Shown here: positions 1 to 64,000 of the stretch, one piece after another | Layout: each line of letters begins with the position of its first letter | Numbering within the stretch: position 1 is the first letter of the stretch | DNA from: Pararhodobacter zhoushanensis | GTDB taxonomy: Bacteria > Pseudomonadota > Alphaproteobacteria > Rhodobacterales > Rhodobacteraceae | NCBI RefSeq assembly: GCF_003990445.1 | Contig: NZ_REEZ01000015.1 | Location: 1 to 64,000, forward strand | Direction of reading: 5' to 3' | DNA length: 64,000 bases | Translations under genes and position numbers: made by a program | Notes under the pieces: generated by a model | Told to the model about the DNA's origin: nothing | Databases searched by the model: none | Seen by the model: the letters and a program-made list of their open reading frames with translations, nothing else

Positions 1-486
1 ATCCTGACCCCCGGCCGCGCCCACACGGCGGGCGACGCCGTCGTCTGGGTGCCCGACGCGGGCGTGATGTTCACCGGCGATATCGTCGAATACCACTCGG
101 CCTGCTACTGCGGCGATGGCCATTTCGCCGACTGGGGCGCCACGCTGGACGCCATCGCCGCCTATGACCCCATCGCCATCGCGCCGGGTCGGGGCGATGC
201 GCTGGTCGGTCGCGAGATGGTCGCGAGCGCGCTGGCCAATACCCGCGATTTCGTCGAGAGCACCTACCGCCCGGTGCAGCGCGTCGCGGCGCGCGGCGGC
301 TCGCTGAAAGAGGCCTGGGACGCGGTGCGCGCCGAGTGCGACCCCAAGTTCAAGGACTACGCGATCTACGAGCACTGCCTGCCCTTCAACGTCGGCCGCG
401 CCTATGACGAGGCCCGCGGCATCGACACCCCCCGCATCTGGACCGCCGAACGCGATCAGCAGATGTGGAAAGACCTGCAGGGCTGA
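1..486 (+). CDS. MBL-fold metallo-hydrolase, 3' part only
   Basis: The gene begins before base 1; 161 codons are visible, ending with TGA at 484-486. Near the left edge HTAGD (visible residues 8-12) and FTGD (24-27) are the His/Asp stretches seen in the central part of metallo-beta-lactamase-fold hydrolases, so the HxHxDH motif should lie just outside the window. The rest is the helical C-terminal part. Many catabolic clusters carry such a hydrolase. It runs toward the convergent AraC gene, ending two bases from it. Substrate unknown; the fold call is fairly firm, any specific function is not. Confidence 0.75.
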   Translation: MLTPGRAHTAGDAVVWVPDAGVMFTGDIVEYHSACYCGDGHFADWGATLDAIAAYDPIAIAPGRGDALVGREMVASALANTRDFVESTYRPVQRVAARGGSLKEAWDAVRAECDPKFKDYAIYEHCLPFNVGRAYDEARGIDTPRIWTAERDQQMWKDLQG

Positions 487-487
487 G

Positions 488-1456
488 TCAGTCCCTCACA
501 CTGGGCGAATGCCCGAATTGCGCGCGGTAATCGCGCGCAAACCGACCGAGATGCGTGTAGCCGCAGCCAAAGGCGACGTCTGTCACGCTCTCGGTCACCA
601 CCCGCGCCGACAGCCGATAGCGCGCCATGTCCAGCCGCACCTTGCGCAGATAGGACATCGGCGTCATGCCCAGCGCGTCTTTGAAGGCAATCTGCAAAGT
701 GCGCGGATGGGCTTCGGCGGCGGCGGCGATATCCTCCAGCCGCAGCTCTTCGGCATAAGCCTCGTGGATAAACCCAATCGCCCGGCGCAACTGGCGCGGG
801 GCGACGCGGGTTGCCGTGCGGTCCATCAAATGACTGATGTTGCTGGGCTGCAGTTCCAGCAACATGCGCGCGATCTCGTGCTCGACGCTCATCTGGCGCA
901 GGCTTTGCCGCTCGACCGACAGCGAGCCCGCATCAATCGCGCGGGCCATGGCCAGCGTCAGGGTTTTCAGCGTGCGCCCCGCTTCACGCGTCAGGTCCAC
1001 CGCCGGGTCAAAGCGGATCGGGCCGGGCAGCGGGATGCCCAGATCATCCTCGGCCACGCGGTTCAGGAAAGCGCGGTCGATCTGCACCATCAGCTTGACG
1101 CAATCGCCCCGCCATTCCATCCGCGTCGGCCGGTCCGGGCTGATGATCGTCCCGCGCGCAGGGCTGGCGTCGACCTCATACCCCCGGTGCTGGATGCGGG
1201 CCGTCCCGGCCAGCGGCAGCTGCAACAGATAGAAGTCGCGCAACTGCCCCGGATCGATCGCGACGTCGCCGCCATAGCCCAGCAGGTTCAGCGACAGGTT
1301 CGTGCCGCGCACATGGTTGTGGCGCACATCGAGCCCGCGGCCCTGCGGCAGGGTCAGCCGGTGATCGCAGTAGCGCTGTGACACAGCCGCCCGCGCCGCG
1401 TCCAGATCGCGGGTCCGCAGGACAGGGTAGGCGGCAAGAAGCTCAGGGCTGTGCAT
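488..1456 (-). CDS. AraC-family transcriptional regulator
   Basis: 322 aa. The N-terminal two thirds resemble the cupin-like sensor domain found in AraC regulators of aromatic or related catabolism, and the last ~100 residues carry two helix-turn-helix units (around LRLEDIAAAAEAHPRTLQIAF, and then VTDVAFGCGYTHLGRFARDY, typical of AraC). It is divergent from the cupin/monooxygenase operon starting at 1583, with about 126 bp between the two starts, so it is the likely activator of that operon. The effector cannot be read from the sequence. Confidence 0.85.
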   Translation of the reverse strand: MHSPELLAAYPVLRTRDLDAARAAVSQRYCDHRLTLPQGRGLDVRHNHVRGTNLSLNLLGYGGDVAIDPGQLRDFYLLQLPLAGTARIQHRGYEVDASPARGTIISPDRPTRMEWRGDCVKLMVQIDRAFLNRVAEDDLGIPLPGPIRFDPAVDLTREAGRTLKTLTLAMARAIDAGSLSVERQSLRQMSVEHEIARMLLELQPSNISHLMDRTATRVAPRQLRRAIGFIHEAYAEELRLEDIAAAAEAHPRTLQIAFKDALGMTPMSYLRKVRLDMARYRLSARVVTESVTDVAFGCGYTHLGRFARDYRAQFGHSPSVRD

Positions 1457-1582
1457 CGCGTCATGCTACGCCGAAAAACGCACATTTCAAGCTTGAGATA
1501 TTGGACTCGCAATCTGGATAATCAGCGCGGCTGCGCTCTGGCATCCTCTCCTGAGCCAATAAAAACAGGGAGACGGCAAAAC

Positions 1583-2023
1583 ATGGAACTTGGAGTCACA
1601 CCACAAAGCGACGCAATCGGCGGCAAAAGCTGGAACGTCGTCGGCCATACCTACACCCCCAAACTGCACAGCCCCAACGTGTTCATCTGGCACGCGCATG
1701 TGCCCGACGGCACCTTCGTGCCGCCCCATATCCACCCGACGCAGGACGAGTGGATCTATATGCTGACCGGCAACCTTGAGGTCGAATTCGGCGGCGACGT
1801 CCACAAAGCCGGTCCCGGCGACACGATCAAGATGCCGATGGGCATCGCGCATGGCATCTTCAACCGTTCAGGCACCGAGGCCACCTGCGTCTTCGGCGTC
1901 GCCCCGGCGCGCAAGCTGTTCGATCTGTTCGGCAAGCTCGACGGCGTGACCGACCCCGCTGAACTGGTGCGGCTGTCTGCGATGTACGAGGTCGACTTCC
2001 TGCCGCCCCCGGACGCGGGCTGA
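1583..2023 (+). CDS. cupin-domain protein (first copy)
   Basis: 146 aa, started at ATG 1583 because a GGGAG Shine-Dalgarno lies just upstream; a longer frame back to 1451 runs into the AraC promoter. It is a single-domain cupin: PPHIHPTQDEW (about residues 52-62) gives the first metal-binding motif with HxH and a Glu, and GIAHGIFN gives the second-motif His. First gene of a four- or five-gene operon and clearly related to the second cupin at 3545, with which it flanks a flavin monooxygenase. Probably a metal-dependent dioxygenase or isomerase; substrate unknown. Confidence 0.8.
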   Translation: MELGVTPQSDAIGGKSWNVVGHTYTPKLHSPNVFIWHAHVPDGTFVPPHIHPTQDEWIYMLTGNLEVEFGGDVHKAGPGDTIKMPMGIAHGIFNRSGTEATCVFGVAPARKLFDLFGKLDGVTDPAELVRLSAMYEVDFLPPPDAG

Positions 2024-2037
2024 GGGGGCGCATCACC

Positions 2038-3525
2038 ATGGTTGAACGCAAAATCGTGGCGGTTATCGGCGGCGGCATCAGCGGGCTGGCCGCTGCCAAG
2101 GCCTTTGACGAAAAGGGCCACCGCGTGCTGGGCTATGAGCGCAGCGCGGATTTCGGCGGGGTGTGGGAGCTGTCGCGCTCGTACCCCGACGTGCAGACGC
2201 AATCGCCCAAGGAGCTGTATTGCTACACCGATCTGCCGATGCCCGCCGAGTACCCGCAATGGCCCAAAGGCCCGCAGGTCCACGCCTATCTGCATGCCTA
2301 TGCCGCCAAGCACGGTCTGGCGCGGTTGTTTCGGCTGAACACGGAAGTGAAATCCATGGACCGGCGCGCGGATGGCAAACCGGGCTGGACCCTGACGCTG
2401 GATGCAGGCGGGCAGGAATGGACGCAGGACGTTGATTTCGTGGCGATCTGCACCGGGCAGTTTTCGGAAAAGAACATCATCAGCCACCCCGGTCAGGACA
2501 GCTTTGTCGCGGCGGGGGGCAAGATCATGCACTCGTCCGACTACACCGATCCGTCGATCTGTCAGGGCGCGAGCGTCGTCGTGCTGGGCGGGTCGAAATC
2601 GGCCACCGACATCGCGGTCAACGCGGTGAAAAACGGTGCCAAGCAGGTGACGCTGGTCTACCGCGAGAATGTCTGGCGCATCCCGTATTACGTCGGCGGG
2701 ATCAACTTCAAGAACCTGCTCTACATGCGCGCGCAGGAGATGCAGTTCAACGGCTGGGGGCGCGGGCCGGGCAAGAAGCTGGTCGAGGCGATCACCAAGC
2801 CCTTGGTCTGGGCCAATTTTCGCGGGCTGGAGACGCTGCTCAAGCTGCAACTGGGGCTGAAGAAGCACAACATGGTGCCGACCATTCCCATCGAGAAGGA
2901 CGTCTCGTGCTCGGTCCCCATCGTCACACCGGGGCTGTTCGAGGCGCTGAATGCAGGCAAGATCAAGCCGGTGATCGGCACCTATGACCATTACGACGGC
3001 AAGAAACTGACCCTGACCACGGGCGACGTGATCGACTGCGATGTGTCGGTGCTGGCCGTCGGCTGGAAGCTGGGCATCCCCTATCTGCCGCAGGCCTACC
3101 GCGACAAGCTGATCGAGAGTGACGGGCAGTACCGCGTCTACCGGCTGGCGGTGAATCCTGACCTGCCGGACATGGGCTTTGTCGGCTTCAACTCCAGCTT
3201 CTGCACGGTGCTGTCGGCCGAGATGGTCGCCAACTGGCTGGTGCGTTATGCTGACGGGCAGCTGGCCAACCAGCCGACCTCGCAGCAGATGGGTCAGAAC
3301 ATCGACCAGATGCTGCACTGGAAGCGCAATGAGCGCCCCGCCGCGCAGATCTATGGCGGGCTGTGCTCGGCCCCGTTCCACTTCCACCATTTTGACGAGC
3401 TGCTGCAGGACATGGGCGCGCGCCAATGGAAACGCAGCAACCCGCTTGCCGAAACCTTCTCGCCACCGGATGCTGCCGCCTATGGCCGCTTTCTGGCGAC
3501 CACCCCCCAGTATCACGCAGGCTGA
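2038..3525 (+). CDS. flavin-containing monooxygenase
   Basis: 495 aa. Residues 9-14 GGGISG form the FAD Rossmann motif right at the N-terminus, and VVLGGSKSATDIAV (about residue 180) is the NADPH-binding site in its GxSxSA form, as in class B flavoprotein monooxygenases (FMO/Baeyer-Villiger type). It should insert one oxygen atom into an organic substrate using NADPH and O2. It sits 14 bp after one cupin and 19 bp before another, so all are probably co-transcribed under the AraC regulator. Substrate not predictable. Confidence 0.85.
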   Translation: MVERKIVAVIGGGISGLAAAKAFDEKGHRVLGYERSADFGGVWELSRSYPDVQTQSPKELYCYTDLPMPAEYPQWPKGPQVHAYLHAYAAKHGLARLFRLNTEVKSMDRRADGKPGWTLTLDAGGQEWTQDVDFVAICTGQFSEKNIISHPGQDSFVAAGGKIMHSSDYTDPSICQGASVVVLGGSKSATDIAVNAVKNGAKQVTLVYRENVWRIPYYVGGINFKNLLYMRAQEMQFNGWGRGPGKKLVEAITKPLVWANFRGLETLLKLQLGLKKHNMVPTIPIEKDVSCSVPIVTPGLFEALNAGKIKPVIGTYDHYDGKKLTLTTGDVIDCDVSVLAVGWKLGIPYLPQAYRDKLIESDGQYRVYRLAVNPDLPDMGFVGFNSSFCTVLSAEMVANWLVRYADGQLANQPTSQQMGQNIDQMLHWKRNERPAAQIYGGLCSAPFHFHHFDELLQDMGARQWKRSNPLAETFSPPDAAAYGRFLATTPQYHAG

Positions 3526-3544
3526 GACCTGACAGGGAGACACG

Positions 3545-3991
3545 ATGATGACCAAAGCGCTGGACAAAGGCGTCACGCCGAACGGGACGGGCACCAAGCT
3601 CGATATCCTCGGGCAGACCTACTACCTGAAATCCCATTGCGACTCGAGCTTTGCGTTCGAGGCGAACTCGGCCCCCGGCCAGTTCGTGCCCGTGCACATC
3701 CACCCCACGCAGGATGAATTCATTCTGGTGCAGGAGGGCGAGCTGGATCTGAAGCTGGACGGCCAGTGGACCAAGGCCAAAGCGGGCGATCTGGTGCGCA
3801 TGCCGCGTGGCATTCCGCACGGGTATTTCAACAAATCCGACAAGCCGGTGCGCGCGCTGTTCTGGGTCTCACCGGCTGGCAAGCTGCAAGAGCTGTTCAT
3901 GGAGCTGAACGGGATGACCGACACCGACGCGGTGGTGCGGGTCTCGGCCGAGCATGATGTGGAGTTCCTGCCGCCCGAGGCGAATGAATGA
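3545..3991 (+). CDS. cupin-domain protein (second copy)
   Basis: 148 aa. Same architecture as the cupin at 1583: HIHPTQDEF in the first motif and GIPHGYFN in the second. Overall sequence is similar over the full length (shared features include the GxLxxLF...GMTD segment and the terminal VEFLPP), so the two are paralogues. A GGGAG Shine-Dalgarno precedes ATG 3545. The stop overlaps the next gene by four bases (ATGA at 3988), indicating translational coupling to the hydrolase. Confidence 0.8.
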   Translation: MMTKALDKGVTPNGTGTKLDILGQTYYLKSHCDSSFAFEANSAPGQFVPVHIHPTQDEFILVQEGELDLKLDGQWTKAKAGDLVRMPRGIPHGYFNKSDKPVRALFWVSPAGKLQELFMELNGMTDTDAVVRVSAEHDVEFLPPEANE

Positions 3992-4800
3992 CGCCCAGCC
4001 GGGATTGGAACCGCGCCTTTGACAACATGGCCCATGTGGCGGGATCAGCGCAGCTGCCCGCCCATTGGGCCGCCGAGGGCGCGGCGTACCGCGACAGCGG
4101 CGTACGTGTCGAGCAGGACATTGCCTACGGCGATGCACCGCGCGAAAAGCTGGACATCGTCTGGCCCGAGGGCTCGCCCAAGGGCCTGGCGGTGTTCGTG
4201 CATGGCGGCTACTGGATGCGGCTGGAAAAGGCGCATTGGTCGCAGTTTGCCGAGGGCGCGCGGGCGCGGGGCTGGGCGGTGGCATTGCCCAGTTACACGC
4301 TGACGCCGAACGCCCGGATCAGCGAGATCACGCAGCAAATCACCCGCGCGCTCACCGTCGCGGCCGAGCGCGTTGCCGGCCCGATCCGCTTGTCGGGGCA
4401 TTCAGCGGGCGGGCATCTGGTGGCGCGGATGCTCTGTCAGGACACCGCCCTGCCCGCTGCTGTCACCGACCGGATCGAACACGTCCTGTCGATCAGCGGC
4501 TTGCACGATCTGCGCCCGCTGCTGCACACCGGCATGAACGAGACGCTGCATCTGGACATGGCGGAGGCGACAGCGGAAAGCCCGGCGCTTCACCGCCCCC
4601 TGCCCGGCGGGCAGCTGACCGCGTGGGTCGGTGGCGGCGAGCTGCCCGAGTTCATCCGGCAGGCGCAGCTGATGGCGATGATGTGGGACGGGCTGGACGC
4701 GCAGACGCGCTGCGTCGTGGACAGCGTTCATCACCATTTCTCGGTGATCGAGGCGCTCAAAGATCCGCAGAGCCCGCTCTGTGACGCCTTTCTGGGCTGA
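3988..4800 (+). CDS. alpha/beta hydrolase, esterase or kynurenine-formamidase-like
   Basis: 270 aa. HGGYW (about residue 71) is the oxyanion-hole motif and GHSAGGHL (about residue 135) holds the nucleophile Ser in GxSxG. A His near the C-terminus (VHHHFSVIE) is a good third member of the triad. The HGGYW plus GHSAGGHL pair is characteristic of hormone-sensitive-lipase/arylformamidase-like hydrolases. Start at ATG 3988 overlaps the cupin stop. In this operon it may cleave an ester or amide produced or consumed by the monooxygenase. Confidence 0.8.
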   Translation: MTPSRDWNRAFDNMAHVAGSAQLPAHWAAEGAAYRDSGVRVEQDIAYGDAPREKLDIVWPEGSPKGLAVFVHGGYWMRLEKAHWSQFAEGARARGWAVALPSYTLTPNARISEITQQITRALTVAAERVAGPIRLSGHSAGGHLVARMLCQDTALPAAVTDRIEHVLSISGLHDLRPLLHTGMNETLHLDMAEATAESPALHRPLPGGQLTAWVGGGELPEFIRQAQLMAMMWDGLDAQTRCVVDSVHHHFSVIEALKDPQSPLCDAFLG

Positions 4801-4884
4801 CCCTTGATTGACGCCCCCTGCCCGGTTCCGTATGCGCGGGACCGGGCGTATGTTTTCTGCGGCCCGCCAGCAAAGGGCCGACCG

Positions 4885-5595
4885 ATGACCGACACCCCCC
4901 AGCTCGACGATGCGCATTTCGCCGCCCCTGACCTGAGCCGCCTGCACCCAGCCCGGCGTGCCACCCATGCGCCGCGCATCCTGCTGCTGCACGGATCGCT
5001 GCGCGCCCGTTCGTTCAGCCGCCTGATGAACGAGGAAGCCGCGCGCGTCCTGACCCGGCTGGGGGCCGAGACCCGCAGCTTCAACCCCTCGGGCCTGCCG
5101 CTACCCGACGATGCCGACGCCGCGCATCCCAAGGTGCAGGAGCTGCGCGATCTGGTCAGCTGGAGCGAAGGGATGGTCTGGTGCTCGCCCGAACGGCACG
5201 GGTCGATGACCGGCATCATGAAGGCGCAGATCGACTGGATTCCGCTGTCGCTGGGGGCCGTGCGCCCGACGCAGGGCAAGACACTGGCGGTGATGCAGGT
5301 CTCGGGCGGGTCGCAAAGTTTCAACGCGGTCAATCAGTTGCGCATTCTGGGCCGCTGGATGCGCTGCCTGACAATCCCCAACCAATCCTCGGTCGCCAAG
5401 GCGTTCCAGCAGTTTGACGATGACGACCGGATGCTGCCCTCTCCCTATTACGACCGGATGGTCGATGTGATGGAAGAGCTGGTGAAATTCACCCTGCTGA
5501 CCCGTGACAGTGCCGCCTATCTGACCGACCGCTACAGCGAGCGCAAGGAAAGTGCCGAGGCGCTGATGGCGCGGGTCAACCATACCAAGATCTGA
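4885..5595 (+). CDS. arsH: ArsH, NADPH-dependent FMN reductase family
   Basis: 236 aa from ATG 4885; an upstream in-frame TTG at 4804 is less likely because ArsH proteins are about 230-240 aa. Flavodoxin-like fold: [15 protein letters not shown] is the FMN phosphate loop, and [20 protein letters not shown] plus VSGGSQSFN are hallmarks of ArsH. ArsH oxidises methyl- and aryl-arsenite and is usually in ars operons, but no arsR, arsB or arsC is visible here. It follows the hydrolase by 84 bp and ends next to opgC, which is convergent. A role in organic redox chemistry of the upstream operon is possible. Confidence 0.9.
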
Positions 5596-6819
5596 TTACT
5601 CTGCCGCCATCGCCTCGCCCGCGCTGCGGCGGGCGGGCAGCACCACCGGCGCACCCTTGGGTTTGCGCAGGGCCTTTTGCCACTCGGCCACCCAGGCGAT
5701 GGCAATCATCCCTGCTACGCCCAGCGGCGGCAACACCCAGGCCAACCAGCCCGCCTGTTCCCAGTTGGTCATGATCACCTGAAACACCAGCGCCAGCAGG
5801 GTGCCCGAGACGAAGACCAAGAGCCCCTGCCGCCCCATCAGCCGCAACGGTGCCGCCAGCGCATGCGCGGCAATGCGCGTCACCACCGGCAGGCACGACA
5901 GCACATAGAACATCGCCAGCACATGCAGGAAACGGGGCAGCGCCAGATAGGTCTTGTCATGCGAGACCACGTTGAACGGCACGCCCAGAGCGCCCAACCG
6001 CGCCATCTGATGGTTCAGCACCTCGCCCAGACCGGGCAGGTAGCGCCATGCCACTACCAGCACCAGATAACCCAGCGCCGCCGCAAACAGATAGGGATTG
6101 CGCGGCACAAAGCGCTCGCCCTTGCGCAAGTAGATGCCGGTCAGCAGCCCCGCCACGAACACCGCCTGCCAGGCGACGGGATTAAAGAACCAGCCGCCCT
6201 CGTTGGGAAAATTGGGCAGGTTGAGCCGCCAGATCCCCGCCGCCAGCCAGACGGCCGCAGACAGCCCGACCAGCAGCATAGGGTGGCGCAGGCCCAGCAG
6301 GATCAGCGCCGGGCCGATGAACAGCAGCACGCTATAGGCGGGCAGGATGTTCACATAGCCCAGCTGATGCGTCAGCAACGGGATGCCCAGCAGCGCCTGC
6401 TCGGTATTCTCGAACACCTGCCGCAGGTTGATGATGGTCAGCATCTGCGGCAGGTCGAACGCCTGCGCGCCAAAGGAAAAGATCGCGATGGCCCACAGGG
6501 TCATGAAGATCTGCATCAGGTACAAGACCCACGCCCGGCTCCACATCGGCTGCACGGCGGACCAAAGCCCGGTCTTGGCGCGCGCTTCGGGCAGGAAACG
6601 CCCGGAATAGGCCAGCCCGGCGGCGATGCCGGACAGGATAAAGAAGGACTCGGCGGCGTCGGAAAACCCAAGGTTGCGGATCGTCAGATACTCGAACGGG
6701 TTGCCCGGCACGTGATCGATAAAGATCATCACCAGCGCCAGCCCGCGAAACGCATCGATGCGCGGATCGCGCGCGCGTTTGGGCACGCTCACAGGATCGC
6801 GGCGCTCAGAGTGCGACAT
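5596..6819 (-). CDS. opgC: OpgC, glucan succinyltransferase-type membrane acyltransferase
   Basis: 407 aa from ATG 6819. RDPRIDAFRGLALVMIFIDH at the N-terminus and about ten hydrophobic segments identify the OpgC family of integral membrane acyltransferases. In R. sphaeroides OpgC adds succinyl groups to osmoregulated periplasmic glucans. Its start overlaps the 3' end of opgH by 14 bp, so the two are translationally coupled. Last gene of the opgGIHC operon. Its 3' end abuts arsH (convergent, no gap), leaving no room for a separate terminator. Confidence 0.88.
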   Translation of the reverse strand: MSHSERRDPVSVPKRARDPRIDAFRGLALVMIFIDHVPGNPFEYLTIRNLGFSDAAESFFILSGIAAGLAYSGRFLPEARAKTGLWSAVQPMWSRAWVLYLMQIFMTLWAIAIFSFGAQAFDLPQMLTIINLRQVFENTEQALLGIPLLTHQLGYVNILPAYSVLLFIGPALILLGLRHPMLLVGLSAAVWLAAGIWRLNLPNFPNEGGWFFNPVAWQAVFVAGLLTGIYLRKGERFVPRNPYLFAAALGYLVLVVAWRYLPGLGEVLNHQMARLGALGVPFNVVSHDKTYLALPRFLHVLAMFYVLSCLPVVTRIAAHALAAPLRLMGRQGLLVFVSGTLLALVFQVIMTNWEQAGWLAWVLPPLGVAGMIAIAWVAEWQKALRKPKGAPVVLPARRSAGEAMAAE

Positions 6820-8584
6820 CGGCACCCTCCGGCAGCGCGGTCTGCACCTCCTCGCCCTGCTCCCACCGCGCCACAATCGCGCGGTAGTCACGGGTCACGG
6901 GCGACGGTTCCCCCTCAGCGGGTGTGATGAACACGCTGCGGGTAAGCGGGCGCGAGGTCAGCGCGATCAGCAGCGGCGCGGCCAGCATCGGAAGGCTGAC
7001 CGGCATCAGCCACAGCGCCAGTTCGGGCGCAATGCGCGCGACCAGTGCCAGTGCCGCAGCCCCGATGGCGCTGATCCACAGACCCGCGCGCAGCCCTTGG
7101 GTCAGGCTCAGCCGTCCTTCGCCGCGCTGGTTGGCAGGCCAGCCGCCATCGTAGCCGATCAACACCTGAAACACGGCACGCCCCTGATAGAGCAGCATCA
7201 CCGGCGCCAGCAGCGATGACAGCAGGATTTCCACCGCCACCGAAGCCGCCGCCCGGTCGGTGCCGCCAAAGCCGCGCACCCGGCCCGAGACCGCAGCGCC
7301 GATGAGGATGGCCAGCTTGGGCAACACAAGCAGTCCGGCAATGCCGAACACCAGCGCGGTGATTTCCTTGGTGCGGTCGTCAGGGAAGACCGGGAACAGC
7401 AGATGCGGCTCGGGGAAGTAGTTGGGCAGCGGGGCCGCGATGGTCGCCACGATGGAGGCGATCAGGAACGCACCCCACAGGACCGAGACGAGATACGCGA
7501 AGATGCCTTGCAGGAACACAAACCGGCTCCACGCCGACAGACCCGGCGCGAACAGCAGGCGGCTGTGCTGCAGGTTGCCCTGACACCAGCGGCGGTCGCG
7601 TTTGGCAAAGGCGAGCAGGTTCTCGGGGCCTTCCTCGAACGAGCCTTCGATCGAGCCGTCGACCTGCACGCTCCACCCGGCGCGGGCGAGCAGCGCGGCC
7701 TCGACATAGTCGTGGCTCAGGATATGCCCGCCGAACGGGGGACGCCCGCTCAGTTCCGGCAACCCGCAGCTTTCCGCGAAGGCGCGGACGCGGATGATCG
7801 CGTTATGGCCCCAGAACGGGCCGGTCTGGCCCTGCATCCGCGCCAGACCGCGCGTGAAGACGGGACCGTGGAACCCGGCAGCAAACTGCATGGCGCGGCC
7901 AAAGAAGGATTGTGCGCCGATGATCTTCGGCAGGGTCTGCAACAGGCCCAGTTTCGGGTCGGCCTGCATGCGGGCCAACATCTGACGGATGGCAGCGCCC
8001 TCCATCAGGCTGTCGGCGTCCAGAATGACCGCGAAATCATAGGCGGCACCCGAGGAACGGATGAACTCCTCGATATTGCCCGCCTTGCGGCCCCGGTTGT
8101 CCGAGCGGCGGCGGTAGAAGATACGCCCTGCCCCGTTGGTCTGGCTGAGCAGGCGGACGTATACGTGACGTTCGCGCAGCGCCGCAGCCTCGTCGCGGGT
8201 GTCGGACAGGATGGCGATATCCGCCGTCAGACCCGCGTCGCGGATCGAGCGGTCCATCGCGGCGATGCGCGCGAAGGTGCTGACCGGATCCTCGTTGCAG
8301 ATCGGCATCAGGATGACCAGCGAGGGCTGCGGCCCCTGAAGGTCTGGCACCGGTTTGACACGCATCGGCCACAGGCCGACGAAAGACAGCGATGCCCCCC
8401 AGGCCAGCCAGGCCGTGGTGACAAAGATCAGCACGCCGCGCACGACGTCCCATAGATCGACACCGTCCTGAATCGCCGCTTCGGCCAGCAAGGACGTCGC
8501 CGTCAGCGCGGCAAGCGCGGTGAAGGACAGCGCCGCCGTCCGAACCAGCAGCGTGCGGAAATCCGCTTTCAAGGGAGCCCCCAT
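6806..8584 (-). CDS. opgH: OpgH, glucan glucosyltransferase
   Basis: 592 aa if started at ATG 8584. Inner-membrane GT2 enzyme that elongates the glucan backbone from UDP-glucose: IMPICNEDP opens the GT domain, DADSLM is the DxD-type site, and DRRWCQGN is the Q/RxxRW site; several membrane segments lie on both sides. The start is uncertain: ATG 8584 has no good Shine-Dalgarno, and the frame stays open upstream to TTG 8594-8596, immediately after the TGA that ends the small upstream frame. Much shorter at the N-terminus than E. coli OpgH. Confidence 0.88.
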   Translation of the reverse strand: MGAPLKADFRTLLVRTAALSFTALAALTATSLLAEAAIQDGVDLWDVVRGVLIFVTTAWLAWGASLSFVGLWPMRVKPVPDLQGPQPSLVILMPICNEDPVSTFARIAAMDRSIRDAGLTADIAILSDTRDEAAALRERHVYVRLLSQTNGAGRIFYRRRSDNRGRKAGNIEEFIRSSGAAYDFAVILDADSLMEGAAIRQMLARMQADPKLGLLQTLPKIIGAQSFFGRAMQFAAGFHGPVFTRGLARMQGQTGPFWGHNAIIRVRAFAESCGLPELSGRPPFGGHILSHDYVEAALLARAGWSVQVDGSIEGSFEEGPENLLAFAKRDRRWCQGNLQHSRLLFAPGLSAWSRFVFLQGIFAYLVSVLWGAFLIASIVATIAAPLPNYFPEPHLLFPVFPDDRTKEITALVFGIAGLLVLPKLAILIGAAVSGRVRGFGGTDRAAASVAVEILLSSLLAPVMLLYQGRAVFQVLIGYDGGWPANQRGEGRLSLTQGLRAGLWISAIGAAALALVARIAPELALWLMPVSLPMLAAPLLIALTSRPLTRSVFITPAEGEPSPVTRDYRAIVARWEQGEEVQTALPEGADVAL

Positions 8585-8596
8585 GCGCAGGCGCAA

Positions 8597-8770
8597 TCAG
8601 ACGCGCTGACGCGGCAGCAACTGCGCGATCAGGCGCACCAGAGACAACCGGGCTACCGGCGCTTCCAGCCGCTGACGCGGCATGTCCAGCGGTGCCGCCG
8701 GCGGCGCCCAATGCGCTGCGGGCACCACGTCGGCGGTTTCGGTCATCATCGTATTCGGTTCGGCGTTCAT
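8597..8770 (-). CDS. small protein between opgG and opgH (OpgI-like position)
   Basis: 57 aa from ATG 8770, which overlaps the opgG stop (ATGA at 8767-8770), a strong sign it is translated. Ala/Pro-rich with APPAAPLDMPRQ and no membrane segment. It occupies the position of opgI in the R. sphaeroides opgGIHC operon as I recall it; I cannot align the two. It is in the same frame as opgH, separated from it by a single TGA (8597-8599), so it could instead be the N-terminal part of OpgH interrupted by one stop. Confidence 0.6.
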   Translation of the reverse strand: MNAEPNTMMTETADVVPAAHWAPPAAPLDMPRQRLEAPVARLSLVRLIAQLLPRQRV

Positions 8771-10452
8771 TCCCGCACCCATTGGTAAAGCCATGTCTCG
8801 GTCAGCACCCGGTCAAATCCGGTCACGCTTGCGCGTAGCTCAACCACCGCACCGGGATCGCTTTGCACCTCAAGTACGAGGCGCCAGATCTCGGTTCCGC
8901 TGATCTTGCTGACAATGGCTTCGGTGACGACACCCCTGTCCGCGCTGACCTGGGCTGAAACGTCCGCATCTGCGGAAAGTTCCCCCAAAAGTCCGCCCTG
9001 GAAATCGATCACGAATTTTCGGCGGTCTGTTGCCGCTGCCACCCCGGCAACGCCGCCATGACCGGCACGTGTGCGCAAAATAGTGGCGCGTTCGACATTG
9101 CGGTCGCCCGGCGGGGTCCGGCCCCAGTGCAACCGATAGCTCAGCTCCAGCGCGTTGCCCTGCTTGAAATCCCCCTCGGGCACCCAGAAGGCGACGATGT
9201 TGTCATTGCCTTCCAGATCCGACGGGATTTCCACCAGACGCACGGAACCCCGGCCCCAGTCGCCCAAAGGCTCGACCATCAGCGAGGGGCGCGATTCGTA
9301 ATGCGCCTGGGCATCGAGGTAATCACCGAAATCGCGCGACCGCTGGACCAGCCCGAACGAGGCCGGGTTGTCCGAGCGCAGATACGAGCTGGCCAGCCGC
9401 ACCGGGTTGTTGAGCGCGCGCACATAGGTGTCGCCCTCGCGGCTGTTGAGCACCAGATACTCGCTGTCATGCACGGCGGCGCGGAAATCCTCGAACGCGC
9501 CGGGATCGGCCCCGCCGAACAGGAACATCGAGGTCAGCGGCGCCAGACCCAGTTGCGCGACATCGGCGCGCAGGAACAGCCGGGCGGTGACCTCGACCAC
9601 GGTATTCTCGCCCGGCGTGATGACAAAGCGGTAAGCGCCGGTGACGGAATCGCTGGCAAGCGCGGCGTAGAGCGTGACGCTGGTCTGGCCGGGCAGCGGG
9701 CGCTCGAGCCAGAAATCGGTGAAGCGCGGGAATTCCTCGCGTCCCGACAGGGCGGTGTTCACGGCCAGACCGCGCGCGGACAGGCCATAGACCGTGTCAC
9801 GGCCAAGCGCGCGGAAATAGCTGGCGCCCAGAAAGGCAATCAGCTCGTCAAAGATATCGGCACGGTTGAGCGGCGTGTGCAGACGGAACCCGGCAACGCC
9901 GGGCATCACGGCATCGGCCGGAACCGACTCAGCCAGCGCGCCGCCGTACTCGAAGTCGGCGGTCGAGAAATCCATCGGCAGCGCATTGCCCTCGACGATC
10001 TCGTGGATGTGCACCGGCTCTTCGAACAGCCAGCCTAGATGGAAGGCGTGCAGACGGAAGTTCTGCGCCGGGTCCTGCCACCGCGCGCGGGCCGGACGGA
10101 AGCGGATGCGCTGGTAGCCGTCATAGTCCAGATCGGCCAGAAAACCCTCGATCGCTTCAGGCGCGGGCGGCGCGGATTCGCTGGCCAGACGCTGCGCTTC
10201 GGTCAGGATCTCATAGGAAAACGGCTGCGGTTGAGGCGCAGCAGGCGGCGCTGCCTCGACCGGCGCGGGTTCGGGTGCGGCTTCGACAGGAGCCACCTCT
10301 TGCGCGCGCAGGTGGGCAGGGGCCAGCAGCGCTGCGGCTGCAACGGTTCCGGCCAGCCCCGCCAGAAAGCGGCGGCGGCTGGGGTAGTGGGTGGTCAGAG
10401 CCTCGGTCAGATGGCCAGACAACTTAGACACACGCAGTCTCCATTCAATCAT
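8767..10452 (-). CDS. opgG: OpgG/OpgD, periplasmic glucan biosynthesis protein
   Basis: 561 aa. The N-terminus has SRRRFLAGLAG followed by a hydrophobic stretch and LRAQE, a twin-arginine signal peptide as in OpgD/OpgG. The rest matches the MdoG family (FSYEILTEAQRLA near residue 98, then a beta-rich body). Acts in the periplasm on osmoregulated glucan branching or release. A Pro/Ala/Glu-rich linker (EVAPVEAAPEPAPVEAAPP) follows the signal. First gene of the operon; about 240 bp separate it from the TRAP permease stop. Confidence 0.9.
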   Translation of the reverse strand: MIEWRLRVSKLSGHLTEALTTHYPSRRRFLAGLAGTVAAAALLAPAHLRAQEVAPVEAAPEPAPVEAAPPAAPQPQPFSYEILTEAQRLASESAPPAPEAIEGFLADLDYDGYQRIRFRPARARWQDPAQNFRLHAFHLGWLFEEPVHIHEIVEGNALPMDFSTADFEYGGALAESVPADAVMPGVAGFRLHTPLNRADIFDELIAFLGASYFRALGRDTVYGLSARGLAVNTALSGREEFPRFTDFWLERPLPGQTSVTLYAALASDSVTGAYRFVITPGENTVVEVTARLFLRADVAQLGLAPLTSMFLFGGADPGAFEDFRAAVHDSEYLVLNSREGDTYVRALNNPVRLASSYLRSDNPASFGLVQRSRDFGDYLDAQAHYESRPSLMVEPLGDWGRGSVRLVEIPSDLEGNDNIVAFWVPEGDFKQGNALELSYRLHWGRTPPGDRNVERATILRTRAGHGGVAGVAAATDRRKFVIDFQGGLLGELSADADVSAQVSADRGVVTEAIVSKISGTEIWRLVLEVQSDPGAVVELRASVTGFDRVLTETWLYQWVRE

Positions 10453-10692
10453 TCGGTTAACCTCTTACCACACCGGTAATTTTGCGGTGCAGCAAGAAAC
10501 ACGCCCAAGATGCTGCGTGGCAGAATCCTGCTCATCTAAGCGGCGCGGCATCACAGAGAAGTCCTTCCCTGCACAAACACAAGCCACGTCGCGCGGATTT
10601 GTTCATCGCGGCGAAGAAAATGCAAAACGGCTGCGCAAGAACCCGCGCACGGGGCTCTCGCACAGCCGAATTTCGACCACGTCAGGCGTGGA
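10453..10692. other. intergenic region upstream of opgG
   Basis: About 240 bp between the opgG start and the stop of the TRAP large permease. It should hold the opg operon promoter; the AT-rich stretch just before the opgG start (around 10450-10490) is the best place. No convincing RNA gene or small CDS seen. Confidence 0.4.
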
Positions 10693-12009
10693 TCAGCGCA
10701 TCAGATCAGGCAGGAACAGGGTGATCTGCGGGAAGCTGATAAGCAGGGCCATCACAACGACCTCGGCCAGCAGGAACCACAGCACGCCGCGATAGATCGT
10801 CCAGATCGGGACCGAATCACCCACCACCGATTTCACCACAAAGACGTTCATGCCTAATGGTGGGGTGATCATGCCGATCTCGACGTATTTCACCACGATG
10901 ATGCCGAACCAGATCAGGTCCAGATCCAGCGCTTTCATCATCGGCAGGAACACCGGCAGCGTGATCAGCATGATGCCCAGCGGGTCCAGGAACATGCCCA
11001 GCACCAGAAACACCAGCGAGATGGCAAGGATCACCAGAATCGGATCACCCGCCCAGCCGCCGACCATATCCGCCAGCAGCGAGGATACGCCGGTCAGTGA
11101 CAGCAGGCGCGTGTACATCACCGCACCCATGCCGACGAAGAATATCTGCGCCGTGCCTGACATCGATTCGCGCAGCGCGTCGATGAAATTGGGCATCGAG
11201 ATGCGGCGCTGAGCCAGCGCGATCACCAGCGCCAGCGCGGCCCCGGTGGCCCCGGCTTCGGTCGGCGTGACGATGCCGCCATAGAGCCCGCCGATGATGC
11301 CAAGGATCAGCAGCGTGACCGGCCAGACCTCGCGCAGGGCCGACATGCGGTCGGCCTTGAGCGTGGCCAGTTCGGTATCGTCCAGCTTGGGGGCCAGCGC
11401 CGGGTTGAGCTTGCAGCGGATGACGATGAGCGCGACATAGGCGGTCGCGGTCAGGATGCCCGGCACGATCCCGGCGATCAGCAGGCGCGAGATAGAAACC
11501 TCGGCGAAGACGCCGTACAGCACCAGCATGATCGACGGCGGGATCAGCGCGGCCAAGGTGCCAGCCGAGGCCACAACCCCGGTCGCCAGCGCCCTGTCAT
11601 AACCGACGCGCAGCATCTCGGGGATCGCCAGCCGCCCCATCGCGGCCGAGGATGCCAGCGACGAACCACAGGCCGCGGCAAAGCCGACGCTGGCCATGTT
11701 GGCCGCGACGGCCAGACCGCCGGGCAGCGCGCTGAACCACAGGCGGGCAGCGCGGAACAGCGACGACGAAATCCCCGAATGGTTGGCAATCGCCCCCATC
11801 AGCAGGAACATCGGGATCGCGGTCAGATCCCAGCTGGCGGCAAAGGCAAAGGGCGTCTCGCGCAAGATCGACAGCGCGATGTTGAAGTTGCGCACATAGG
11901 CCAGACCCAGCACCGAGACCACGCCCAGCGCGACGCCAATAGGCACGCGCAGCGCGATCAGGGTCAGCATGATGCCCAGCGTGGCCAGTCCGAATTGAAG
12001 GGCGTCCAT
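10693..12009 (-). CDS. TRAP transporter large permease (DctM family)
   Basis: 438 aa, with about 12 hydrophobic segments. PIGVALGVVSVLGL near the N-terminus and ANMASVGFAAACGSSLASSAAMGRLAIPEM are typical of DctM. It forms the sodium-driven transport channel with the small permease next to it. Its start follows the DctQ stop with one base between. Last gene of a likely P450-dctP-dctQ-dctM transcript, suggesting that the transporter imports a substrate for the P450 (inference). Confidence 0.92.
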   Translation of the reverse strand: MDALQFGLATLGIMLTLIALRVPIGVALGVVSVLGLAYVRNFNIALSILRETPFAFAASWDLTAIPMFLLMGAIANHSGISSSLFRAARLWFSALPGGLAVAANMASVGFAAACGSSLASSAAMGRLAIPEMLRVGYDRALATGVVASAGTLAALIPPSIMLVLYGVFAEVSISRLLIAGIVPGILTATAYVALIVIRCKLNPALAPKLDDTELATLKADRMSALREVWPVTLLILGIIGGLYGGIVTPTEAGATGAALALVIALAQRRISMPNFIDALRESMSGTAQIFFVGMGAVMYTRLLSLTGVSSLLADMVGGWAGDPILVILAISLVFLVLGMFLDPLGIMLITLPVFLPMMKALDLDLIWFGIIVVKYVEIGMITPPLGMNVFVVKSVVGDSVPIWTIYRGVLWFLLAEVVVMALLISFPQITLFLPDLMR

Positions 12010-12010
12010 G

Positions 12011-12523
12011 TCAGGCCTTCTCCCCGGTCACGGGGTTGGTATTGGTCAGTTTGGCGAACAGCCGGAAAATCATCGTCAGCACCATCGCCGCCCCTGCCAC
12101 CGGCAGGATCCAGCGCGTCGGCCAGATGGGCAGATAGCCGCCAAGGATTTCCCAGACCTCGCCGCGTTCGGTGCGGGCGGCAGCGGAGATCCACGTTTGC
12201 CAGACGAAAGCGCTGACATAGAGGATCACCAGCACATCGACCAACAGCGCGATCACCGTCTGAAAAAGGCGCGGCAAGGCGCTGACAAAGATGTCGGCGG
12301 TCACATGCTGGTCGCGCAGCGTCACCCAGGCGATGGGCAGGAAGGCGACGGCGATCATGTAATAGCTCGCCGTGATCTCGCCGGTGCCCGCCAGCGGGCT
12401 GTTGAAGAACGAGCGCGCGATCACGTCGATGGTGACGTGCAGCATCATCAGGACACCGGCGACCATCGACACGGCAAAGAGCGCGTTGGCGATCCAGCTC
12501 ACCAAGCGGTGGAAGAATTTCAT
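12011..12523 (-). CDS. TRAP transporter small permease (DctQ family)
   Basis: 170 aa, four hydrophobic segments. Contains the family segments ALFAVSMVAGVLMMLHVTID and GTGEITASYYMIAVAFLPIA. Partner of DctM, with which it is nearly overlapping. It is separated from dctP by about 70 bp containing a strong hairpin. Confidence 0.9.
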   Translation of the reverse strand: MKFFHRLVSWIANALFAVSMVAGVLMMLHVTIDVIARSFFNSPLAGTGEITASYYMIAVAFLPIAWVTLRDQHVTADIFVSALPRLFQTVIALLVDVLVILYVSAFVWQTWISAAARTERGEVWEILGGYLPIWPTRWILPVAGAAMVLTMIFRLFAKLTNTNPVTGEKA

Positions 12524-12552
12524 GTCACGTCCTCGGGTGCGCGAAAGGGAAA

Positions 12553-12579
12553 GCCGGGGGCGTTTGACACGCCCCCGGC
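12553..12579. terminator. intercistronic hairpin after dctP
   Basis: Perfect 10-bp inverted repeat GCCGGGGGCG / CGCCCCCGGC with a 7-nt loop, located between the dctP stop and the dctQ start and not followed by a T run on the transcribed strand. Such hairpins usually stabilise or partly terminate the transcript so the binding protein is made in excess over the permeases. Confidence 0.6.
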
Positions 12580-12592
12580 CAAAGAGGCAAGC

Positions 12593-13708
12593 TTACAGGG
12601 TCGAGGGATCAACCTGCGAGAAGACCTCATCCCAGATGCGCTGGGTCATGGCTTCGACGTCATTGCCCAGCTCGGCCGAGATCGGGCGCCAGCGTTCGAC
12701 AGCCGCGAGATAGGTGTCGATCAGCGCGGCGGGGTCTTCGACGCCCAGACGCTCGCCGGCTTCCAGCAGACGCGCGCGGTCATGGGCCGAGAAGCCTTCG
12801 ACCATCGCGGTCAGACCGGCGTCGGGTGCAACCAGTTCGACGCCGTTGACCTCTTGCTGGTTCTCAAAGCTTTCCTGATCGCGGATCACGTAGTTGCCGA
12901 TCGTGTGCTTGGCGGTGATGAAGGCCGAGGCCCGCATCATCGCCTGCTGCTCGTCCGCCGACAGACCCATGAACAGATCGCGGTTCATCAGGAAGCCGAC
13001 AGCGGGGCTGGAGTTGCCCAGCGGCAGATCGGTGACATAGCGGGCGTATTCGCCGTAGCCATAGGTTTGCAGCCATTCGCGGGTCGCCATCAGGCAATCC
13101 AGACCGCCGCGTTGCAACAGGCCCACAGCCTCGGTCAGCGTGACCGACAGCGGGGTGCCGCCGCCCATGATCGCCATTTCGCCATAGCCGCCGGTGGCGC
13201 GGATGCGCAGGCCGGACATCTGCTCAAGCGACGAGACCGGCGAGGTGCACATCAGCCGGTACGAGGCCGAAGCAAAGCCGCCGAACGGCAGCACGTTGTT
13301 GTCACGCGCTTCTTGCAGGCAAGATGGGCAGTGCAGGAAGACGGTCTCGGCGGCGGCAGCGGCGACGGCCATGGGGTCATCACCCGGCACGACGACCGAA
13401 TAGAGCAGCGTGAACGAGGGCATCGCCTCGGGCGTATAGACCGGAATCTGCAGGCCAGCCTGCATCAGGTCGTCGGTCACCGCCGCCAGCGTGCCGCGGC
13501 CATCGGCCAACTGGCCACCGGCGATCAGCTCCCACTCCAGCGCGCCACCGGTGGCTTCGGACATCATCGCGAAGGCTTCGGGCAGCGTGTCGGTGTTCAG
13601 GTAATCCGAGGCGGGCGGCCACGATCCATAGATCGGGGTCTGCGCCAGCGCGCCGGTGGCGAGCAGCGTCAGCGCGCTCGTCAGGGTCAGGGTCTTTGTC
13701 AGGGTCAT
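12593..13708 (-). CDS. TRAP transporter solute-binding protein (DctP family)
   Basis: 371 aa. MTLTKTLTLTSALTLLATGALAQ is a cleavable signal peptide. The body has a DctP-type layout, with an RATGGYGEMAIMGGGTPLSV segment (conserved Arg region binding a carboxylate in this family) near residue 170. A GGGAGGAG Shine-Dalgarno lies 6 bp before the ATG. Ligand probably an organic acid. It follows the P450 gene by 53 bp in the same direction. Confidence 0.9.
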   Translation of the reverse strand: MTLTKTLTLTSALTLLATGALAQTPIYGSWPPASDYLNTDTLPEAFAMMSEATGGALEWELIAGGQLADGRGTLAAVTDDLMQAGLQIPVYTPEAMPSFTLLYSVVVPGDDPMAVAAAAAETVFLHCPSCLQEARDNNVLPFGGFASASYRLMCTSPVSSLEQMSGLRIRATGGYGEMAIMGGGTPLSVTLTEAVGLLQRGGLDCLMATREWLQTYGYGEYARYVTDLPLGNSSPAVGFLMNRDLFMGLSADEQQAMMRASAFITAKHTIGNYVIRDQESFENQQEVNGVELVAPDAGLTAMVEGFSAHDRARLLEAGERLGVEDPAALIDTYLAAVERWRPISAELGNDVEAMTQRIWDEVFSQVDPSTL

Positions 13709-13761
13709 TATTTACTCCTCCCAGTAAATCGCGCCCGAAGGGGACGCATTTCTTCAGAAAC

Positions 13762-14970
13762 TTACGCAGGCGTCAGCCGGGCCGGGAGCGCGTGATACCC
13801 CCGCAGCCAGTTGATGTAGACGCGCTCAGGGGTGCCGATCAGCTCGATCTTCGCGACCTTGCGCGCGAGCGCCCCCAGAACGGATTCCGCTTCCAGCCGC
13901 GCGACCATCTGGCCGACGCAGCCGTGAATGCCGGTGCCAAAGGCCAGATGGCCCACGGTGCGGCGGCTGATGTCGTAGGTGTCAGGGTCTTCCCAGCGCG
14001 CAGGGTCACGGTTGGCGGCACCCAGCCACATCATCACCTTTTCACCGCCACCCAGCTGCACGCCCGCCAGCTCGGTCGGGCCGCTGGTGGTGCGGCCGAT
14101 CACCGGGCTGGGCGCGTACCAACGCAGCCCCTCTTCAAAGGCCGCACGGGCCAGCGAAGGGTCAGCGCGCAGCTTGTCCCATTGCGCGGGGTTTTCGATC
14201 AGCGCCTTGATGGCGATGCCGATGCCAAAGACCGTGGTGTCGATCCCGGCCGAGATGAAGGCACGCACCAGCATGCCCGCATCCTCAAGCGAGATTTCGC
14301 CCCGGTGTGCGGCAGCGTAGATTTCCTCGCCAAACCCGCCGGGAAGCAGGTTCTCTTCGGCCATCTGCGCCGCGACGTATTCGAAGGTGCCCTGCTCTTC
14401 GACGATCTTGCGGGCCGCGTGATAGCGTTCGTTCTTTGGCCCCATCGCGTTGAAATTCAACGTGGAATAGGGCATCAGATGATGCCGCCCCGAGGGTTGC
14501 AGGCCCACCGCATCCGGCAGCACCTTGAACGGAAAGGCAAAGGCCAGATCGCTGGCCAGATCCACCGTGTCCTGCTGTAGCAAGGCGTCGACCATGCGGT
14601 CAGCCTCGGCCCGGAAATCATCGGCCATCTTGCGCAGCGCCGACGGCGACAGAACCTTGGCCAGCACCTTGCGGTTGGGCGTGTGGATGGGCGGATCGGC
14701 TTCCAGAATGCTGGACGGTTTGCGCCACGGCTCTTCGGTCACGACATTGGTCAACCCGGTGCCAAAGGCCGAGGAAAAGCGGCGCCAATCCTCGAACACT
14801 TCGCGCACCACGGCATCGTGGCCGGTGATCCAGAAGCCATATTTGGGCACCCAGGCAATCGGTCCCGCCGCGCGGATCGCTTCATCCAGAGCTATGGGAT
14901 TATCCATGCTCTCGCGGCTGAACGGGTCGATATCCAGCACGGGGCGATCTAGCGAATCGCTGTTGGTCAT
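13762..14970 (-). CDS. cytochrome P450, CYP199A-like
   Basis: 402 aa from ATG 14970, which has AGGAG upstream. Full bacterial P450: I-helix AGIDTT, ExxR in EGLRWYAP, and heme-binding FGTGIHGCVGQ with Cys351. From memory, segments such as PWRxPSxILEADPPxHT, LPGGFG and ANRDPxRWxDPDxYDI match CYP199A2/A4 of Rhodopseudomonas palustris, which oxidise or O-demethylate para-substituted benzoates with a dedicated 2Fe-2S ferredoxin; a 2Fe-2S ferredoxin gene is present at 17288. Two MarR-type boxes lie 27-55 bp upstream of the start. Substrate is inference. Confidence 0.88.
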   Translation of the reverse strand: MTNSDSLDRPVLDIDPFSRESMDNPIALDEAIRAAGPIAWVPKYGFWITGHDAVVREVFEDWRRFSSAFGTGLTNVVTEEPWRKPSSILEADPPIHTPNRKVLAKVLSPSALRKMADDFRAEADRMVDALLQQDTVDLASDLAFAFPFKVLPDAVGLQPSGRHHLMPYSTLNFNAMGPKNERYHAARKIVEEQGTFEYVAAQMAEENLLPGGFGEEIYAAAHRGEISLEDAGMLVRAFISAGIDTTVFGIGIAIKALIENPAQWDKLRADPSLARAAFEEGLRWYAPSPVIGRTTSGPTELAGVQLGGGEKVMMWLGAANRDPARWEDPDTYDISRRTVGHLAFGTGIHGCVGQMVARLEAESVLGALARKVAKIELIGTPERVYINWLRGYHALPARLTPA

Positions 14971-14994
14971 GGGGCGCTCTCCTCCGAACACGTG

Positions 14995-15026
14995 TAGTTT
15001 AATTAGCAACGGGTTTATATTGCAAG
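14995..15026 (-). promoter_or_regulatory. tandem 13-bp operator boxes upstream of the P450
   Basis: Two related boxes, GTTTAATTAGCAA at 14997 and GTTTATATTGCAA at 15013, 16 bp apart. The same pair type with the same 16-bp step is found upstream of the ferredoxin (17630 and 17646). Likely binding sites for the MarR protein encoded at 16788. Confidence 0.6.
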
Positions 15027-15049
15027 CGACTTGTATCTTTGGAAACGAT

Positions 15050-16717
15050 CTAGCCGGCAGCCGCGTTCAGCCACAGCGCCACCGCCACCGCTCCCGGATC
15101 GGGATGACCCAGCACCCGGTCGCCGACATAGCTGGACCGGCCCCGGCGAGGCTTCATTTGCTTGGTCGCCTCGGCCCCGCTTTCGGCGGCCTTCGCCGCC
15201 GCGCGCAGACGCTTGGACGGGGATCCGCCCGCCGCCATCGCGCCCAGAGCAGGTGCCAGCGCATCGACCATCGTGCGGTCGCCCGGCTCGGCCCCGCCCA
15301 GATCGCACAAGGCTCTGACACCGCTGGCGAAAGCGGCGGCCAGCACCGTGCCGGCATCCCCCTCGGCAGTGTCGAGCTCGTTCGCCGCCCCAAAGGCCAG
15401 GATCGCATAGAGCGGCCCCGAGGTGCCCCCGGTCGAGCGCCGAACCACCGCGCCGACATGCCGCCAGAACGCCGCGCCCGACAGGCCTGCCAGCGTGGCT
15501 TTCTCGGCAATCAGCGCCTCGGCCCCGCCCGCCAGCGAGCGGCCAATGTCGCCGTCGCCGACCACCTGATCCATCCGCGTCAGCTCGGGCTCGGCCTTGA
15601 TCAGCGCCTCGCATCCCGCGATCAGCGCGGCCAGAACGGCAGGCTCCCCTGCCCCGTCAGCCACCGCTTCCACCGCCGCAGCGGGCGCGGGAATCGTCAT
15701 TCCTGTGCGCAATCCGGGCAGCATCCACGCCGGAGCCGAGGCCGGGGCGTCCAGCGCCGCGAGCCGCTCGTCATCCAGCGCCATCAGCGACAGCGAGACC
15801 CCGGCCATGTCGATCGCCGTCAGGAACGTTCCTGCCCAGACGCGCGACACCTCCAGCCCCAGCCGCGAACAGGCGTTGAGCGCATCGCCGGCGACGATGG
15901 ACACCTCCATCGGCGGGGTCGAGCCCAGATTGTTCACCAACAGCGCCACGCGGTCGCCCGCGCTGAAGCGGCGGTCGGCGGCAATGGTGTCGATCATATC
16001 CTCGGCCAGATGCGCCGAGGGGCGCAGGGTGATGCGCGCCAGCCCGGATTCGCCATGGATGCCCAGACCCATCTCGATCTCATCCGCGCCCAGCTCGAAA
16101 TTCGGCGTGCCAGCGGCGGGCACGGTGCACGGGCTCAACGCCACACCCATCGAGCCGGTGGCCTTGACCGCCGCCTCGCCGCGCGCCTTGATCTCGGCCA
16201 GCGACAGCCCGGCCTCGGCCGCAGCGCCGACGATCTTGTGCACCAGCACGGTGCCCGCGATGCCGCGCCGTCCGGCGGTCTTTTCCGCCGAGCCCAGCGC
16301 CGCGTCGTCATCGACGATCAGCACTTCGGCCTCGATCCCCTCACCGCGCGCGATTTGCGCGGCCAGTCCAAAATTCAGCCGGTCGCCGGTGTAGTTCTTC
16401 ACGATCAGCAGCACGCCCCCCGGCCCCGCCACGGCGCGGATCGCGGTCAGCACAGCATCGGTCGAGGGCGAAGCGAACACGTCCCCCGCCACCGCTGCCG
16501 TCAGCATCCCCGCGCCGACGTAGCCCGCATGCGCCGGCTCATGCCCCGAGCCGCCACCGGAGATCAGCGCAACCTTGCCCGCCGCTTTCACTGCGTCCAG
16601 ATCAGCGCGCACCACGATGGTGGTGCCTTCGATCAGGCGCAGACCGTTCGATGTGGCAACCAGACCCGCCAGCGCCTGCGGTACGACATCTTTCACGTCA
16701 TTGATGAGCTTTTTCAA
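15050..16717 (-). CDS. dihydroxyacetone kinase-like protein, DhaK-DhaL fusion
   Basis: 555 aa. The start is taken as TTG 16717 because GAGGGAGG lies 5 bp before it and KKLINDVKDVVP is the usual DhaK N-terminus. The DhaK part (about 1-330) has GGGSGHEPAHAGYVG and GLGIHGE, the latter holding the His that binds the substrate covalently; the DhaL part (about 350-555) has VGDGDIGRS, the Mg-ATP site. Single-chain enzymes of this type use ATP. Substrate may be dihydroxyacetone or another hydroxy-ketone; its link with a P450 is odd. Confidence 0.85.
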   Translation of the reverse strand: MKKLINDVKDVVPQALAGLVATSNGLRLIEGTTIVVRADLDAVKAAGKVALISGGGSGHEPAHAGYVGAGMLTAAVAGDVFASPSTDAVLTAIRAVAGPGGVLLIVKNYTGDRLNFGLAAQIARGEGIEAEVLIVDDDAALGSAEKTAGRRGIAGTVLVHKIVGAAAEAGLSLAEIKARGEAAVKATGSMGVALSPCTVPAAGTPNFELGADEIEMGLGIHGESGLARITLRPSAHLAEDMIDTIAADRRFSAGDRVALLVNNLGSTPPMEVSIVAGDALNACSRLGLEVSRVWAGTFLTAIDMAGVSLSLMALDDERLAALDAPASAPAWMLPGLRTGMTIPAPAAAVEAVADGAGEPAVLAALIAGCEALIKAEPELTRMDQVVGDGDIGRSLAGGAEALIAEKATLAGLSGAAFWRHVGAVVRRSTGGTSGPLYAILAFGAANELDTAEGDAGTVLAAAFASGVRALCDLGGAEPGDRTMVDALAPALGAMAAGGSPSKRLRAAAKAAESGAEATKQMKPRRGRSSYVGDRVLGHPDPGAVAVALWLNAAAG

Positions 16718-16733
16718 CGTGCCCTCCCTCGTA

Positions 16734-16747
16734 GTTTGCAATTAAAC
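16734..16747. promoter_or_regulatory. MarR-type box between dhaKL-like gene and marR
   Basis: GTTTGCAATTAAAC, a pseudo-palindrome read on the minus strand as GTTTAATTGCAAAC, similar to the boxes at 14997 and 17630 but one base shorter in the middle. It lies in the short divergent promoter region between the kinase (start 16717) and marR (start 16788), fitting autoregulation. Confidence 0.5.
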
Positions 16748-16787
16748 CTAGTCACCGCTAAAGACCTCTGAACGCAGGAGACGCCGG

Positions 16788-17276
16788 ATGCCCGAGACCG
16801 ACATCATCACCGACCGCGATCTGTCCGTTACGGCCCAGCGCTATGCGCCCTATTACCTGTCCGTCCTGAACAACAGCCTGTCCTGGGGTGCCTCGCAGCT
16901 CTATCTTGAGATGTTCGGCATCGGCCTGAACGAATGGCGCATCCTGTCCGCCTTGCGGAACGAGCCCGGCATTCAGGCGATGCGCATTGTCGAGATGGTG
17001 GCGATGAACAAATCCATCGTCAGCCGGTCGAGCCATAATCTGGAAGAGATGGGCCATGCCGTCGCGCGGCTGGTGGATCGCAAGCGGCTGCTGTGGCTGA
17101 CCCCCTCGGGCGCAGAGCTGCATGACCGCATCATCGCGATCGCGCTGCGGCGCGAGGCCGCGCTGCTGGACGGGTTCAACGAGGCCGAACTGGACACGCT
17201 GTTCGCTCTGTTCGAGCGCATGCGCCAGAACCTGTCCAAGATCGACACCGTGGACCGCGAGGCCCTCGGGCGCTAG
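16788..17276 (+). CDS. MarR-family transcriptional regulator
   Basis: 162 aa winged-helix protein: GLNEWRILSALRNEPGIQ, then VEMVAMNKSIVSRSSHNLEE as the recognition helix, and the wing LVDRKRLLWLTPSGAELH. MarR dimers usually repress and are released by aromatic ligands. Divergent from the kinase gene and flanked by genes that carry the shared 13-bp boxes, so it is the obvious candidate regulator of the P450, kinase and ferredoxin. Convergent with the ferredoxin gene (12 bp apart). Confidence 0.9.
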   Translation: MPETDIITDRDLSVTAQRYAPYYLSVLNNSLSWGASQLYLEMFGIGLNEWRILSALRNEPGIQAMRIVEMVAMNKSIVSRSSHNLEEMGHAVARLVDRKRLLWLTPSGAELHDRIIAIALRREAALLDGFNEAELDTLFALFERMRQNLSKIDTVDREALGR

Positions 17277-17287
17277 CGCACCGACGG

Positions 17288-17608
17288 TCATTGCGACGGC
17301 GGCAGATGGACGATCACCCCGTCCAGTTCCGGCCCCAGCGCGATCTGACAGCCCAGACGGCTGCGCGCGTCAACCGGAGACATCGCACAGTCCAGCATCG
17401 CTTCTTCGATATCGGCAATCGGCTGCACTTTGTCGGCAAAGGCCGGGTCGATATGGACATGGCAGGTCGCGCACATCGCCGCCCCGCCGCATTCGCCGAT
17501 CACGCCGTCAACGCCGTTCTGCACAGCGGCCTGCATGATGCTGGTGCCTTCGGACACGTCCAGTTCAGTGCGCGCGCCTGAGGCCGACACAAAGGTAATC
17601 TTGACCAT
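17288..17608 (-). CDS. 2Fe-2S ferredoxin, P450 redox partner type
   Basis: 106 aa. Cluster ligands in CGGAAMCATC (Cys-x5-Cys-x2-Cys) and a later Cys in EEAMLDCAM, the adrenodoxin/putidaredoxin pattern. From memory similar to palustrisredoxin, the partner of CYP199A2. It should pass electrons from a ferredoxin reductase to the nearby P450; no reductase gene is visible. Two MarR-type boxes lie 22-55 bp before its start, at nearly the same distance as in front of the P450. Confidence 0.9.
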   Translation of the reverse strand: MVKITFVSASGARTELDVSEGTSIMQAAVQNGVDGVIGECGGAAMCATCHVHIDPAFADKVQPIADIEEAMLDCAMSPVDARSRLGCQIALGPELDGVIVHLPPSQ

Positions 17609-17629
17609 CGGAAACTCCTCTTCAGCACG

Positions 17630-17663
17630 GTTTATATTGCAACTTGTTTATTATGCAACAAGT
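17630..17663 (-). promoter_or_regulatory. tandem operator boxes upstream of the ferredoxin
   Basis: GTTTATATTGCAA at 17630 and GTTTATTATGCAA at 17646, again 16 bp apart. The second lies within a pseudo-palindrome with 7-bp perfect arms, ACTTGTT (17642-17648) and AACAAGT (17657-17663). Matches the boxes in front of the P450. Confidence 0.6.
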
Positions 17664-17732
17664 ATGCTGCAAGTTTCTACGCTCCTTTGCCAGACAGCAT
17701 TGAACCCGGGGCGCAGCCTGATACCATCACCG

Positions 17733-17835
17733 CCACCGAGGGGGGCCCCGACAGGGGGCTGAGAGTCTGACCGCACCGCAAGGCGCAGCGCAGTGACCCT
17801 TTGAACCTGATCCGGATCATGCCGGCGAAGGGACG
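17733..17835 (+). promoter_or_regulatory. TPP riboswitch (THI element)
   Basis: Contains the conserved core CTGAGAG at 17759 and ACCCTTTGAACCTGATCCGG at 17796, followed by CATGCCGGCGAAGGGA, which is the diagnostic thi-box 3' part. It lies upstream of a Nudix gene and thiD. Segment 17821-17832 can pair with 17852-17863 (12 consecutive pairs including two G-U), giving an alternative structure that frees the Shine-Dalgarno of the Nudix gene. Confidence 0.93.
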
Positions 17836-17859
17836 GGACCGCCGCGCTCTCTCCTTTGC

Positions 17860-17881
17860 CGGCCTCAAACGCACGAGGCCG
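17860..17881 (+). promoter_or_regulatory. Shine-Dalgarno-sequestering hairpin
   Basis: CGGCCTC (17860-17866) pairs perfectly with GAGGCCG (17875-17881). The second arm contains the GAGG Shine-Dalgarno of the gene at 17884. This hairpin and the antisequestering pairing with the riboswitch 3' strand are mutually exclusive, the expected design for translational control by thiamine pyrophosphate. Confidence 0.7.
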
Positions 17882-17883
17882 CC

Positions 17884-18327
17884 ATGCTGACATCCCCCCT
17901 GCCCGACCGCCCGGTTGCCGCGATTCTCGCTGTCGTGGTGCGCGACGGTGACGTCCTGCTTGTCCGCCGCGCCAATCCGCCCGATGCCGGGCTGTGGGGT
18001 TTTCCGGGCGGCAAGATCGAGCGGGGCGAAACGCTGCACGCGGCGGCCCTGCGCGAGTTGAAAGAGGAAACCGGCGTTTCTGCCCGCGTGCTGCGCGTCT
18101 TTGGCGCGCTGGATGCGCTGGACCGGGGCGACGACGAGGCGCTGCGCCATCATTTCATCCTGATCACCGCCCTGTGCCAGTGGACGCAGGGCGAACCCGT
18201 CGCCGCAGACGACGCGCTCGAGGCGCGGTGGATCGCGCTCGACCGTCTGGCCGAGCTGCCCCTCAGCCGCGATGTGGCCGAGGTCGCCGCGCAGGCGGCG
18301 GCGCTGATGGCGGAGGTCGCGCCATGA
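17884..18327 (+). CDS. Nudix hydrolase, MutT-like
   Basis: 147 aa. Residues 43-65 match the Nudix box Gx5Ex7REUxEExGU exactly (REL...EETG core). Related in style to MutT-type nucleotide pyrophosphohydrolases. It is the first gene under the TPP riboswitch and its stop overlaps thiD (ATGA at 18324), so its role may be tied to thiamine metabolism, for example hydrolysing a pyrophosphate by-product such as HMP-PP or a damaged analogue; this is inference. A role as 8-oxo-dGTP hydrolase remains possible. Confidence 0.88.
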   Translation: MLTSPLPDRPVAAILAVVVRDGDVLLVRRANPPDAGLWGFPGGKIERGETLHAAALRELKEETGVSARVLRVFGALDALDRGDDEALRHHFILITALCQWTQGEPVAADDALEARWIALDRLAELPLSRDVAEVAAQAAALMAEVAP

Positions 18328-19130
18328 TCGCCAATGTCCTGACCATCGCAGGCACCGATCCGTCTGGCGGCGCGGGAATTCAGGCCGATATCAAGGCCTT
18401 CTCGGCGCTGGGGGCCTATGCCTGTTCGGTCATCACCGCTGTCGTGGCGCAGAACACGCAAGGCGTGCGGTCCTTTGTGGCGCTGGACCCGGCCTTCGTG
18501 GCCGACCAGATCGACGCGGTTCTGGAAGACGTGCGCATCGACGCGGTGAAGATCGGCATGATCGCCAACGCCGGTATTGCCGAGGCCGTGGCGGATCGAC
18601 TGTGGCATCACAAGGTGGCCAAGATCGTGCTGGACCCGGTGATGGTCGCCAAGAGCGGCCACGCGCTGCTGGACCCCGAGGCGGTGGCCGCGGTGCGCGA
18701 CCTGCTGGTGCCGCTGGCGTCTCTGATCACGCCGAACCTGCCTGAAGCTGCTGTGCTGCTGGGACGCGCGGATGACTGGAGCGCTGAGGATATGCAAACC
18801 GCCCTGCCCGAACTTCTGGCGCTGGGATCGGACTGGGTGCTGCTGAAGGGCGGGCATCTGGCCGCAAGCATAGAGAGCACCGACCTGCTGGCAGGTGCCG
18901 GTGGCGTCACCGCTTTCGCCGCGCCCCGCATCGCCACCACCAATGACCACGGCACCGGCTGCACGCTGTCCTCGGCCATCGCGGCGCTGCTGCCCGGCCT
19001 CGGGATGGTCGAGAGCGTGCGGCAGGCCAAGGCCTATCTGCACGCCGCCCTCGCTGCCGCCGATGCGCTGGACGTGGGCCACGGCCACGGGCCGGTCCAC
19101 CATTTCCACGCCCTTTGGCCGTCAGGCTGA
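18324..19130 (+). CDS. thiD: ThiD, HMP / HMP-phosphate kinase
   Basis: 268 aa. TIAGTDPSGGAGIQADIKAF at residues 7-26 is the substrate-binding signature of ThiD, and NDHGTGCTLSSAIAA near residue 210 is the ATP/anion-hole motif of the ribokinase fold. It phosphorylates hydroxymethylpyrimidine twice to HMP-PP for thiamine synthesis. Translationally coupled to the Nudix gene and under the TPP riboswitch; the other thi genes are not in this window. Confidence 0.93.
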   Translation: MIANVLTIAGTDPSGGAGIQADIKAFSALGAYACSVITAVVAQNTQGVRSFVALDPAFVADQIDAVLEDVRIDAVKIGMIANAGIAEAVADRLWHHKVAKIVLDPVMVAKSGHALLDPEAVAAVRDLLVPLASLITPNLPEAAVLLGRADDWSAEDMQTALPELLALGSDWVLLKGGHLAASIESTDLLAGAGGVTAFAAPRIATTNDHGTGCTLSSAIAALLPGLGMVESVRQAKAYLHAALAAADALDVGHGHGPVHHFHALWPSG

Positions 19131-19536
19131 CCGCTGCAATCGCCCATCGCGCTGCACGCGGGAGGGGTCCGCGCGCCCGGCGATTGCTCAACCCGCACCA
19201 CGAGGCGCACATGACGATCGGGCTTCGGTCGTGGCTGGATGACAGACCTGCGGCAGATCAGACGGACGATCCGCTCATAGCCAGCAAAGGCATGAGTCAC
19301 GTTGGGCCCGCCAGCGCGACCGGCTGATGCCGGTCATCGCGCGAAAGACGCGCGACGATGGTGACACGCTGCTGTTGAAGACCGACGCCTGACATGCCCC
19401 GGCCCCGCGCCCGTCCACAGGCAGCGTTCCGCCGTCCATGGCACGAAAGGAGACGGACACCCTGTCCGCACCACGCCGTAGCGGCGTGCTGGGCTGGCAT
19501 GAGAACCGCCGGCCCACGGGGGCCGACGGCAGTCGG
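19131..19536. other. 406-bp intergenic region without a recognisable gene
   Basis: Lies between thiD and the convergent nitronate monooxygenase gene. Short frames on both strands (for example 19115-19327 and 19275-19544) have no recognisable domain and poor start contexts. Could be a decayed gene; I see no RNA or repeat. Confidence 0.4.
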
Positions 19537-20514
19537 TCAGGCAAGGAAGCCGGTCATGCGCCCGCGAATGATCGCCTCGGCATCGGCCACCATCCGTGAC
19601 AACAACGCCGCACAGGTGGGGATGTCGTGGATCAAACCCTGGATCTGTCCGGCCCAGATCAGCCCCGCCTCAAGATCGCCGGTGGTCAGCGCCTGCCGCC
19701 CCTTGGCGCCCGACACCATCGGGCGCACATCTTCGAACACAGCGCCGGGGCGCGTGCCGATCTCGACCACCCTGTCCGACACCGATGTCTTGGCAACCCG
19801 ACCGGTGTTCTTGAAGCCGCGGAAGATCAGGTTGGTGTCGCGCTCGGTGTTGCTGACCAGCATCGCTTTCACTTCGTCATGGATCGGTGCCTCGACCGTG
19901 GCGCAGAACCGGGTGCCCATGTTGACGCCCTCGGCCCCCAGCGCCAGCGCCGCCGCCAGTCCGCGCCCGTCACCGATCCCGCCCGAGGCCAGCATCGGCA
20001 CCGTGACCTGATCGGCAGCGGCAGGGATCAGCACCAGTCCGGGCACGTCATCCTCACCGGGATGGCCCGCGCATTCGAACCCGTCGATCGAGATGATATC
20101 GACGCCCATGCGCTGCGCCGACAACGCGTGCCGGACCGAGGTGCATTTGTGCAGGACGGTCAGGCCATGCGACTTGAACTCTTCGACATGCTCCTGCGGG
20201 CGCGAGCCTGCGGTTTCCACGATGGTCACGCCACTGTCGATGATCGCGCGGCGATACTCGGCGTAGGGCGGCGGTGAGACCGAGGGCAACAGCGTCAGGT
20301 TCACGCCGAAAGGCTTGTCGGTCATCGCGCGGCAGCGGTCGATCTCGCGGCGCAGATCGTCCGGGGTCGGTTGCGTCAGCGCGGTCAGGATGCCCAGCCC
20401 GCCCGCGTTCGACACGGCCGAGGCCATCTCGGCGGTGCCAACCCACATCATGCCGCCCTGCACGATGGGATGCCGGATGCCGAGCATCTCGGTGATCTTC
20501 GTTTTCAAAGCCAT
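19537..20514 (-). CDS. nitronate monooxygenase / 2-nitropropane dioxygenase family
   Basis: 325 aa TIM barrel. IRHPIVQGGMMWVG at the N-terminus and ASGGIGDGRGLAAALALGAEGV (FMN phosphate binding) are typical; IDGFECAGHPGEDD carries the conserved GH. Such FMN enzymes oxidise nitronates, but in acyl-CoA clusters they are often enoyl reductase-like or unknown. Its start directly follows the thiolase stop (TGA-ATG), so it is the last gene of that operon. Confidence 0.88.
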   Translation of the reverse strand: MALKTKITEMLGIRHPIVQGGMMWVGTAEMASAVSNAGGLGILTALTQPTPDDLRREIDRCRAMTDKPFGVNLTLLPSVSPPPYAEYRRAIIDSGVTIVETAGSRPQEHVEEFKSHGLTVLHKCTSVRHALSAQRMGVDIISIDGFECAGHPGEDDVPGLVLIPAAADQVTVPMLASGGIGDGRGLAAALALGAEGVNMGTRFCATVEAPIHDEVKAMLVSNTERDTNLIFRGFKNTGRVAKTSVSDRVVEIGTRPGAVFEDVRPMVSGAKGRQALTTGDLEAGLIWAGQIQGLIHDIPTCAALLSRMVADAEAIIRGRMTGFLA

Positions 20515-21675
20515 TCAGAGCGCCTCCACAATCGTCACATTCGCCAGACCGCCACCTTCGCACATGGTCTGCAAGCCGTATTTCTTGCCCCGCTTGTGCA
20601 ACGCGTTGACCAGCGTGGTCATCAACCGCGCGCCGGATGCACCCAGCGGGTGGCCCAGCGCAATGGCCCCGCCGTTGACGTTCAGCCGGGCAGGATCGGC
20701 GTCAAGCATCTTGAGCCACGCCATCGGCACCGGGGCGAAGGCCTCGTTGACCTCGTAAAGGTCGATGTCGTCGATGCTCAGACCCGCGCGCTTGAGGGCC
20801 TTGATCGTCGCCGGGATCGGCTCTTCGAGCATGATCACCGGATCGCCGCCGGTAACGGTCATGGTCACGATCCGCGCCCGTGGCGTCAGGTTGTAGCGCT
20901 TGAGGGCGGCTTCCGACACCACCAGCACCCCCGCCGCCCCGTCGCAGATCTGCGAAGCATTGGCGGCGGTGATCATCCCGCCTTCTTCCAGCAGCCTGAC
21001 CGAGCTGATCGACTCGAGCGAGGCATCGGCGCGGATCCCCTCGTCACGGCTGTGCATCCCGCCGTCGATGGCCAGCGGCACAATCTCGTCGACAAAGGCC
21101 CCGGCGTCGGTCGCGGCGGCAGCGCGGCGGTGGCTTTCGAGCGCGAAAGCGTCAAGCTGGGCGCGGTCAAACCCGTGCTTCTGCGCGATCATCTCGGCCC
21201 CCTTGAACTGGCTGAAATCGCGGGTGCCAAAGCGTTGGGCGATACGGTCGCTGAACGGGCCGATGCCCAGCCCCTCTTTCCTGTGCAAGGTCAGGTTCGA
21301 GAACATCGGCACGCGGGTCATGGATTCCACGCCCATCGCGATCACCACATCCTGCGTGCCCGACATCACCGCCTGCGCGGCGAACTGGACCGCCTGCTGG
21401 GACGAGCCGCACTGGCGGTCAATCGTCACGGCCGGCACGCTTTCGGGCAGGCCCGAGGCCAGCACGCAGTTGCGGCCAAAGGCGAAGGCCTGCTCGCCTG
21501 CCTGCGTCACGCAGCCGACGATCACATCGTCAATCGCCGCCGGGTCGATGCCGGAACGCGCAACCAGCGCGTCGATCACCTCGGCGCCCAGATCGGCGGG
21601 GTGCCAGTTTGCCAGCGCGCCCTTGCGACGCCCGCCCGCGGTACGGACCAGTTCAACGAGATAGGCCTCGGCCAT
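20515..21675 (-). CDS. acetyl-CoA acyltransferase (thiolase)
   Basis: 386 aa, from ATG 21675, which has AGGAGG nine bases upstream; the frame remains open further upstream but without support. Nucleophile Cys89 in DRQCGSSQQA, GGAIALGHPLGASGARL as the GHP motif, and the C-terminal CEGGG as the second active-site Cys. Performs the last step of beta-oxidation-type degradation. Same direction as the acyl-CoA dehydrogenase upstream, about 235 bp away. Confidence 0.9.
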   Translation of the reverse strand: MAEAYLVELVRTAGGRRKGALANWHPADLGAEVIDALVARSGIDPAAIDDVIVGCVTQAGEQAFAFGRNCVLASGLPESVPAVTIDRQCGSSQQAVQFAAQAVMSGTQDVVIAMGVESMTRVPMFSNLTLHRKEGLGIGPFSDRIAQRFGTRDFSQFKGAEMIAQKHGFDRAQLDAFALESHRRAAAATDAGAFVDEIVPLAIDGGMHSRDEGIRADASLESISSVRLLEEGGMITAANASQICDGAAGVLVVSEAALKRYNLTPRARIVTMTVTGGDPVIMLEEPIPATIKALKRAGLSIDDIDLYEVNEAFAPVPMAWLKMLDADPARLNVNGGAIALGHPLGASGARLMTTLVNALHKRGKKYGLQTMCEGGGLANVTIVEAL

Positions 21676-21910
21676 GGGTGTTCCTCCTGAGTGATGGCCC
21701 GGACGAGGCCGCATGTTTGATCCCCGCCAGCCCGGTCGGCCAGCGGCATTGCCTGCCTCAGCGGCAGGCCTCAATGGCCAGCGCGATCCACCGCCTGCGC
21801 GCCCTTGAACTGCCAGACCGACAGCGGGCTCTCTAAGCTCGCCACAGAGTCCGTCATCGCGCGCACCGGCTTGCCCCCGGCATTCGACTGAACGTCGGGG
21901 GCCGCTTTGG

Positions 21911-23101
21911 TCACGCCTCTTGCGCTTTTTTCCAATCGCGCTTGATCTTCTTGGCCAGCGACCATTTGTGCACCTCGGTCGGGCCGTCATAGATGCGGAA
22001 CGCGCGGATTTCGCGGAACACCTGTTCGACGATGGTGTCACCGGTCACGCCCTGCCCGCCCATCACCTGCACGCAGCGATCCGCGATGCGCATCAGCGCC
22101 TCGGACACCGCCACCTTGGCCATCGAGCTTTGCGCTGTGCCGCCCGCGCCGGTGTCGAGCACATCGGCACACCAATAGATCATCAGCTCGGCCTGTTTGA
22201 GGTCCAGCAGGTTCTCGGCCAGCATGAAACCGACGCCCTCATGGTCAATGAGCTGCTTGCCAAAGGCCATGCGGCGGTTGGCATAGTCGGTGGCGATCTC
22301 GTTGGCGCGCACGCAGGCACCCAGCCAGCGCATGCAATGGCTCAGCCGCGCGGGCGACAGGCGGACCTGCGCATAACGGAACCCCTCGCCGCTTTCGCCC
22401 AGCATCTGCGTAGCGGGGACTCGCAGGTTGTTGATGCTGACCACCGCGTGACCGCCGGGCATCGAGCTGTCGATGGTGTCCATCACCCGCTCGATCCTGA
22501 TCGCCGGATCGGGCAGATCAACCAGGAACATGCAGGCGCCATCCTCGGATTTCGCCATGACGATGCCCACCCCGGCCCCGTCAGCCCCGGTGATATAGGT
22601 CTTGCGACCGTTGATCACCCAGTGGTTGCCGTCCATGCGGCAGGTGGTCAGCATCATCGACGGGTCCGAGCCCGCGCCGCCATCCTCGGCCGGTTCGGTC
22701 ATGAAAAAGGCCGAGCGTTTCTCGCCGCGGATCATCGGCTCAAGGTAGCGCGCCTTCAGTTCGGGGCTGGCGACCTTGCCGAGCAGGTACATGTTGCCCT
22801 CATCCGGCGCTGCGGTGTTGCAGGCAATCGGACCCAGAGGCGACAGGCCCGAGCGGATCAGCACCGCCGCTGTCTCGCGCTGGGTCAGGTGGCCGCCGTC
22901 GGGCAGGACATGCGGGGTCAGCACCCCGGCCGCGCGCGCCAGTACCTTCAGCTCGGTGGCCAGTTCGTCACTCGGCCCGTGCGACGTGCGGCGCGGGTCG
23001 CGTTCATAGGGCGCGACGGTCTCGCGGACGAAACGCTCGACCCGGTCGGCGATGTCGAGCGCGCGGGCCGAGATGCCGGTGGTTTCCAGAAGATTGCTCA
23101 T
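21911..23101 (-). CDS. acyl-CoA dehydrogenase, ACAD10/11-like
   Basis: 396 aa. FFMTEPAEDGGAGSDPSMM and NGRKTYITGA give the FAD/substrate region, and VMGGQGVTGDTIVEQVFREI with IYDGPTEVHKWSLAK the C-terminal helical part. The catalytic-base region differs from classical EGT, as in the ACAD10/11 group, which is often found with specialised acyl-CoA. Its start overlaps the SDR stop (ATGA, 23098-23101). Confidence 0.88.
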   Translation of the reverse strand: MSNLLETTGISARALDIADRVERFVRETVAPYERDPRRTSHGPSDELATELKVLARAAGVLTPHVLPDGGHLTQRETAAVLIRSGLSPLGPIACNTAAPDEGNMYLLGKVASPELKARYLEPMIRGEKRSAFFMTEPAEDGGAGSDPSMMLTTCRMDGNHWVINGRKTYITGADGAGVGIVMAKSEDGACMFLVDLPDPAIRIERVMDTIDSSMPGGHAVVSINNLRVPATQMLGESGEGFRYAQVRLSPARLSHCMRWLGACVRANEIATDYANRRMAFGKQLIDHEGVGFMLAENLLDLKQAELMIYWCADVLDTGAGGTAQSSMAKVAVSEALMRIADRCVQVMGGQGVTGDTIVEQVFREIRAFRIYDGPTEVHKWSLAKKIKRDWKKAQEA

Positions 23102-23859
23102 TTCGGGGCCATCCGAATTGCGCCGTCCAGACGAATGACTTCGCCGTTCAGCATGGGGTTATCGATGATCGAGGCGACGAGACGCGCGTATTCGGACGGA
23201 TCGCCCAGACGCGGCGGGAACGGAACCTGACGGCCCAGACTGTCCTGCGCCTCTTGCGGCAGCGAGGCCAGCAGCGGGGTCATGAACAGGCCCGGCGCGA
23301 TGGTCATCACGCGGATGCCATAGCGGGCAAATTCGCGCGCGACGGGCAGTGTCATGCCGACAACGCCCGCCTTGGACGCGGCATAAGCCGCCTGACCGAT
23401 CTGGCCGTCAAACGCCGCGACCGAGGCAGTGTTGATCACCACGCCGCGTTCTTCGCCCAGCGGATCGGCGGTGCGCAGGGAGGCTGCGAACTTCGACAGC
23501 ACGTTGAACGTGCCCAGCAGGTTCACACCGACCACCGAGGCAAAGGACGACAGCGCCAGAGCCTTACCCTCACGGTCAACGACCTTGGCGGGTGGCCCGA
23601 TCCCGGCGCAGTTGACCAGAATGCGCGCCTTGCCATGCAGGCCCTCGGCGGCGGCAATCGCCTCTTCCACGGCGCTTTCATCGGTCACGTTGACCTTGAA
23701 AAAGGCCCCGCCCAGCTCGGCCGCCTTGGCCGCGCCCAGCGCTTCGTTCATGTCGAAAATCGCGACTTTGGCACCGGCCTTGGCCAGCATTTCCGCCGTC
23801 GCGCCGCCGAGGCCCGAGGCCCCGCCGGTCACGATGGCCGCTTGGTCCTTGATGAGCAT
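23098..23859 (-). CDS. SDR-family 3-hydroxyacyl-CoA dehydrogenase-like
   Basis: 253 aa. TGGASGLGGATA (about residues 11-22) binds NAD, NCAGIG is the structural NAG motif, and the catalytic Ser-Tyr-Lys are seen in NTASVAAFDGQIGQAAYAASK. Overall pattern resembles HSD17B10-type 3-hydroxyacyl-CoA dehydrogenases (DPLGEERGVVINTASVA). Coupled to the downstream acyl-CoA dehydrogenase by a four-base overlap; 192 bp separate it from the multifunctional protein. Confidence 0.9.
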   Translation of the reverse strand: MLIKDQAAIVTGGASGLGGATAEMLAKAGAKVAIFDMNEALGAAKAAELGGAFFKVNVTDESAVEEAIAAAEGLHGKARILVNCAGIGPPAKVVDREGKALALSSFASVVGVNLLGTFNVLSKFAASLRTADPLGEERGVVINTASVAAFDGQIGQAAYAASKAGVVGMTLPVAREFARYGIRVMTIAPGLFMTPLLASLPQEAQDSLGRQVPFPPRLGDPSEYARLVASIIDNPMLNGEVIRLDGAIRMAPK

Positions 23860-24051
23860 GGATTGGTTCCTTTCCGTGTTAAGTCAGCCCTGTCTGGGCC
23901 AGTATGCGGGGCCCAGCCTGCGCCTGTTCAGCGTGGGGGTGGCGCAATGGGGATGGTCGGCGGCAAAAATGACTCGATGACCTTTCGTCGGTCCGATGAC
24001 ACCCCGCGCGCCCGGATCGTCACGATCCACCGCGCGCAAGGCAGTGTCGTG

Positions 24052-26229
24052 TCAGTTTTTCAACCGTTTGCCGGTGGCCAGCATGTGTTCCATCCGCGCA
24101 CGGCTGGGCGCGCTTTGCACCAGTTCCAGAAACGCCGTCCGCTCAAGCGCCATCAGCTGTTCCTCGTTGCGGGTGTCGCCGGGTTGGGCATCCTGCCCGC
24201 CGGTCAGCACGCCGATGATCACCTCGGCCAGGTGCAAATCCACAGCCGACAGCGCCCCCATGCCACGCTGGTCGCGCAGCGGCGTCAGCAGCGCTTCCGC
24301 GCCTTCACGTCCGGCGACCGGCACGGCCAAAGGCGCGGGCGCGGCATAGCCCGGCACCAGCGCCAGCGCGCGCGCCTTGGCCGTCGCGATCAGATCGGGG
24401 CGGAACATCACCAGCGCATCGTCAGGCCGCAGCAGGCCTGCCGCGCAGCCCGCCGCCGCCGAGGGTGCGATCTCGCCAGCAAAGATTGTCGCAAAGGCGC
24501 GGGCTGCGTGTTCGGTCGGGCTGGCGTCCGGCATCGCCGCCGCCGCACGGGCCAGCAGTTGCGTGCAGCCACCCCAGGCGGGCAACAGGCCAACGCCGGT
24601 TTCGGGCACGCCGATTCTGGCTTCGGCATGCGCCACCGTGGCCGAGGTGTGCATCTGGAACTCGCACCCGCCGCCCAGTGTGAAACCGTGGATCGCGGCC
24701 ACCACCGGCACCGGCAGGCGGCGCATTTTCAGGAAAAGCTCTTGCCCGCCGATGACATAGCCAAGGATCGTGTCCATCCCGCCCGGCAGATCGAGACGAT
24801 CAAGGAAGAAGCTCAGATCCGCGCCTGCCGAAAACGCGCGGGGATCGTCATTGCCCAACACCAGCGCGGTATAATCCTTGCCCGCAGCGTCCAGCGTTTC
24901 GCTCAGCAGGGCAAGCACCTCGGGCGCGAAGGTGTTGAGTTTCGAGCGTGCCCGGAAGCAAGCAACCCCGTCGCCCAGATCGTGCAGCGTGGCAAAATCG
25001 TTCGAGCGGATCACCGGCGCGTCGTCCAGCGAAGCGCGGCGCGGGCGCTTGGGGGCGGCGTCAAGCAACCCCACCTTGGCCGCCAGCGCAAATGGCCCCT
25101 GTTTCCACGAATACCCCAGCTCCATCGCGATATCGACCGAGGCCGGATCGCTGGCGATCTCACCCGCATGCGCCTGCGCATAGGCCAGCACCGCACCAAG
25201 CACGGCCTTGGCGTAAGCACCCGACGGGCTGTCCTCAGCCAGCAGGGCGCGCGGGTCGCGCGGCACGGGCGTGGCTTTCTGCTCGGGCCGGTAGCTCTGC
25301 GTGACCAGATCATAGGCCTCGCGGCTGCCATCCGCCGCCTTGCGGTAAAAGCCCGCCTTGGTCTTGCGGCCCAAATGGCCCTTGGCCAGCAGCCCGGTGA
25401 ACACCGCGTCCTCAGTGATGTCATAGCCGCGCAGCGAGTCATCGGCGGGGAGCGTGCTCAGCAGGCTGCCCCAGACGTTGGGCACCAGATCAAGCCCGAC
25501 CAGATCGAAGAGGCCAAACACCCCGGTGCGCGGAATGCCCAGCCCCGCATGCACCGCGTCCGCCTGCTCGACACTCAAGCCCAGCCGTTGCGCTTCCATC
25601 GCGGCAGCGGCCATCCAGAAGCAGCCGATGCGGTTGGCAATGAAACCGGGCGTGTCGCGGCAGTCGATGACGGTTTTGCCCAGCAACACCTCGGACGCGC
25701 GGTGCAGGCGCTGCACCATGGCGGGTTCGGCCTGCGGGTCGCAGATGATCTCCAGCAGCTGCATCACGCGGGGCGGGTTGAAGAAATGGGTGATCGCAAA
25801 GCGCCTGGCCAGCGCGGGCTCCATCCCTTCGGTCAGCGCCGCGCGCGGGATGGTGGAGGTGTTGGACGACAAGATCGCATCCGCCTTCAGATGCGGCGCA
25901 AGCGAGGCATAGAGTGCGCGTTTGACGTCCAGCTTTTCGATCACCGCCTCGATGATCCAGTCGGCCTGCGCCAGCCGGTCAAGGTGATCCTCGACATTGC
26001 CCAGCCGCACCAGTTCGGCCGCCTCGGGCACCATGAAGCCACCGATCTGCAACTGCCGCGCCAGACCTGCTTCGGCCGGGCCGGAGCCACTGTCGCCGCC
26101 CTTCATGTCCAACAGATCCACCGCGATCCCGGCATTGGCGAATTGCGCGGCGATGCCGCCGCCCATCGACCCTACCCCGATCACTGCCGCGCGTTTGATC
26201 CCGGTTTTCCCGGCCCCAGAAACTTGCAT
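24052..26229 (-). CDS. multifunctional 3-hydroxyacyl-CoA dehydrogenase / enoyl-CoA hydratase
   Basis: 725 aa from ATG 26229 (AGGGGGG upstream). N-terminal half: Rossmann GVGSMGGGIAAQFANAG and the HADH helical domain with NRIGCFWMAAA; C-terminal half (about 430-640): crotonase fold with IHGFTLGGGCEF and PETGVGLLPAWGG, which hold both catalytic Glu positions. The domain order is HADH first, the reverse of FadB/FadJ. Catalyses hydration and NAD-dependent oxidation in beta-oxidation. Preceded by the TetR gene, 32 bp away. Confidence 0.9.
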   Translation of the reverse strand: MQVSGAGKTGIKRAAVIGVGSMGGGIAAQFANAGIAVDLLDMKGGDSGSGPAEAGLARQLQIGGFMVPEAAELVRLGNVEDHLDRLAQADWIIEAVIEKLDVKRALYASLAPHLKADAILSSNTSTIPRAALTEGMEPALARRFAITHFFNPPRVMQLLEIICDPQAEPAMVQRLHRASEVLLGKTVIDCRDTPGFIANRIGCFWMAAAAMEAQRLGLSVEQADAVHAGLGIPRTGVFGLFDLVGLDLVPNVWGSLLSTLPADDSLRGYDITEDAVFTGLLAKGHLGRKTKAGFYRKAADGSREAYDLVTQSYRPEQKATPVPRDPRALLAEDSPSGAYAKAVLGAVLAYAQAHAGEIASDPASVDIAMELGYSWKQGPFALAAKVGLLDAAPKRPRRASLDDAPVIRSNDFATLHDLGDGVACFRARSKLNTFAPEVLALLSETLDAAGKDYTALVLGNDDPRAFSAGADLSFFLDRLDLPGGMDTILGYVIGGQELFLKMRRLPVPVVAAIHGFTLGGGCEFQMHTSATVAHAEARIGVPETGVGLLPAWGGCTQLLARAAAAMPDASPTEHAARAFATIFAGEIAPSAAAGCAAGLLRPDDALVMFRPDLIATAKARALALVPGYAAPAPLAVPVAGREGAEALLTPLRDQRGMGALSAVDLHLAEVIIGVLTGGQDAQPGDTRNEEQLMALERTAFLELVQSAPSRARMEHMLATGKRLKN

Positions 26230-26261
26230 CAATCCCCCCTCGCCCGCGCACGGGCCGTGTT

Positions 26262-26912
26262 TTAGTCCGTCGCAGCGCCCCGTCCGGTCAGCCCTGCCAT
26301 CAATGTCTGCACCACTTGGTCGGCAACCTCGGGCGCCGTCATCGGCCCCTCGGGGTTGAACCAGTTGCCCAGCCCGTTGAGCGCCTGCGCCGCCGTAAAC
26401 GTCGCAATCCGAACGTCACGCACTTGCACCGAGCCATCCACACCGCCCTCGACCACCAGATGCCGGATCAGCGCGTCAATCTCGCGCTTGAGCGCGCGGA
26501 ATTGCTGGCGGCTGGGTTCGGAGAGCAGATGGTCCTGCGTCCGCGCGACGCAGATGCCGAAATCATCCATCATCGTCAGCGCATAGACCGTCAGCACCCC
26601 GCGCAACCGCTCAGCCGCGCTGCCGCCCTGCGCGGCGGTCCGGCGCGAGGCCTCGATGATCGCATCCAGCCCGCGGCGCGTGCATTCGAACAGGATCTCA
26701 TCCTTATTGGCGAAATAGTGGTAAATCGTCGGCTTGGTCACGTTCAGCGCCGTTGCCACCTCATCCAGCGAGGTCGCATGATAGCCGCGCGTGTTGAACA
26801 GCCGCGCCGCCGTGCGCAGCACCGCCTCGCGCTTGGCCGCGCGCTCACGCTCGCGCTCGCTCTGGCTGGACCAAGGCGACGGGGCGGCGGTGGCTTTGGC
26901 GCGGCGTGTCAT
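26262..26912 (-). CDS. TetR-family transcriptional regulator
   Basis: 216 aa. The N-terminal HTH is clear: AARLFNTRGYHATSLDEVAT then LNVTKPTIYHYFANKDEIL. The C-terminus has a ligand-pocket helical domain. Divergent from the acyl-CoA dehydrogenase at 27014, with an inverted repeat between them, and upstream of the multifunctional protein in the same direction. Probably represses both and responds to an acyl-CoA. Confidence 0.9.
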   Translation of the reverse strand: MTRRAKATAAPSPWSSQSERERERAAKREAVLRTAARLFNTRGYHATSLDEVATALNVTKPTIYHYFANKDEILFECTRRGLDAIIEASRRTAAQGGSAAERLRGVLTVYALTMMDDFGICVARTQDHLLSEPSRQQFRALKREIDALIRHLVVEGGVDGSVQVRDVRIATFTAAQALNGLGNWFNPEGPMTAPEVADQVVQTLMAGLTGRGAATD

Positions 26913-26941
26913 CAGCGTAATACTGTTGCGTCTTTTTGTTA

Positions 26942-26968
26942 CCCGTTGGTATACGAGTTACCAACGGG
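26942..26968. promoter_or_regulatory. inverted repeat, putative TetR operator
   Basis: Perfect 9-bp arms CCCGTTGGT (26942-26950) and ACCAACGGG (26960-26968) with a 9-bp spacer, lying in the 100-bp divergent promoter region between the TetR gene and the acyl-CoA dehydrogenase. No T run follows, so an operator is more likely than a terminator. Confidence 0.6.
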
Positions 26969-27013
26969 AGAAACCACCGTCAACAGCGACGGACTTGCAG
27001 GCGAGGAGAGCCC

Positions 27014-28147
27014 ATGATCCTGACCGAAGACCAGACGATGGTGCGCGACATGGCGCGCCGCTTTGCCGCCGAGCAACTGGCCCCCAAATCCGCCGAATGG
27101 GACGAAACCGCGCATTTCCCGCGCGATGTGGTGGCGCAGATGGGCGCGCTGGGTCTGATGGGCATGCTGGTGCCTGAGGAATGGGACGGCGCGCTGACTG
27201 ATACCGTCGCCTATGCCTGCGCGCTTGAGGAAATCGCGGCGGGCAATGGCGCTTTGTCGACGGTGATGTCGGTACATAACTCGGTCGGCTGCGTGCCGAT
27301 CCTGCGCTATGGCACCGAGGCGCAGAAGGAAACCTACCTGCGCCCGATGGCGCGCGGCGAATGGCTGGGCGCGTTCTGCCTGACCGAGCCGCAGGCAGGC
27401 TCGGACGCTTCGGCCCTGCGCACCCGCGCGGTGCGCACGAATGGCGGCTGGGTTCTCAACGGGGTCAAGCAATTCATCACCTCGGGCAAGAACGCCGACA
27501 TCGCGATTGTCTTTGCGGTGACCGATCCGGGCGCGGGCAAGAAAGGCATCTCGGCCTTTATCGTGCCGACCAAGACACCGGGTTGGCGCGTAGCGTCGAT
27601 CGAGAAGAAGATCGGTCAGCACCTGTCAGACACCGCGCAGATCGCGCTGGAGAACCTTGAGATCCCCGCCGAGAACCTGTTGGGGGCCGAGGGCGAGGGC
27701 TACCGCATCGCCTTGTCCAACCTTGAGGGCGGGCGCATCGGCATCGCGTCGCAATCGGTCGGCATGGCCCGCGCGGCGCTGGATGCAGCGGTGAGCTATG
27801 CGCAGGAACGCATCAGCATGGGCAAGACGCTGATCGAGCATCAGGCCGTCGCCTTCCGGCTGGCCGATATGGCCACCCGCGTCGAGGCCGGTCGCCAGTT
27901 GGTCCTGCACGCGGCGGCGCTGAAAGACGCGGGCCAGCCCGCGCTGCAAGCGGCATCGATGGCGAAACTCTTTGCGTCGGAAATGGCGGAAAAGGTGGCC
28001 TCGGACGCGATCCAGACCTTCGGCGGTTACGGCTATACCCGCGACTTTCCCGTCGAACGCATCTGGCGCGATGTGCGCGTGTGCCAGATCTACGAGGGCA
28101 CCAGCGACATCCAGCGCATGGTCATCGCCCGCGCCCTGAACGTTTGA
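27014..28147 (+). CDS. acyl-CoA dehydrogenase
   Basis: 377 aa from ATG 27014, preceded by GAGGAGAG; an upstream in-frame start would cover the promoter region. [17 protein letters not shown] and [15 protein letters not shown] are the FAD signature regions; C-terminal [16 protein letters not shown] with the catalytic Glu in YEGT. Full length for the family (branched- or short-chain type). Single gene, divergent from tetR. Confidence 0.92.
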
Positions 28148-28168
28148 TCCGGGGCAGGCTGATTAAGG

Positions 28169-28197
28169 GCCATGGCCGGGATACGCCCGGCCATGGC
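28169..28197. terminator. bidirectional terminator
   Basis: Perfect 12-bp stem GCCATGGCCGGG / CCCGGCCATGGC with a 5-nt loop, between the convergent stops of the acyl-CoA dehydrogenase (28147) and the sugar-binding protein (28215); followed by TTTGT on the plus strand and preceded by an AT-rich base run for the minus strand. Confidence 0.8.
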
Positions 28198-28214
28198 TTT
28201 GTCAAAGCTCAGCC

Positions 28215-29156
28215 TCAGAACGGGCTGTCGGGGTAGTAGAAGTTCTCGGCGTTGTCTTGGGTCACCAGCACCGACCCGATGATGAACTCACCCGACACCG
28301 GTGCCGACGACACCAGACCGACAGCCGTCAGCTCGATCGCGGTGGCGATCATCGACGGCGGATAGGTCACGTCGGCGGGGATCATCGTGTCGCCTTCCAT
28401 GACGCGCTGGATCATCTCTTTCATGCCGGCACCACCCAGAACGAACTGGATATCGCTGCGGCCCGCCGCCTCGATGGCGGCCAGAACGCCGACGGCCATG
28501 TCATCATCCGACGCCCAGACCGCATCAATCTGCGGGTGGCGCGACAGGAAGTCCTGCATCACGGTGAACGAGGTGTCACGGTTCCAGTTGCCGTGCTCCA
28601 TGCCGATGATCTCGATGCCCGAGCCTTCGATAGCGGCCTGAAAGCCCTCGACCCGCTCGTTGTCGATGGTGGTCGGGATGCCGCGCAGCACGACGATCTG
28701 ACCACCCTCAGGCATGGCCGAGACCATGTATTCGCCCGACACGCGGCCGAAGTCAGGGTTGTTGCCGGCGACATAGAGATCCTCGATCCCCTCGACCGCC
28801 AGACCCCGGTCAACGACCGTCACCCAGACGCCCGCGTCGGACACGGCCATCACCGGGCCGGTCAGCGGCTCGGATTCGAAGGGCAGCACGACCAGCGCGT
28901 CAATGCCGCGCGTGGCCATCATGTCCTCGATGTCGTTGACCTGACGCGCCGGGTCCGACGCCGTGGCCAGCACGAAGTCCAGCTGCGGATAGGTTTCTTC
29001 CAGCCGATCAACGGTGGTCTGGGCGAAATAGTTCATGCCGCCCGCCCAGCCATGGGTCGCGGCCGGGATCGACACGCCGATGACCATGGTTTCCTGGGCC
29101 AGCGCGGGTGCTGCCAGCACCGCGGCCATGGCAAAGGCAGATGCGAAGTTCTTCAT
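28215..29156 (-). CDS. sugar ABC transporter periplasmic binding protein
   Basis: 313 aa from ATG 29156, with GGGGGAGGA upstream. Signal peptide KNFASAFAMAAVLAAPALAQ. Body is a type I periplasmic binding protein of the RbsB/Peripla_BP_4 group, with ATRGIDALVVLPFESEPL in the N-lobe and AVWASDDDMAVGVLAAIEAAG in the C-lobe. Last gene of the xylA-containing operon, 31 bp behind the permease. It binds a monosaccharide; identity unknown. Confidence 0.9.
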   Translation of the reverse strand: MKNFASAFAMAAVLAAPALAQETMVIGVSIPAATHGWAGGMNYFAQTTVDRLEETYPQLDFVLATASDPARQVNDIEDMMATRGIDALVVLPFESEPLTGPVMAVSDAGVWVTVVDRGLAVEGIEDLYVAGNNPDFGRVSGEYMVSAMPEGGQIVVLRGIPTTIDNERVEGFQAAIEGSGIEIIGMEHGNWNRDTSFTVMQDFLSRHPQIDAVWASDDDMAVGVLAAIEAAGRSDIQFVLGGAGMKEMIQRVMEGDTMIPADVTYPPSMIATAIELTAVGLVSSAPVSGEFIIGSVLVTQDNAENFYYPDSPF

Positions 29157-29187
29157 GTGGGTTCCTCCCCCTTGGTTGCACCGGCCA

Positions 29188-30171
29188 TCAGGCCGGCTTG
29201 TTCGCTCGCTGCAAGACGACAGCGAGAACGATGATGGCCCCCTGAATGGCTCCATTCAGGTAAGGCGAAACGAAATCGGTCAGATTGAGGATGTTGCCGA
29301 TCAGCGTCAGGATCAGCACACCGATGACCGTGCCCCAGACACGGCCAAACCCGCCCTTGAGCATGGTGCCGCCGACGATCACGGCTGCGATGGCCTCAAG
29401 CTCCCAAAGCAAGCCGGTCGAGGCCGAGGCCGAGCCAAGGCGCGGCACGTACATGATGGTGGCCACGCCAACCAGCACACCCAGCATCACATAGGTCGCC
29501 AGCCGCACCCGCGCGACGCGGACCGACGAATAGCGCGCGACCTGATCGTTCGAGCCGATGGCGGCGCAGTGGCGGCCAAAGGCTGTCGAGCGCATCAGGA
29601 TTTCCCCCAGCACGACCACCACGGCAAAGACGATGATCGGCCACGAGACCCCGAAAACCCCGCCGTAATACACCGGCTGGTAAAAGCTGCGCAGGCTGAA
29701 ATCGAGGCTCAGCGTGCCGCCATCGGCCAGCCAGGTCACCAGACTGCGGTAGATCCCCATCGAGCCCAGCGTGACGATGAACGCCTCGATCCCCAGTTTG
29801 GTGATGAGCAGCCCGTTGATCAGCCCCACAGCCACCCCGGCGACCAGCGCCACAGCCATGCCCAGCAGGACAATCGGCACGCCAACGCCCATGGACGGCA
29901 GCGCGGTGTTCATCACCAAAATCATCAGCCCGGCGATAAACGCCGCCGACGAGCCGACGGACAGGTCCAGCCCGCCCGCTGTGATCACAAAGGTCATCCC
30001 CACGGCGATGATGCCGATAAAGGCCGAGCGTGACAGCACGTTCGAGATGTTGTTCCAGCCCAGAAAGTTGGGGTTCATCAGCGCGCCCAGGATAATCAGC
30101 AGGATCAGCGCCAGAACGGGGCCGATCACGCTCATCTGGATCTTGCGCGGCTGGGTTGCGGTGGCGGACAT
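29188..30171 (-). CDS. ribose-type sugar ABC transporter permease
   Basis: 327 aa with about nine hydrophobic segments. GGLDLSVGSSAAFIAG near residue 65 and EAIAAVIVGGTMLKGGFGRVWGTVIG are RbsC-family signatures. Start directly follows the ATPase stop (TGA-ATG), so the two are coupled. Confidence 0.92.
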   Translation of the reverse strand: MSATATQPRKIQMSVIGPVLALILLIILGALMNPNFLGWNNISNVLSRSAFIGIIAVGMTFVITAGGLDLSVGSSAAFIAGLMILVMNTALPSMGVGVPIVLLGMAVALVAGVAVGLINGLLITKLGIEAFIVTLGSMGIYRSLVTWLADGGTLSLDFSLRSFYQPVYYGGVFGVSWPIIVFAVVVVLGEILMRSTAFGRHCAAIGSNDQVARYSSVRVARVRLATYVMLGVLVGVATIMYVPRLGSASASTGLLWELEAIAAVIVGGTMLKGGFGRVWGTVIGVLILTLIGNILNLTDFVSPYLNGAIQGAIIVLAVVLQRANKPA

Positions 30172-31677
30172 TCAGACAGTCTCCTTCTCGGGGGTGGCAG
30201 CGCCGACCCCCATGGCAAGCCGCACAATGGCGTCTTCAGTGGCCTCGGCCCCGTCCAGCGTTCCGGTCAACTGGCCGCGACGCAGCACCAATATCCGGTC
30301 GGCCAAGCCGATAACCTCTTGCATTTCCGATGAAATCACCACAATGGCGCGGCCCGAGGCCGCCAGCTGGCGAATGAACTGATACATCTGCTGTTTGGTG
30401 CCGATGTCGATGCCGCGGGTCGGCTCATCAATCACCACGATCTCAGGGTCTGCCAGCATGGTCTTGGCAAACAGCAGTTTCTGCTGGTTCCCGCCCGACA
30501 ACTGCCCGACCGCCACAGCCTGACTGCCGCGAATGTCGAAGTCGGCAATCGCGGTCTCTAACGCTGCCGCTTCGGCCCGTTTGTCCAGCAGCCCACGGGT
30601 GAATTTCCACAGCGCCAGCAGCGTGAGGTTTTCACCCATGCCCTTGTCCAACAGCAAGCCGCGCGTCTTGCGGTCCTCGGTCAGATAGGCCAGCCCGTGT
30701 TGCAGCGCCTCCCACGGATGGCGAATGGTGACGGGCTGACCCTTGATGCGCACCTGCCCCTCGGCGCGGCGCAGCCCCGCCAGCCCCTCGAATGTCTCGG
30801 TCCGGCCCGAGCCGATCAGCCCGGCCACGCCCAGAATCTCGCCCCGGCGCAGGGTGAAACTGATGCCCTCGGAATAGCCCGGCACGCCGAAATCGCTGAC
30901 CTCCAGCATCATCTCGCCGGGGGTGCCATCCTTGGGCGGGTACAGGTCCGACACCTCGCGCCCGACCATCGCCTCGGCCATCTGGTGTTCGTTCATCTGC
31001 GCCGTGGGGCCGGTCCAGACCACCGCGCCGTCGCGCATGATGGTCAGGTCGTCGGCGATCTCGGCCACCTCGTCCAGCTTGTGCGAGGTGAACAGTACCG
31101 CCACCCCCTCGGCCCGCAGACGGCGGACCTGACCCAGCAGGATGTCGGTCTCGGTGCGGGTCAGCACGGCGGTCGGTTCGTCCATGATCAGCACGCGGAT
31201 GTCGCGCAAGAGGGCCTTGGCGATCTCGACCATCTGCTTGTCCGAGTTCGACAGCGTCGACACGATCCGGTCCGGCGACACATCGCATTGCAGCCGGTCC
31301 AGCAATTCGCGGGTTTTCGCCCGCATCGCCGCCTTGTCCAGCAGCCAGCCGCGCTTAAGCTCGCGCCCCAGAAAGATGTTCTGCTCGACGCTCAGCTGCT
31401 CGGCCAGATTGAATTCCTGATGGATCATCGAGATGCCCAGCGCCTCGGCCTCGCCCATCGACGCCAGCGTGCGGGTCTGTCCATCCACCGCAATCGTGCC
31501 CGAGCTGGCGGGCTGATAGCCCGCCATGATCTTCATCGTCGTCGATTTGCCCGCGCCGTTTTCACCGATCAGCGCATGGACCCGACCGGGGTGCAGGGCG
31601 ATGTCGACGCCGTGCAGCACCTCGATCGGGCCAAAGCTGCGGCTGACGCCGTTCAGGGCCAGAACCGGCTGGGTCAC
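30172..31677 (-). CDS. ribose-type sugar ABC transporter ATPase, two domains
   Basis: 501 aa. Started at GTG 31677, which overlaps the stop of the preceding oxidoreductase (GTGA); the frame is open four codons further. Two ABC domains as in RbsA: first with Walker A GENGAGKST (38-46) and LIMDEPTAVL, second with the degenerate loop GLIGSGRTE, LSGGNQQK and VIDEPTRGID. Energises import with the permease and binding protein downstream. Confidence 0.92.
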   Translation of the reverse strand: MTQPVLALNGVSRSFGPIEVLHGVDIALHPGRVHALIGENGAGKSTTMKIMAGYQPASSGTIAVDGQTRTLASMGEAEALGISMIHQEFNLAEQLSVEQNIFLGRELKRGWLLDKAAMRAKTRELLDRLQCDVSPDRIVSTLSNSDKQMVEIAKALLRDIRVLIMDEPTAVLTRTETDILLGQVRRLRAEGVAVLFTSHKLDEVAEIADDLTIMRDGAVVWTGPTAQMNEHQMAEAMVGREVSDLYPPKDGTPGEMMLEVSDFGVPGYSEGISFTLRRGEILGVAGLIGSGRTETFEGLAGLRRAEGQVRIKGQPVTIRHPWEALQHGLAYLTEDRKTRGLLLDKGMGENLTLLALWKFTRGLLDKRAEAAALETAIADFDIRGSQAVAVGQLSGGNQQKLLFAKTMLADPEIVVIDEPTRGIDIGTKQQMYQFIRQLAASGRAIVVISSEMQEVIGLADRILVLRRGQLTGTLDGAEATEDAIVRLAMGVGAATPEKETV

Positions 31678-32813
31678 AGCGCCACCCACGCAGCATCGGC
31701 CTGCGACGAGCGGATGCAGGCGGCGATAAAGCGCATGCCGTCAAGGCCTTCGTCGATCCCCGGCAGCAGCGACAGGTCGGGCGCCTCGCCAGCTTCCGCC
31801 GCACGGATTGCCGCTGCGGCGCCGGTGTAGATGTTGGCAAAGCCCTCAAGATAGCCTTCGGGATGCCCGCCCGGCGTGCGCGACACCGCCCCCGCCGCAG
31901 CCGAGGCCCCTGCCCCGCCGCGCGTCAGCAGGCGCTTGGGTTCCCCGAACGGCGTGTGCCACAGATAGTTCGGATCCTCTTGCGACCACTCCAGCCCGCC
32001 GGTTTCACCGTACACCCTCAGCCTGAGGCCGTTCTCATTGCCGGGTGCCACCTGACTGGCCCAAAGCATCCCACGCGCGCCGCCAGCAAAGCGCAACAGC
32101 ATCTGCGCGTTGTCATCGACGCGCCGACCGGGCACGAAGCTTTGCAGATCGGCGGCCAGTTTTTCGACCTTCAGCCCCGACACGAAGCACGCAAGGTTAT
32201 GCGCATGCGTGCCGATATCGCCAATCGCCCCGCCCGCGCCTGAGCGTTCGGGATCGGTGCGCCACTCGGCCTGCTTGTTGTCGCCCGACTGCTCGGCGGC
32301 CTCGGTCAGCCAGTCCTGCGGGTATTCCACCTGCACGACACGGATCTTGCCCAGCGCGCCCGAGGCCACCATCGCCTGCGCCTGACGCACCATCGGATAG
32401 CCGGTGTAGTTATGCGTCAGGATGAACAGCGCCTTTGAGGCGCGCACGGCCTCGGCCAGTTCCTCAGCCTGCGCCATGGTCGCGGTCAGTGGCTTGTCGC
32501 AGATCACATGGATACCGCGCTTGAGGAACTCGATCGCGGGACCGGCGTGCATGTGGTTCGGCGTCACGATGGACACCGCCTGAATGCCATCGGCGCGCGC
32601 GGCCTCAGCCTCGGCCATCTCCTGATAGCTGCCATAGCTGCGCTCAGCCGCCAGCCCCAGCGCCAGCCCACTTTCGCGGGCCTTTTCGGGCGTTGAGGAC
32701 AGCGCGCCGGCGACCAGCGCATATTCGCCGTCAATGCGCGCCGCGATGCGGTGAACGGCGCCGATGAAGGCATCCTTGCCGCCGCCCACCATGCCCAAAC
32801 GGATCGGTGCCAT
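31674..32813 (-). CDS. Gfo/Idh/MocA-family oxidoreductase
   Basis: 379 aa. RLGMVGGGKDAFIGAVHR is the N-terminal Rossmann NAD(P) motif, ICDKPLT holds the EKP-type Lys near residue 95, and GAIGDIGTHAHNLACFVSG contains the catalytic Asp/His pattern of this family. Oxidises or epimerises sugars and inositols. It sits between a xylose-isomerase-like TIM barrel and the ABC ATPase, in a tight operon. Confidence 0.9.
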   Translation of the reverse strand: MAPIRLGMVGGGKDAFIGAVHRIAARIDGEYALVAGALSSTPEKARESGLALGLAAERSYGSYQEMAEAEAARADGIQAVSIVTPNHMHAGPAIEFLKRGIHVICDKPLTATMAQAEELAEAVRASKALFILTHNYTGYPMVRQAQAMVASGALGKIRVVQVEYPQDWLTEAAEQSGDNKQAEWRTDPERSGAGGAIGDIGTHAHNLACFVSGLKVEKLAADLQSFVPGRRVDDNAQMLLRFAGGARGMLWASQVAPGNENGLRLRVYGETGGLEWSQEDPNYLWHTPFGEPKRLLTRGGAGASAAAGAVSRTPGGHPEGYLEGFANIYTGAAAAIRAAEAGEAPDLSLLPGIDEGLDGMRFIAACIRSSQADAAWVAL

Positions 32814-32816
32814 GGC

Positions 32817-33869
32817 TCAGATCCCCAGCATGCGGCGGTTGGCGGCATCGTCTGTGCCCCCGCCCGCGAAATCGTCAAAGGCTTTTTCGGTCACGCGGAT
32901 GATGTGGTGCTTGACGAAATCAGCCCCCTCGCGCGCGCCATCCTCGGGGTGTTTCAGGCAGCATTCCCACTCGACCACGGCCCAGCCGTCAAAGCCGTTG
33001 GCGGTCATCTTCGAGAACACCGCGCCGAAATCGACCTGCCCGTCGCCCAGCGAGCGGAAGCGCCCGGCGCGGTTGACCCAGCTCTGGAAACCGCCATAGA
33101 CGCCCTTGCGACCGGTCGGGTTGAACTCGGCATCCTTGACGTGGAACATGCGGATGCGGTCTTTGTAGATGTCGATATTGTCCAGATAATCCAGACATTG
33201 CAGCACGTAATGCGACGGATCGTAGAGCATGTTCGCCCGCGCGTGGTTGCCCGTGCGCTCAAGGAACATCTCATAGCTGTCGCCGTCGTGCAGATCCTCG
33301 CCGGGGTGGATTTCATAGCAGACATCGACGCCGCACTCCTCGGCGTGGTTGAGCAGCGGCAGCCAGCGCTTTGCCAGTTCGTCAAACGCCGCCTCGACCA
33401 GACCGGCGGGGCGCTGCGGCCATGGGTAGATGAACGGCCAGGCCAGCGCGCCCGAGAAGGTCGCGTGCGCGGTGATGCCCATATGCTTGGACGCGGTCAG
33501 CGCCTTGGTGACCTGATCAACCGCCCATTCCTGCCGCGCCTTGGGGTTGCCGCGCACTTCGGGGGCGGCGAAGCCGTCGAAGGCCTCGTCATAGGCGGGA
33601 TGAACGGCAACCAGCTGGCCCTGCAAGTGGGTGGACAGTTCGGTCACCTCGACGCCGTTTTCGCGCGCCTTGCCCAGAAACTCGTCGCAATAGGTTTTGC
33701 TGCTGGCCGCCTTGTCCAGATCGATCAGCCGGGCGTCCCAGCTGGGCACCTGCACACCTTTGTAGCCACAGTCTGCCGCCCATTTGGTGATGCTGTCCCA
33801 GGAATTGAACGGGGCGTCATCCCCGGCGAACTGGGCCAGAAACAGGCCCGGACCTTTGATGGTCTTCAT
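32817..33869 (-). CDS. sugar phosphate isomerase/epimerase, AP_endonuc_2 TIM barrel
   Basis: 350 aa from ATG 33869 with GGAGGGG upstream. Metal-site motifs of the xylose-isomerase-like barrel are visible: VCYEIHPGEDLHDG (about residue 200), NMLYDPSHYVLQ, FHVKDAEF and WAVVEWECCLKHPE. Related to IolE/hydroxypyruvate-isomerase-type enzymes. With the Gfo/Idh/MocA neighbour it may form a keto-sugar oxidation and isomerisation pair, as in inositol- or alkyl-sugar catabolism; substrate unknown. Confidence 0.88.
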   Translation of the reverse strand: MKTIKGPGLFLAQFAGDDAPFNSWDSITKWAADCGYKGVQVPSWDARLIDLDKAASSKTYCDEFLGKARENGVEVTELSTHLQGQLVAVHPAYDEAFDGFAAPEVRGNPKARQEWAVDQVTKALTASKHMGITAHATFSGALAWPFIYPWPQRPAGLVEAAFDELAKRWLPLLNHAEECGVDVCYEIHPGEDLHDGDSYEMFLERTGNHARANMLYDPSHYVLQCLDYLDNIDIYKDRIRMFHVKDAEFNPTGRKGVYGGFQSWVNRAGRFRSLGDGQVDFGAVFSKMTANGFDGWAVVEWECCLKHPEDGAREGADFVKHHIIRVTEKAFDDFAGGGTDDAANRRMLGI

Positions 33870-33886
33870 GGTTTTTCCCCTCCGCT

Positions 33887-35191
33887 TCAAACGTAGCGAT
33901 TGACCAGATTTTCCAGAATTTCCTGACGCCCCGAGACCGGCTGCGGGTCCAGCCCGCGCTTCTCGGCATCGTCAGCGATCGAGGCCAGCGTCGCGCCTTC
34001 GGCCAGCATCGCCTGCGCCTCGGGCCGCTGCCAGCCTGCGTAACGCTCGCGCCGCGCGGCTTCCAGACCGCCGTCCTCAAGCATCTTTGCCGCCGCCTTC
34101 AGGCCGCGCGCGCAGACATCCATCGCGCCGACATGCGCGGCAACCAGATCCTCGGCATCGAGCGACTGACGGCGGACCTTGGCGTCAAAATTGGTGCCGC
34201 CCGAGCTAAAGCCACCCGCCTTGAGCACCTCGTAATAGGCCAGCGCGGTTTCGGGCACGTTGTTGGGGAACTGGTCGGTATCCCAGCCGGACTGATAGTC
34301 ATTCCGGTTCATGTCGATGGACCCCAGAATACCCAGCGCCCCGGCCAGTGCCAGCTCATGCTCGAACGAGTGCCCGGCAAGGATCGCGTGGCCCTGCTCG
34401 ATGTTCACCTTGACCTCGTTCTCCAGCCCGAAGCGGCGCAGGAAGCCGTAGACCGTGGCGACATCATAGTCATACTGGTGCTTGGTCGGCTCCTGCGGCT
34501 TGGGCTCGATCAGGATGGTGCCCTTGAAGCCGATCTTGTGCTTGTGCTCGACCACCAGCGACAGGAAGCGGCCCATGTGCTCCAGCTCCTGCCCCATGTC
34601 GGTGTTGAGCAGCGTCTCGTACCCCTCACGCCCGCCCCAGAGCACATAGTTCTCACCGCCCAGACGGTGCGTCACTTCCAGCACCCCGCGCACGGTGGCG
34701 GCGGAATAGGCGAAGACATCGGGGTCAGGGTTGGTGGCGGCACCGGACATGTAGCGCCGGTTCGAGAACAGGTTCGCCGTGCCCCACAGCAGCTTGGGGC
34801 CACCGGCGGCCATCTTGGCCTCGAACACATCTGCGATGCGCTCAAGCCGCTCGCGGCTCTCGATCAGGCTGGCGCCTTCGGGGCGCACGTCGTGGTCGTG
34901 GAAGCAGAAATACGGCACGCCCAGAATGCGGAAGAAATCAAAGGCGGCATCGGCACGGGCTTCGGCCAGTTCCATCGTATCGCCGGGGAACCACGGACGC
35001 TCGAACGTGCGCCCGCCAAAGGGATCGCCGCCCTCCCAGCCGAAGGAATGCCAATACGCCACAGCAAAGCGCAGGTGCTCTTCCATCCGTTTGCCCAGAA
35101 CGATCTCGTCGGGGTTATAGTGGCGAAACGCCAGTCCCGCGGCATCGGGATCATAGCTTACCGGTTTGATTGTGCTGAAATATCCGCTCAC
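33887..35191 (-). CDS. xylA: xylose isomerase
   Basis: 434 aa, normal length for the long (class II) form. [12 protein letters not shown] carries the catalytic His/Asp, [17 protein letters not shown] the metal Glu/His region, and [20 protein letters not shown] the second metal Asp site, all diagnostic for XylA. Converts D-xylose to D-xylulose. No xylulokinase gene is seen in this window. Its start overlaps the LacI-type regulator stop by four bases. Confidence 0.95.
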
Positions 35192-36240
35192 TTGATGTCT
35201 CCTTGACCGCCGATGTCCGGCAGGTTGTCTTTCAGATAGATTGTCGGGGTGATCTGCCGCGCCGGGTCGCTCCAGTCGCGCCCGTCGGCAATCGCCTTCA
35301 TCACATCGATGGCCAAAGCCACCTCCTGCGCCGGTTTCTGGTCGATGACCGCATCCACCAGCCCGCGCATCAACCCCCGGTAAGAGGTCGGCGTGATGTC
35401 ATGCATCACCACAAAAGGGCGCGGCCCTTGCAGGCTTTCGAGAACCTCGATCAGGCCGCGGTTGCCGCCGCCGATCGAATAGATCCCGGTAATCGGATCG
35501 CCGCCTGCCGCGCTTATCGCGTCCAGAACACGCTCGCGCATGAGATCGCGCCGGTCATTCACCGGGACGGCGGGCAGCGCCCTGAGGGCGGGGGTTTCGG
35601 CCAGAACCGGCAAGAAGCCCTCAAGACGCTGGCGGTGATCGCGCGCACTGAGTGAGCCCAGAACCGGCAGGATCAGGCCGGGCCGGTCCCGGTGCGCGAT
35701 CCGCAGAAGGCGCCCCGCCGTGGCACCGGCCACGACATTGTCGATCCCCACATAGGCCGCGCGCCCTTCGGGTTCGGTATCGCCAACAAGCGTCACCACG
35801 GCGATACCGCGTTCGCGCATGGCGGTGATGGCGGCAGCGACGCGCGGCGATTCTGTCGCGACGACGGCCATGCAGTCGCAGTCGTCGTCATGGTTTTCAA
35901 GCACCTCGGCCAGCGCATCGCTGTCGAGCGCCGGAACCTCGATCACGTCGATCCGCACCCGGTCGGCGAGCCGCAGCACCGCTTCCGAATCGACAGCCAG
36001 ACGCAGGGCGCTGAAAAAGCTGTGGTCGCCTTTGGGCAGGATGAAGAGAAAGCGGTACACGCGCTTGCGCGACAGGTTGGCGGCAAAGATATCGCGTTCA
36101 TACCCAAGGGATTCGATGGCCTGCTGCACCCGCAGGATAGACTTGTCCGCCACGCCTCCACGCGCGTTCACCACCCGGTCGGCGGTGGCGTAGCTCACGC
36201 CAGCGGCGCGCGCGACGTCATGCAGCGTCGGCCTGTTCAT
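35188..36240 (-). CDS. LacI-family transcriptional regulator
   Basis: 350 aa. N-terminal [20 protein letters not shown] is the LacI HTH; the remainder is the periplasmic-binding-protein-like sensor domain. First gene of the xylA/ABC operon, with two matching operators immediately upstream, so it is probably autoregulatory and controls the whole operon in response to a pentose or related sugar. Confidence 0.93.
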
Positions 36241-36277
36241 CGTGGTCCTCCCCTGCCGCGCAGCAAATCGTTAAAAA

Positions 36278-36314
36278 TGATGGACGTCAATCATTTTCTG
36301 ATAGACGTCCATCA
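36278..36314. promoter_or_regulatory. two phased LacI-family operators
   Basis: TGATGGACGTCAATCA at 36278 and TGATAGACGTCCATCA at 36299: both are 16-bp near-palindromes of the form TGATnGACGTCnATCA with the central CG typical of LacI-family sites, spaced 21 bp (two helical turns). Together they also form a 15-bp perfect inverted repeat (arms 36274-36288 and 36304-36318). They lie 38 bp upstream of the regulator start. Confidence 0.8.
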
Positions 36315-36388
36315 TTTTGCCCGTCTAGCGGGCGCAGCCCCCGCCGTGTGACCTTGTCAGGTGATAGCTTGAAGGCCGCAGCCCCGTG

Positions 36389-37243
36389 TCAGCCTTTGGG
36401 GTTATAGCGCCCGTGGTCCCTGCGGGCGCTCCAGACGCCCTTCAGATAGGCCTGCGTCGCCGCCTTGACCGCCTCGGACCTGTAGGTGCGCGGCTTCAGG
36501 AACTGGCGCAGCGCCTGCAGCAAGCACTGGGCAAAGGCCAGAGGGCGGCCATGCTTGTGCATGGTGTAAACCATGGCGCGGGTCAGATGAAATTGCTTGA
36601 AGGCCGTGGTCGCAGGGCTTGGTTCGGTAGAGGTGCCTGCTTCATGCGTCACCACAGCGTCAAAGATCAGCATCAGCGGCCCGATCGCATCCTGTAACCG
36701 CACCGACAGGTCATCATCCTCAGCGTACAGAAAGATATTTTCGTCAAAGCCCCCGACCGCGTCAAAATGCGCCTTGGACACGAACAGGGCCGCCCCACTC
36801 AGAACCGGCACTTCCATGTCCCGCGTCGGCTTGACCCGGATACGGCCTTTGTTCCCCCGTAGCCGCGTGGCCCGACGAAAGAACACCGCGCCGGTTTCGT
36901 CCTCGATGCGCGGATTGAACGCGCTGGCTGCCGGGTACGCCTGCCGGGCTTCCAGCAGCCGTGTCAGACAGTCGGGCGTCAGCCGGGCATCCGGGTTCAG
37001 AAACAAGAGATACGGCGTGCGGGCGACAGCCGCCCCGGCGTTGCAACCCCAGCCAAACCCGTGATTGACCGCACTGCGGATCACCCGGATGTCGCGCTCC
37101 GCTGTCGGGATCGGCGCCCCTTCGGGGCTGGCATTGTCAACCACGACAACGGGCGTTTCGGCAGGCACGGACGCCAGCATCCCCGGCAGAACATGACCGC
37201 TGTTATAGGTGACCGAAACGACGGTGATGTCCGCAAGTTGCAC
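36389..37243 (-). CDS. family 2 glycosyltransferase
   Basis: 284 aa from GTG 37243, chosen because GGGGAGGG lies 6 bp upstream and the GT-A fold starts right after (ITVVSVTYNSG). An ATG at 37318 would add 25 residues without family support. YLLFLNPDARLTPD holds the DxD-like site. The rhamnosyltransferase-like group adds a sugar to a polysaccharide or lipid. Stands alone between the LacI operon promoter and the tannase gene. Confidence 0.85.
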   Translation of the reverse strand: MQLADITVVSVTYNSGHVLPGMLASVPAETPVVVVDNASPEGAPIPTAERDIRVIRSAVNHGFGWGCNAGAAVARTPYLLFLNPDARLTPDCLTRLLEARQAYPAASAFNPRIEDETGAVFFRRATRLRGNKGRIRVKPTRDMEVPVLSGAALFVSKAHFDAVGGFDENIFLYAEDDDLSVRLQDAIGPLMLIFDAVVTHEAGTSTEPSPATTAFKQFHLTRAMVYTMHKHGRPLAFAQCLLQALRQFLKPRTYRSEAVKAATQAYLKGVWSARRDHGRYNPKG

Positions 37244-37370
37244 AGCTGCCCTCCCCTGACGCCAGGCTCTGGCCGGCTCGCCCCGCCCTACCGCACTGAC
37301 GCGGTCCTGCAAAGCCATTCAGGCACTTCAGGCGCGTGGCGATCTGAGCGTCAACGCCCCCGCTGAGCAA

Positions 37371-37400
37371 CAGGGCGCACGGCATCTGCCATGCGCCCTG
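37371..37400 (-). terminator. hairpin downstream of the tannase-family gene
   Basis: CAGGGCGCA (37371-37379) and TGCGCCCTG (37392-37400) form a perfect 9-bp stem, eight bases after the tannase gene stop on the minus strand, followed by TTGCT. Probably its terminator. Confidence 0.6.
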
Positions 37401-37408
37401 CCCAGGGA

Positions 37409-38962
37409 TCACTCCACGCAAGCGAAGTTGGCTGCATCCTCACTGTCGCCAGATCCCGAATACTGCGCATGCTGCGGATACGGGCAAAGCGGTCGGCTGC
37501 GACCGGCGTTCGCCGCACTGGTCGCCTCGACCGAGGCTGGCGCCGTGCCGTCCTCTACCCAGGCGACGAGAGAGGTCAACAGGTCGAATTGATCCAGCGC
37601 GGTGCTCCCGCCCCGGCAATGCCCCATGCCGGGGACGAGGTACAACGCGGCCGCGTCTGCCACAGCGCCACCCTCGGCTTGAAGATCCTCATAGTAGCCG
37701 ACCGTATCGAGGGCCGAGAACCACGGATCGGCGGTGCCGTGGTAGAACAGGATCCGCCCGCCATTGCCGGCAAAGCTCGACAGGTTGGTCCAGAGCCGGG
37801 TGTTGACCATCCATTGCTGCCGGTCCGAACGGATGCCGCGCGCAACCGCATCTTCCACACTCAATTCGGTGATGGTGTTGCGGTATTGCAGGTTGTTCTC
37901 GCGGTCGAAGCGGAACAGACCCGGTATTCCCCGCTCAGGCGTGGCCATCACGTCGGCATCCACAGGATAGGCCGGATAGACCTCGTAACCCGTGGAATCG
38001 ACCGTCGGCGCGAACATTGTCTCGACCAGTGCCACCTGCTCGGGCGCAAGGCAGGTGCCATCGCCCGTCGCCGCACCGTTGCCGCAAGCCAGCGTCGCAG
38101 GATCGAACGCGCAGGACATCGTGTCGAAAATCATGCCATCCGCGACCCCGTCATTGCTATCGCAGGCAGCCAGAATGCCATCCGCGATCAGCGACCGCTG
38201 CGCATCCGAGAACACGGTCGAGCGGTCGAGCGTGCCATCCGCCCCGGTCGCGGCCAGCGCGTTGAAGGCCGAGGCCATATGGCTGAGCGCCGTGTTCGAT
38301 TGATCTGTGCGCATCGCCGGGGCGCCGATGATCATCCCGTCGAAGGCGAGCGGATGGCGCTGCGCCATCATCATCCCTTCACGCCCGCCGGTCGAGCAAC
38401 CGGCCCAATAGGCATGGTGGGGCGCGCTGCCATAGTAGCTTTCAACCAAGGCGCGGGCCAGCGTGTCGACTTTCGGCACGGCGTCATTGGCGAAGTTCAG
38501 CATGGCGATCTGGTCAGCCTTGAACGACGAATCCCAGCCGACGCCCTGATGGCCCGAGTCGGTCGAGGCGACGGCGAAACCGCGCTCTACCGCCGGCATG
38601 TCGCCGGCACCGGCCGGACCTTCGGGCGGGCGCACGCTGCCGTTGAGACCCCCGCCGCCCTGAAACAGGAAGCGCTGGTTCCAGCTATCGGGCAGCGCAA
38701 CCGCAAAGCCGATGAAATAGTCGACACCGTCGACGCCCGTACGATGCTCGAAGCTACCCTCGATCAGGCAGCGACCATCGGCGTGGGTCGTGGCGTTGAT
38801 CCTCAGATCGCCATAGCCCGCCACGCTGGCATCCTGCATCGCCGTGCAGGCCTCAGCGCCCGGCGTGGCGGCTGCAGCCCCGCCCAGAACCACAGCCGTG
38901 ATCAGGGTCGCGGCCGCAACAACGCCTCTCGTGCCCTTGGGCACGGGTTTGTATCTCTGCAT
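37409..38962 (-). CDS. tannase/feruloyl esterase family protein, secreted
   Basis: 517 aa. N-terminal signal peptide (VVAAATLITAVVLGGAAAA) with an Arg/Lys-rich front. YWAGCSTGGREGM near residue 190 holds the nucleophile Ser in the CSxGG motif of the tannase family, whose flanking Cys forms a disulfide with one near the catalytic His (GMGHCRGG toward the C-terminus). Such enzymes hydrolyse esters of gallate, ferulate or phthalate-type monoesters. Fits a genome with aromatic-acid catabolism. Confidence 0.9.
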   Translation of the reverse strand: MQRYKPVPKGTRGVVAAATLITAVVLGGAAAATPGAEACTAMQDASVAGYGDLRINATTHADGRCLIEGSFEHRTGVDGVDYFIGFAVALPDSWNQRFLFQGGGGLNGSVRPPEGPAGAGDMPAVERGFAVASTDSGHQGVGWDSSFKADQIAMLNFANDAVPKVDTLARALVESYYGSAPHHAYWAGCSTGGREGMMMAQRHPLAFDGMIIGAPAMRTDQSNTALSHMASAFNALAATGADGTLDRSTVFSDAQRSLIADGILAACDSNDGVADGMIFDTMSCAFDPATLACGNGAATGDGTCLAPEQVALVETMFAPTVDSTGYEVYPAYPVDADVMATPERGIPGLFRFDRENNLQYRNTITELSVEDAVARGIRSDRQQWMVNTRLWTNLSSFAGNGGRILFYHGTADPWFSALDTVGYYEDLQAEGGAVADAAALYLVPGMGHCRGGSTALDQFDLLTSLVAWVEDGTAPASVEATSAANAGRSRPLCPYPQHAQYSGSGDSEDAANFACVE

Positions 38963-39682
38963 CAGTGGTTCTCCTCCCGCTTGCAGTTTTGCAACCTTAG
39001 GCGGCGTTGTTCTGGTGCGTCAATCTGGAGGAGGTCCCGGGAGGGCGTGAGGCAGGAACGGGCTGGGTATTGGGAAAGTCACGACGGGGATCATCGCCGG
39101 GGCATGATCGAGCGCTCTCCGCGTCGGCAGATCCCGGCAGGGCCAGGGTCAGCCCACACACCCAGAACATCAAAGTTGCAGCAAGGGGACTGGTCGATTG
39201 GACCCCTTGGGGCACAGATCATATCGTCTTTGACTGCCGCTGAACTTTCCTCCAACTGCGACGTGAACCCGTTCGAGGTTTACTGCCTATCGCGCAGATT
39301 GAGCAATCGCCCGACGCGTATCAGATCAACGCCTACGCCCGTCGTTACCGCTGTTAGCGAAGCGCGCTAATCTTTTCGGCTTCAGTGGACTGCCGACGGG
39401 AAGGATCACCGAGTTCGAGCCCCCGACCGAAGGGCCTCCGCTACTGGATGTCGCCACGATCGATGGCCGAGAGCTCACCTTTCGGAGCGGGATCCCGGCC
39501 AGTATTGATGTGACTTTCCCAATCGAACGGCACGGGAAGCAACGGTCATCGCAGGCACCGATTTACGAAGCGCCACGTCAGGAAGTTACGTCTGCTTGCT
39601 TCCGCCGTGCTTCCACGGGATTTGGACAGCAGACGGCCCCACGTTTCCGCAGGGCTTAACTATCTGACAATGAACAAGTATC
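38963..39682. other. 720-bp region without an intact gene
   Basis: Upstream of the tannase gene. A plus-strand frame from about 39367 to 39658 is open for some 90 codons (contains GLPTGRITEFEPPTEGPP) but has no start and no family I recognise; it may be a decayed gene. The base composition becomes more mixed toward the tRNA remnant at 39683. Confidence 0.4.
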
Positions 39683-39729
39683 TGGTTGCGGGGGTAGGAT
39701 TTGAACCTACGACCTTCAGGTTATGAGCC
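39683..39729 (-). tRNA. initiator tRNA (CAU) 3' fragment, putative attachment site
   Basis: On the minus strand: GGCTCATAACC (anticodon stem-loop with CAU), then GAAGGTCGTAGGTTCAAATC (variable region, T arm) and CCCCCGCAACCA (acceptor and CCA), matching the 3' part of a bacterial initiator tRNA. The 5' half is absent: upstream sequence is AT-rich and unrelated, so this is a remnant, not a working gene. Such 3' duplications mark one end of elements integrated into tRNA genes. Confidence 0.85.
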
Positions 39730-39950
39730 AAAACCCCGGCGATTCCAATAACTTATATATTTCAACAACTTACGCGGCAAGTCTTTGATTTTGCGCATTT
39801 TCCATGTTCGCAATGAGCCATTTTCAACGGCTTTCAGCAGCACACTTAGTGCGAAACGTGCATTCGCAGGTTGATGTGGTGTTGATGTAAGCCAGTCAAC
39901 GGCTTCATGAACACCATCGCTTCCGGCCCAGATCTGTCGTTCACTTCATC
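39727..39950 (-). pseudogene. gene remnant beside the tRNA fragment
   Basis: A minus-strand frame open for about 74 codons ends with TAA inside the tRNA remnant and reads with plausible protein composition (contains PANARFALSVLLKAVENGSL). It has no start codon and an in-frame TGA upstream. AT-richer than the backbone. No family recognised; may be the tail of an integration-related gene cut at the attachment site. Confidence 0.35.
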
Positions 39951-40373
39951 CGGGATCACGGCTATGCAGCTTCACCAAAACGGCCATCCCTGCATAGTGC
40001 AGCATTCCCACCCATCGTATGACTGCAGTGCGTTTCTTCCTGCCGTTCGGCTACTCAGCGGTTAGCAACATGGAGAATCTTCAGTCTGGCGGCGTAGGAG
40101 CAGCGACCCTCACCAATCGGGCGCCAGCAATCCTGTCGCCAACACTTCACCCTGACCCTTCCGGGCCCGCCGAATATCAGCTAGATCGGCGTTCGCCCCG
40201 TCTAGAAGATGATCGGGGCGTTGATCGAGACTTCGCTCGACACCGATATCCCCGTCGCGACGCGGCTTTTGACTTCGCTCAGTTTCATCAGCAATAGGCC
40301 TACCCAGCGGCGGTCGCCTACGATTGCTCGAAGGTGTACATTGAGACCTATTACTGACGGTCGATGAGCGCAG
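39951..40373. other. 420-bp region with decayed sequence
   Basis: No intact gene. On the minus strand a 28-codon frame ending at about 40204 (MKLSEVKSRVATG...VSINAPIIF) resembles the start of an SRPBCC-type protein that stops early, but this is weak. Low similarity to any family I know. Confidence 0.3.
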
Positions 40374-40853
40374 TCATCCCAACTGCTCGTAATTGGCGAA
40401 GACCTCACCAGTCCCGTCATTGTTGATAAGGAGCACTTCGTAGGCTTCGCGCTCCTCTTCCGGCCCCATCCCGGGTGACCCAAAGGGCATTCCTGGCACG
40501 GCAAGCCCAATGACATCGGGGCGCTCCTCGAGCAGGCGGCGGATCTCCGTAGCTGGGACGTGTCCTTCGAGCACATAGCCATCGACCATGCCGGTATGGC
40601 AGGAAATCATCCGTGGCGGAACGCCGACTTCGGTTTTGAAGGCTGTCAAAAGAGCGCCGTAGCGTTCCTCTTCGGTGACGCTAAATCCTTCTTCGCGCAG
40701 ATAGGCGACCCAAGCATTGCAGCATCCGCAACCGACTCCCTTGACGACATGGATTGCAGGAACCTGAGCCCAACTGGGCGCGGCCGAGGCTGCCAGCATG
40801 GCAAGGCTGGACGACAGCATGGATCTGCGGGAAAGTTTGAATGTGTGTGTCAT
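40374..40853 (-). CDS. DUF411 metal-binding protein
   Basis: 159 aa. SRRSMLSSSLAMLAASAAPSWA is an export signal with twin Arg. GVGCGCCNAWVAYL is the CxCC motif of DUF411, and CHTGMVDGYVLEGHVPA the second conserved region with Cys and His. DUF411 proteins are periplasmic copper-binding proteins in copper-resistance loci. Downstream of the SCO/PCuAC/SCO genes in the same direction, 56 bp from the last. Confidence 0.88.
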   Translation of the reverse strand: MTHTFKLSRRSMLSSSLAMLAASAAPSWAQVPAIHVVKGVGCGCCNAWVAYLREEGFSVTEEERYGALLTAFKTEVGVPPRMISCHTGMVDGYVLEGHVPATEIRRLLEERPDVIGLAVPGMPFGSPGMGPEEEREAYEVLLINNDGTGEVFANYEQLG

Positions 40854-40909
40854 GACTTTTTCCTGTTCACGTGTTTTCGGTGATATTTTGTTCGGTTACG
40901 GTCAAATCA

Positions 40910-41512
40910 TCAGCCTATCGCTCTACGAATCTTCGGCACCGCGAAACGCCGGTCCTCATGATAGTCGATGATGCTCGCAAACCCACCGTCCGATCGGAAA
41001 AGAAAAACCCCGGCCGTGTGGTTCATGGTGTAGTCGTCATCGCGGGCCAACTTTTCGAACCGGGCGCGAAAGCCTGATGCCGCGCGTTCGATCTCTTCCA
41101 ATGTGCCGGTCAGGCCGATAATGCGGGGATCGAAATGGGACAGGTAGTCGCCAAGCACCTCCGTCGTATCACGTTCGGGATCCACGGTGATCATCGCCAC
41201 ATTCAGCCGGTCGGCATCGGTGCCAAGCTCTTCCAGCCAGCCGGAGATATCGCTCAGCGTGGTCGGACATACGTCCGGGCACCAGGTAAAGCCAAAGAAC
41301 ACCATCGTCGGCCGCCCGATCCAGTCCTCTGGGCGCACCATGTTGCCGCGTTGGTCGGTCAAACTGAAAGACATATCTGCAAAGGGCAACGGCAACAGAT
41401 CTGCGCCCGACTGGCTGCGGTTGCGGGTTCGCCACCCGCCAAGGCCCAGTGCGAACGCCGCAGCACCTGCCACGCCGCCAATGCCAAGGATTACTGCCCG
41501 TCGGATTCGCAA
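40910..41512 (-). CDS. SCO1/SenC copper chaperone (copy 1)
   Basis: 200 aa with an N-terminal membrane anchor and thioredoxin fold. WCPDVCPTTL is the CxxxC copper site; the distal His is in MNHTAGVFL. SCO proteins deliver copper to cytochrome oxidase CuA or act in periplasmic redox. Its 5' end overlaps the PCuAC gene by 22 bp. Confidence 0.92.
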   Translation of the reverse strand: MRIRRAVILGIGGVAGAAAFALGLGGWRTRNRSQSGADLLPLPFADMSFSLTDQRGNMVRPEDWIGRPTMVFFGFTWCPDVCPTTLSDISGWLEELGTDADRLNVAMITVDPERDTTEVLGDYLSHFDPRIIGLTGTLEEIERAASGFRARFEKLARDDDYTMNHTAGVFLFRSDGGFASIIDYHEDRRFAVPKIRRAIG

Positions 41513-41973
41513 TCTGGCCCCTCCGCCCGGATAGACAGCACCTCGACATTGATTGTGATGTCGCCTGCGTTCTGAAACGTCAGGGTCATAGGGAAATTGT
41601 CGCCTACTTTCAGCGCCTCCGTCAGCCCCATCAGCATTCCATGGTAGCCACCGGGCGCGAGTTGAACAGACTGACCTGCGGCAATGGGAATGGACATGGC
41701 ATGCGGCATAGAGGCTATGTCTTCGGTAACCACGGTTTGGTGCAGCATCGGCATGCTGGCCGCAGGGGTCGCGATCCCGATAAGGGCGTCACCGGAACTT
41801 CCGGCATTTGTAATCGCCACATAGAATACAGCGGGGCGGTTGGCACCGATTGTCGCGCGAGACCAAGCGTTTTCGATGGTCATCTCGCCGGATGTGACGG
41901 TCTCGCATGCCAAGGTAGGCGACGCCAAGGTCAGAATTAGCGCAGTAAAGACTGTTATTTTCATGGGTTTCAC
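41491..41973 (-). CDS. periplasmic copper chaperone PCu(A)C
   Basis: 160 aa. Start GTG 41973 overlaps the SCO stop (GTGA); an ATG at 41964 is the alternative. Signal peptide TVFTALILTLASPTLA, then a beta-sandwich with MPMLHQTV and GYHGMLMG, the Met/His copper ligands of the H(M)x10Mx21HxM family pattern. Works with SCO proteins in CuA assembly or copper tolerance. Confidence 0.9.
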   Translation of the reverse strand: MKPMKITVFTALILTLASPTLACETVTSGEMTIENAWSRATIGANRPAVFYVAITNAGSSGDALIGIATPAASMPMLHQTVVTEDIASMPHAMSIPIAAGQSVQLAPGGYHGMLMGLTEALKVGDNFPMTLTFQNAGDITINVEVLSIRAEGPDCESDGQ

Positions 41974-42575
41974 AATCTCGATTGTAGGTCGTCAAGGATT
42001 TCTGCAGCGGGGGTTCCGTACGTGAACTGGCGCAGCCAGTCGCCGTCCGGACCGATCAGGTAGAGCGCGGGACTGTGAGACATGGAATAGCCGTCCGGCG
42101 CTGTGACGTCGTCCTCACGTTCGAAAAATATGTGGAAGCTGTTGGCCGCCGCACGTGTCTGCGCGCCTTCCCCGGCCAATCCGATGATGGACGGATGGAA
42201 TGCCGCAGTGAATTCGGCAAGGCCAAGCGCCCGGTCCCGTTCAGGATCAATTGAGATGAACAAAGGTTGCACCTCAACGGATTGAGCACCCAAGTCGTCC
42301 ATGATCTGTGCGACTTCGGCAAGCGTCGTCGGGCACACGTCCGGGCAATTGGTGAAGCCGAAGAACACCAAAAGATATTTGCCCGCAAAGTCGGCAGGCG
42401 TTCGCATTTGCCCTTCCGCGTCCGGAAGGGCAAAGGTTGGGCGGAAGGGCGCTTCATCGACGCCCGATGGCGCGCGGGCGCCCGCAAACTGCCAAGCCCC
42501 AAAAGCCAGCGAGGCCAATGCGGCGGCAGCCCAGAGGATTTTCTGCAAATATGTCAGTCGCATTCGATTGTACAT
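41970..42575 (-). CDS. SCO1/SenC copper chaperone (copy 2)
   Basis: 201 aa. One N-terminal membrane segment (ILWAAAALASLAFGAW), NCPDVCPTTL as the CxxxC site and MSHSPALYL with the distal His. First gene of the SCO-PCuAC-SCO-DUF411 run; two SCO paralogues flanking PCuAC suggests one may act as a reductase for the other or on PCuAC. Confidence 0.92.
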   Translation of the reverse strand: MYNRMRLTYLQKILWAAAALASLAFGAWQFAGARAPSGVDEAPFRPTFALPDAEGQMRTPADFAGKYLLVFFGFTNCPDVCPTTLAEVAQIMDDLGAQSVEVQPLFISIDPERDRALGLAEFTAAFHPSIIGLAGEGAQTRAAANSFHIFFEREDDVTAPDGYSMSHSPALYLIGPDGDWLRQFTYGTPAAEILDDLQSRL

Positions 42576-42766
42576 TCCAAGTATCTTGTTCGGCCTAAAC
42601 CCTCTAGCAGCTTTAGCTTCAAGCCCATCATTTCGAATTCACGAAAGAATGAGCCACTTGGCTGCCCAAATAGGGGCAGCGAAAATCTTGGTCTCTCCGT
42701 AGACGCGCAGGCCGATTTCTGGTGCCGGTCGACCGCCCCCTAAGTCCGAGACAACCGACCTCCGGC

Positions 42767-43948
42767 TCAAATCTTGATCAATGCTGCCGTGGCGTACATG
42801 AAAGCGACCCCACCCAAGAACCCTCCAAGGACGGCCGGTGACATCAACGTCGCCTGCCTGTCAGCGTTCTGTCGCACAAGATAGGCGCTGACTTCGACCA
42901 TGACTTGCAAGATTGCACCTGCCCCGACGGCCAGCGCCAGCGCGGACCATTGCGGTGCGTAGGCAAGGCTGCCCGCCCACATTCCAAGGATCGCCGGGCC
43001 ACCGGCGAGCAGAGTCAGGGCCGCGAAGGTCCAGAGCGCAGGCCGGGCCCGAAGCATCGGGGCGGCGATGCCGATGCCCTCGGTGACATTGTGCAGGGCA
43101 AAGCCAAGGACAAGGAAGGTGCCAAGCCCGGCCGATCCGGCGGCGAATGCACCGCCAATCGCCAACCCTTCGCCAAAGTTGTGAAGCCCGATGCCGAGGG
43201 CGATGTAGAACGCAAGCGCGATGCCTTCCGGATTGCCGCGCCAACGCCCTATCGCCATCAGCAAGAGAAAGCTTGCCAGCGCCGCCAGCCAGACCATTGC
43301 GGAGCCCTGGAAAATCGCAGCCGCTTCTGTAGAAAGCTCCAGCGCCTCGGAAATAGTGTCTATCAGTAGGAAAGCCAGCAACCCGACCGTCAGAGCCAGC
43401 AGAAAGTTCATCCCGCGCCGACCGACTCCCTTCATGGCTGGATAGAACATCAAGCCAAGCGCCACTGGCAGAAGGCCGACGATCGCCCCGATCACCGCCT
43501 GGAGCCGAAGTTGCCCCCAGGTGGCACTTGGCGTCGACACAGCGACCTCGATCTCGTGCCCGAAGGTCGCACCGGAGTTGGACAACAAGTTGACATGATG
43601 GGCCTCGCCAAGAACCCACGGATAGGGAATTCGCAACCAGACTGCGTCGCCCCGGGCTATCGGCCCCGCCGGTTCCTGCGTGAAGCTCCAATAGGCATCA
43701 TCCACGGCAACCTGCGCGACCACCATTGCATCCGATCCGCCAGCACGCACTTTGAGCGATATTCCCGACCCGTCTAGGATCGCCCGTTCGACCGTCAACG
43801 CCTCGACCGGCGGAGCGCCGTTGTTAAAACCGCGCAGGGGATCGAGCGAGGCAATCCAGACAAAGGCACCCAGCATGGCGGCCAGTGGCACGAGAACCAG
43901 AAGCAGCCGGATCAGTGGCGGGCGGCGGGTTTGGCTTTGGTCGGTCAT
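42767..43948 (-). CDS. ZIP-family metal transporter with periplasmic N-terminal domain
   Basis: 393 aa from ATG 43948, overlapping the multicopper oxidase stop (ATGA). A first membrane segment is followed by a ~120-residue soluble region, then the ZIP core with HNFGEGLAIG and HNVTEGIGIAAP, the metal-binding HNxxEG motifs of TM4 and TM5. Transports divalent metal (Zn, Mn or Fe). The extra N-terminal domain is unusual for bacterial ZIPs. Coupled to a multicopper oxidase and divergent from mntR. Confidence 0.88.
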   Translation of the reverse strand: MTDQSQTRRPPLIRLLLVLVPLAAMLGAFVWIASLDPLRGFNNGAPPVEALTVERAILDGSGISLKVRAGGSDAMVVAQVAVDDAYWSFTQEPAGPIARGDAVWLRIPYPWVLGEAHHVNLLSNSGATFGHEIEVAVSTPSATWGQLRLQAVIGAIVGLLPVALGLMFYPAMKGVGRRGMNFLLALTVGLLAFLLIDTISEALELSTEAAAIFQGSAMVWLAALASFLLLMAIGRWRGNPEGIALAFYIALGIGLHNFGEGLAIGGAFAAGSAGLGTFLVLGFALHNVTEGIGIAAPMLRARPALWTFAALTLLAGGPAILGMWAGSLAYAPQWSALALAVGAGAILQVMVEVSAYLVRQNADRQATLMSPAVLGGFLGGVAFMYATAALIKI

Positions 43949-45153
43949 GCCCCCGCCTCCTGGACGTCGAAAAAGCCCATCCAACCAAGTTCGGTGAACT
44001 CGGCCTGGTGGGCATGGAACATGTACAGCCCATCCTCGTGGTCGGCGAAGCTGAACTCGAGGATGCCGCGTTGCGCCTGACATTGCATGATCACATCGAC
44101 CGTACGCAGGGTGGGCGTAAGTTGGGTGCCAGTGTCGTAATAGTCGAAGAAATTACCGTGCAGGTGGAACGAGTTGATCGGGTCGAACTCGGTCGCGTTC
44201 ATGAGATAGATGCGTACCGGGCGCGACTTGTCGATCCGGATCGGCTCGTTCATGTAAGCTTGACCGACCGTGTTGACGGCATAGACCTCGTTGGCGCCAT
44301 CGAAATTGGTGTCGAAGCCATTCATCACCATTGCCAGTTCCTGCCACTCGGCGTTTTCTGGACTGCCGAGAACGCGCGACGCCGCAATAGACGCGTGTTC
44401 GGGGTGGCGGGCCGGATCGGGGTCGACCACGAACAGGCCGTACATGCCCTTGTGCATATGCCGTTTCAGCGGCAGTGCGTGGCAATGATAAAGATGACAG
44501 CCGAAGGGCTTGGCATCGAATTCGTAGACAAACTCCTCGCCCGGGTCGATCAATCCAGCGCCTTGAATTCCGTCCATTCTCGCCGAATGAATGCCGTGAA
44601 AGTGCATGGAATGTGGGTGTGAACCGAGGTTACGAAAGATGATCCGCAGCCGCTCACCTTCCTTTGCGCGCAGCGCGGGGCCGGGCACGCGACCGTTGAA
44701 CGTCCAGGCGGGAAAGAACACGCCGGGAGCGATCTCGATTTCCATGTCGATGGCTTCGACCTCGAAGGTACGCAACGTGCGGCCATCCGGAAGGATTTCG
44801 GTGCGGCCAGTATCCCAATCGGTCAACATGGAAATCGGGTCGAACCCGTTCCGGTCGTGATCGACGCGGCCGACCATCGTCATATTGCCGTGCGCCATGC
44901 CACTGCTATGGGCCGAATACGGATCGGGCGCCCCGCCGGACATGGCATGCCCCGCCATTGGGCCCTGCGTCGCCTGTGATTGTGCGCGGCTCGCGGCCAC
45001 GGCTGCCCCGCTGGCAGCCGCCAAACCGCCGACCAACAGCGCACGTCGCGACGCCGAAACTGGCTCCGCACCTATGACAGGTGGCGCTGTGGGTCGCGTT
45101 TTCTCCACGGCGGGCGATGTATCGCGCGCCCACTTCCCGGTATCGACTGACAT
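43945..45153 (-). CDS. two-domain multicopper oxidase
   Basis: 402 aa from ATG 45153. Twin-arginine signal SASRRALLVGGLAAASG, followed by a His/Met-rich linker. Domain 1 has HPHSMHFHGIH and YHCHALPLKRHMHKGM (type 1 Cu ligands Cys, His, Met); domain 2 has NSFHLHGN and MFHAHQAEF, with Ala where the type 1 Cys would be. So the type 1 site is in domain 1, as in two-domain (type C-like) oxidases. Exported, oxidising metal ions or phenols. Coupled to a ZIP transporter. Confidence 0.9.
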   Translation of the reverse strand: MSVDTGKWARDTSPAVEKTRPTAPPVIGAEPVSASRRALLVGGLAAASGAAVAASRAQSQATQGPMAGHAMSGGAPDPYSAHSSGMAHGNMTMVGRVDHDRNGFDPISMLTDWDTGRTEILPDGRTLRTFEVEAIDMEIEIAPGVFFPAWTFNGRVPGPALRAKEGERLRIIFRNLGSHPHSMHFHGIHSARMDGIQGAGLIDPGEEFVYEFDAKPFGCHLYHCHALPLKRHMHKGMYGLFVVDPDPARHPEHASIAASRVLGSPENAEWQELAMVMNGFDTNFDGANEVYAVNTVGQAYMNEPIRIDKSRPVRIYLMNATEFDPINSFHLHGNFFDYYDTGTQLTPTLRTVDVIMQCQAQRGILEFSFADHEDGLYMFHAHQAEFTELGWMGFFDVQEAGA

Positions 45154-45202
45154 AGGCGTGGTCCCTTCAGTTGAAACGCAGGCCAAAGCCCTGGTGCAAA
45201 AA

Positions 45203-45218
45203 GTTAGCTTAGGCTAAC
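45203..45218. promoter_or_regulatory. DtxR/MntR-type operator
   Basis: GTTAGCTTAGGCTAAC: perfect palindrome with 6-bp arms and a TTAG centre, matching the TTAGnnnnnnCTAA style of DtxR/MntR-family boxes. It lies between the divergent multicopper oxidase (start 45153) and mntR (start 45270), so it may regulate both. Confidence 0.8.
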
Positions 45219-45269
45219 AATCAAGGCTAAGACTTTACGAGTCAATCCCGATCATGCGAGGGTGACGAC

Positions 45270-45728
45270 ATGACGAATGATCAGAACCTTGAAACAGCAC
45301 CACAAGAAGTCGAGGCACGTGCCGTTGAAGCCCGCGTAGAGGCATTCATCGGCGTGCGCGAGGCGCGTCGCAGCGAAGTGGCGGAAGACTATGTCGAACT
45401 GATCGCCGAACTGATCCACGACAACGGCGAGGCCCGGCCGGTCGATATCGCGACCCGAATGGGTGTGACCGCGCCGACGGTCGCGAAAACGCTCGGCCGT
45501 CTGGCGCGGGATGGCCTGATAACCCGCGCCAAATACCGCTCAGTCTTTTTGACCGAGGAAGGCCGGGCGCTCGCCAAGGAATGCAGGCACCGCCACGAGA
45601 TTGTCCTGCGGTTTCTCCTGAGCCTCGGACTTGACCCAGAGACGGCGGAACGCGATGCCGAAGGCATCGAGCACCACGTCAGCGAACGGACGCTTGCCCT
45701 ATTCGCTGACTTTGCAGACCGGTCCTAA
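45270..45728 (+). CDS. mntR: MntR, DtxR-family metal-dependent regulator
   Basis: 152 aa. Winged helix in the N-terminal half (RPVDIATRMGVTAPTVAKTL, then LARDGLITRAKYRSVFLTEEG) and the DtxR dimerisation domain with RHRHEIVLRFL, ERDAEGIEHHVSE, metal-ligand Glu/His. No SH3 domain, as in MntR. Mn(II)- or Fe(II)-responsive repressor. The palindrome upstream probably is its operator. Confidence 0.9.
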   Translation: MTNDQNLETAPQEVEARAVEARVEAFIGVREARRSEVAEDYVELIAELIHDNGEARPVDIATRMGVTAPTVAKTLGRLARDGLITRAKYRSVFLTEEGRALAKECRHRHEIVLRFLLSLGLDPETAERDAEGIEHHVSERTLALFADFADRS

Positions 45729-45735
45729 GCGCCGA

Positions 45736-46395
45736 TCAGGCGTTTTCGACCGCGAGACGGACTTCGGCGATCAAGCTGTCGCGACTCAAATTCTCGATCC
45801 GCCGTCCGTCGAGGTAGAACGTTGGTGTCTGGCGAATTCCCAATGCTTCGACATCGGCTGTGTCTTGATTGATTGTCCCAGTGATTCCCGGAAAGAGCCG
45901 ATCGTTTTGCGCGCGCTGGAGAACAAGGCCAGCAGCCCCCGCGATGTTCCAAGCCACATCCATCCTCGGCGTGCCATGCACGGCCCAGTTCGGCTGTTGC
46001 TCTAGCAAGGCATCCAGAACGGGTTCAAAAACGTCCTGCATCCGCGCGGCCTCGAGGATGCGTACCGCCTCATCCGACCCCTCGTGGAATATGGTATAGC
46101 GCAATACAACCCGTACTTGCGTCGGGAACTGTCGCCGGATTCCTTGGACAACCGGATGATAAGCGCGGCAGGCTTCACAGGACGGATCGAAAAACTCCAC
46201 CAGCGTGACCGGTGCGTCCACCGGTCCAAAACTCGGCGAATAGGCGCGAATCAAAAGCGCCGGGTCAGCACGGGGGATGGCCGCAGCAGCGGCCTCAGCT
46301 TCGGCCTCGCGTCGGCGAGACAAGAATACATAGCCGCCACCAAAGGCTGCTGCCCCAATTGCCGACGCCCCCAACAACACAGTACGACGATTCAT
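45736..46395 (-). CDS. DsbA-like thiol oxidoreductase
   Basis: 219 aa from ATG 46395, overlapping dsbB (ATGA). Signal/anchor with RR at the N-terminus (NRRTVLLGASAIGAAAF). Thioredoxin fold with CEAC as CxxC in FFDPSCEACRAY and a cis-Pro in RQTPTFYLDG. Forms disulfide bonds in exported proteins and is reoxidised by the adjacent DsbB. Last gene of the cadA operon, ending 7 bp from mntR (convergent). Confidence 0.9.
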   Translation of the reverse strand: MNRRTVLLGASAIGAAAFGGGYVFLSRRREAEAEAAAAAIPRADPALLIRAYSPSFGPVDAPVTLVEFFDPSCEACRAYHPVVQGIRRQFPTQVRVVLRYTIFHEGSDEAVRILEAARMQDVFEPVLDALLEQQPNWAVHGTPRMDVAWNIAGAAGLVLQRAQNDRLFPGITGTINQDTADVEALGIRQTPTFYLDGRRIENLSRDSLIAEVRLAVENA

Positions 46396-46829
46396 GTCTG
46401 ATTTCCTTTCGGTACAAGTAAGCAAGTAAGAATCGCGGCAAAAGCAGCCAACGACAGATAAGGGATGGGTAGCCCGAATATCATCTGCGACGGGCCACTG
46501 CAGGATGGTCCATCTGCTGTGCAGGGAACGATCGCCTCGGGCACGATCCCGAGATAAAGACCCGCGTGCCACCCCGCCAATGCAAGACCTGCGAGCGTCA
46601 ACGGTACGGCGTAAGGTCGTGCTACGCCGTCGCCGCGCCACATCGACAAACCAAGGATCGGCACAAGTGGAAACATCGCGATGCGCTGATACCAGCACAG
46701 GGTACAGGGCATCTGGCCCATCACCTCGCCAATGAACAGCGCACCCAGTGTGGCTGCAAGCGCGATCAGAAACGCGGCAAGGAGGAGAATGTCTTCGCGT
46801 GAAAGTGCCTGTGATTCAGGTTTGGTCAT
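46392..46829 (-). CDS. dsbB: DsbB, disulfide bond formation protein B
   Basis: 145 aa from ATG 46829, overlapping lspA by 14 bp. Four membrane segments. First periplasmic loop has PCTLCWYQR (CxxC), second has PCTADGPSC, the Cys pair that oxidises DsbA. Transfers electrons to quinone. Confidence 0.9.
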   Translation of the reverse strand: MTKPESQALSREDILLLAAFLIALAATLGALFIGEVMGQMPCTLCWYQRIAMFPLVPILGLSMWRGDGVARPYAVPLTLAGLALAGWHAGLYLGIVPEAIVPCTADGPSCSGPSQMIFGLPIPYLSLAAFAAILTCLLVPKGNQT

Positions 46830-47301
46830 CGGCGGATCCCTTTCGGCTGCGTAAGGGGATGGCCGTTGCGATGATGCACATTGCGCCCAGAAAAATTGCG
46901 ATATCTGCAAGGTTGAACGTCGGCCAGTGCCAGTCTCGCCAATAGAAATCAAGGAAGTCGGTCACTGCCCCCTGTCGCACCCGGTCAATGATATTGCCAA
47001 GCGACCCGCCGACGATCAGCGCAAAACCCGCGCGCTCCAAGGGATGCCGCGACCGAAACGCCACAACAGCCAAACCCAGCGTCAACACGCCCGTCAGTCC
47101 GGCCATGACCAAGGGCTTGCCAGACATGACGCCCGACAACATGCCGAAGCTCGCTCCTTCGTTGAAGCCAAGCGTGAGGTTGAAGCCGGGTAGAATCGAA
47201 AAGGGCATGTCAGCCGAAAGCAGCGACAATGCAAGAGCCTTAGTCACCTGATCGGCAACCGCAGCGACGGCGATCACAAACAGCATCAGGGGCGTTTTCA
47301 T
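46816..47301 (-). CDS. lspA: LspA, lipoprotein signal peptidase
   Basis: 161 aa from ATG 47301. Four membrane segments; catalytic Asp pair in GGSLGNIIDRV and FNLADIAIF, the LspA signature. Cleaves prolipoproteins after lipidation. A second copy of this essential enzyme in a metal-resistance operon resembles the fused or linked lspA genes of lead/cadmium operons (pbrBC type). Overlaps the methyltransferase start by four bases. Confidence 0.92.
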   Translation of the reverse strand: MKTPLMLFVIAVAAVADQVTKALALSLLSADMPFSILPGFNLTLGFNEGASFGMLSGVMSGKPLVMAGLTGVLTLGLAVVAFRSRHPLERAGFALIVGGSLGNIIDRVRQGAVTDFLDFYWRDWHWPTFNLADIAIFLGAMCIIATAIPLRSRKGSADDQT

Positions 47302-47921
47302 GATGCCTCCTTTCGGGGCAGCCCGATCCATCGCGGTACGGACCTCATATAGGCATCGTATTCGGACCCGATCGCCGCGCGCAGTGCGGTTTCTTCGGAT
47401 CGGACCTGTGCAGAGGCCAACCGGATAAAGAGCAGCGGTGCCACGGCCGTTGGCAGTGATGGGATAGCCAAGGCAACACCGATTAGCAGTAAGAATTGTC
47501 CGACAAAGGTCGGGTTGCGGCTGAACTTGAAGATACCACCTGACACGAGATCTCCGGCTGCACCTTCTTTGACACCCACACGCCAAGAGGCACCCATCGA
47601 AAGCTGTGCCACCACAGCAATCAGGGCACCGCTACCCGCGAGAGTGATACCCAGAGTGCCGAGCACAGGAAAGCGGCCTTCCGTCCAAAGCGGGTCTAGT
47701 CTTTGCAACAGAGGTAGGGTCATCCAGACGAGCGGTCCAAAGAGGGCCATGGAGAAGGCAGCACGGTAACCCAGAGCGGCTAGTCGGTCGTGACCACCAG
47801 ACTGTCCGATGAGCCAGACCTGCTTTCCAGCGGCCTTGGCGGCGCGATAAGTGCCCCAGTAGAAAAGCGCAAGATATGCGAGCAGAACAGCAAGCGCCGC
47901 CCAGCCAAACCAAGTGTTCAT
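47298..47921 (-). CDS. isoprenylcysteine methyltransferase-family membrane protein (copy 1)
   Basis: 207 aa with five or so hydrophobic segments. LVSGGIFKFSRNPTFVGQ followed by EETALRAAIGSEYDAYMRSVPRWIG matches the ICMT/PEMT SAM-binding C-terminal region. Such genes are frequent in bacterial metal-resistance operons, role unknown. Coupled to lspA and one base from the second copy. Confidence 0.82.
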   Translation of the reverse strand: MNTWFGWAALAVLLAYLALFYWGTYRAAKAAGKQVWLIGQSGGHDRLAALGYRAAFSMALFGPLVWMTLPLLQRLDPLWTEGRFPVLGTLGITLAGSGALIAVVAQLSMGASWRVGVKEGAAGDLVSGGIFKFSRNPTFVGQFLLLIGVALAIPSLPTAVAPLLFIRLASAQVRSEETALRAAIGSEYDAYMRSVPRWIGLPRKEAS

Positions 47922-47922
47922 G

Positions 47923-48516
47923 TCAGGATCCTTGTCTTTCGTCCACGCGCGGCCATCCGAGAAAGCGCGCGGTTCTTAATTTATAGGCGGCGAATTCGGC
48001 GCCGTGGCTGCGCTCGAGAGCGCGCTCCTCGAGAAAAACAGCGAAAATGTAAAACCCGGCCCAGACGGCGAGGGCCGCCATAATCGGGGCTTTGGGCAAC
48101 AAGATTGCCCAACCGGCGAGACCCATCCAGGTAGCGACATAGACGGGGTTACGACTGAACCGAAACCAACCGCCTTCTTGCAATGCCCCGTCCTGGCCAA
48201 AGGCTACGCACCAGCCAAGTTGCAGAGTCGCATGCACCGCGATCCCAAATCCGAGGATCAGCAGGACAATACCGATCCAGAAGCCTGGCATGCCGGGGCT
48301 AGGCGCGACCTCTGGAATGACCAGCAGCGAGACAACGATCAGGCCCCAAAACAAGATCCTGAACGGCCAGATGAACTTCGCGTATACAGGGCCATTGCGG
48401 TTCTTTGGGGGCCACAATTGCGCGGTGGGATCAAGCATTGCGCGAACCGAACGCACCAGCAAATAGGCGCCTGCAACGAAGGGAATCCATTCCAGTTCCG
48501 TTGGCAATTGCAGCAT
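47923..48516 (-). CDS. isoprenylcysteine methyltransferase-family membrane protein (copy 2)
   Basis: 197 aa. About five hydrophobic segments and the same C-terminal pattern: GWFRFSRNPVYVATWMGLAG, then EERALERSHGAEFAAYKLRTARFLG. Paralogue of the previous gene in family but different in sequence. Stands three bases after cadA. Confidence 0.82.
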   Translation of the reverse strand: MLQLPTELEWIPFVAGAYLLVRSVRAMLDPTAQLWPPKNRNGPVYAKFIWPFRILFWGLIVVSLLVIPEVAPSPGMPGFWIGIVLLILGFGIAVHATLQLGWCVAFGQDGALQEGGWFRFSRNPVYVATWMGLAGWAILLPKAPIMAALAVWAGFYIFAVFLEERALERSHGAEFAAYKLRTARFLGWPRVDERQGS

Positions 48517-48519
48517 CTC

Positions 48520-50772
48520 TTAACTCTCGCCTTCCGGATTGAAACGCAAGAGCCGCAAGGCGTTCAGCGTGACAAGAACCGTTGCGCCGGTATCGGCCAT
48601 GATCGCCAGCCATAGGCCGGTGATGCCAAAGACCGAAGTCACAAGGAACACGGCTTTCAGCCCTAGCGCGATGGTCACGTTCTGGCGGATATTGGCCATC
48701 GCCCCACGGGCCAACCGGATCGTGGCGGAGATGTCCGTTACCTTGTCGCGCAGGATCGCTGCGTCAGCGGTTTCCAGCGCCACGTCAGTGCCCGATCCCA
48801 TCGCCACGCCGACGCTGGCCTGTTTCAGCGCCGGGGCATCGTTGATGCCGTCGCCAATCATCATCACGCCGCCATTGGCGCTCATGGTTTTGATCGCGTC
48901 CAGCTTGTCCTCGGGCATCATGTCGGCTTTGAACTCCATGCCCAGCCCACCCGCGATGGCGGCGGCGGTCCGCGCGTTGTCGCCCGTCAGCATGACCGAG
49001 GTGACGCCAAGCCGCTTCAACTGCGCAACCGCCACGCTGGCATCCGCGCGCGGTTCATCGCGCATGGCAATCAGGCCCAATGGCTTGTGCTCACGGAACA
49101 CCGCAACAGCCGTCTTGCCTTCGGTCTCAAAAACCGCTGCCTGCTGGACGCCCTTGTCATCCAGTCCACCGTTTTCCGAAGCATGGCGCGGCGACGCAAC
49201 CCAGGCAAGTGCACCGTCCACCTCGGCCGAGACGCCCTTGCCGATCAACACCCTCGCGTCTTTGGACGGCAGCAGGGCAATGCCTTCATCCTGCGCCTTG
49301 TTTAGGATCGCCATGGCAAGCGGGTGGCTGGACCCAGCTTCGACACCGGCGGCGACGGCCAGAAGCTCGGCCTCGGAGGTCGCCCCAAAGGGGACCACAT
49401 CTGTTACCACGGGCCGCCCGTGGGTTAGCGTTCCGGTCTTATCAAAGGCCACCTGCTTTACGCTAGCTGCTGCCTCGATCACCGCGCCGCCCTTCATCAA
49501 CAGCCCACGCCGTGCACCCGTTGACAGCGCCGAGGCGATGGACGCCGGGACCGAGATTACCAGCGCACAAGGGCATCCGATCAGCAATAGCGCCAAACCA
49601 CGATAGACCCAGGTATCCCATGGCTGACCGAACGCCAGCGGTGGCACCAACACTACCAGCGCGGCGACTAAGACGATGGCGGGCATGTACCAGCGACTAA
49701 ACCGGTCAATGAACCGCTCGGTTGGGGCGCGTGCCTCTTCGGCGTCCTCGACCAATCGGATGATGCGGGCGATGGTGTTGTCCTCGGCTGCCTTGGTCAC
49801 GGTTACCCGCAACGCGGCCTCGGTGTTGATGGATCCGGCAAACACGCTATCGCCGGGGCCTTTGGTGACTGGCACGCTTTCGCCGGTGACCGGGCTGTCG
49901 TCGACGCCCGAGATTCCTTCGGCGATCTCGCCATCCGCCGGAACGCGGTCACCAGGGCGCACCAGCACCGTCTGACCAACGCTCAAGCTGGCGGCAGGCA
50001 CTTCGCGTGTCACGCCGTCGACCTCAAGCAGCGCTGTCTTGGGCACCAGATTGGCCAGCGCCCGAATGCCGTCTCGCGCCTTGCCAGCGGCGACGCCTTC
50101 CAGAACCTCGCCTACCGCAAAGAGGAACACGACAAGCGCCGCTTCCTCGGCCGCACCGATGAATAGCGCACCAATCGCAGCCACGGTCATCAAGCTTTCA
50201 ATGCTGAAAGGCTGGCCAAGTCGCAGCGCGGCGAAAGCGCGTCTGGCTACGGGTGCGACACCGATCAGGCAGGCCGCGATGAAAGGCCAAGCCCCAAGCG
50301 CCGGGGTCAAGAACTCCACGATCCAAGCCAGCCCCAGAAGCATCGCCGTGAAGATCACCAGCCTGCCCTTGCCTGTCTGATACCAGCTTTTTCCCTTATC
50401 GGCAGGATCATCATGAACATGGCCGGGACTGCCGTGGCCGGAATCGGATTTGACAGACGACTTGGGCGAGTGATCATGTTCGTGATCATGAGACTCCTCG
50501 GACCCGGCACCCGGCAGAACGAATTCCTTCTTCGCTCCGGCAGTGCGTGTCGCGATCCCGTAGCCAAGAGACTTTACAACACCCTCGATCTTGTCACGAC
50601 CGGTCTTCGTTTCGTCCAGCCTCAGGCGCAGGCGTTCAGACATCAGGCCCACCTCGACATCGCTGACACCGGGTAGCCGTCCGACAGCGTCCTTGACCTT
50701 GCTGGCACAGGATCCGCAATCCATCCCAGAGACCGTCCAGTCGCAGGTTGCTTCGTTCTCAGGGTTTGTCAT
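48520..50772 (-). CDS. cadA: CadA/ZntA, heavy-metal P-type ATPase
   Basis: 750 aa from ATG 50772. N-terminal HMA domain with GMDCGSCASKV (CxxC at C19/C22), then a His-rich stretch (HDHEHDH). Membrane CPC in GCPCALVISVPAS, DKTGTLTHG phosphorylation site, and MIGDGINDAPAL hinge. CPC with the His-rich tail fits Zn/Cd/Pb efflux. First gene of the operon cadA-icmt-icmt-lspA-dsbB-dsbA, divergent from a MerR-type regulator. Confidence 0.93.
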   Translation of the reverse strand: MTNPENEATCDWTVSGMDCGSCASKVKDAVGRLPGVSDVEVGLMSERLRLRLDETKTGRDKIEGVVKSLGYGIATRTAGAKKEFVLPGAGSEESHDHEHDHSPKSSVKSDSGHGSPGHVHDDPADKGKSWYQTGKGRLVIFTAMLLGLAWIVEFLTPALGAWPFIAACLIGVAPVARRAFAALRLGQPFSIESLMTVAAIGALFIGAAEEAALVVFLFAVGEVLEGVAAGKARDGIRALANLVPKTALLEVDGVTREVPAASLSVGQTVLVRPGDRVPADGEIAEGISGVDDSPVTGESVPVTKGPGDSVFAGSINTEAALRVTVTKAAEDNTIARIIRLVEDAEEARAPTERFIDRFSRWYMPAIVLVAALVVLVPPLAFGQPWDTWVYRGLALLLIGCPCALVISVPASIASALSTGARRGLLMKGGAVIEAAASVKQVAFDKTGTLTHGRPVVTDVVPFGATSEAELLAVAAGVEAGSSHPLAMAILNKAQDEGIALLPSKDARVLIGKGVSAEVDGALAWVASPRHASENGGLDDKGVQQAAVFETEGKTAVAVFREHKPLGLIAMRDEPRADASVAVAQLKRLGVTSVMLTGDNARTAAAIAGGLGMEFKADMMPEDKLDAIKTMSANGGVMMIGDGINDAPALKQASVGVAMGSGTDVALETADAAILRDKVTDISATIRLARGAMANIRQNVTIALGLKAVFLVTSVFGITGLWLAIMADTGATVLVTLNALRLLRFNPEGES

Positions 50773-50823
50773 CGCAGTCCTCTTCAACGGGTCATTGCCT
50801 TCATCGAATCAGATATCTAATGT

Positions 50824-50838
50824 CTCTAGTAACTATAG
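50824..50838. promoter_or_regulatory. MerR-type operator
   Basis: CTCTAGTAACTATAG, a dyad typical of CadR/PbrR/ZntR sites, in the divergent promoter between cadA (start 50772) and the MerR-family gene (start 50855). MerR regulators untwist the promoter spacer on metal binding. Confidence 0.7.
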
Positions 50839-50854
50839 CTTCAAGGGGAAATTG

Positions 50855-51295
50855 ATGCTGACCATCGGAAAGTTGGGTGCAAGTGCCGGGGTGAAGGTTC
50901 CGACCATCCGTTACTATGAACAGATCGGGCTCTTACCAGAGGCGGAACGCAGTTCGGGCAATCAGCGGCTTTATGGCCAGAAGGCATTGGAACGGCTGGC
51001 CTTCATCCGGCATGCGCGTGACCTCGGCTTCACGCTCGAGGCGATCCGTGACCTGCTCAGCCTGTCGGACAATCCCGACCAGCCCTGCGCCGCCGCAGAT
51101 GCCATCGCCAAGGCGCAATTGCTCGAGGTGGAAAGCCGCCTTGCTCGGCTAACGGCCCTGAAGGGGGAGTTGGAGCGCATGATTGTGCAATGCGCGGGCG
51201 GGCGGATCGCCGATTGCCGGGTCATTGAGATCCTTGGCGACCATTCCTTGTGTGCGACCGACCATCGCCATCCAAGAGGCGATGAGACGTCATGA
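50855..51295 (+). CDS. MerR-family metal-responsive regulator (CadR/ZntR type)
   Basis: 146 aa from ATG 50855 (AAGGGGAA upstream). [20 protein letters not shown] is the MerR HTH. Metal-site Cys at 78, 113, 121 and 133 resemble ZntR/CadR (C79, C114/115, C124 in ZntR), fitting Zn/Cd/Pb sensing. The stop overlaps ynfA (ATGA at 51292). Controls the divergent cadA operon. Confidence 0.9.
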
Positions 51296-51489
51296 CGTTG
51301 CCAGGAACCCTCGCAGTCTACGCTGTCGCTGCACTGACCGAAATCGCCGGTTGCTTCGCGGTGTGGAGCTGGATGCGGCTCGGCGCAAGCGCGCTGTGGC
51401 TCATTCCCGGTCTGGCCAGTCTTGCAGCCTTCGCCTGGCTCCTGACGCTTGCCCCTTCGGATCTCGCCGGACGTGCCTATGCCGCTTAG
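51292..51489 (+). pseudogene. ynfA: ynfA (UPF0060 membrane protein), truncated
   Basis: 65 codons ending at TAG 51487-51489. The frame matches the first 60% of YnfA (about 108 aa): [20 protein letters not shown] and [26 protein letters not shown], which in intact copies continues with YGG and two more membrane segments. The break falls just before the integrase-bearing segment, consistent with disruption by insertion. Coupled to the MerR gene. Confidence 0.85.
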
Positions 51490-51603
51490 CCGCACCATCC
51501 GGCGGCGGATCACGCCGGTGTGGAAGGCACTTCGACGGGAAGAAGCATGATGAACAAGTCCCGCGCTGGGCCCAACGCGCTGGTCGCAGCACGCTGGGCC
51601 GGA

Positions 51604-52869
51604 TCACGCGGAATGCCTGTCGCCCCGCGCCTCCGCATCATGAACCAGTCGGGGCTTCGGTCGGAACGCACTGGCCACGGCGTCAACACCCGCCCGCAAT
51701 GGCGAGTCCATCAAGTGTGCGTAACGCAAAGTGGTCTGCGTCTGGCTATGACCCAAGAGCTTGCCGATCATTTCCAGCGACGCCCCACCACTCACCAGCA
51801 GCGATGCGAACGTATGGCGCAGATCGTGGATGTGCACGTCCTGCAACCCGGTCTGCTTTTGGATCTGCGCCCAGAACCGGCGCACTTCCTGAACCGGCTG
51901 GCCCGGCGTGTCACCCGGGAAGAGCCACGGCGTGCCGCTCAGCACTAAAAGCTGGCGCTGACGCACAATGGCGGCAGTCTCATCAGAGATCGGCACACGA
52001 TGCACGCGGCGCTGTTTGGTCATGGTCGGCGGCTTCGACCAACTCAGGTGCTCGAGGTTAAACTGCTCGAACCGCGCCTGCCGCGCCTCGCCCAGCCGCG
52101 CCCCCGTCAACATACACATCCGGATGATATCCGCCGCGCGCCGGTCCTCGGCGGCATCCAGGGCGGCGGCAAGGCTGGCGATTTCCTCCTTGGACAGGAA
52201 TCTCTCACGCGGGGTTTCTATACGGCGATGGAAGCGCTGGGCAGGATTGTCCTCGCACCAGCCCCATTCCATCGCCAGCGTAAACATCTTGCGCAGAATT
52301 TCCCCGATGCGGTTGGCGCGAACCGGCGTGGCCTTCGCCCCCTGCAACTTGCGCGCCCGGTTGTTGGGCTTGTCCTTATGGGGCCGCGCCCGGCCTTCGG
52401 CCACTTTGTTCAAAAGCTTGTCGACATCGGTCGACGTGATCTCCGTCACCAGCTTTCTCCCCCAGACCGGGGCCACCATCTTTGACAACGCGGATCGTTG
52501 ATCGGCCGCATTGCGTTCGGCCAGTTTCGGCAGATGCTGGGCGCAGTAGCGCTCAATGAGATCGTTCACGCGAGGGGCTTCGCGCAACGCTCCGCGTTGG
52601 GCCAACGGGTCAGCGCCGGCATCGATCTCACGGCGGAGTTCCTTGGCCCGCTCGCGCGCCGCTGACACTGACCATTCCGGCCAGCGCCCAAAGGTCATCC
52701 GGCGCTGTCGTCCGGCATGACGGTAGTCGAGCGTGAAGGCCCGGCCACCGCCGCGGTAGATGCAGACAGCGAACCCGCGCAGGTCCGTGTCAAAAATCTG
52801 GTAGTCTCGCCCGGCGACGGGTTCGACCTCGCGGAGCAGTTTCTCGGTCAACTTTTGGCGCTCGGGCAT
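51604..52869 (-). CDS. tyrosine recombinase/integrase with DUF4102 arm-binding domain
   Basis: 421 aa from ATG 52869 (AGGACGG upstream); ATG 52890 is an alternative. Residues 1-90 form the DUF4102 arm-binding domain (DTDLRGFAVCIYRGG...TFGRWPEWSVSAARERA). Catalytic residues are all visible: Arg in LTGARLGEARQ, HDLRHTF, His in GHSQTQTTLRYAH and the Tyr there. P4-type integrase, expected to use a tRNA or similar 3' end as target. Its 3' end faces the truncated ynfA. Confidence 0.93.
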   Translation of the reverse strand: MPERQKLTEKLLREVEPVAGRDYQIFDTDLRGFAVCIYRGGGRAFTLDYRHAGRQRRMTFGRWPEWSVSAARERAKELRREIDAGADPLAQRGALREAPRVNDLIERYCAQHLPKLAERNAADQRSALSKMVAPVWGRKLVTEITSTDVDKLLNKVAEGRARPHKDKPNNRARKLQGAKATPVRANRIGEILRKMFTLAMEWGWCEDNPAQRFHRRIETPRERFLSKEEIASLAAALDAAEDRRAADIIRMCMLTGARLGEARQARFEQFNLEHLSWSKPPTMTKQRRVHRVPISDETAAIVRQRQLLVLSGTPWLFPGDTPGQPVQEVRRFWAQIQKQTGLQDVHIHDLRHTFASLLVSGGASLEMIGKLLGHSQTQTTLRYAHLMDSPLRAGVDAVASAFRPKPRLVHDAEARGDRHSA

Positions 52870-52890
52870 GGGTTCCGTCCTGTCTTGCAT

Positions 52891-53451
52891 CCGACATGAG
52901 GCGTGGTTTCGCCTAGACTGCAAGGCAAGCATGGCGACGTGGGTGGCGGGGAGGCAGAGAGTGGCGCAAAGGTCGCGGCCTTTGTGCCACCCCTTGTTTT
53001 ACAGGCGTTTCAGCACTGGAGGGAGTGGACGCGGGCGACAGCCAACTCGATACTTGGTCCCGATTTCCCGCGACTCAGTGCCAAAAGAGCTGAAATCAGC
53101 GCGCCTGACCGCATCAGGGTTGTAAATTCCCAATAAATTCAGGGGGTGGCGCGGTGGCGTGCCGGGTGCCACCCCCTCTTTGCCCGCCAATGCCGGTCAA
53201 TCCCCTGTAAATCCGGCTGTTCGCAGGTGTATGCAGTTTTGGCGCAATTGCCGACCGCAGGACCGCCCCCGACGCCATAGCCGCGCCCTCCCTCTTTGAT
53301 GCGAGATTCCCAATAAAATATGGGGTGGCACAAAGGCCGCGTCCTTTGCGCCACCCTCCGCCTTCCCGCCACCCCTGCCCCTCTGCGCTCACTGGTCTCT
53401 GCAAACGCCCCCCGACATCAACCGTCACGGGGCCAGGACAGGGAGACCCAC
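52891..53451. repeat. three similar hairpins between integrase and excisionase-like gene
   Basis: About 560 bp, no convincing gene. Three strong hairpins with GTGGC/GCCAC arms start at about 52961, 53142 and 53323, spaced 181 bp: GTGGCGCAAAGG...CCTTTGTGCCAC (52961-52990), GGGGGTGGC...GCCACCCCC (53142-53176) and GGGTGGCACAAAGG...CCTTTGCGCCACCC (53323-53356). The second and third are preceded by TTCCCAATAAA. May be recombinase arm or regulatory sites. Confidence 0.6.
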
Positions 53452-53709
53452 ATGCCGCATCTCGGATCGATGCCAGACCCGCAAGAAAAACCCCGCACGC
53501 TTCTGGTCGGCTGGATCAGTCGCATAGACCTCGCGCTGGAATTCGGCCTGTCGGTCGACACATTGCGCCGCTGGGAGGCGCAGCGGACGGGTCCGCCCTG
53601 CATCCGCGCCGGGCGCAAAGTCTATTACCGCCGCACTGCGGTCGAGCAATGGCTGGAAGAGCAGGAACTGAATGCGCCGCGGCGCCGTCGTGCGGGAGGG
53701 CGCCGTTGA
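53452..53709 (+). CDS. excisionase-like MerR/HTH_17 DNA-binding protein
   Basis: 85 aa from ATG 53452 (GGGAG upstream); the frame is open further upstream but without a start signal. LVGWISRIDLALEFGLSVDT and LRRWEAQRTGPPCIRAGRKVYYRR are the excisionase/AlpA-type HTH with the typical wing, followed by a basic tail. It may direct excision or act as a regulator for the integrase. Its stop overlaps the next ATG. Confidence 0.85.
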   Translation: MPHLGSMPDPQEKPRTLLVGWISRIDLALEFGLSVDTLRRWEAQRTGPPCIRAGRKVYYRRTAVEQWLEEQELNAPRRRRAGGRR

Positions 53710-53951
53710 TGCACGCCCTGCCCCATCAAGCCGTCTGGCCCGCCGACCGTCTGGCCGAAGCGCGCGCCGTCATCGCCGATGTCGCCCATCATTCCGATCA
53801 CCTGATCCGGCTCGCTTGCCATGTCCTCATCACACACGGCGAAACGTCCGCCGAGCGCAAACACGCTCGCATTCTCCTGGTGGTGATCGACGCACGGCGG
53901 CCGCTGCGCCGAGCCCAGCGCCAGGATGACGACGGGAGGGCTGAGCCATGA
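53709..53951 (+). CDS. small hypothetical phage protein
   Basis: 80 aa, ATG overlapping the previous stop and its own stop overlapping the VRR-NUC gene (ATGA at 53948). Helical, His/Arg-rich (DRLAEARAVIADVAHHSDHL). No domain recognised. Tight coupling on both sides supports that it is translated. Confidence 0.7.
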   Translation: MHALPHQAVWPADRLAEARAVIADVAHHSDHLIRLACHVLITHGETSAERKHARILLVVIDARRPLRRAQRQDDDGRAEP

Positions 53952-54343
53952 ACCGGCGCGCCACTCCCGAGGCTGATCTGCAACGCGCCGTGGTGCAGGC
54001 CCTGCGCCTCGCCCTGCCCCGCACAGCAATCATTCATCACTGCGCCAACGAGGTGACCGAGCCTAGCCCCCGTGGCGCTAAGCGACAGGCCATCCTCAAC
54101 GGCATGGGCGTTCATGCAGGCTCTGCCGATTTGATGGTCCTCTGCGACGGGCGCATCCTGTTTCTCGAGCTGAAGGCCCCGAAAGGTCGCCTGCGCCCAA
54201 CGCAGGAGGCGTTTCGCGATGCCGTGCTGGCGCAAGGTTTTGGCTGGGCCCTGGTGCGCAGCCTCGACGACGCGCTCGGCGCTCTGGCCGATCACGGTTT
54301 TACAACGCGCATTGTGCCACCCGTGCGGAGGTCCCCGTCATGA
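53948..54343 (+). CDS. VRR-NUC domain nuclease
   Basis: 131 aa. GVHAGSADLMVLCDG and FLELKAPKGRLRPTQ match the D...ExK core of the VRR-NUC PD-(D/E)xK family, common in phage replication or recombination modules next to helicases or initiators. Four-base overlaps with both neighbours. Confidence 0.88.
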   Translation: MNRRATPEADLQRAVVQALRLALPRTAIIHHCANEVTEPSPRGAKRQAILNGMGVHAGSADLMVLCDGRILFLELKAPKGRLRPTQEAFRDAVLAQGFGWALVRSLDDALGALADHGFTTRIVPPVRRSPS

Positions 54344-55365
54344 GCCATGACGCCACCAATTGGGCCATCAAGCAGCGCGGGTTGAAACCCACCACCAAGA
54401 TTGTGCTCTGGCACCTCTGCGACCGGTTCAACCCGGATTACGGCTGCTTCCCCTCACAGGTGCGGCTGGCCCATGATTGCGAGATCAGCCGCTCGACGCT
54501 GAACGACCATATCGCCCAACTTGAAGCCGCGGGTCTCTTACGCCGCATCCCGCGCATTGATCCGGTGACCAAACGGCAGTTGCCCACCCGCTACATTCTG
54601 GGCTTTGAGCCGGGCTTCACACCGGCTGATGTGGTTCCATGTCCGGAAATCGGACACGGGGGGTCGGCACGCGGCCTTGATGTAGAAACGGCCCCTGAAA
54701 TCGACCCCATACCCACTCTTCCGGTCGAGCCGTGTCCGGAATTCACACACGGGATCGACGGGCAAGCCGTGTCCGGATTTTGCCCGGAGCCGTGTCCGGA
54801 AAATGACCAAAGCCGTGTCCGAAATCCGGACACTAACCTTGTAAGAGAACCTTTAAGGAAACCAGTAAAGGAGGAGGAGGACGCGCAGGCGCGCGAGATC
54901 GAGTTTGATCGGTTCTTTGCAGAGCTGCTGACGGCGCTGGGCCTCAAAGCCAACGCCACCCTGCCCGCTTGGTGGCAGGGATGGCCAGCAAGGGTGCACG
55001 TTCACCGCTGGATTGATGATCTCGGGTTGTCTGAAGCGCGGATCCTCGAGACCGCCACGGAAACTCGCCGCGATCACCCCAACCCGCCCGATGGCCCCAA
55101 GGCGCTGGATCGTTTCATGGAACGCGCCGCCCAGCGCGACGCACAGGCTGCGGCAGGCCTAGCGAAGCCGCTCAAGCCCAAGGCCACCCGCAAGGGCAAT
55201 TTGACGCCGCGAGCAAGCGCCGACGATCTGGCCGCCTTCTACGCCGATCTGGTGAACTCCGACCGTTACCTACCGGTCAGCATGATCAGCAACACCACCC
55301 GCAACGCAATGCTGGTGCGAGGGCTGGTCACCCCAGAACGGCTCCGGATGCGGGGTGTGCAATGA
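54340..55365 (+). CDS. winged-helix replication-type phage protein
   Basis: 341 aa. N-terminal HTH (PTTKIVLWHLCDRFN, then SQVRLAHDCEISRSTLNDHI) as in phage replication initiator or O-like proteins. Residues about 100-165 are a low-complexity region with repeated PCPE motifs, encoded by iteron-like DNA repeats. The C-terminal part has WWQGWPARVHVHRWIDDLGL and a helix-rich tail. The repeats inside the gene resemble phage origins placed in the initiator gene. Confidence 0.75.
   Translation: MSHDATNWAIKQRGLKPTTKIVLWHLCDRFNPDYGCFPSQVRLAHDCEISRSTLNDHIAQLEAAGLLRRIPRIDPVTKRQLPTRYILGFEPGFTPADVVPCPEIGHGGSARGLDVETAPEIDPIPTLPVEPCPEFTHGIDGQAVSGFCPEPCPENDQSRVRNPDTNLVREPLRKPVKEEEDAQAREIEFDRFFAELLTALGLKANATLPAWWQGWPARVHVHRWIDDLGLSEARILETATETRRDHPNPPDGPKALDRFMERAAQRDAQAAAGLAKPLKPKATRKGNLTPRASADDLAAFYADLVNSDRYLPVSMISNTTRNAMLVRGLVTPERLRMRGVQ
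54637..54833. repeat. iteron-like repeats, candidate replication origin
   Basis: Five copies of CCGTGTCCGGAAA-type sequence start at 54637, 54730, 54767, 54790 and 54813; the last three are exactly 23 bp apart. The first and last contain TGTCCG...CGGACA inverted arms. They lie inside the coding region of the winged-helix protein, like the iterons in the lambda O gene. Confidence 0.65.
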
Positions 55366-56018
55366 CGATGCACCGACCCATCAACAATCGCGGCGCACGT
55401 GTCAAACGTGCGCTGAGCGTGCAGGCGGCACTGGAATGGGCGTTCCGGATCGAGAAAGCACAGCTGGAACTGCCGCCTCGCAAGGACGTGCCGGAAGAAG
55501 GCTTCGGCTTCGGTCTGGAATATGTCCTGCTGCAGCGTGCGGCGCTGGGCTGCAAGGTCGATGGCGGCCAATACAAGATGGGCAGTTACACCCATCCAGA
55601 TGCGGACGTGATCGCCGCCACAGTCGCGGGGATGCCTAACAGCCTCGGCGGCGTCCGCATGGCGATCAGCGTGGCCGAACTTGCGCGCGCGGGGATAACG
55701 CCCGACTGGATGCCCGGCGTCGTGCCGCGCTGTGTGCCGGTTGAGACCAAGCGCAACCAACACGGCGAGCGGTCGACCACGGTGGTGGTCGGCACCGAAC
55801 GCGTGCTGACCCGCGGCAAATGGCGATCGGTAGAGGTTTTGGCCTGTCCGGTCACCTGGCGGCCGCACCCGGAGCAGATTGCGTCCGCTCGGCGGGGATA
55901 TGGGGATTGGTGGCAGGCGTTGGGCTGGATACAGGATGGGCTGGTGGTCGGCGGCATGCTGAGAGAGGTCGAGGTGACCACGGCGATGCCGAAGGTGCGT
56001 CCATGGAAAGCCGATTGA
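55362..56018 (+). CDS. hypothetical phage protein
   Basis: 218 aa. Start overlaps the previous stop (ATGA). ALEWAFRIEKAQLELPP and GFGFGLEYVLLQRAALGCKVDGG, then GWIQDGLVVGGMLREVEVT: resembles proteins I have seen in Rhodobacteraceae prophages, but function is unknown. Last gene of the integrase-side plus-strand operon before a drop in GC. Confidence 0.7.
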   Translation: MTMHRPINNRGARVKRALSVQAALEWAFRIEKAQLELPPRKDVPEEGFGFGLEYVLLQRAALGCKVDGGQYKMGSYTHPDADVIAATVAGMPNSLGGVRMAISVAELARAGITPDWMPGVVPRCVPVETKRNQHGERSTTVVVGTERVLTRGKWRSVEVLACPVTWRPHPEQIASARRGYGDWWQALGWIQDGLVVGGMLREVEVTTAMPKVRPWKAD

Positions 56019-56241
56019 AAGCGTCACAGAGGTGCGCAGAGCCGACTGCGAAGTTGCATCCTCGCAAATGCAACTCACCGCAGAAGCAGCCATTCGCCGC
56101 ACCGACTTCTAGCCGCAGAAGTACGCTGGCGAAACCAGATTTCAGCGAATCTTGCGCTATTTGATTGCGTTCGAGGGGCGTTAAGTGGATGATAAGAAAT
56201 AAGAAGAGATTTGCATACCCAAGGAAAAATAGGAAGCTGGC

Positions 56242-57186
56242 GTGGCGCGATCTCCCTCCCGAAAGAAAGCGATTAAGGCAGCATTGGAACTCAAGCTGCG
56301 ACGGGCGAAGGGAACGCGACTTCAAGAGTTCCTAGCACTGCTCATGACGAAGGTGCACGGCGATAATTTCCAGTCGGTCGGCACCGACTATTCGCGTGGC
56401 GATCTGCAATGTGACGGCCTTCTCGATAGTCCGTTGACGATTTTCGCGTGTTACGGACCAGTGAACGCGGGGGCGAGCGCGACCGAAGCCTCTATGAGGA
56501 CGGCTGTTGCAAAGGTCGAAAGCGACTTTCTCGGAGCTAAGAAGGAATGGCCAAACCTAAAAGGGTGGAAATTCGTTCACAACTACGTCGAGCCACCGGC
56601 ACAAATTGTCCAGAAGATTCTGGGCCTGCGCAATCAACATCCAGGCATCGATATGAGCCTATTTGGCAGGGAGCAGTTCGAAGCCACGTTATTCAGTTTG
56701 GATGATGCTGCGATTGAGGAACTGGTTGGCGACGCTGCCAGCGACGAAGATTTTCGCGCGCTCCAACCCGATGTGCTGTTGAAGGTCGTCGACACCTTAC
56801 TGGCGAATGATAGCGCTTCGGTGCCAACTGACGATGAGCCGGTAAAGGTCCCGGCGCAGAAATTGCGTTTCAACGGGCTTTCCGACCACGCGCAGGGCCG
56901 GATCGTGCAAGGGCTGCAGAATGCTGATTGGGTGTCGAAACTCCTCCAAGACCATCAGGATCCGCTGTTCGAGGGTGCCGTCGCCGCCGTCCTCAATGAC
57001 AAGTATTTCGATCTTAAGGCGCAATCGCTCGACCCTGATGACATCATGTTTCAGTTATGGGAGTTTGTCGCCAACACCACGGCCCTGACGGCTGCTCTGG
57101 ATGCGGTAATATGGAGTCTGCTCGCGCATTTCTTCGAAAAGTGCACAATTTTCGAGGACAGCCCGGTGGCGGAGGCGGTCGCATGA
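56242..57186 (+). CDS. ABC-3C system protein (effector / N-terminal component)
   Basis: 314 aa from GTG 56242 with AGGAAG 5 bp upstream. The following two genes identify the locus: an MC6-type middle component and a DUF2326 ATPase. The N-terminal ~80 residues (RLQEFLALLMTKVHGDNFQS, then SRGDLQCDGLL and IFACYGP) resemble a PD-(D/E)xK nuclease fold with E29, D54 and D58, but the expected QxK is replaced. The rest (about 100-314) is the ABC-3C-specific helical part. Overlaps the next gene by four bases. Confidence 0.75.
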   Translation: MARSPSRKKAIKAALELKLRRAKGTRLQEFLALLMTKVHGDNFQSVGTDYSRGDLQCDGLLDSPLTIFACYGPVNAGASATEASMRTAVAKVESDFLGAKKEWPNLKGWKFVHNYVEPPAQIVQKILGLRNQHPGIDMSLFGREQFEATLFSLDDAAIEELVGDAASDEDFRALQPDVLLKVVDTLLANDSASVPTDDEPVKVPAQKLRFNGLSDHAQGRIVQGLQNADWVSKLLQDHQDPLFEGAVAAVLNDKYFDLKAQSLDPDDIMFQLWEFVANTTALTAALDAVIWSLLAHFFEKCTIFEDSPVAEAVA

Positions 57187-57428
57187 TCCTGCCGGGAAAA
57201 CACCTCAAGCCCGACCGCGCGTTGCTATCCGTCGGCGGGGAAATTCTCACGGTGATGGGTGAGACATCCACGGTGTCGGTGCTCTGGGACGAGGTGCGTG
57301 TGCTGCGGTCGAAGCGTGAGGATAAGTCGCCTCTGCCCTTCGACTGGTTTTTGCTGGCACTCACTCTGCTATATACCATCAGCGCCATCGACATGCGCGG
57401 CGAATTATTGATCAAGAAAGTTAACTGA
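57183..57428 (+). CDS. ABC-3C middle component (MC6-like)
   Basis: 81 aa from ATG 57183, overlapping the previous stop (ATGA) and the next start (TGATG). LPGKHLKPDRALLSVGGEIL near the N-terminus and PLPFDWFLLALTLLYTISAI are the pattern of ABC-three-component middle component 6: a small winged-helix protein thought to bridge the effector and the ATPase. The order effector-middle-ATPase with overlapping starts is the standard layout of these systems. Confidence 0.8.
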   Translation: MILPGKHLKPDRALLSVGGEILTVMGETSTVSVLWDEVRVLRSKREDKSPLPFDWFLLALTLLYTISAIDMRGELLIKKVN

Positions 57429-59248
57429 TGATTCGGACCGTCAGCAGTTCTCTAGCTAGTTTCAAACCGATCACCTTCGGTTCAGGGCTGAACATCGTGC
57501 TTGCGGATGTCGCCGAAGCATCGACGGATCGTCACACTCGGAATTCGGCAGGCAAGACCAGTCTTGTCGAGATCATAAACTTCGTACTCGGCGGTGAGGC
57601 CGCAAAGAAAACATTGTTCAAGCACGATGCCCTTATCGAGCAAAGTTTTTCGATCGAAATTTTGCTCGGGGACCGTTGGGTTACCGCGACGCGCAAAGGT
57701 GCTGACGACAATATTGTCCAACTTAGTATTGACGATGCTGAAGCCTTAGGCATCACCGTCCCAGTCTCCCTTTTCGATGATGCGCAGACCCAGACGCCTG
57801 TATCAATCGAAACTTGGAAATCGATAATTGGATCGTATTGGTTCGATCTGCCCATCAATCGCGATGACACCGAGTTTTCAGGCAAAGGCGCGCCTAGCTT
57901 TCGCCAACTCATCGGTTATTTTGTGCGACGACGGAAGGCGGGTGGCTTCGAAACGATCGAGAAGAACACGAAGGAGCAACAGCCGGGCAGTTGGCAAGTA
58001 TCTCTGTCGTATCTCTTGGGGCTCAACTGGCACGTTGCGCGGCAGTTTCAGGACATGCGCGACCGCAAAAAGGTTGTCGCCGCCTTGAAAAAGGCCATCA
58101 ATAACGGCGAACTCGGCGATATTTTCGGCGCAACAGCGCAGATTCGGCCTGAGCTAGCACGTGTCGAAAAGCAAATGACCGCCCTTCGGTTGCAGGTAGA
58201 TAATTTTGTGGTGCACGAGAGCTATCGAAAGCTCGCCCTTCAGGCCAGCAAGCTCAAGGATCGCCTTAACGAGATTACCCTTGAGCTTTCCGAAGCGAAC
58301 TCGGCGCTCGACTATCTTGCCAAATCGGTGGCTCAAGAGTCCCCACCAGCCTATACCGATATTGAGCGCCTGTACCAGATGGTCGGCGTCGAGCTCCCCA
58401 ATGTCGCGATGCGCCGGTTTGAAGACGTCAAAGCATTTCAAGCCTCGGTGACCGCCAATCGGCAGCAATATCTTTACGAGCAAATCAACGAGATTCGTGA
58501 GCGCCGCGATATCCTGTCCAAAGACCTTGATGATGAGGGGAAAGAGCGATCAGACATCCTTCGGTCGCTGGCCGGAAAAGGCGCCTTCGATGATCTAGTT
58601 CGTCTCCAGGAGGAATTGGGTAAATACTCCGCGCGTGCCGAGATGCTTCGCAGCAAACTTCAACACGCTGCTGTCCTTGAAAATAATCGCGTTCAGCTCA
58701 AAGCCGAAAGTGCCGAGCTCGAACTTAAACTGCAGCAAAGTCTCGCTGACTCAGATAGCTCGATTAAACGCGCGACGGTTTTGGTCGATCAAGCGATTTC
58801 TGAACTCTACGATGACCGCACCGGAAACCTGATCATTGCGCCTTCGAGATTAGGGCCGCAAATCCGCATAGATATACAAGGCGGCGGCAATAAGGGTGGC
58901 ATCGATATGATGAAAATCTTTTGCTTCGATACAGCACTATTGTGCATCACGGCTGAGCGTTTTCGTTATGGCCCTCGCCTCATCATCCACGACAGCCACT
59001 TGTTCGATGGTGTCGATTCCCGTCAGGTCAGCCAAGCGTTGGTCTATGGCGATAAGGTCGCAAACGCCGTCTCCGGCCAGTACATCGTTGCGCTCAATAG
59101 CGACGAATTTAGGAGCGCGGATTCACTTAGCGACATATCGTTGTTGCCATTCGTCAACGTAGTGAAGTTGACAGACGATGAGACAGGGGGGCTTTTTGGC
59201 TTTCGTTTCGATCTTGAGGGGCAAGCTGATACGTCAATCCGCAAATAA
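57428..59248 (+). CDS. DUF2326 SMC-like ABC ATPase of an ABC-3C system
   Basis: 606 aa. N-terminal NTP-binding site in RNSAGKTSLVE (GKT at 42-44), long coiled coil about residues 235-460, and C-terminal PRLIIHDSHLFDGVD (about 513-527) with RQ right after, the Walker B/D-loop of DUF2326. ATPases of this kind power the three-component ABC-3C conflict systems described by comparative genomics (Krishnan, Burroughs, Iyer and Aravind). Lower GC than the flanking phage genes. Confidence 0.85.
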   Translation: MIRTVSSSLASFKPITFGSGLNIVLADVAEASTDRHTRNSAGKTSLVEIINFVLGGEAAKKTLFKHDALIEQSFSIEILLGDRWVTATRKGADDNIVQLSIDDAEALGITVPVSLFDDAQTQTPVSIETWKSIIGSYWFDLPINRDDTEFSGKGAPSFRQLIGYFVRRRKAGGFETIEKNTKEQQPGSWQVSLSYLLGLNWHVARQFQDMRDRKKVVAALKKAINNGELGDIFGATAQIRPELARVEKQMTALRLQVDNFVVHESYRKLALQASKLKDRLNEITLELSEANSALDYLAKSVAQESPPAYTDIERLYQMVGVELPNVAMRRFEDVKAFQASVTANRQQYLYEQINEIRERRDILSKDLDDEGKERSDILRSLAGKGAFDDLVRLQEELGKYSARAEMLRSKLQHAAVLENNRVQLKAESAELELKLQQSLADSDSSIKRATVLVDQAISELYDDRTGNLIIAPSRLGPQIRIDIQGGGNKGGIDMMKIFCFDTALLCITAERFRYGPRLIIHDSHLFDGVDSRQVSQALVYGDKVANAVSGQYIVALNSDEFRSADSLSDISLLPFVNVVKLTDDETGGLFGFRFDLEGQADTSIRK

Positions 59249-59543
59249 AAATTCATTCGCAACACGATCAACATTTGAGCCGGTCCCAATCCGATTGAAG
59301 AGGCGAACAACAAGATTTGAATTTTAGGAACCAGTTGTCGGCGGTCGACAAGGATCCAATTCGGCCATTCGCCGTCTATTCTGCGATGGTCGGGTCTCCG
59401 CCTTCGCGCCAGTATCCTGTCTCGAGTTGCACCCTGAACGAAAGTCCGGGTAGAGGCTCCTGCCGTCCTACGCTGCGCGGGGCTCGGATGGCTAGTTCGG
59501 TGATTCCTGCGCTGCGGCACGACAGTCTGCTATGGGCCGAGTG
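59249..59543. other. intergenic region, no gene recognised
   Basis: 295 bp between the ATPase and the convergent HEPN-like gene. A short plus-strand frame (59317-59547) lacks a recognisable domain. It may hold terminators for both genes. Confidence 0.4.
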
Positions 59544-60029
59544 TTAAAGCCCAAACTCCATAGCGTTCAGAAACCTATGGAACACTTCACTACCCTCCGC
59601 TTCCTTGTAGGCTTCATTCAGCACGAACAGCGCAGCTTCCATTAGTCGGGTGTCTCGGTCGCTGTCATGTTTCTTGTCCCCATGAAACAAGTTATTTCGT
59701 GCCGTCTTAATGCTTTGAAATAGGCTTGCCGCATCGTTAGGAACGAGTGGCGTCCCCGACCAGTCCACGCCATCATCAGCTGTTGTAACGAGGTAATCTG
59801 GGGGTGCCTCAAAATAGATTTGGGCTTGGTCGGACTGTCGCATCTTTTGAAAGAAATTCTGCGGCAGATGCTCCGCAAAGGTTTGCCAAGCGGCGTCAGG
59901 TGAGTTCACTCGGCGAAACCCACCCTTCTTCATCGCATATTCAAATCGACTGAAGACAGCCAACAGATCGTAGCCTGCTTCAGACAGCCGAGGCCGATAA
60001 TATTCTTCAAGCTTCATCCTGTACCTCAT
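59544..60029 (-). CDS. HEPN-like domain protein
   Basis: 161 aa (157 aa if the second ATG at 60017, which has GAGGTACAGG upstream, is used). Helical; ARNNLFHGDKKHD contains R111-x4-H116, the catalytic motif of HEPN ribonucleases, in the last helical hairpin. HEPN proteins act as toxins or abortive-infection RNases. No obvious partner gene on the same strand. Opposite in direction to the ABC-3C operon. Confidence 0.7.
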   Translation of the reverse strand: MRYRMKLEEYYRPRLSEAGYDLLAVFSRFEYAMKKGGFRRVNSPDAAWQTFAEHLPQNFFQKMRQSDQAQIYFEAPPDYLVTTADDGVDWSGTPLVPNDAASLFQSIKTARNNLFHGDKKHDSDRDTRLMEAALFVLNEAYKEAEGSEVFHRFLNAMEFGL

Positions 60030-60379
60030 AAAAATATAATGTCGAATCGTATATATTCTTTCTGATTAAGTCACGGTGTTCCCAGGATTTAGACGAATGT
60101 CTGTGATCGTGTTCTGCAACGCAGTACATTGCGGTGCAGCCGAAGGCAGCTGTCGGCCGATCAAATTAAGATAGCCATGATCGACACAAACGGCGGAAAG
60201 CGGCCTGACCGCAGCGCCGCATTGCAACCGCGGCAATACCGGAATAGCAGTCAAGAATCGGTCATTGAGGGTGGTTTCCCGCGGCCGAGTATTGCCACGG
60301 AGAAAGGGTCGGGTTCATATTGGAATCGGCAACGGGTTGCCGCTGTCCGACGTCGGCCGGGAAACGCCTTGGGGGATGC
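60030..60379. other. 350-bp intergenic region
   Basis: Between the divergent HEPN-like and PD-(D/E)xK-like genes, so it holds both promoters. Short frames on both strands (60066-60254 and 60129-60395) show no family. AT-rich just upstream of the HEPN-like start (60030-60065). Confidence 0.4.
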
Positions 60380-61552
60380 ATGCAGAAATCGGTGAGAGTA
60401 GCGCTTAACAAGTTTCCGGCCGTGCCGGCTTCACTCCAAAATCCAGCAAAGCCGGGAAGTCCAGTGCCGGAAATCATGGTCGATCTAGCCGACTTGTATC
60501 ACCATTATTATCTGCAGAGCTACGACAAGGCCCCGCCGAACCCTAACCCCGCCCAGTTCGAGCACGTTCGATATCTGGAGCCATGCACCGCATTTCGGTT
60601 CCAGCCGAACGGCCTCGGCGCCAACAAAACGAAGAAGCAAAACAACTCGAACGAGCTCGGCGAAGCCTTCTGTCGCTGGTTCCTGTCCGAGCACCTCGAC
60701 ATCACGCACGTCGCCCGGATCGATGACGTTCGCAATCACGGCGCGCTTTCCTGGGCGCATGGCGTGACGGTCGAATGCAATCCGGGCACCGATGGAGACG
60801 CCCCCGATTATTTCTGCGTGGAGCCGACAGGCCAGGTGTCGCTCGCAGAGGCGAAGGGCACGATCGAGGCGGTCGGTTTCAAGGCTAAGAAATTCGCGAC
60901 GTGGCGCAATCAGTTCAACCGGGTGCGCGTTCTTGATCGGTCCGGAAACGCGATGAGCGTGAAGGGTTACATCGTCGCGATGCGATGGGCAGTCCACACC
61001 CATAGCCCCGCCATCTTCACTACCCTCTCCGCGGAGGATCCGCAGACCCCGGGCGAGCGTCCCTTTTTCGATGAAAGCGGCGGGTTCGCGGCCGCGGTCC
61101 GCTCCCTCCATTATGCGCCGAGCCTTGCGAAGATCCGTCAGCCCGTCCTCTCGGCCGCGCTTGCGACAGGTACGACGATCGCTGACGACCTGAGCTTCCA
61201 GATCGTTCTGTGGGAATGTCTGCTGCCAACGCTGAAGGGACTACGGTTCGTCGGAGGCTATTTCCCAACCGATCCCGAGGGCGTTCTGCCCTTCAAGTTC
61301 GACGACGGAAAGCTGGTCGCCGTGCCGAACGATCCCTTCAGACTCGATCAGAGTTCAGGCACTTTCATCGGCATCGAGGAGAAGACCTTTCGACACCTTG
61401 TCGGCGCCGCGCGAAACGGGCCGATGACGATCAACGATCTCCCGCGCATCGAGCGCCGGATTACTGGGTTCAGCGGCGCGAGCTATCTCCCGGACGGCCA
61501 TGTACTGGGCCCAATCGATCTGTTCCGCCCGATTGCCGCCGATGTTGTCTGA
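60380..61552 (+). CDS. PD-(D/E)xK nuclease-like protein
   Basis: 390 aa from ATG 60380 (an ATG at 60320 is possible but adds an unlikely Cys-rich start). NELGEAFCRWFL with E95, then DAPDYFCVEPTG with D143 and VSLAEAKG with E157-x-K159 fit the E...PD...ExK order of restriction-like nucleases. The rest is not recognised. Returning to high GC. Probably a restriction-type or other defence nuclease; no methylase is adjacent except the ParB-methyltransferase further right. Confidence 0.6.
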   Translation: MQKSVRVALNKFPAVPASLQNPAKPGSPVPEIMVDLADLYHHYYLQSYDKAPPNPNPAQFEHVRYLEPCTAFRFQPNGLGANKTKKQNNSNELGEAFCRWFLSEHLDITHVARIDDVRNHGALSWAHGVTVECNPGTDGDAPDYFCVEPTGQVSLAEAKGTIEAVGFKAKKFATWRNQFNRVRVLDRSGNAMSVKGYIVAMRWAVHTHSPAIFTTLSAEDPQTPGERPFFDESGGFAAAVRSLHYAPSLAKIRQPVLSAALATGTTIADDLSFQIVLWECLLPTLKGLRFVGGYFPTDPEGVLPFKFDDGKLVAVPNDPFRLDQSSGTFIGIEEKTFRHLVGAARNGPMTINDLPRIERRITGFSGASYLPDGHVLGPIDLFRPIAADVV

Positions 61553-61743
61553 TTGGCAGCGAGCGTTGGGGTTGGTGGCGGGACATCACCGAACCGGCGT
61601 CAGCCAGTCTTGTCGCTTAGCCACGTCCACAGGCGGGCTAAGGGCCGAGCACGTCGTCCCCCCTGGGATGGTTCCTCCCCGGCCCCGAAGGTATGCGGGG
61701 GGGCGCAGCGCGGGCGTTTTCTAGCGACTGGCTTTTTCACCGG

Positions 61744-61852
61744 GGAATCCACTTGGAATCCACCTCGCGGGCACCGCGCGAAATTCTGACTCAAAATCAA
61801 ACGCTTGCGCAACCATGCGGTGGCCAAGGTGGATTCCCACGCGGAATCCACC
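61744..61852. repeat. GGAATCCAC repeat cluster
   Basis: GGAATCCAC at 61744 and 61755 (direct repeat, 11 bp apart), and a perfect inverted pair GGTGGATTCC (61828-61837) / GGAATCCACC (61843-61852) with a 5-bp spacer. Arrangement suggests a dimeric regulator or recombination protein binding upstream of the ParB-methyltransferase module. Confidence 0.6.
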
Positions 61853-62009
61853 CAAGCCACTTTCGGGAAGCCACCCTGGCCAGAAGCCACGGCCGCAGGC
61901 CACCTCGCTGAGCGGGCTTTGCGGCATCCCCGGAAGGCGTTGATTCAAAGTACAAAAATGGTTTGACAAAGCTGCCCCCCTTGACCTATCCCTTGATCAT
62001 CGAAGAGTT

Positions 62010-62046
62010 GCGCCCGGAGGAACCCCCTCGCGGGCGCTTTTGTTTT
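62010..62046 (+). terminator. hairpin with T-run
   Basis: GCGCCCG (62010-62016) and CGGGCGC (62031-62037) form a 7-bp stem followed by TTTTGTTTT on the plus strand, the layout of an intrinsic terminator. It is 87 bp upstream of the ParB-methyltransferase start. Confidence 0.55.
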
Positions 62047-62132
62047 CCCGACATTGTGGACCGTGGTTTAAGCGCTCGCCGTGCCGGCGCAGCGTAGTGC
62101 CGGCCACCTTTCACCTCACAGAGAACCGCCCC

Positions 62133-63395
62133 ATGGACCTCGTCTTCGCGCCGAGCCAGATCGAGACGTGGTCCATCGATCGGCTGCGCCCCTATGCCCG
62201 CAATGCCAAGATGCACGGCGACGACCAGGTAGCAAAGATCGCCGCCAGCATGGCGAAGTTCGGCTGGACGGTGCCCTGCTTGGTGGCCGGCGACGGCGAA
62301 CTGATCGCCGGACACGGCCGCGTGCTGGCCGCGACGATGCTCGGGCTTACCGAAGTTCCGGTGATCCGGCTCGGTCACCTCGATGAGGCCGAACGACGGG
62401 CCTACCGGATTGCCGACAACAAGCTGACGGAACTCGGCGACTGGGACGATGCAATGTTGCGTGACGAGATCGCGGGGTTGATGGCTGAGGATTTTGATCT
62501 GTCATTGCTCGGCATGAGCGACGAGGATCTCGACGCCCTGCTGCGTGACCCCGAGGCGCTGGGCGGTGACGGTCCGATCGAAGGCGAGGACGAGGTGCCG
62601 GAGTTGCCCGCCACGCCAGTGTCGATGCCCGGCGATCTCTGGCAGCTAGGCGCGCACCGGCTGATCTGCGGCGATAGCACCGCGGCCGACGTGGTCGGCA
62701 AGCTGCTCGGGGACGTGAAGCCGATGCTGATGGTGACGGACCCACCTTATGGAGTCGAGTATGATCCGGCCTGGCGCAACCAGGCCGGTGCTGCCAAAAC
62801 CAAGCGCACCGGGAAAGTTCTGAACGATGACCGGGCCGACTGGCGCGAGGCCTGGGTGCTGTTCCCGGGCGATGTCGCTTATGTCTGGCACGGCGCGCTG
62901 CACGCCACGACGGTAGCAGAAAGTCTGACCGCCGCGGGCTTCGCCATCCGGTCACAGATCATCTGGGCCAAGGACAGGCTGGTGCTGAGCCGCGGCGATT
63001 ATCACTGGCAACACGAGCCTTGCTGGTATGCGGTGCGCACAAAGGGCAAGGGTCACTGGGCGGGGGATCGCAAGCAGACGACGCTCTGGCAGATCGCCAA
63101 CCGCGATCAGGATGCTGACACCGTGCATGGGACGCAAAAGCCAGTCGAATGCATGCGCCGCCCGATCCTGAACAACTCCAGCCCCGGTCAGGCCGTCTAC
63201 GAGCCGTTCATGGGATCCGGCACAACACTGATCGCAGCCGAAACCACGGGCCGGGTCTGTTTCGGGGTCGAACTGAACCCAGCCTATGTCGATGTGGCCG
63301 TCGAGCGCTGGCAATCCTTCACCGGCAAAGAGCCCGTGCTGGTGGAAACCGGCGAGAGGTTCGCGGCGCTCAAGGCCAAGCGGCTCGCGGCATGA
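62133..63395 (+). CDS. ParB-domain DNA methyltransferase fusion
   Basis: 420 aa. Residues 1-110 are a ParB/Srx-like domain (YARNAKMHGDDQVAKIAASM, then AGHGRVLAATMLG), followed by an acidic linker and a methyltransferase with TDPPYGVEY (D202-P-P-Y) and, C-terminal, EPFMGSGTTLIAAE (about 357). Motif IV before motif I indicates the beta-class amino-methyltransferases. Common in phages; it may protect phage DNA. Overlaps the next gene (ATGA). Confidence 0.92.
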   Translation: MDLVFAPSQIETWSIDRLRPYARNAKMHGDDQVAKIAASMAKFGWTVPCLVAGDGELIAGHGRVLAATMLGLTEVPVIRLGHLDEAERRAYRIADNKLTELGDWDDAMLRDEIAGLMAEDFDLSLLGMSDEDLDALLRDPEALGGDGPIEGEDEVPELPATPVSMPGDLWQLGAHRLICGDSTAADVVGKLLGDVKPMLMVTDPPYGVEYDPAWRNQAGAAKTKRTGKVLNDDRADWREAWVLFPGDVAYVWHGALHATTVAESLTAAGFAIRSQIIWAKDRLVLSRGDYHWQHEPCWYAVRTKGKGHWAGDRKQTTLWQIANRDQDADTVHGTQKPVECMRRPILNNSSPGQAVYEPFMGSGTTLIAAETTGRVCFGVELNPAYVDVAVERWQSFTGKEPVLVETGERFAALKAKRLAA

Positions 63396-63601
63396 GCCAG
63401 TCCCGCCCCATGTCACTGGTCGAGGCTGCCACCAATGTCACGGTGGGTTATGTACTAGCCGTCGTCACGCAAATCGTGGTGTTCCCGTGGTTCGGCCTGT
63501 ATCCCAGCCTCGGCGAGAACCTTGCCATCGGCGCGCTGTTCACCGGGATATCGCTTCTGCGCACGTCCACACTGCGCCGATTGTTCGAGCGGTGGCGTTG
63601 A
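63392..63601 (+). CDS. small phage membrane protein (DUF7220-like)
   Basis: 69 aa from ATG 63392, overlapping the methyltransferase stop. SLVEAATNVTVGYVLAVVTQ and FPWFGLYPSLGENLAIGALF form two hydrophobic segments; the C-terminus is Arg-rich. Matches the DUF7220 type found in many phages next to methyltransferases; function unknown. Confidence 0.8.
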   Translation: MSQSRPMSLVEAATNVTVGYVLAVVTQIVVFPWFGLYPSLGENLAIGALFTGISLLRTSTLRRLFERWR

Positions 63602-63612
63602 CGTCTAAATGC

Positions 63613-64000
63613 TCAGGCGTCGTCGAGTTTGTAGACTGTGCCTCGCCCCTCAACCTTCTCCGACGTGATTGGCAGACCCAGCTTCTTCTTCAGCGCTCCG
63701 GAGATGGCGCCGCGCACGGAGTGAGCCTGCCAGCCCGTCTCGGCAGCGATCTCGGCGATGGCCGCACCTTCGGGACGCTGCAGGAGCGCGATGATCTGCG
63801 CCTGCTTGGTGCCGGTACGGATGGCTGCGGGCTTTGGAGCGTCGGCGATGCTGGTCGAGGTCGGCTCCCGCTCTTGTGCCGACTTCGCCCCGCGTAATCC
63901 GGCCACGGCCTTCAGGACGACCGGCTCGATCCCGATGGCTGCGAGCCCGGCCTCGGTGGCGATCAGCGTGGTGCCATGGCCATCGCCAGTCTCGCGCCAG
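63613..64000 (-). CDS. DUF3489 domain protein, 5' part outside the window
   Basis: The frame is open from the right edge to its stop at 63613, so at least 128 codons; the apparent GTG start at 63906 is probably internal, because upstream WRETGDGHGTTLIATEAGL is also conserved in this family. GTKQAQIIALLQRPEGAAIA and ETGWQAHSVRGAISGALKKK are the DUF3489 wHTH-like core. Found in phages and mobile elements. Convergent with the previous gene. Confidence 0.85.
   Translation of the reverse strand, partial: WRETGDGHGTTLIATEAGLAAIGIEPVVLKAVAGLRGAKSAQEREPTSTSIADAPKPAAIRTGTKQAQIIALLQRPEGAAIAEIAAETGWQAHSVRGAISGALKKKLGLPITSEKVEGRGTVYKLDDA

Follow-up and report, generated by a model that had tools for sequence, protein, structure and literature searches.

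We asked whether three overlapping genes at positions 56242-59248 of a Pararhodobacter zhoushanensis contig form a complete ABC-three-component (ABC-3C) conflict system, and what such a system may be doing in a prophage. The founding paper on ABC-3C systems is said to be that of Krishnan et al. 2020. Throughout, "the window" denotes the whole analysed stretch of 64,000 nucleotides. The three ORFs are intact, tightly packed and lie on the forward strand (Table 1). The start codon of the effector gene is GTG, with AGGAAG 5 bases upstream. The initial annotation had described the genes as joined by four-base overlaps; this holds for the effector/MC6 junction (ATGA), whereas the MC6 and ATPase genes share a single base (TGATG).

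Table 1. Features of the system and of the prophage that carries it, in window positions; Walker motifs were assigned from sequence.
Feature	Position	Strand	Remarks
Prophage part inside the window	51604..64000	.	integrase to ParB-methyltransferase; PHROGs, IMG/VR; extends to contig position ~91760
Integrase	51604-52932		PHROGs
Effector gene	56242..57186	+	314 aa; restriction-endonuclease-like N-terminus ~5-163, CTD10 C-terminus ~165-307
Predicted metal-site aspartates D54, D58 (within GDLQCDG)	56401..56415	+	91/91 each in alignment A2
Residues 69-71 (A-C-Y), position of canonical Q-x-K	56446..56454	+	alignment A2
K91 (candidate migrated catalytic lysine) and D95	56512..56526	+	helix 82-102 after strand 3 in the model
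MC6 middle component	57183..57428	+	81 aa; Pfam MC6; homologue in 83/86 related loci
DUF2326 ABC/SMC-like ATPase	57428..59248	+	606 aa; Pfam DUF2326, PADLOC PDC-M68B
Walker A (N39 to S45, with G42-K43-T44)	57542..57562	+	N39, G42, K43 57/57
Walker B (I-I-H521-D522-S523), Ser for catalytic Glu	58982..58996	+	H521, D522, S523 57/57

A family search of the three proteins, as the initial annotation had proposed, found a match for each of them. The middle protein matches Pfam MC6 (E=1.8e-16, 60.3 bits, cut-off 27.2), the ATPase matches Pfam DUF2326 (E=1.1e-26) and the effector matches Pfam CTD10 over residues 181-305 (E=4.4e-8, 34.2 bits, cut-off 28.1). CTD10 was found in 91/91 effectors at E 0.1 and DUF2326 in 57/57 ATPases. 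In PADLOC, matches to PDC-M68A and PDC-M68B lie side by side: the former on the effector C-terminus (E=5.5e-15), the latter on residues 1-594 of the ATPase (E=1.8e-133, 444 bits). The ATPase might also have turned out to be a RecN or a plain SMC protein; the SMC_N model (RecF/RecN/SMC) reaches 11.3 bits, below its cut-off of 40, and no other RecN or SMC model is among the matches listed. The LmuB models of PADLOC score 35 bits (E=2.3e-9 and weaker) against the 444 bits of PDC-M68B. Since LmuB is not the best model for the ATPase, we filed the system as ABC-3C within the Lamassu superfamily and not as Lamassu type I/II.

The arrangement of the genes is conserved as well. We found effector relatives encoded in 214 stretches among genomes representing 84,980 species (one genome each), of which we retained the best 80, and in 14 loci in IMG/VR, this prophage among them. 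Not counting the window copy, 86 loci reach 1000 bases or more downstream, and in 83 of these the effector is followed by MC6 and the ATPase (the misses are L039, L115 and L117). The figure counts arrangement and not discovery, as these loci were the source of both search profiles. Such a degree of conservation shows that the arrangement is not due to chance. A CTD10 effector, an MC6 protein between effector and ATPase, a DUF2326 ATPase and a conserved gene order are thus all present. The locus is a complete CTD10-MC6-DUF2326 ABC-3C system with the order effector, middle component, ATPase, as had been suggested, and it belongs to a known kind that is already catalogued and annotated.

The Pfam CTD10 model also matches residues 293-418 of the ATPase (E=3.9e-9), and 52/57 ATPases at E 0.01. 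We considered CTD10 as a docking domain common to effector and ATPase and rejected it: an alignment-versus-alignment profile comparison showed no homology (Prob 0.5%; 0.05% on cut regions). We take it that the Pfam CTD10 model mixes two sequence kinds.

Next, we looked at the carrier, which is a siphovirus-type prophage. According to PHROGs, the system is preceded by early phage genes, namely the integrase, excisionase-like, endonuclease/Holliday-resolvase-like and replication-initiation O-like genes and phrog_9306, and followed by a ParB-methyltransferase and then by terminase, portal, head, tape-measure and tail genes. The region is present in IMG/VR as the viral contig UViG_2883834571_000003 (40,157 bases), whose base 1 corresponds to window position 51604 and whose end, calculated from match offset and length, corresponds to contig position 91760. 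The GC content of the effector, MC6 and ATPase genes is 0.556, 0.561 and 0.522, respectively, compared with 0.652 at 63-91 kb of the contig (later phage genes) and 0.656 at window positions 1-38000. The gene context from integrase to tail, the drop in GC from 0.65 to 0.52-0.56 and the IMG/VR contig all bear out the earlier description of the system as a prophage cargo with a lower GC content than the flanking phage genes.

There are 63 viral loci with a phrog_9306 gene. In 35 of them, window included, a ParB-methyltransferase was also found within the stretch available, at a spacing of ~1.0 to 8.9 kb, where the shortest value rests on a weak methyltransferase match (39%) and many stretches end at contig ends. 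None of the other 62 phrog_9306 loci has a match to the effector or the ATPase at E 1e-5. As the spacing varies and neither protein is found elsewhere among the 63 loci, this is a variable cargo site, which here holds the ABC-3C system. We were not able to define attL and attR, the only direct repeats between 49.5-53.4 kb and 86-98 kb being of chance length (13-14 bases). Neither the two proteins, effector and ATPase, nor the DNA stretch had a match at E 1e-5 among 50,697 phage records.

How does the effector act? In the AlphaFold2 model (mean pLDDT 89.7), the N-terminus adopts a restriction-endonuclease-like fold, the closest structural matches of which are restriction enzymes; Lamassu structures are also among the PDB matches. 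The model and these matches favour the nuclease-type fold that had been proposed for this part of the protein. By sequence, we found no credible solved relative of the effector at E 5 and no match to Pfam nuclease families in the 91 effectors scanned, while the LmuA model of PADLOC matches 48/91 effector relatives.

Where a Q-x-K motif is expected, the window effector has FACY (residues 68-71). To see how common this is, we used an alignment (A2) of the window with 90 of 94 loci; L109 (the window itself), L110 (contig end) and the near-copies L114 and L119 were left out. Residue 71 is Y in 87 of the 91 effectors, F in 3, N in 1 and K in none, and residue 69 is Q in 79 and A in 12. It had been claimed that the altered motif makes this system a distinct variant. 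The oddity is real, but the lysine is absent in 91/91 effectors, and Ala69 occurs in 12/91 of them as well as in 5/7 nuclease domains outside the set. As the lysine is missing family-wide, the altered motif is a family rule and not a peculiarity of the window copy, and a candidate compensating lysine is present. K91 is conserved in 91/91 and D95 in 90/91 effectors. The model places K91 and D95 in the helix (82-102) that comes after the third core strand, which contains residues 66-71. Thus, the canonical motif III lysine ((D/E/Q)xK, strand 3) is absent and K91 in the helix agrees with the motif IV variant. According to the part of PMC1913061 available to us, other PD-(D/E)XK families show such a shift: the positively charged residue of motif III is found in the helix that comes next, called motif IV, as Arg in DUF506, likewise in DUF790, and as Lys/Arg in DUF1626. 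We infer that D54, D58 and the migrated K91, together with D95, constitute the predicted active site.

The relatives were found using either the pattern GD..CDG.. or the C-terminal pattern ..C.IFE, and the conservation of D54/D58 and of F298-E305 is therefore partly due to selection. Because the D54/D58 motif is contained in one of the patterns, we checked separately those 49 of the 90 relatives that lack this pattern: D54, D58 and K91 are conserved in 49/49 and D95 in 48/49. Furthermore, from the 11 nuclease-only matches of a phylum-wide search we took the seven strongest as additional nuclease domains. All seven keep D54, D58, K91 and D95 (the ORF filter GD..DG covered D54/D58, not K91/D95), and five have Ala at position 69. 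Five are N-terminal parts of long proteins of 835-1049 residues, one of which ends at a contig end. We scanned three of the long proteins. Strong TPR matches, together with an nSTAND_NTPase5 match below the Pfam cut-off (E=8.6e-5 and 5e-7), occur in two of them; the third has a weak TPR match only. These STAND-NTPase/TPR proteins share with the effector the N-terminal nuclease domain with D54, D58, K91, D95 and Y71; on the other hand, each is one large protein in which TPR repeats and a P-loop region replace MC6 and the SMC-like ATPase.

The ATPases were compared in an alignment (A3) of the window with 56 of 79 ATPase ORFs, from which extended or truncated starts and near-copies were left out. 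The Walker B region follows the pattern h-h-H-D-S, with Ser523 in 57/57 sequences in place of the Glu of active ABC ATPases; at the position that we assign to the H-loop, all 57 have Asn557. A CxxC zinc hook was found in 0/57. We found no credible solved relative of the ATPase by sequence at E 1 (best 0.13, designed or coiled-coil chains). For LmuB, the accessible text of PMC10586767 states that Gln generally replaces the Glu of Walker B, and it suggests low or no hydrolysis and an irreversible activation. By analogy, the altered Walker B suggests that the DUF2326 ATPase, too, may hydrolyse ATP weakly or not at all.

We then asked how the system is distributed. Among the best 80 stretches, the nearest copies belong to Brevundimonas nasdae, with an effector identity of 68%, and to Pararhizobium antarcticum, with 62%. 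The latter lies near integrase, replication and endonuclease-like genes that are 69%, 64% and 71% identical to those of this prophage. The Brevundimonas nasdae copy (L029) adjoins ORFs which, named from sequence, resemble a Vsr endonuclease and a C5 DNA methyltransferase. An effector relative is also present in 29 plasmid records. In the seven plasmid regions examined, the NCBI annotation uses ABC-3C names, and in two of them the ATPase is called a DUF2326 domain-containing protein. For the Enterobacter plasmid copy, megablast gave no match in E. coli genomes. The spread is patchy: with the own genome included each time, the counts are 2/61 relatives and 12/289 in the class, 8 of the latter being strong.

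When we searched 398 genomes of the phylum for MC6, 15 had a hit (own genome included), 12 of them over the cut-off. We assigned the gene upstream of MC6 to a type in 10 of the 15 loci, L015, L019, L023, L024 and L026 lying outside the assignment. It encodes the nuclease type described here in L014, L020 and L016 (window), an HNH-like protein in L017, L018, L021 and L022 (Pfam HNH is below cut-off for L021, the only one scanned), an Mrr-like nuclease with a canonical QAKH in L025 and L027 (for the latter, Pfam CTD12 and, below cut-off, Mrr_cat) and a SMEK-domain protein in L028. Exchangeable warheads combined with a sensor that stays the same are in keeping with a conflict system. A tree (55 rows, thinned) has three long branches, and its two label changes are therefore weak evidence on swapping.

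How close is the system to those already described? Nothing that we found sets the window copy apart from ABC-3C systems with CTD10, MC6 and DUF2326; all three components and their order are the same. It also resembles the PADLOC candidate PDC-M68, with PDC-M68B covering the whole length of the ATPase, whereas the PDC-M68A models cover only the C-terminal part of the effector (residues 168-305 and 192-309). In the literature we did not find PDC-M68, and the portion of the main text of the 2021 PADLOC paper at our disposal (PMC8565338) does not contain "PDC". With Lamassu/DdmABC the system shares three components, a coiled-coil ABC ATPase with an altered Walker B Glu and a nuclease effector; it differs in having a DUF2326 ATPase, in having MC6 where DdmB has DUF6521 (PMC12409362, in part), in the Ser of Walker B as opposed to the Gln of LmuB, and in the missing zinc hook. 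The initial annotation had stated that there is little experimental data on ABC-3C systems. This is outdated, as the sections seen of PMC10586767 count ABC-3C in the Lamassu superfamily, those of PMC12409362 report phage and plasmid defence by DdmABC and the release and tetramer assembly of LmuA on activation, and Lamassu structures are in the PDB. Our literature searches found no experiment on a DUF2326/MC6 system.

A further structural match is the integrative model 9a6c, presumably B. subtilis YydD-YydB, with 12% identity, although Z values of this size can arise by chance where models are mostly helical. Chain B would then be YydB, and yyd the ringing locus. The part of the main text of PMC10090944 that we had names neither YydB nor YydD.

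Taken from gene content, gene order, family membership, conservation and the modelled fold, the most plausible reading is an abortive-infection system of the Lamassu superfamily, a prophage cargo in which DNA triggers the release of a nuclease, and we consider it probable. The steps of binding, trigger, release, cutting and cell death would be as follows. The effector would be kept inactive on the MC6-ATPase complex through its C-terminal domain. The DUF2326 ATPase, in which Walker A is kept but Ser stands for the Walker B Glu, would bind ATP and aberrant invader DNA (ends, hairpins, replication intermediates) and may switch its conformation slowly or irreversibly. Once released, the effector could self-assemble and become active as a nuclease, in the way that the available text of PMC12409362 reports for DdmABC/LmuA, and cut DNA by means of D54, D58 and K91 as the migrated lysine, together with D95. 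Infection would be stopped at the cost of the cell, and the host of the prophage would be guarded against competing phages or plasmids. More tentatively, and with somewhat less than even confidence, we propose that the lysine-migrated nucleases (D54, D58, Q/A-x-Y, K91-x3-D95) are one family common to DUF2326 ABC-3C and STAND-type proteins, run in ABC-3C by an ATPase without the Walker B Glu and the H-loop His (Ser523, Asn557) that would act as a hydrolysis-poor one-shot trigger.

Alternatively, the nuclease fold of the N-terminal domain could be degenerate and without catalytic activity, and serve for DNA binding alone; the system would then recruit, or signal to, another killer. The canonical lysine is indeed missing throughout the family, and the window copy also lacks Gln at 69; however, the near-invariance of D54, D58, K91 and D95, the last two also in all of the further nuclease domains, the published precedent for a lysine that migrates to this helix (PMC1913061, as far as available) and the HNH-like and Mrr-like nucleases of sister systems at the same place (Pfam matches below cut-off) make this unlikely. 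It is also quite improbable that the system is restriction-like or plasmid-targeting and cuts only the invader, with no abortive infection. The closest N-terminal folds are those of restriction enzymes, the Brevundimonas relative lies beside the Vsr- and C5 methyltransferase-like ORFs, and a DNA methyltransferase is found 3.7 kb away in one of the seven annotated plasmid regions; in the other six, none is annotated (4-5 kb flanks; gene table incomplete), and abortive infection is the supposed mode of action of the DdmABC/Lamassu relatives, as the seen part of PMC10586767 has it.

Finally, a RecN/Rad50-like ATPase with an accessory nuclease could serve host or phage in DNA repair or maintenance. 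While Pfam does report a weak similarity of the ATPase to AAA_23 and SMC_N, the DUF2326 match in every ATPase, the wide gap between the PDC-M68B and SMC_N scores, the patchy spread among relatives and class, and the different effectors on the same ATPase type leave this reading very improbable. On the abortive-infection reading, which we prefer, invading DNA is probably sensed by the system, which then sets free a protein that cuts DNA.

In summary, the window system is real, complete and ordinary for its class, and its notable part is family-wide, namely the relocated lysine together with the missing ATPase residues. The literature that we examined, in part, describes a mechanism for the DdmABC/Lamassu branch only. 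The invariant residues D54, D58, K91, D95, Ser523 and Asn557 provide a small set of point mutants with which cutting and switching of DUF2326 ABC-3C systems can be tested. For the organism, the case adds to the prophages that carry a defence system of their own, and it is relevant to how phages compete within a single host.

The interval of the prophage that carries the ABC-3C operon, with the phrog_9306 gene at one end and the ParB-methyltransferase gene at the other, is a variable cargo site of this prophage family. Of 63 viral loci, 35 showed both ends, and in these the two genes lie 1.0 to 8.9 kb apart.

Features of the cargo site
Feature	Position in window	Strand	Remark
Variable cargo site	56019-62039		between phrog_9306 gene and ParB-methyltransferase
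ATPase gene	57428-59248	+	ABC-3C ATPase
161-residue protein gene	59544-60029	-	low GC; phrog_19013 match
410-residue protein gene	60320-61552	+	without family match

Residues 293-418 of the ATPase are also matched by Pfam CTD10, the C-terminal domain model that matches the effector, and the model matches the middle of the ATPase in 52 of 57 relatives. Profile comparison found no homology between the two CTD10-matched regions, and the model seems to mix two things.

The lysine-migrated nuclease domain of the effector also forms the N-terminus of proteins of 835-1049 residues at five further loci (L198, L200, L201, L202 and L203). TPR arrays and sub-threshold nSTAND_NTPase matches were seen in two of the three that were scanned.

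The gene of the 161-residue protein has a GC content of 0.50. Its product is matched by phrog_19013, a family of unknown function (E = 3.4e-12), and contains an RNNLFHG (Rx4H) stretch that looks HEPN-like; Pfam HEPN_Apea reaches only E = 0.1.

The 410-residue protein has no match in Pfam, PADLOC, NCBIfam or PHROG and was absent from the 189 other alphaproteobacterial genomes searched. An Agrobacterium plasmid encodes a protein 93.7% identical to it, and the same stretch of that plasmid carries a CBASS phospholipase gene, an AbiH-family gene and three hypothetical genes. We regard the gene of the 410-residue protein as a candidate for an unknown defence gene, recently transferred between hosts.
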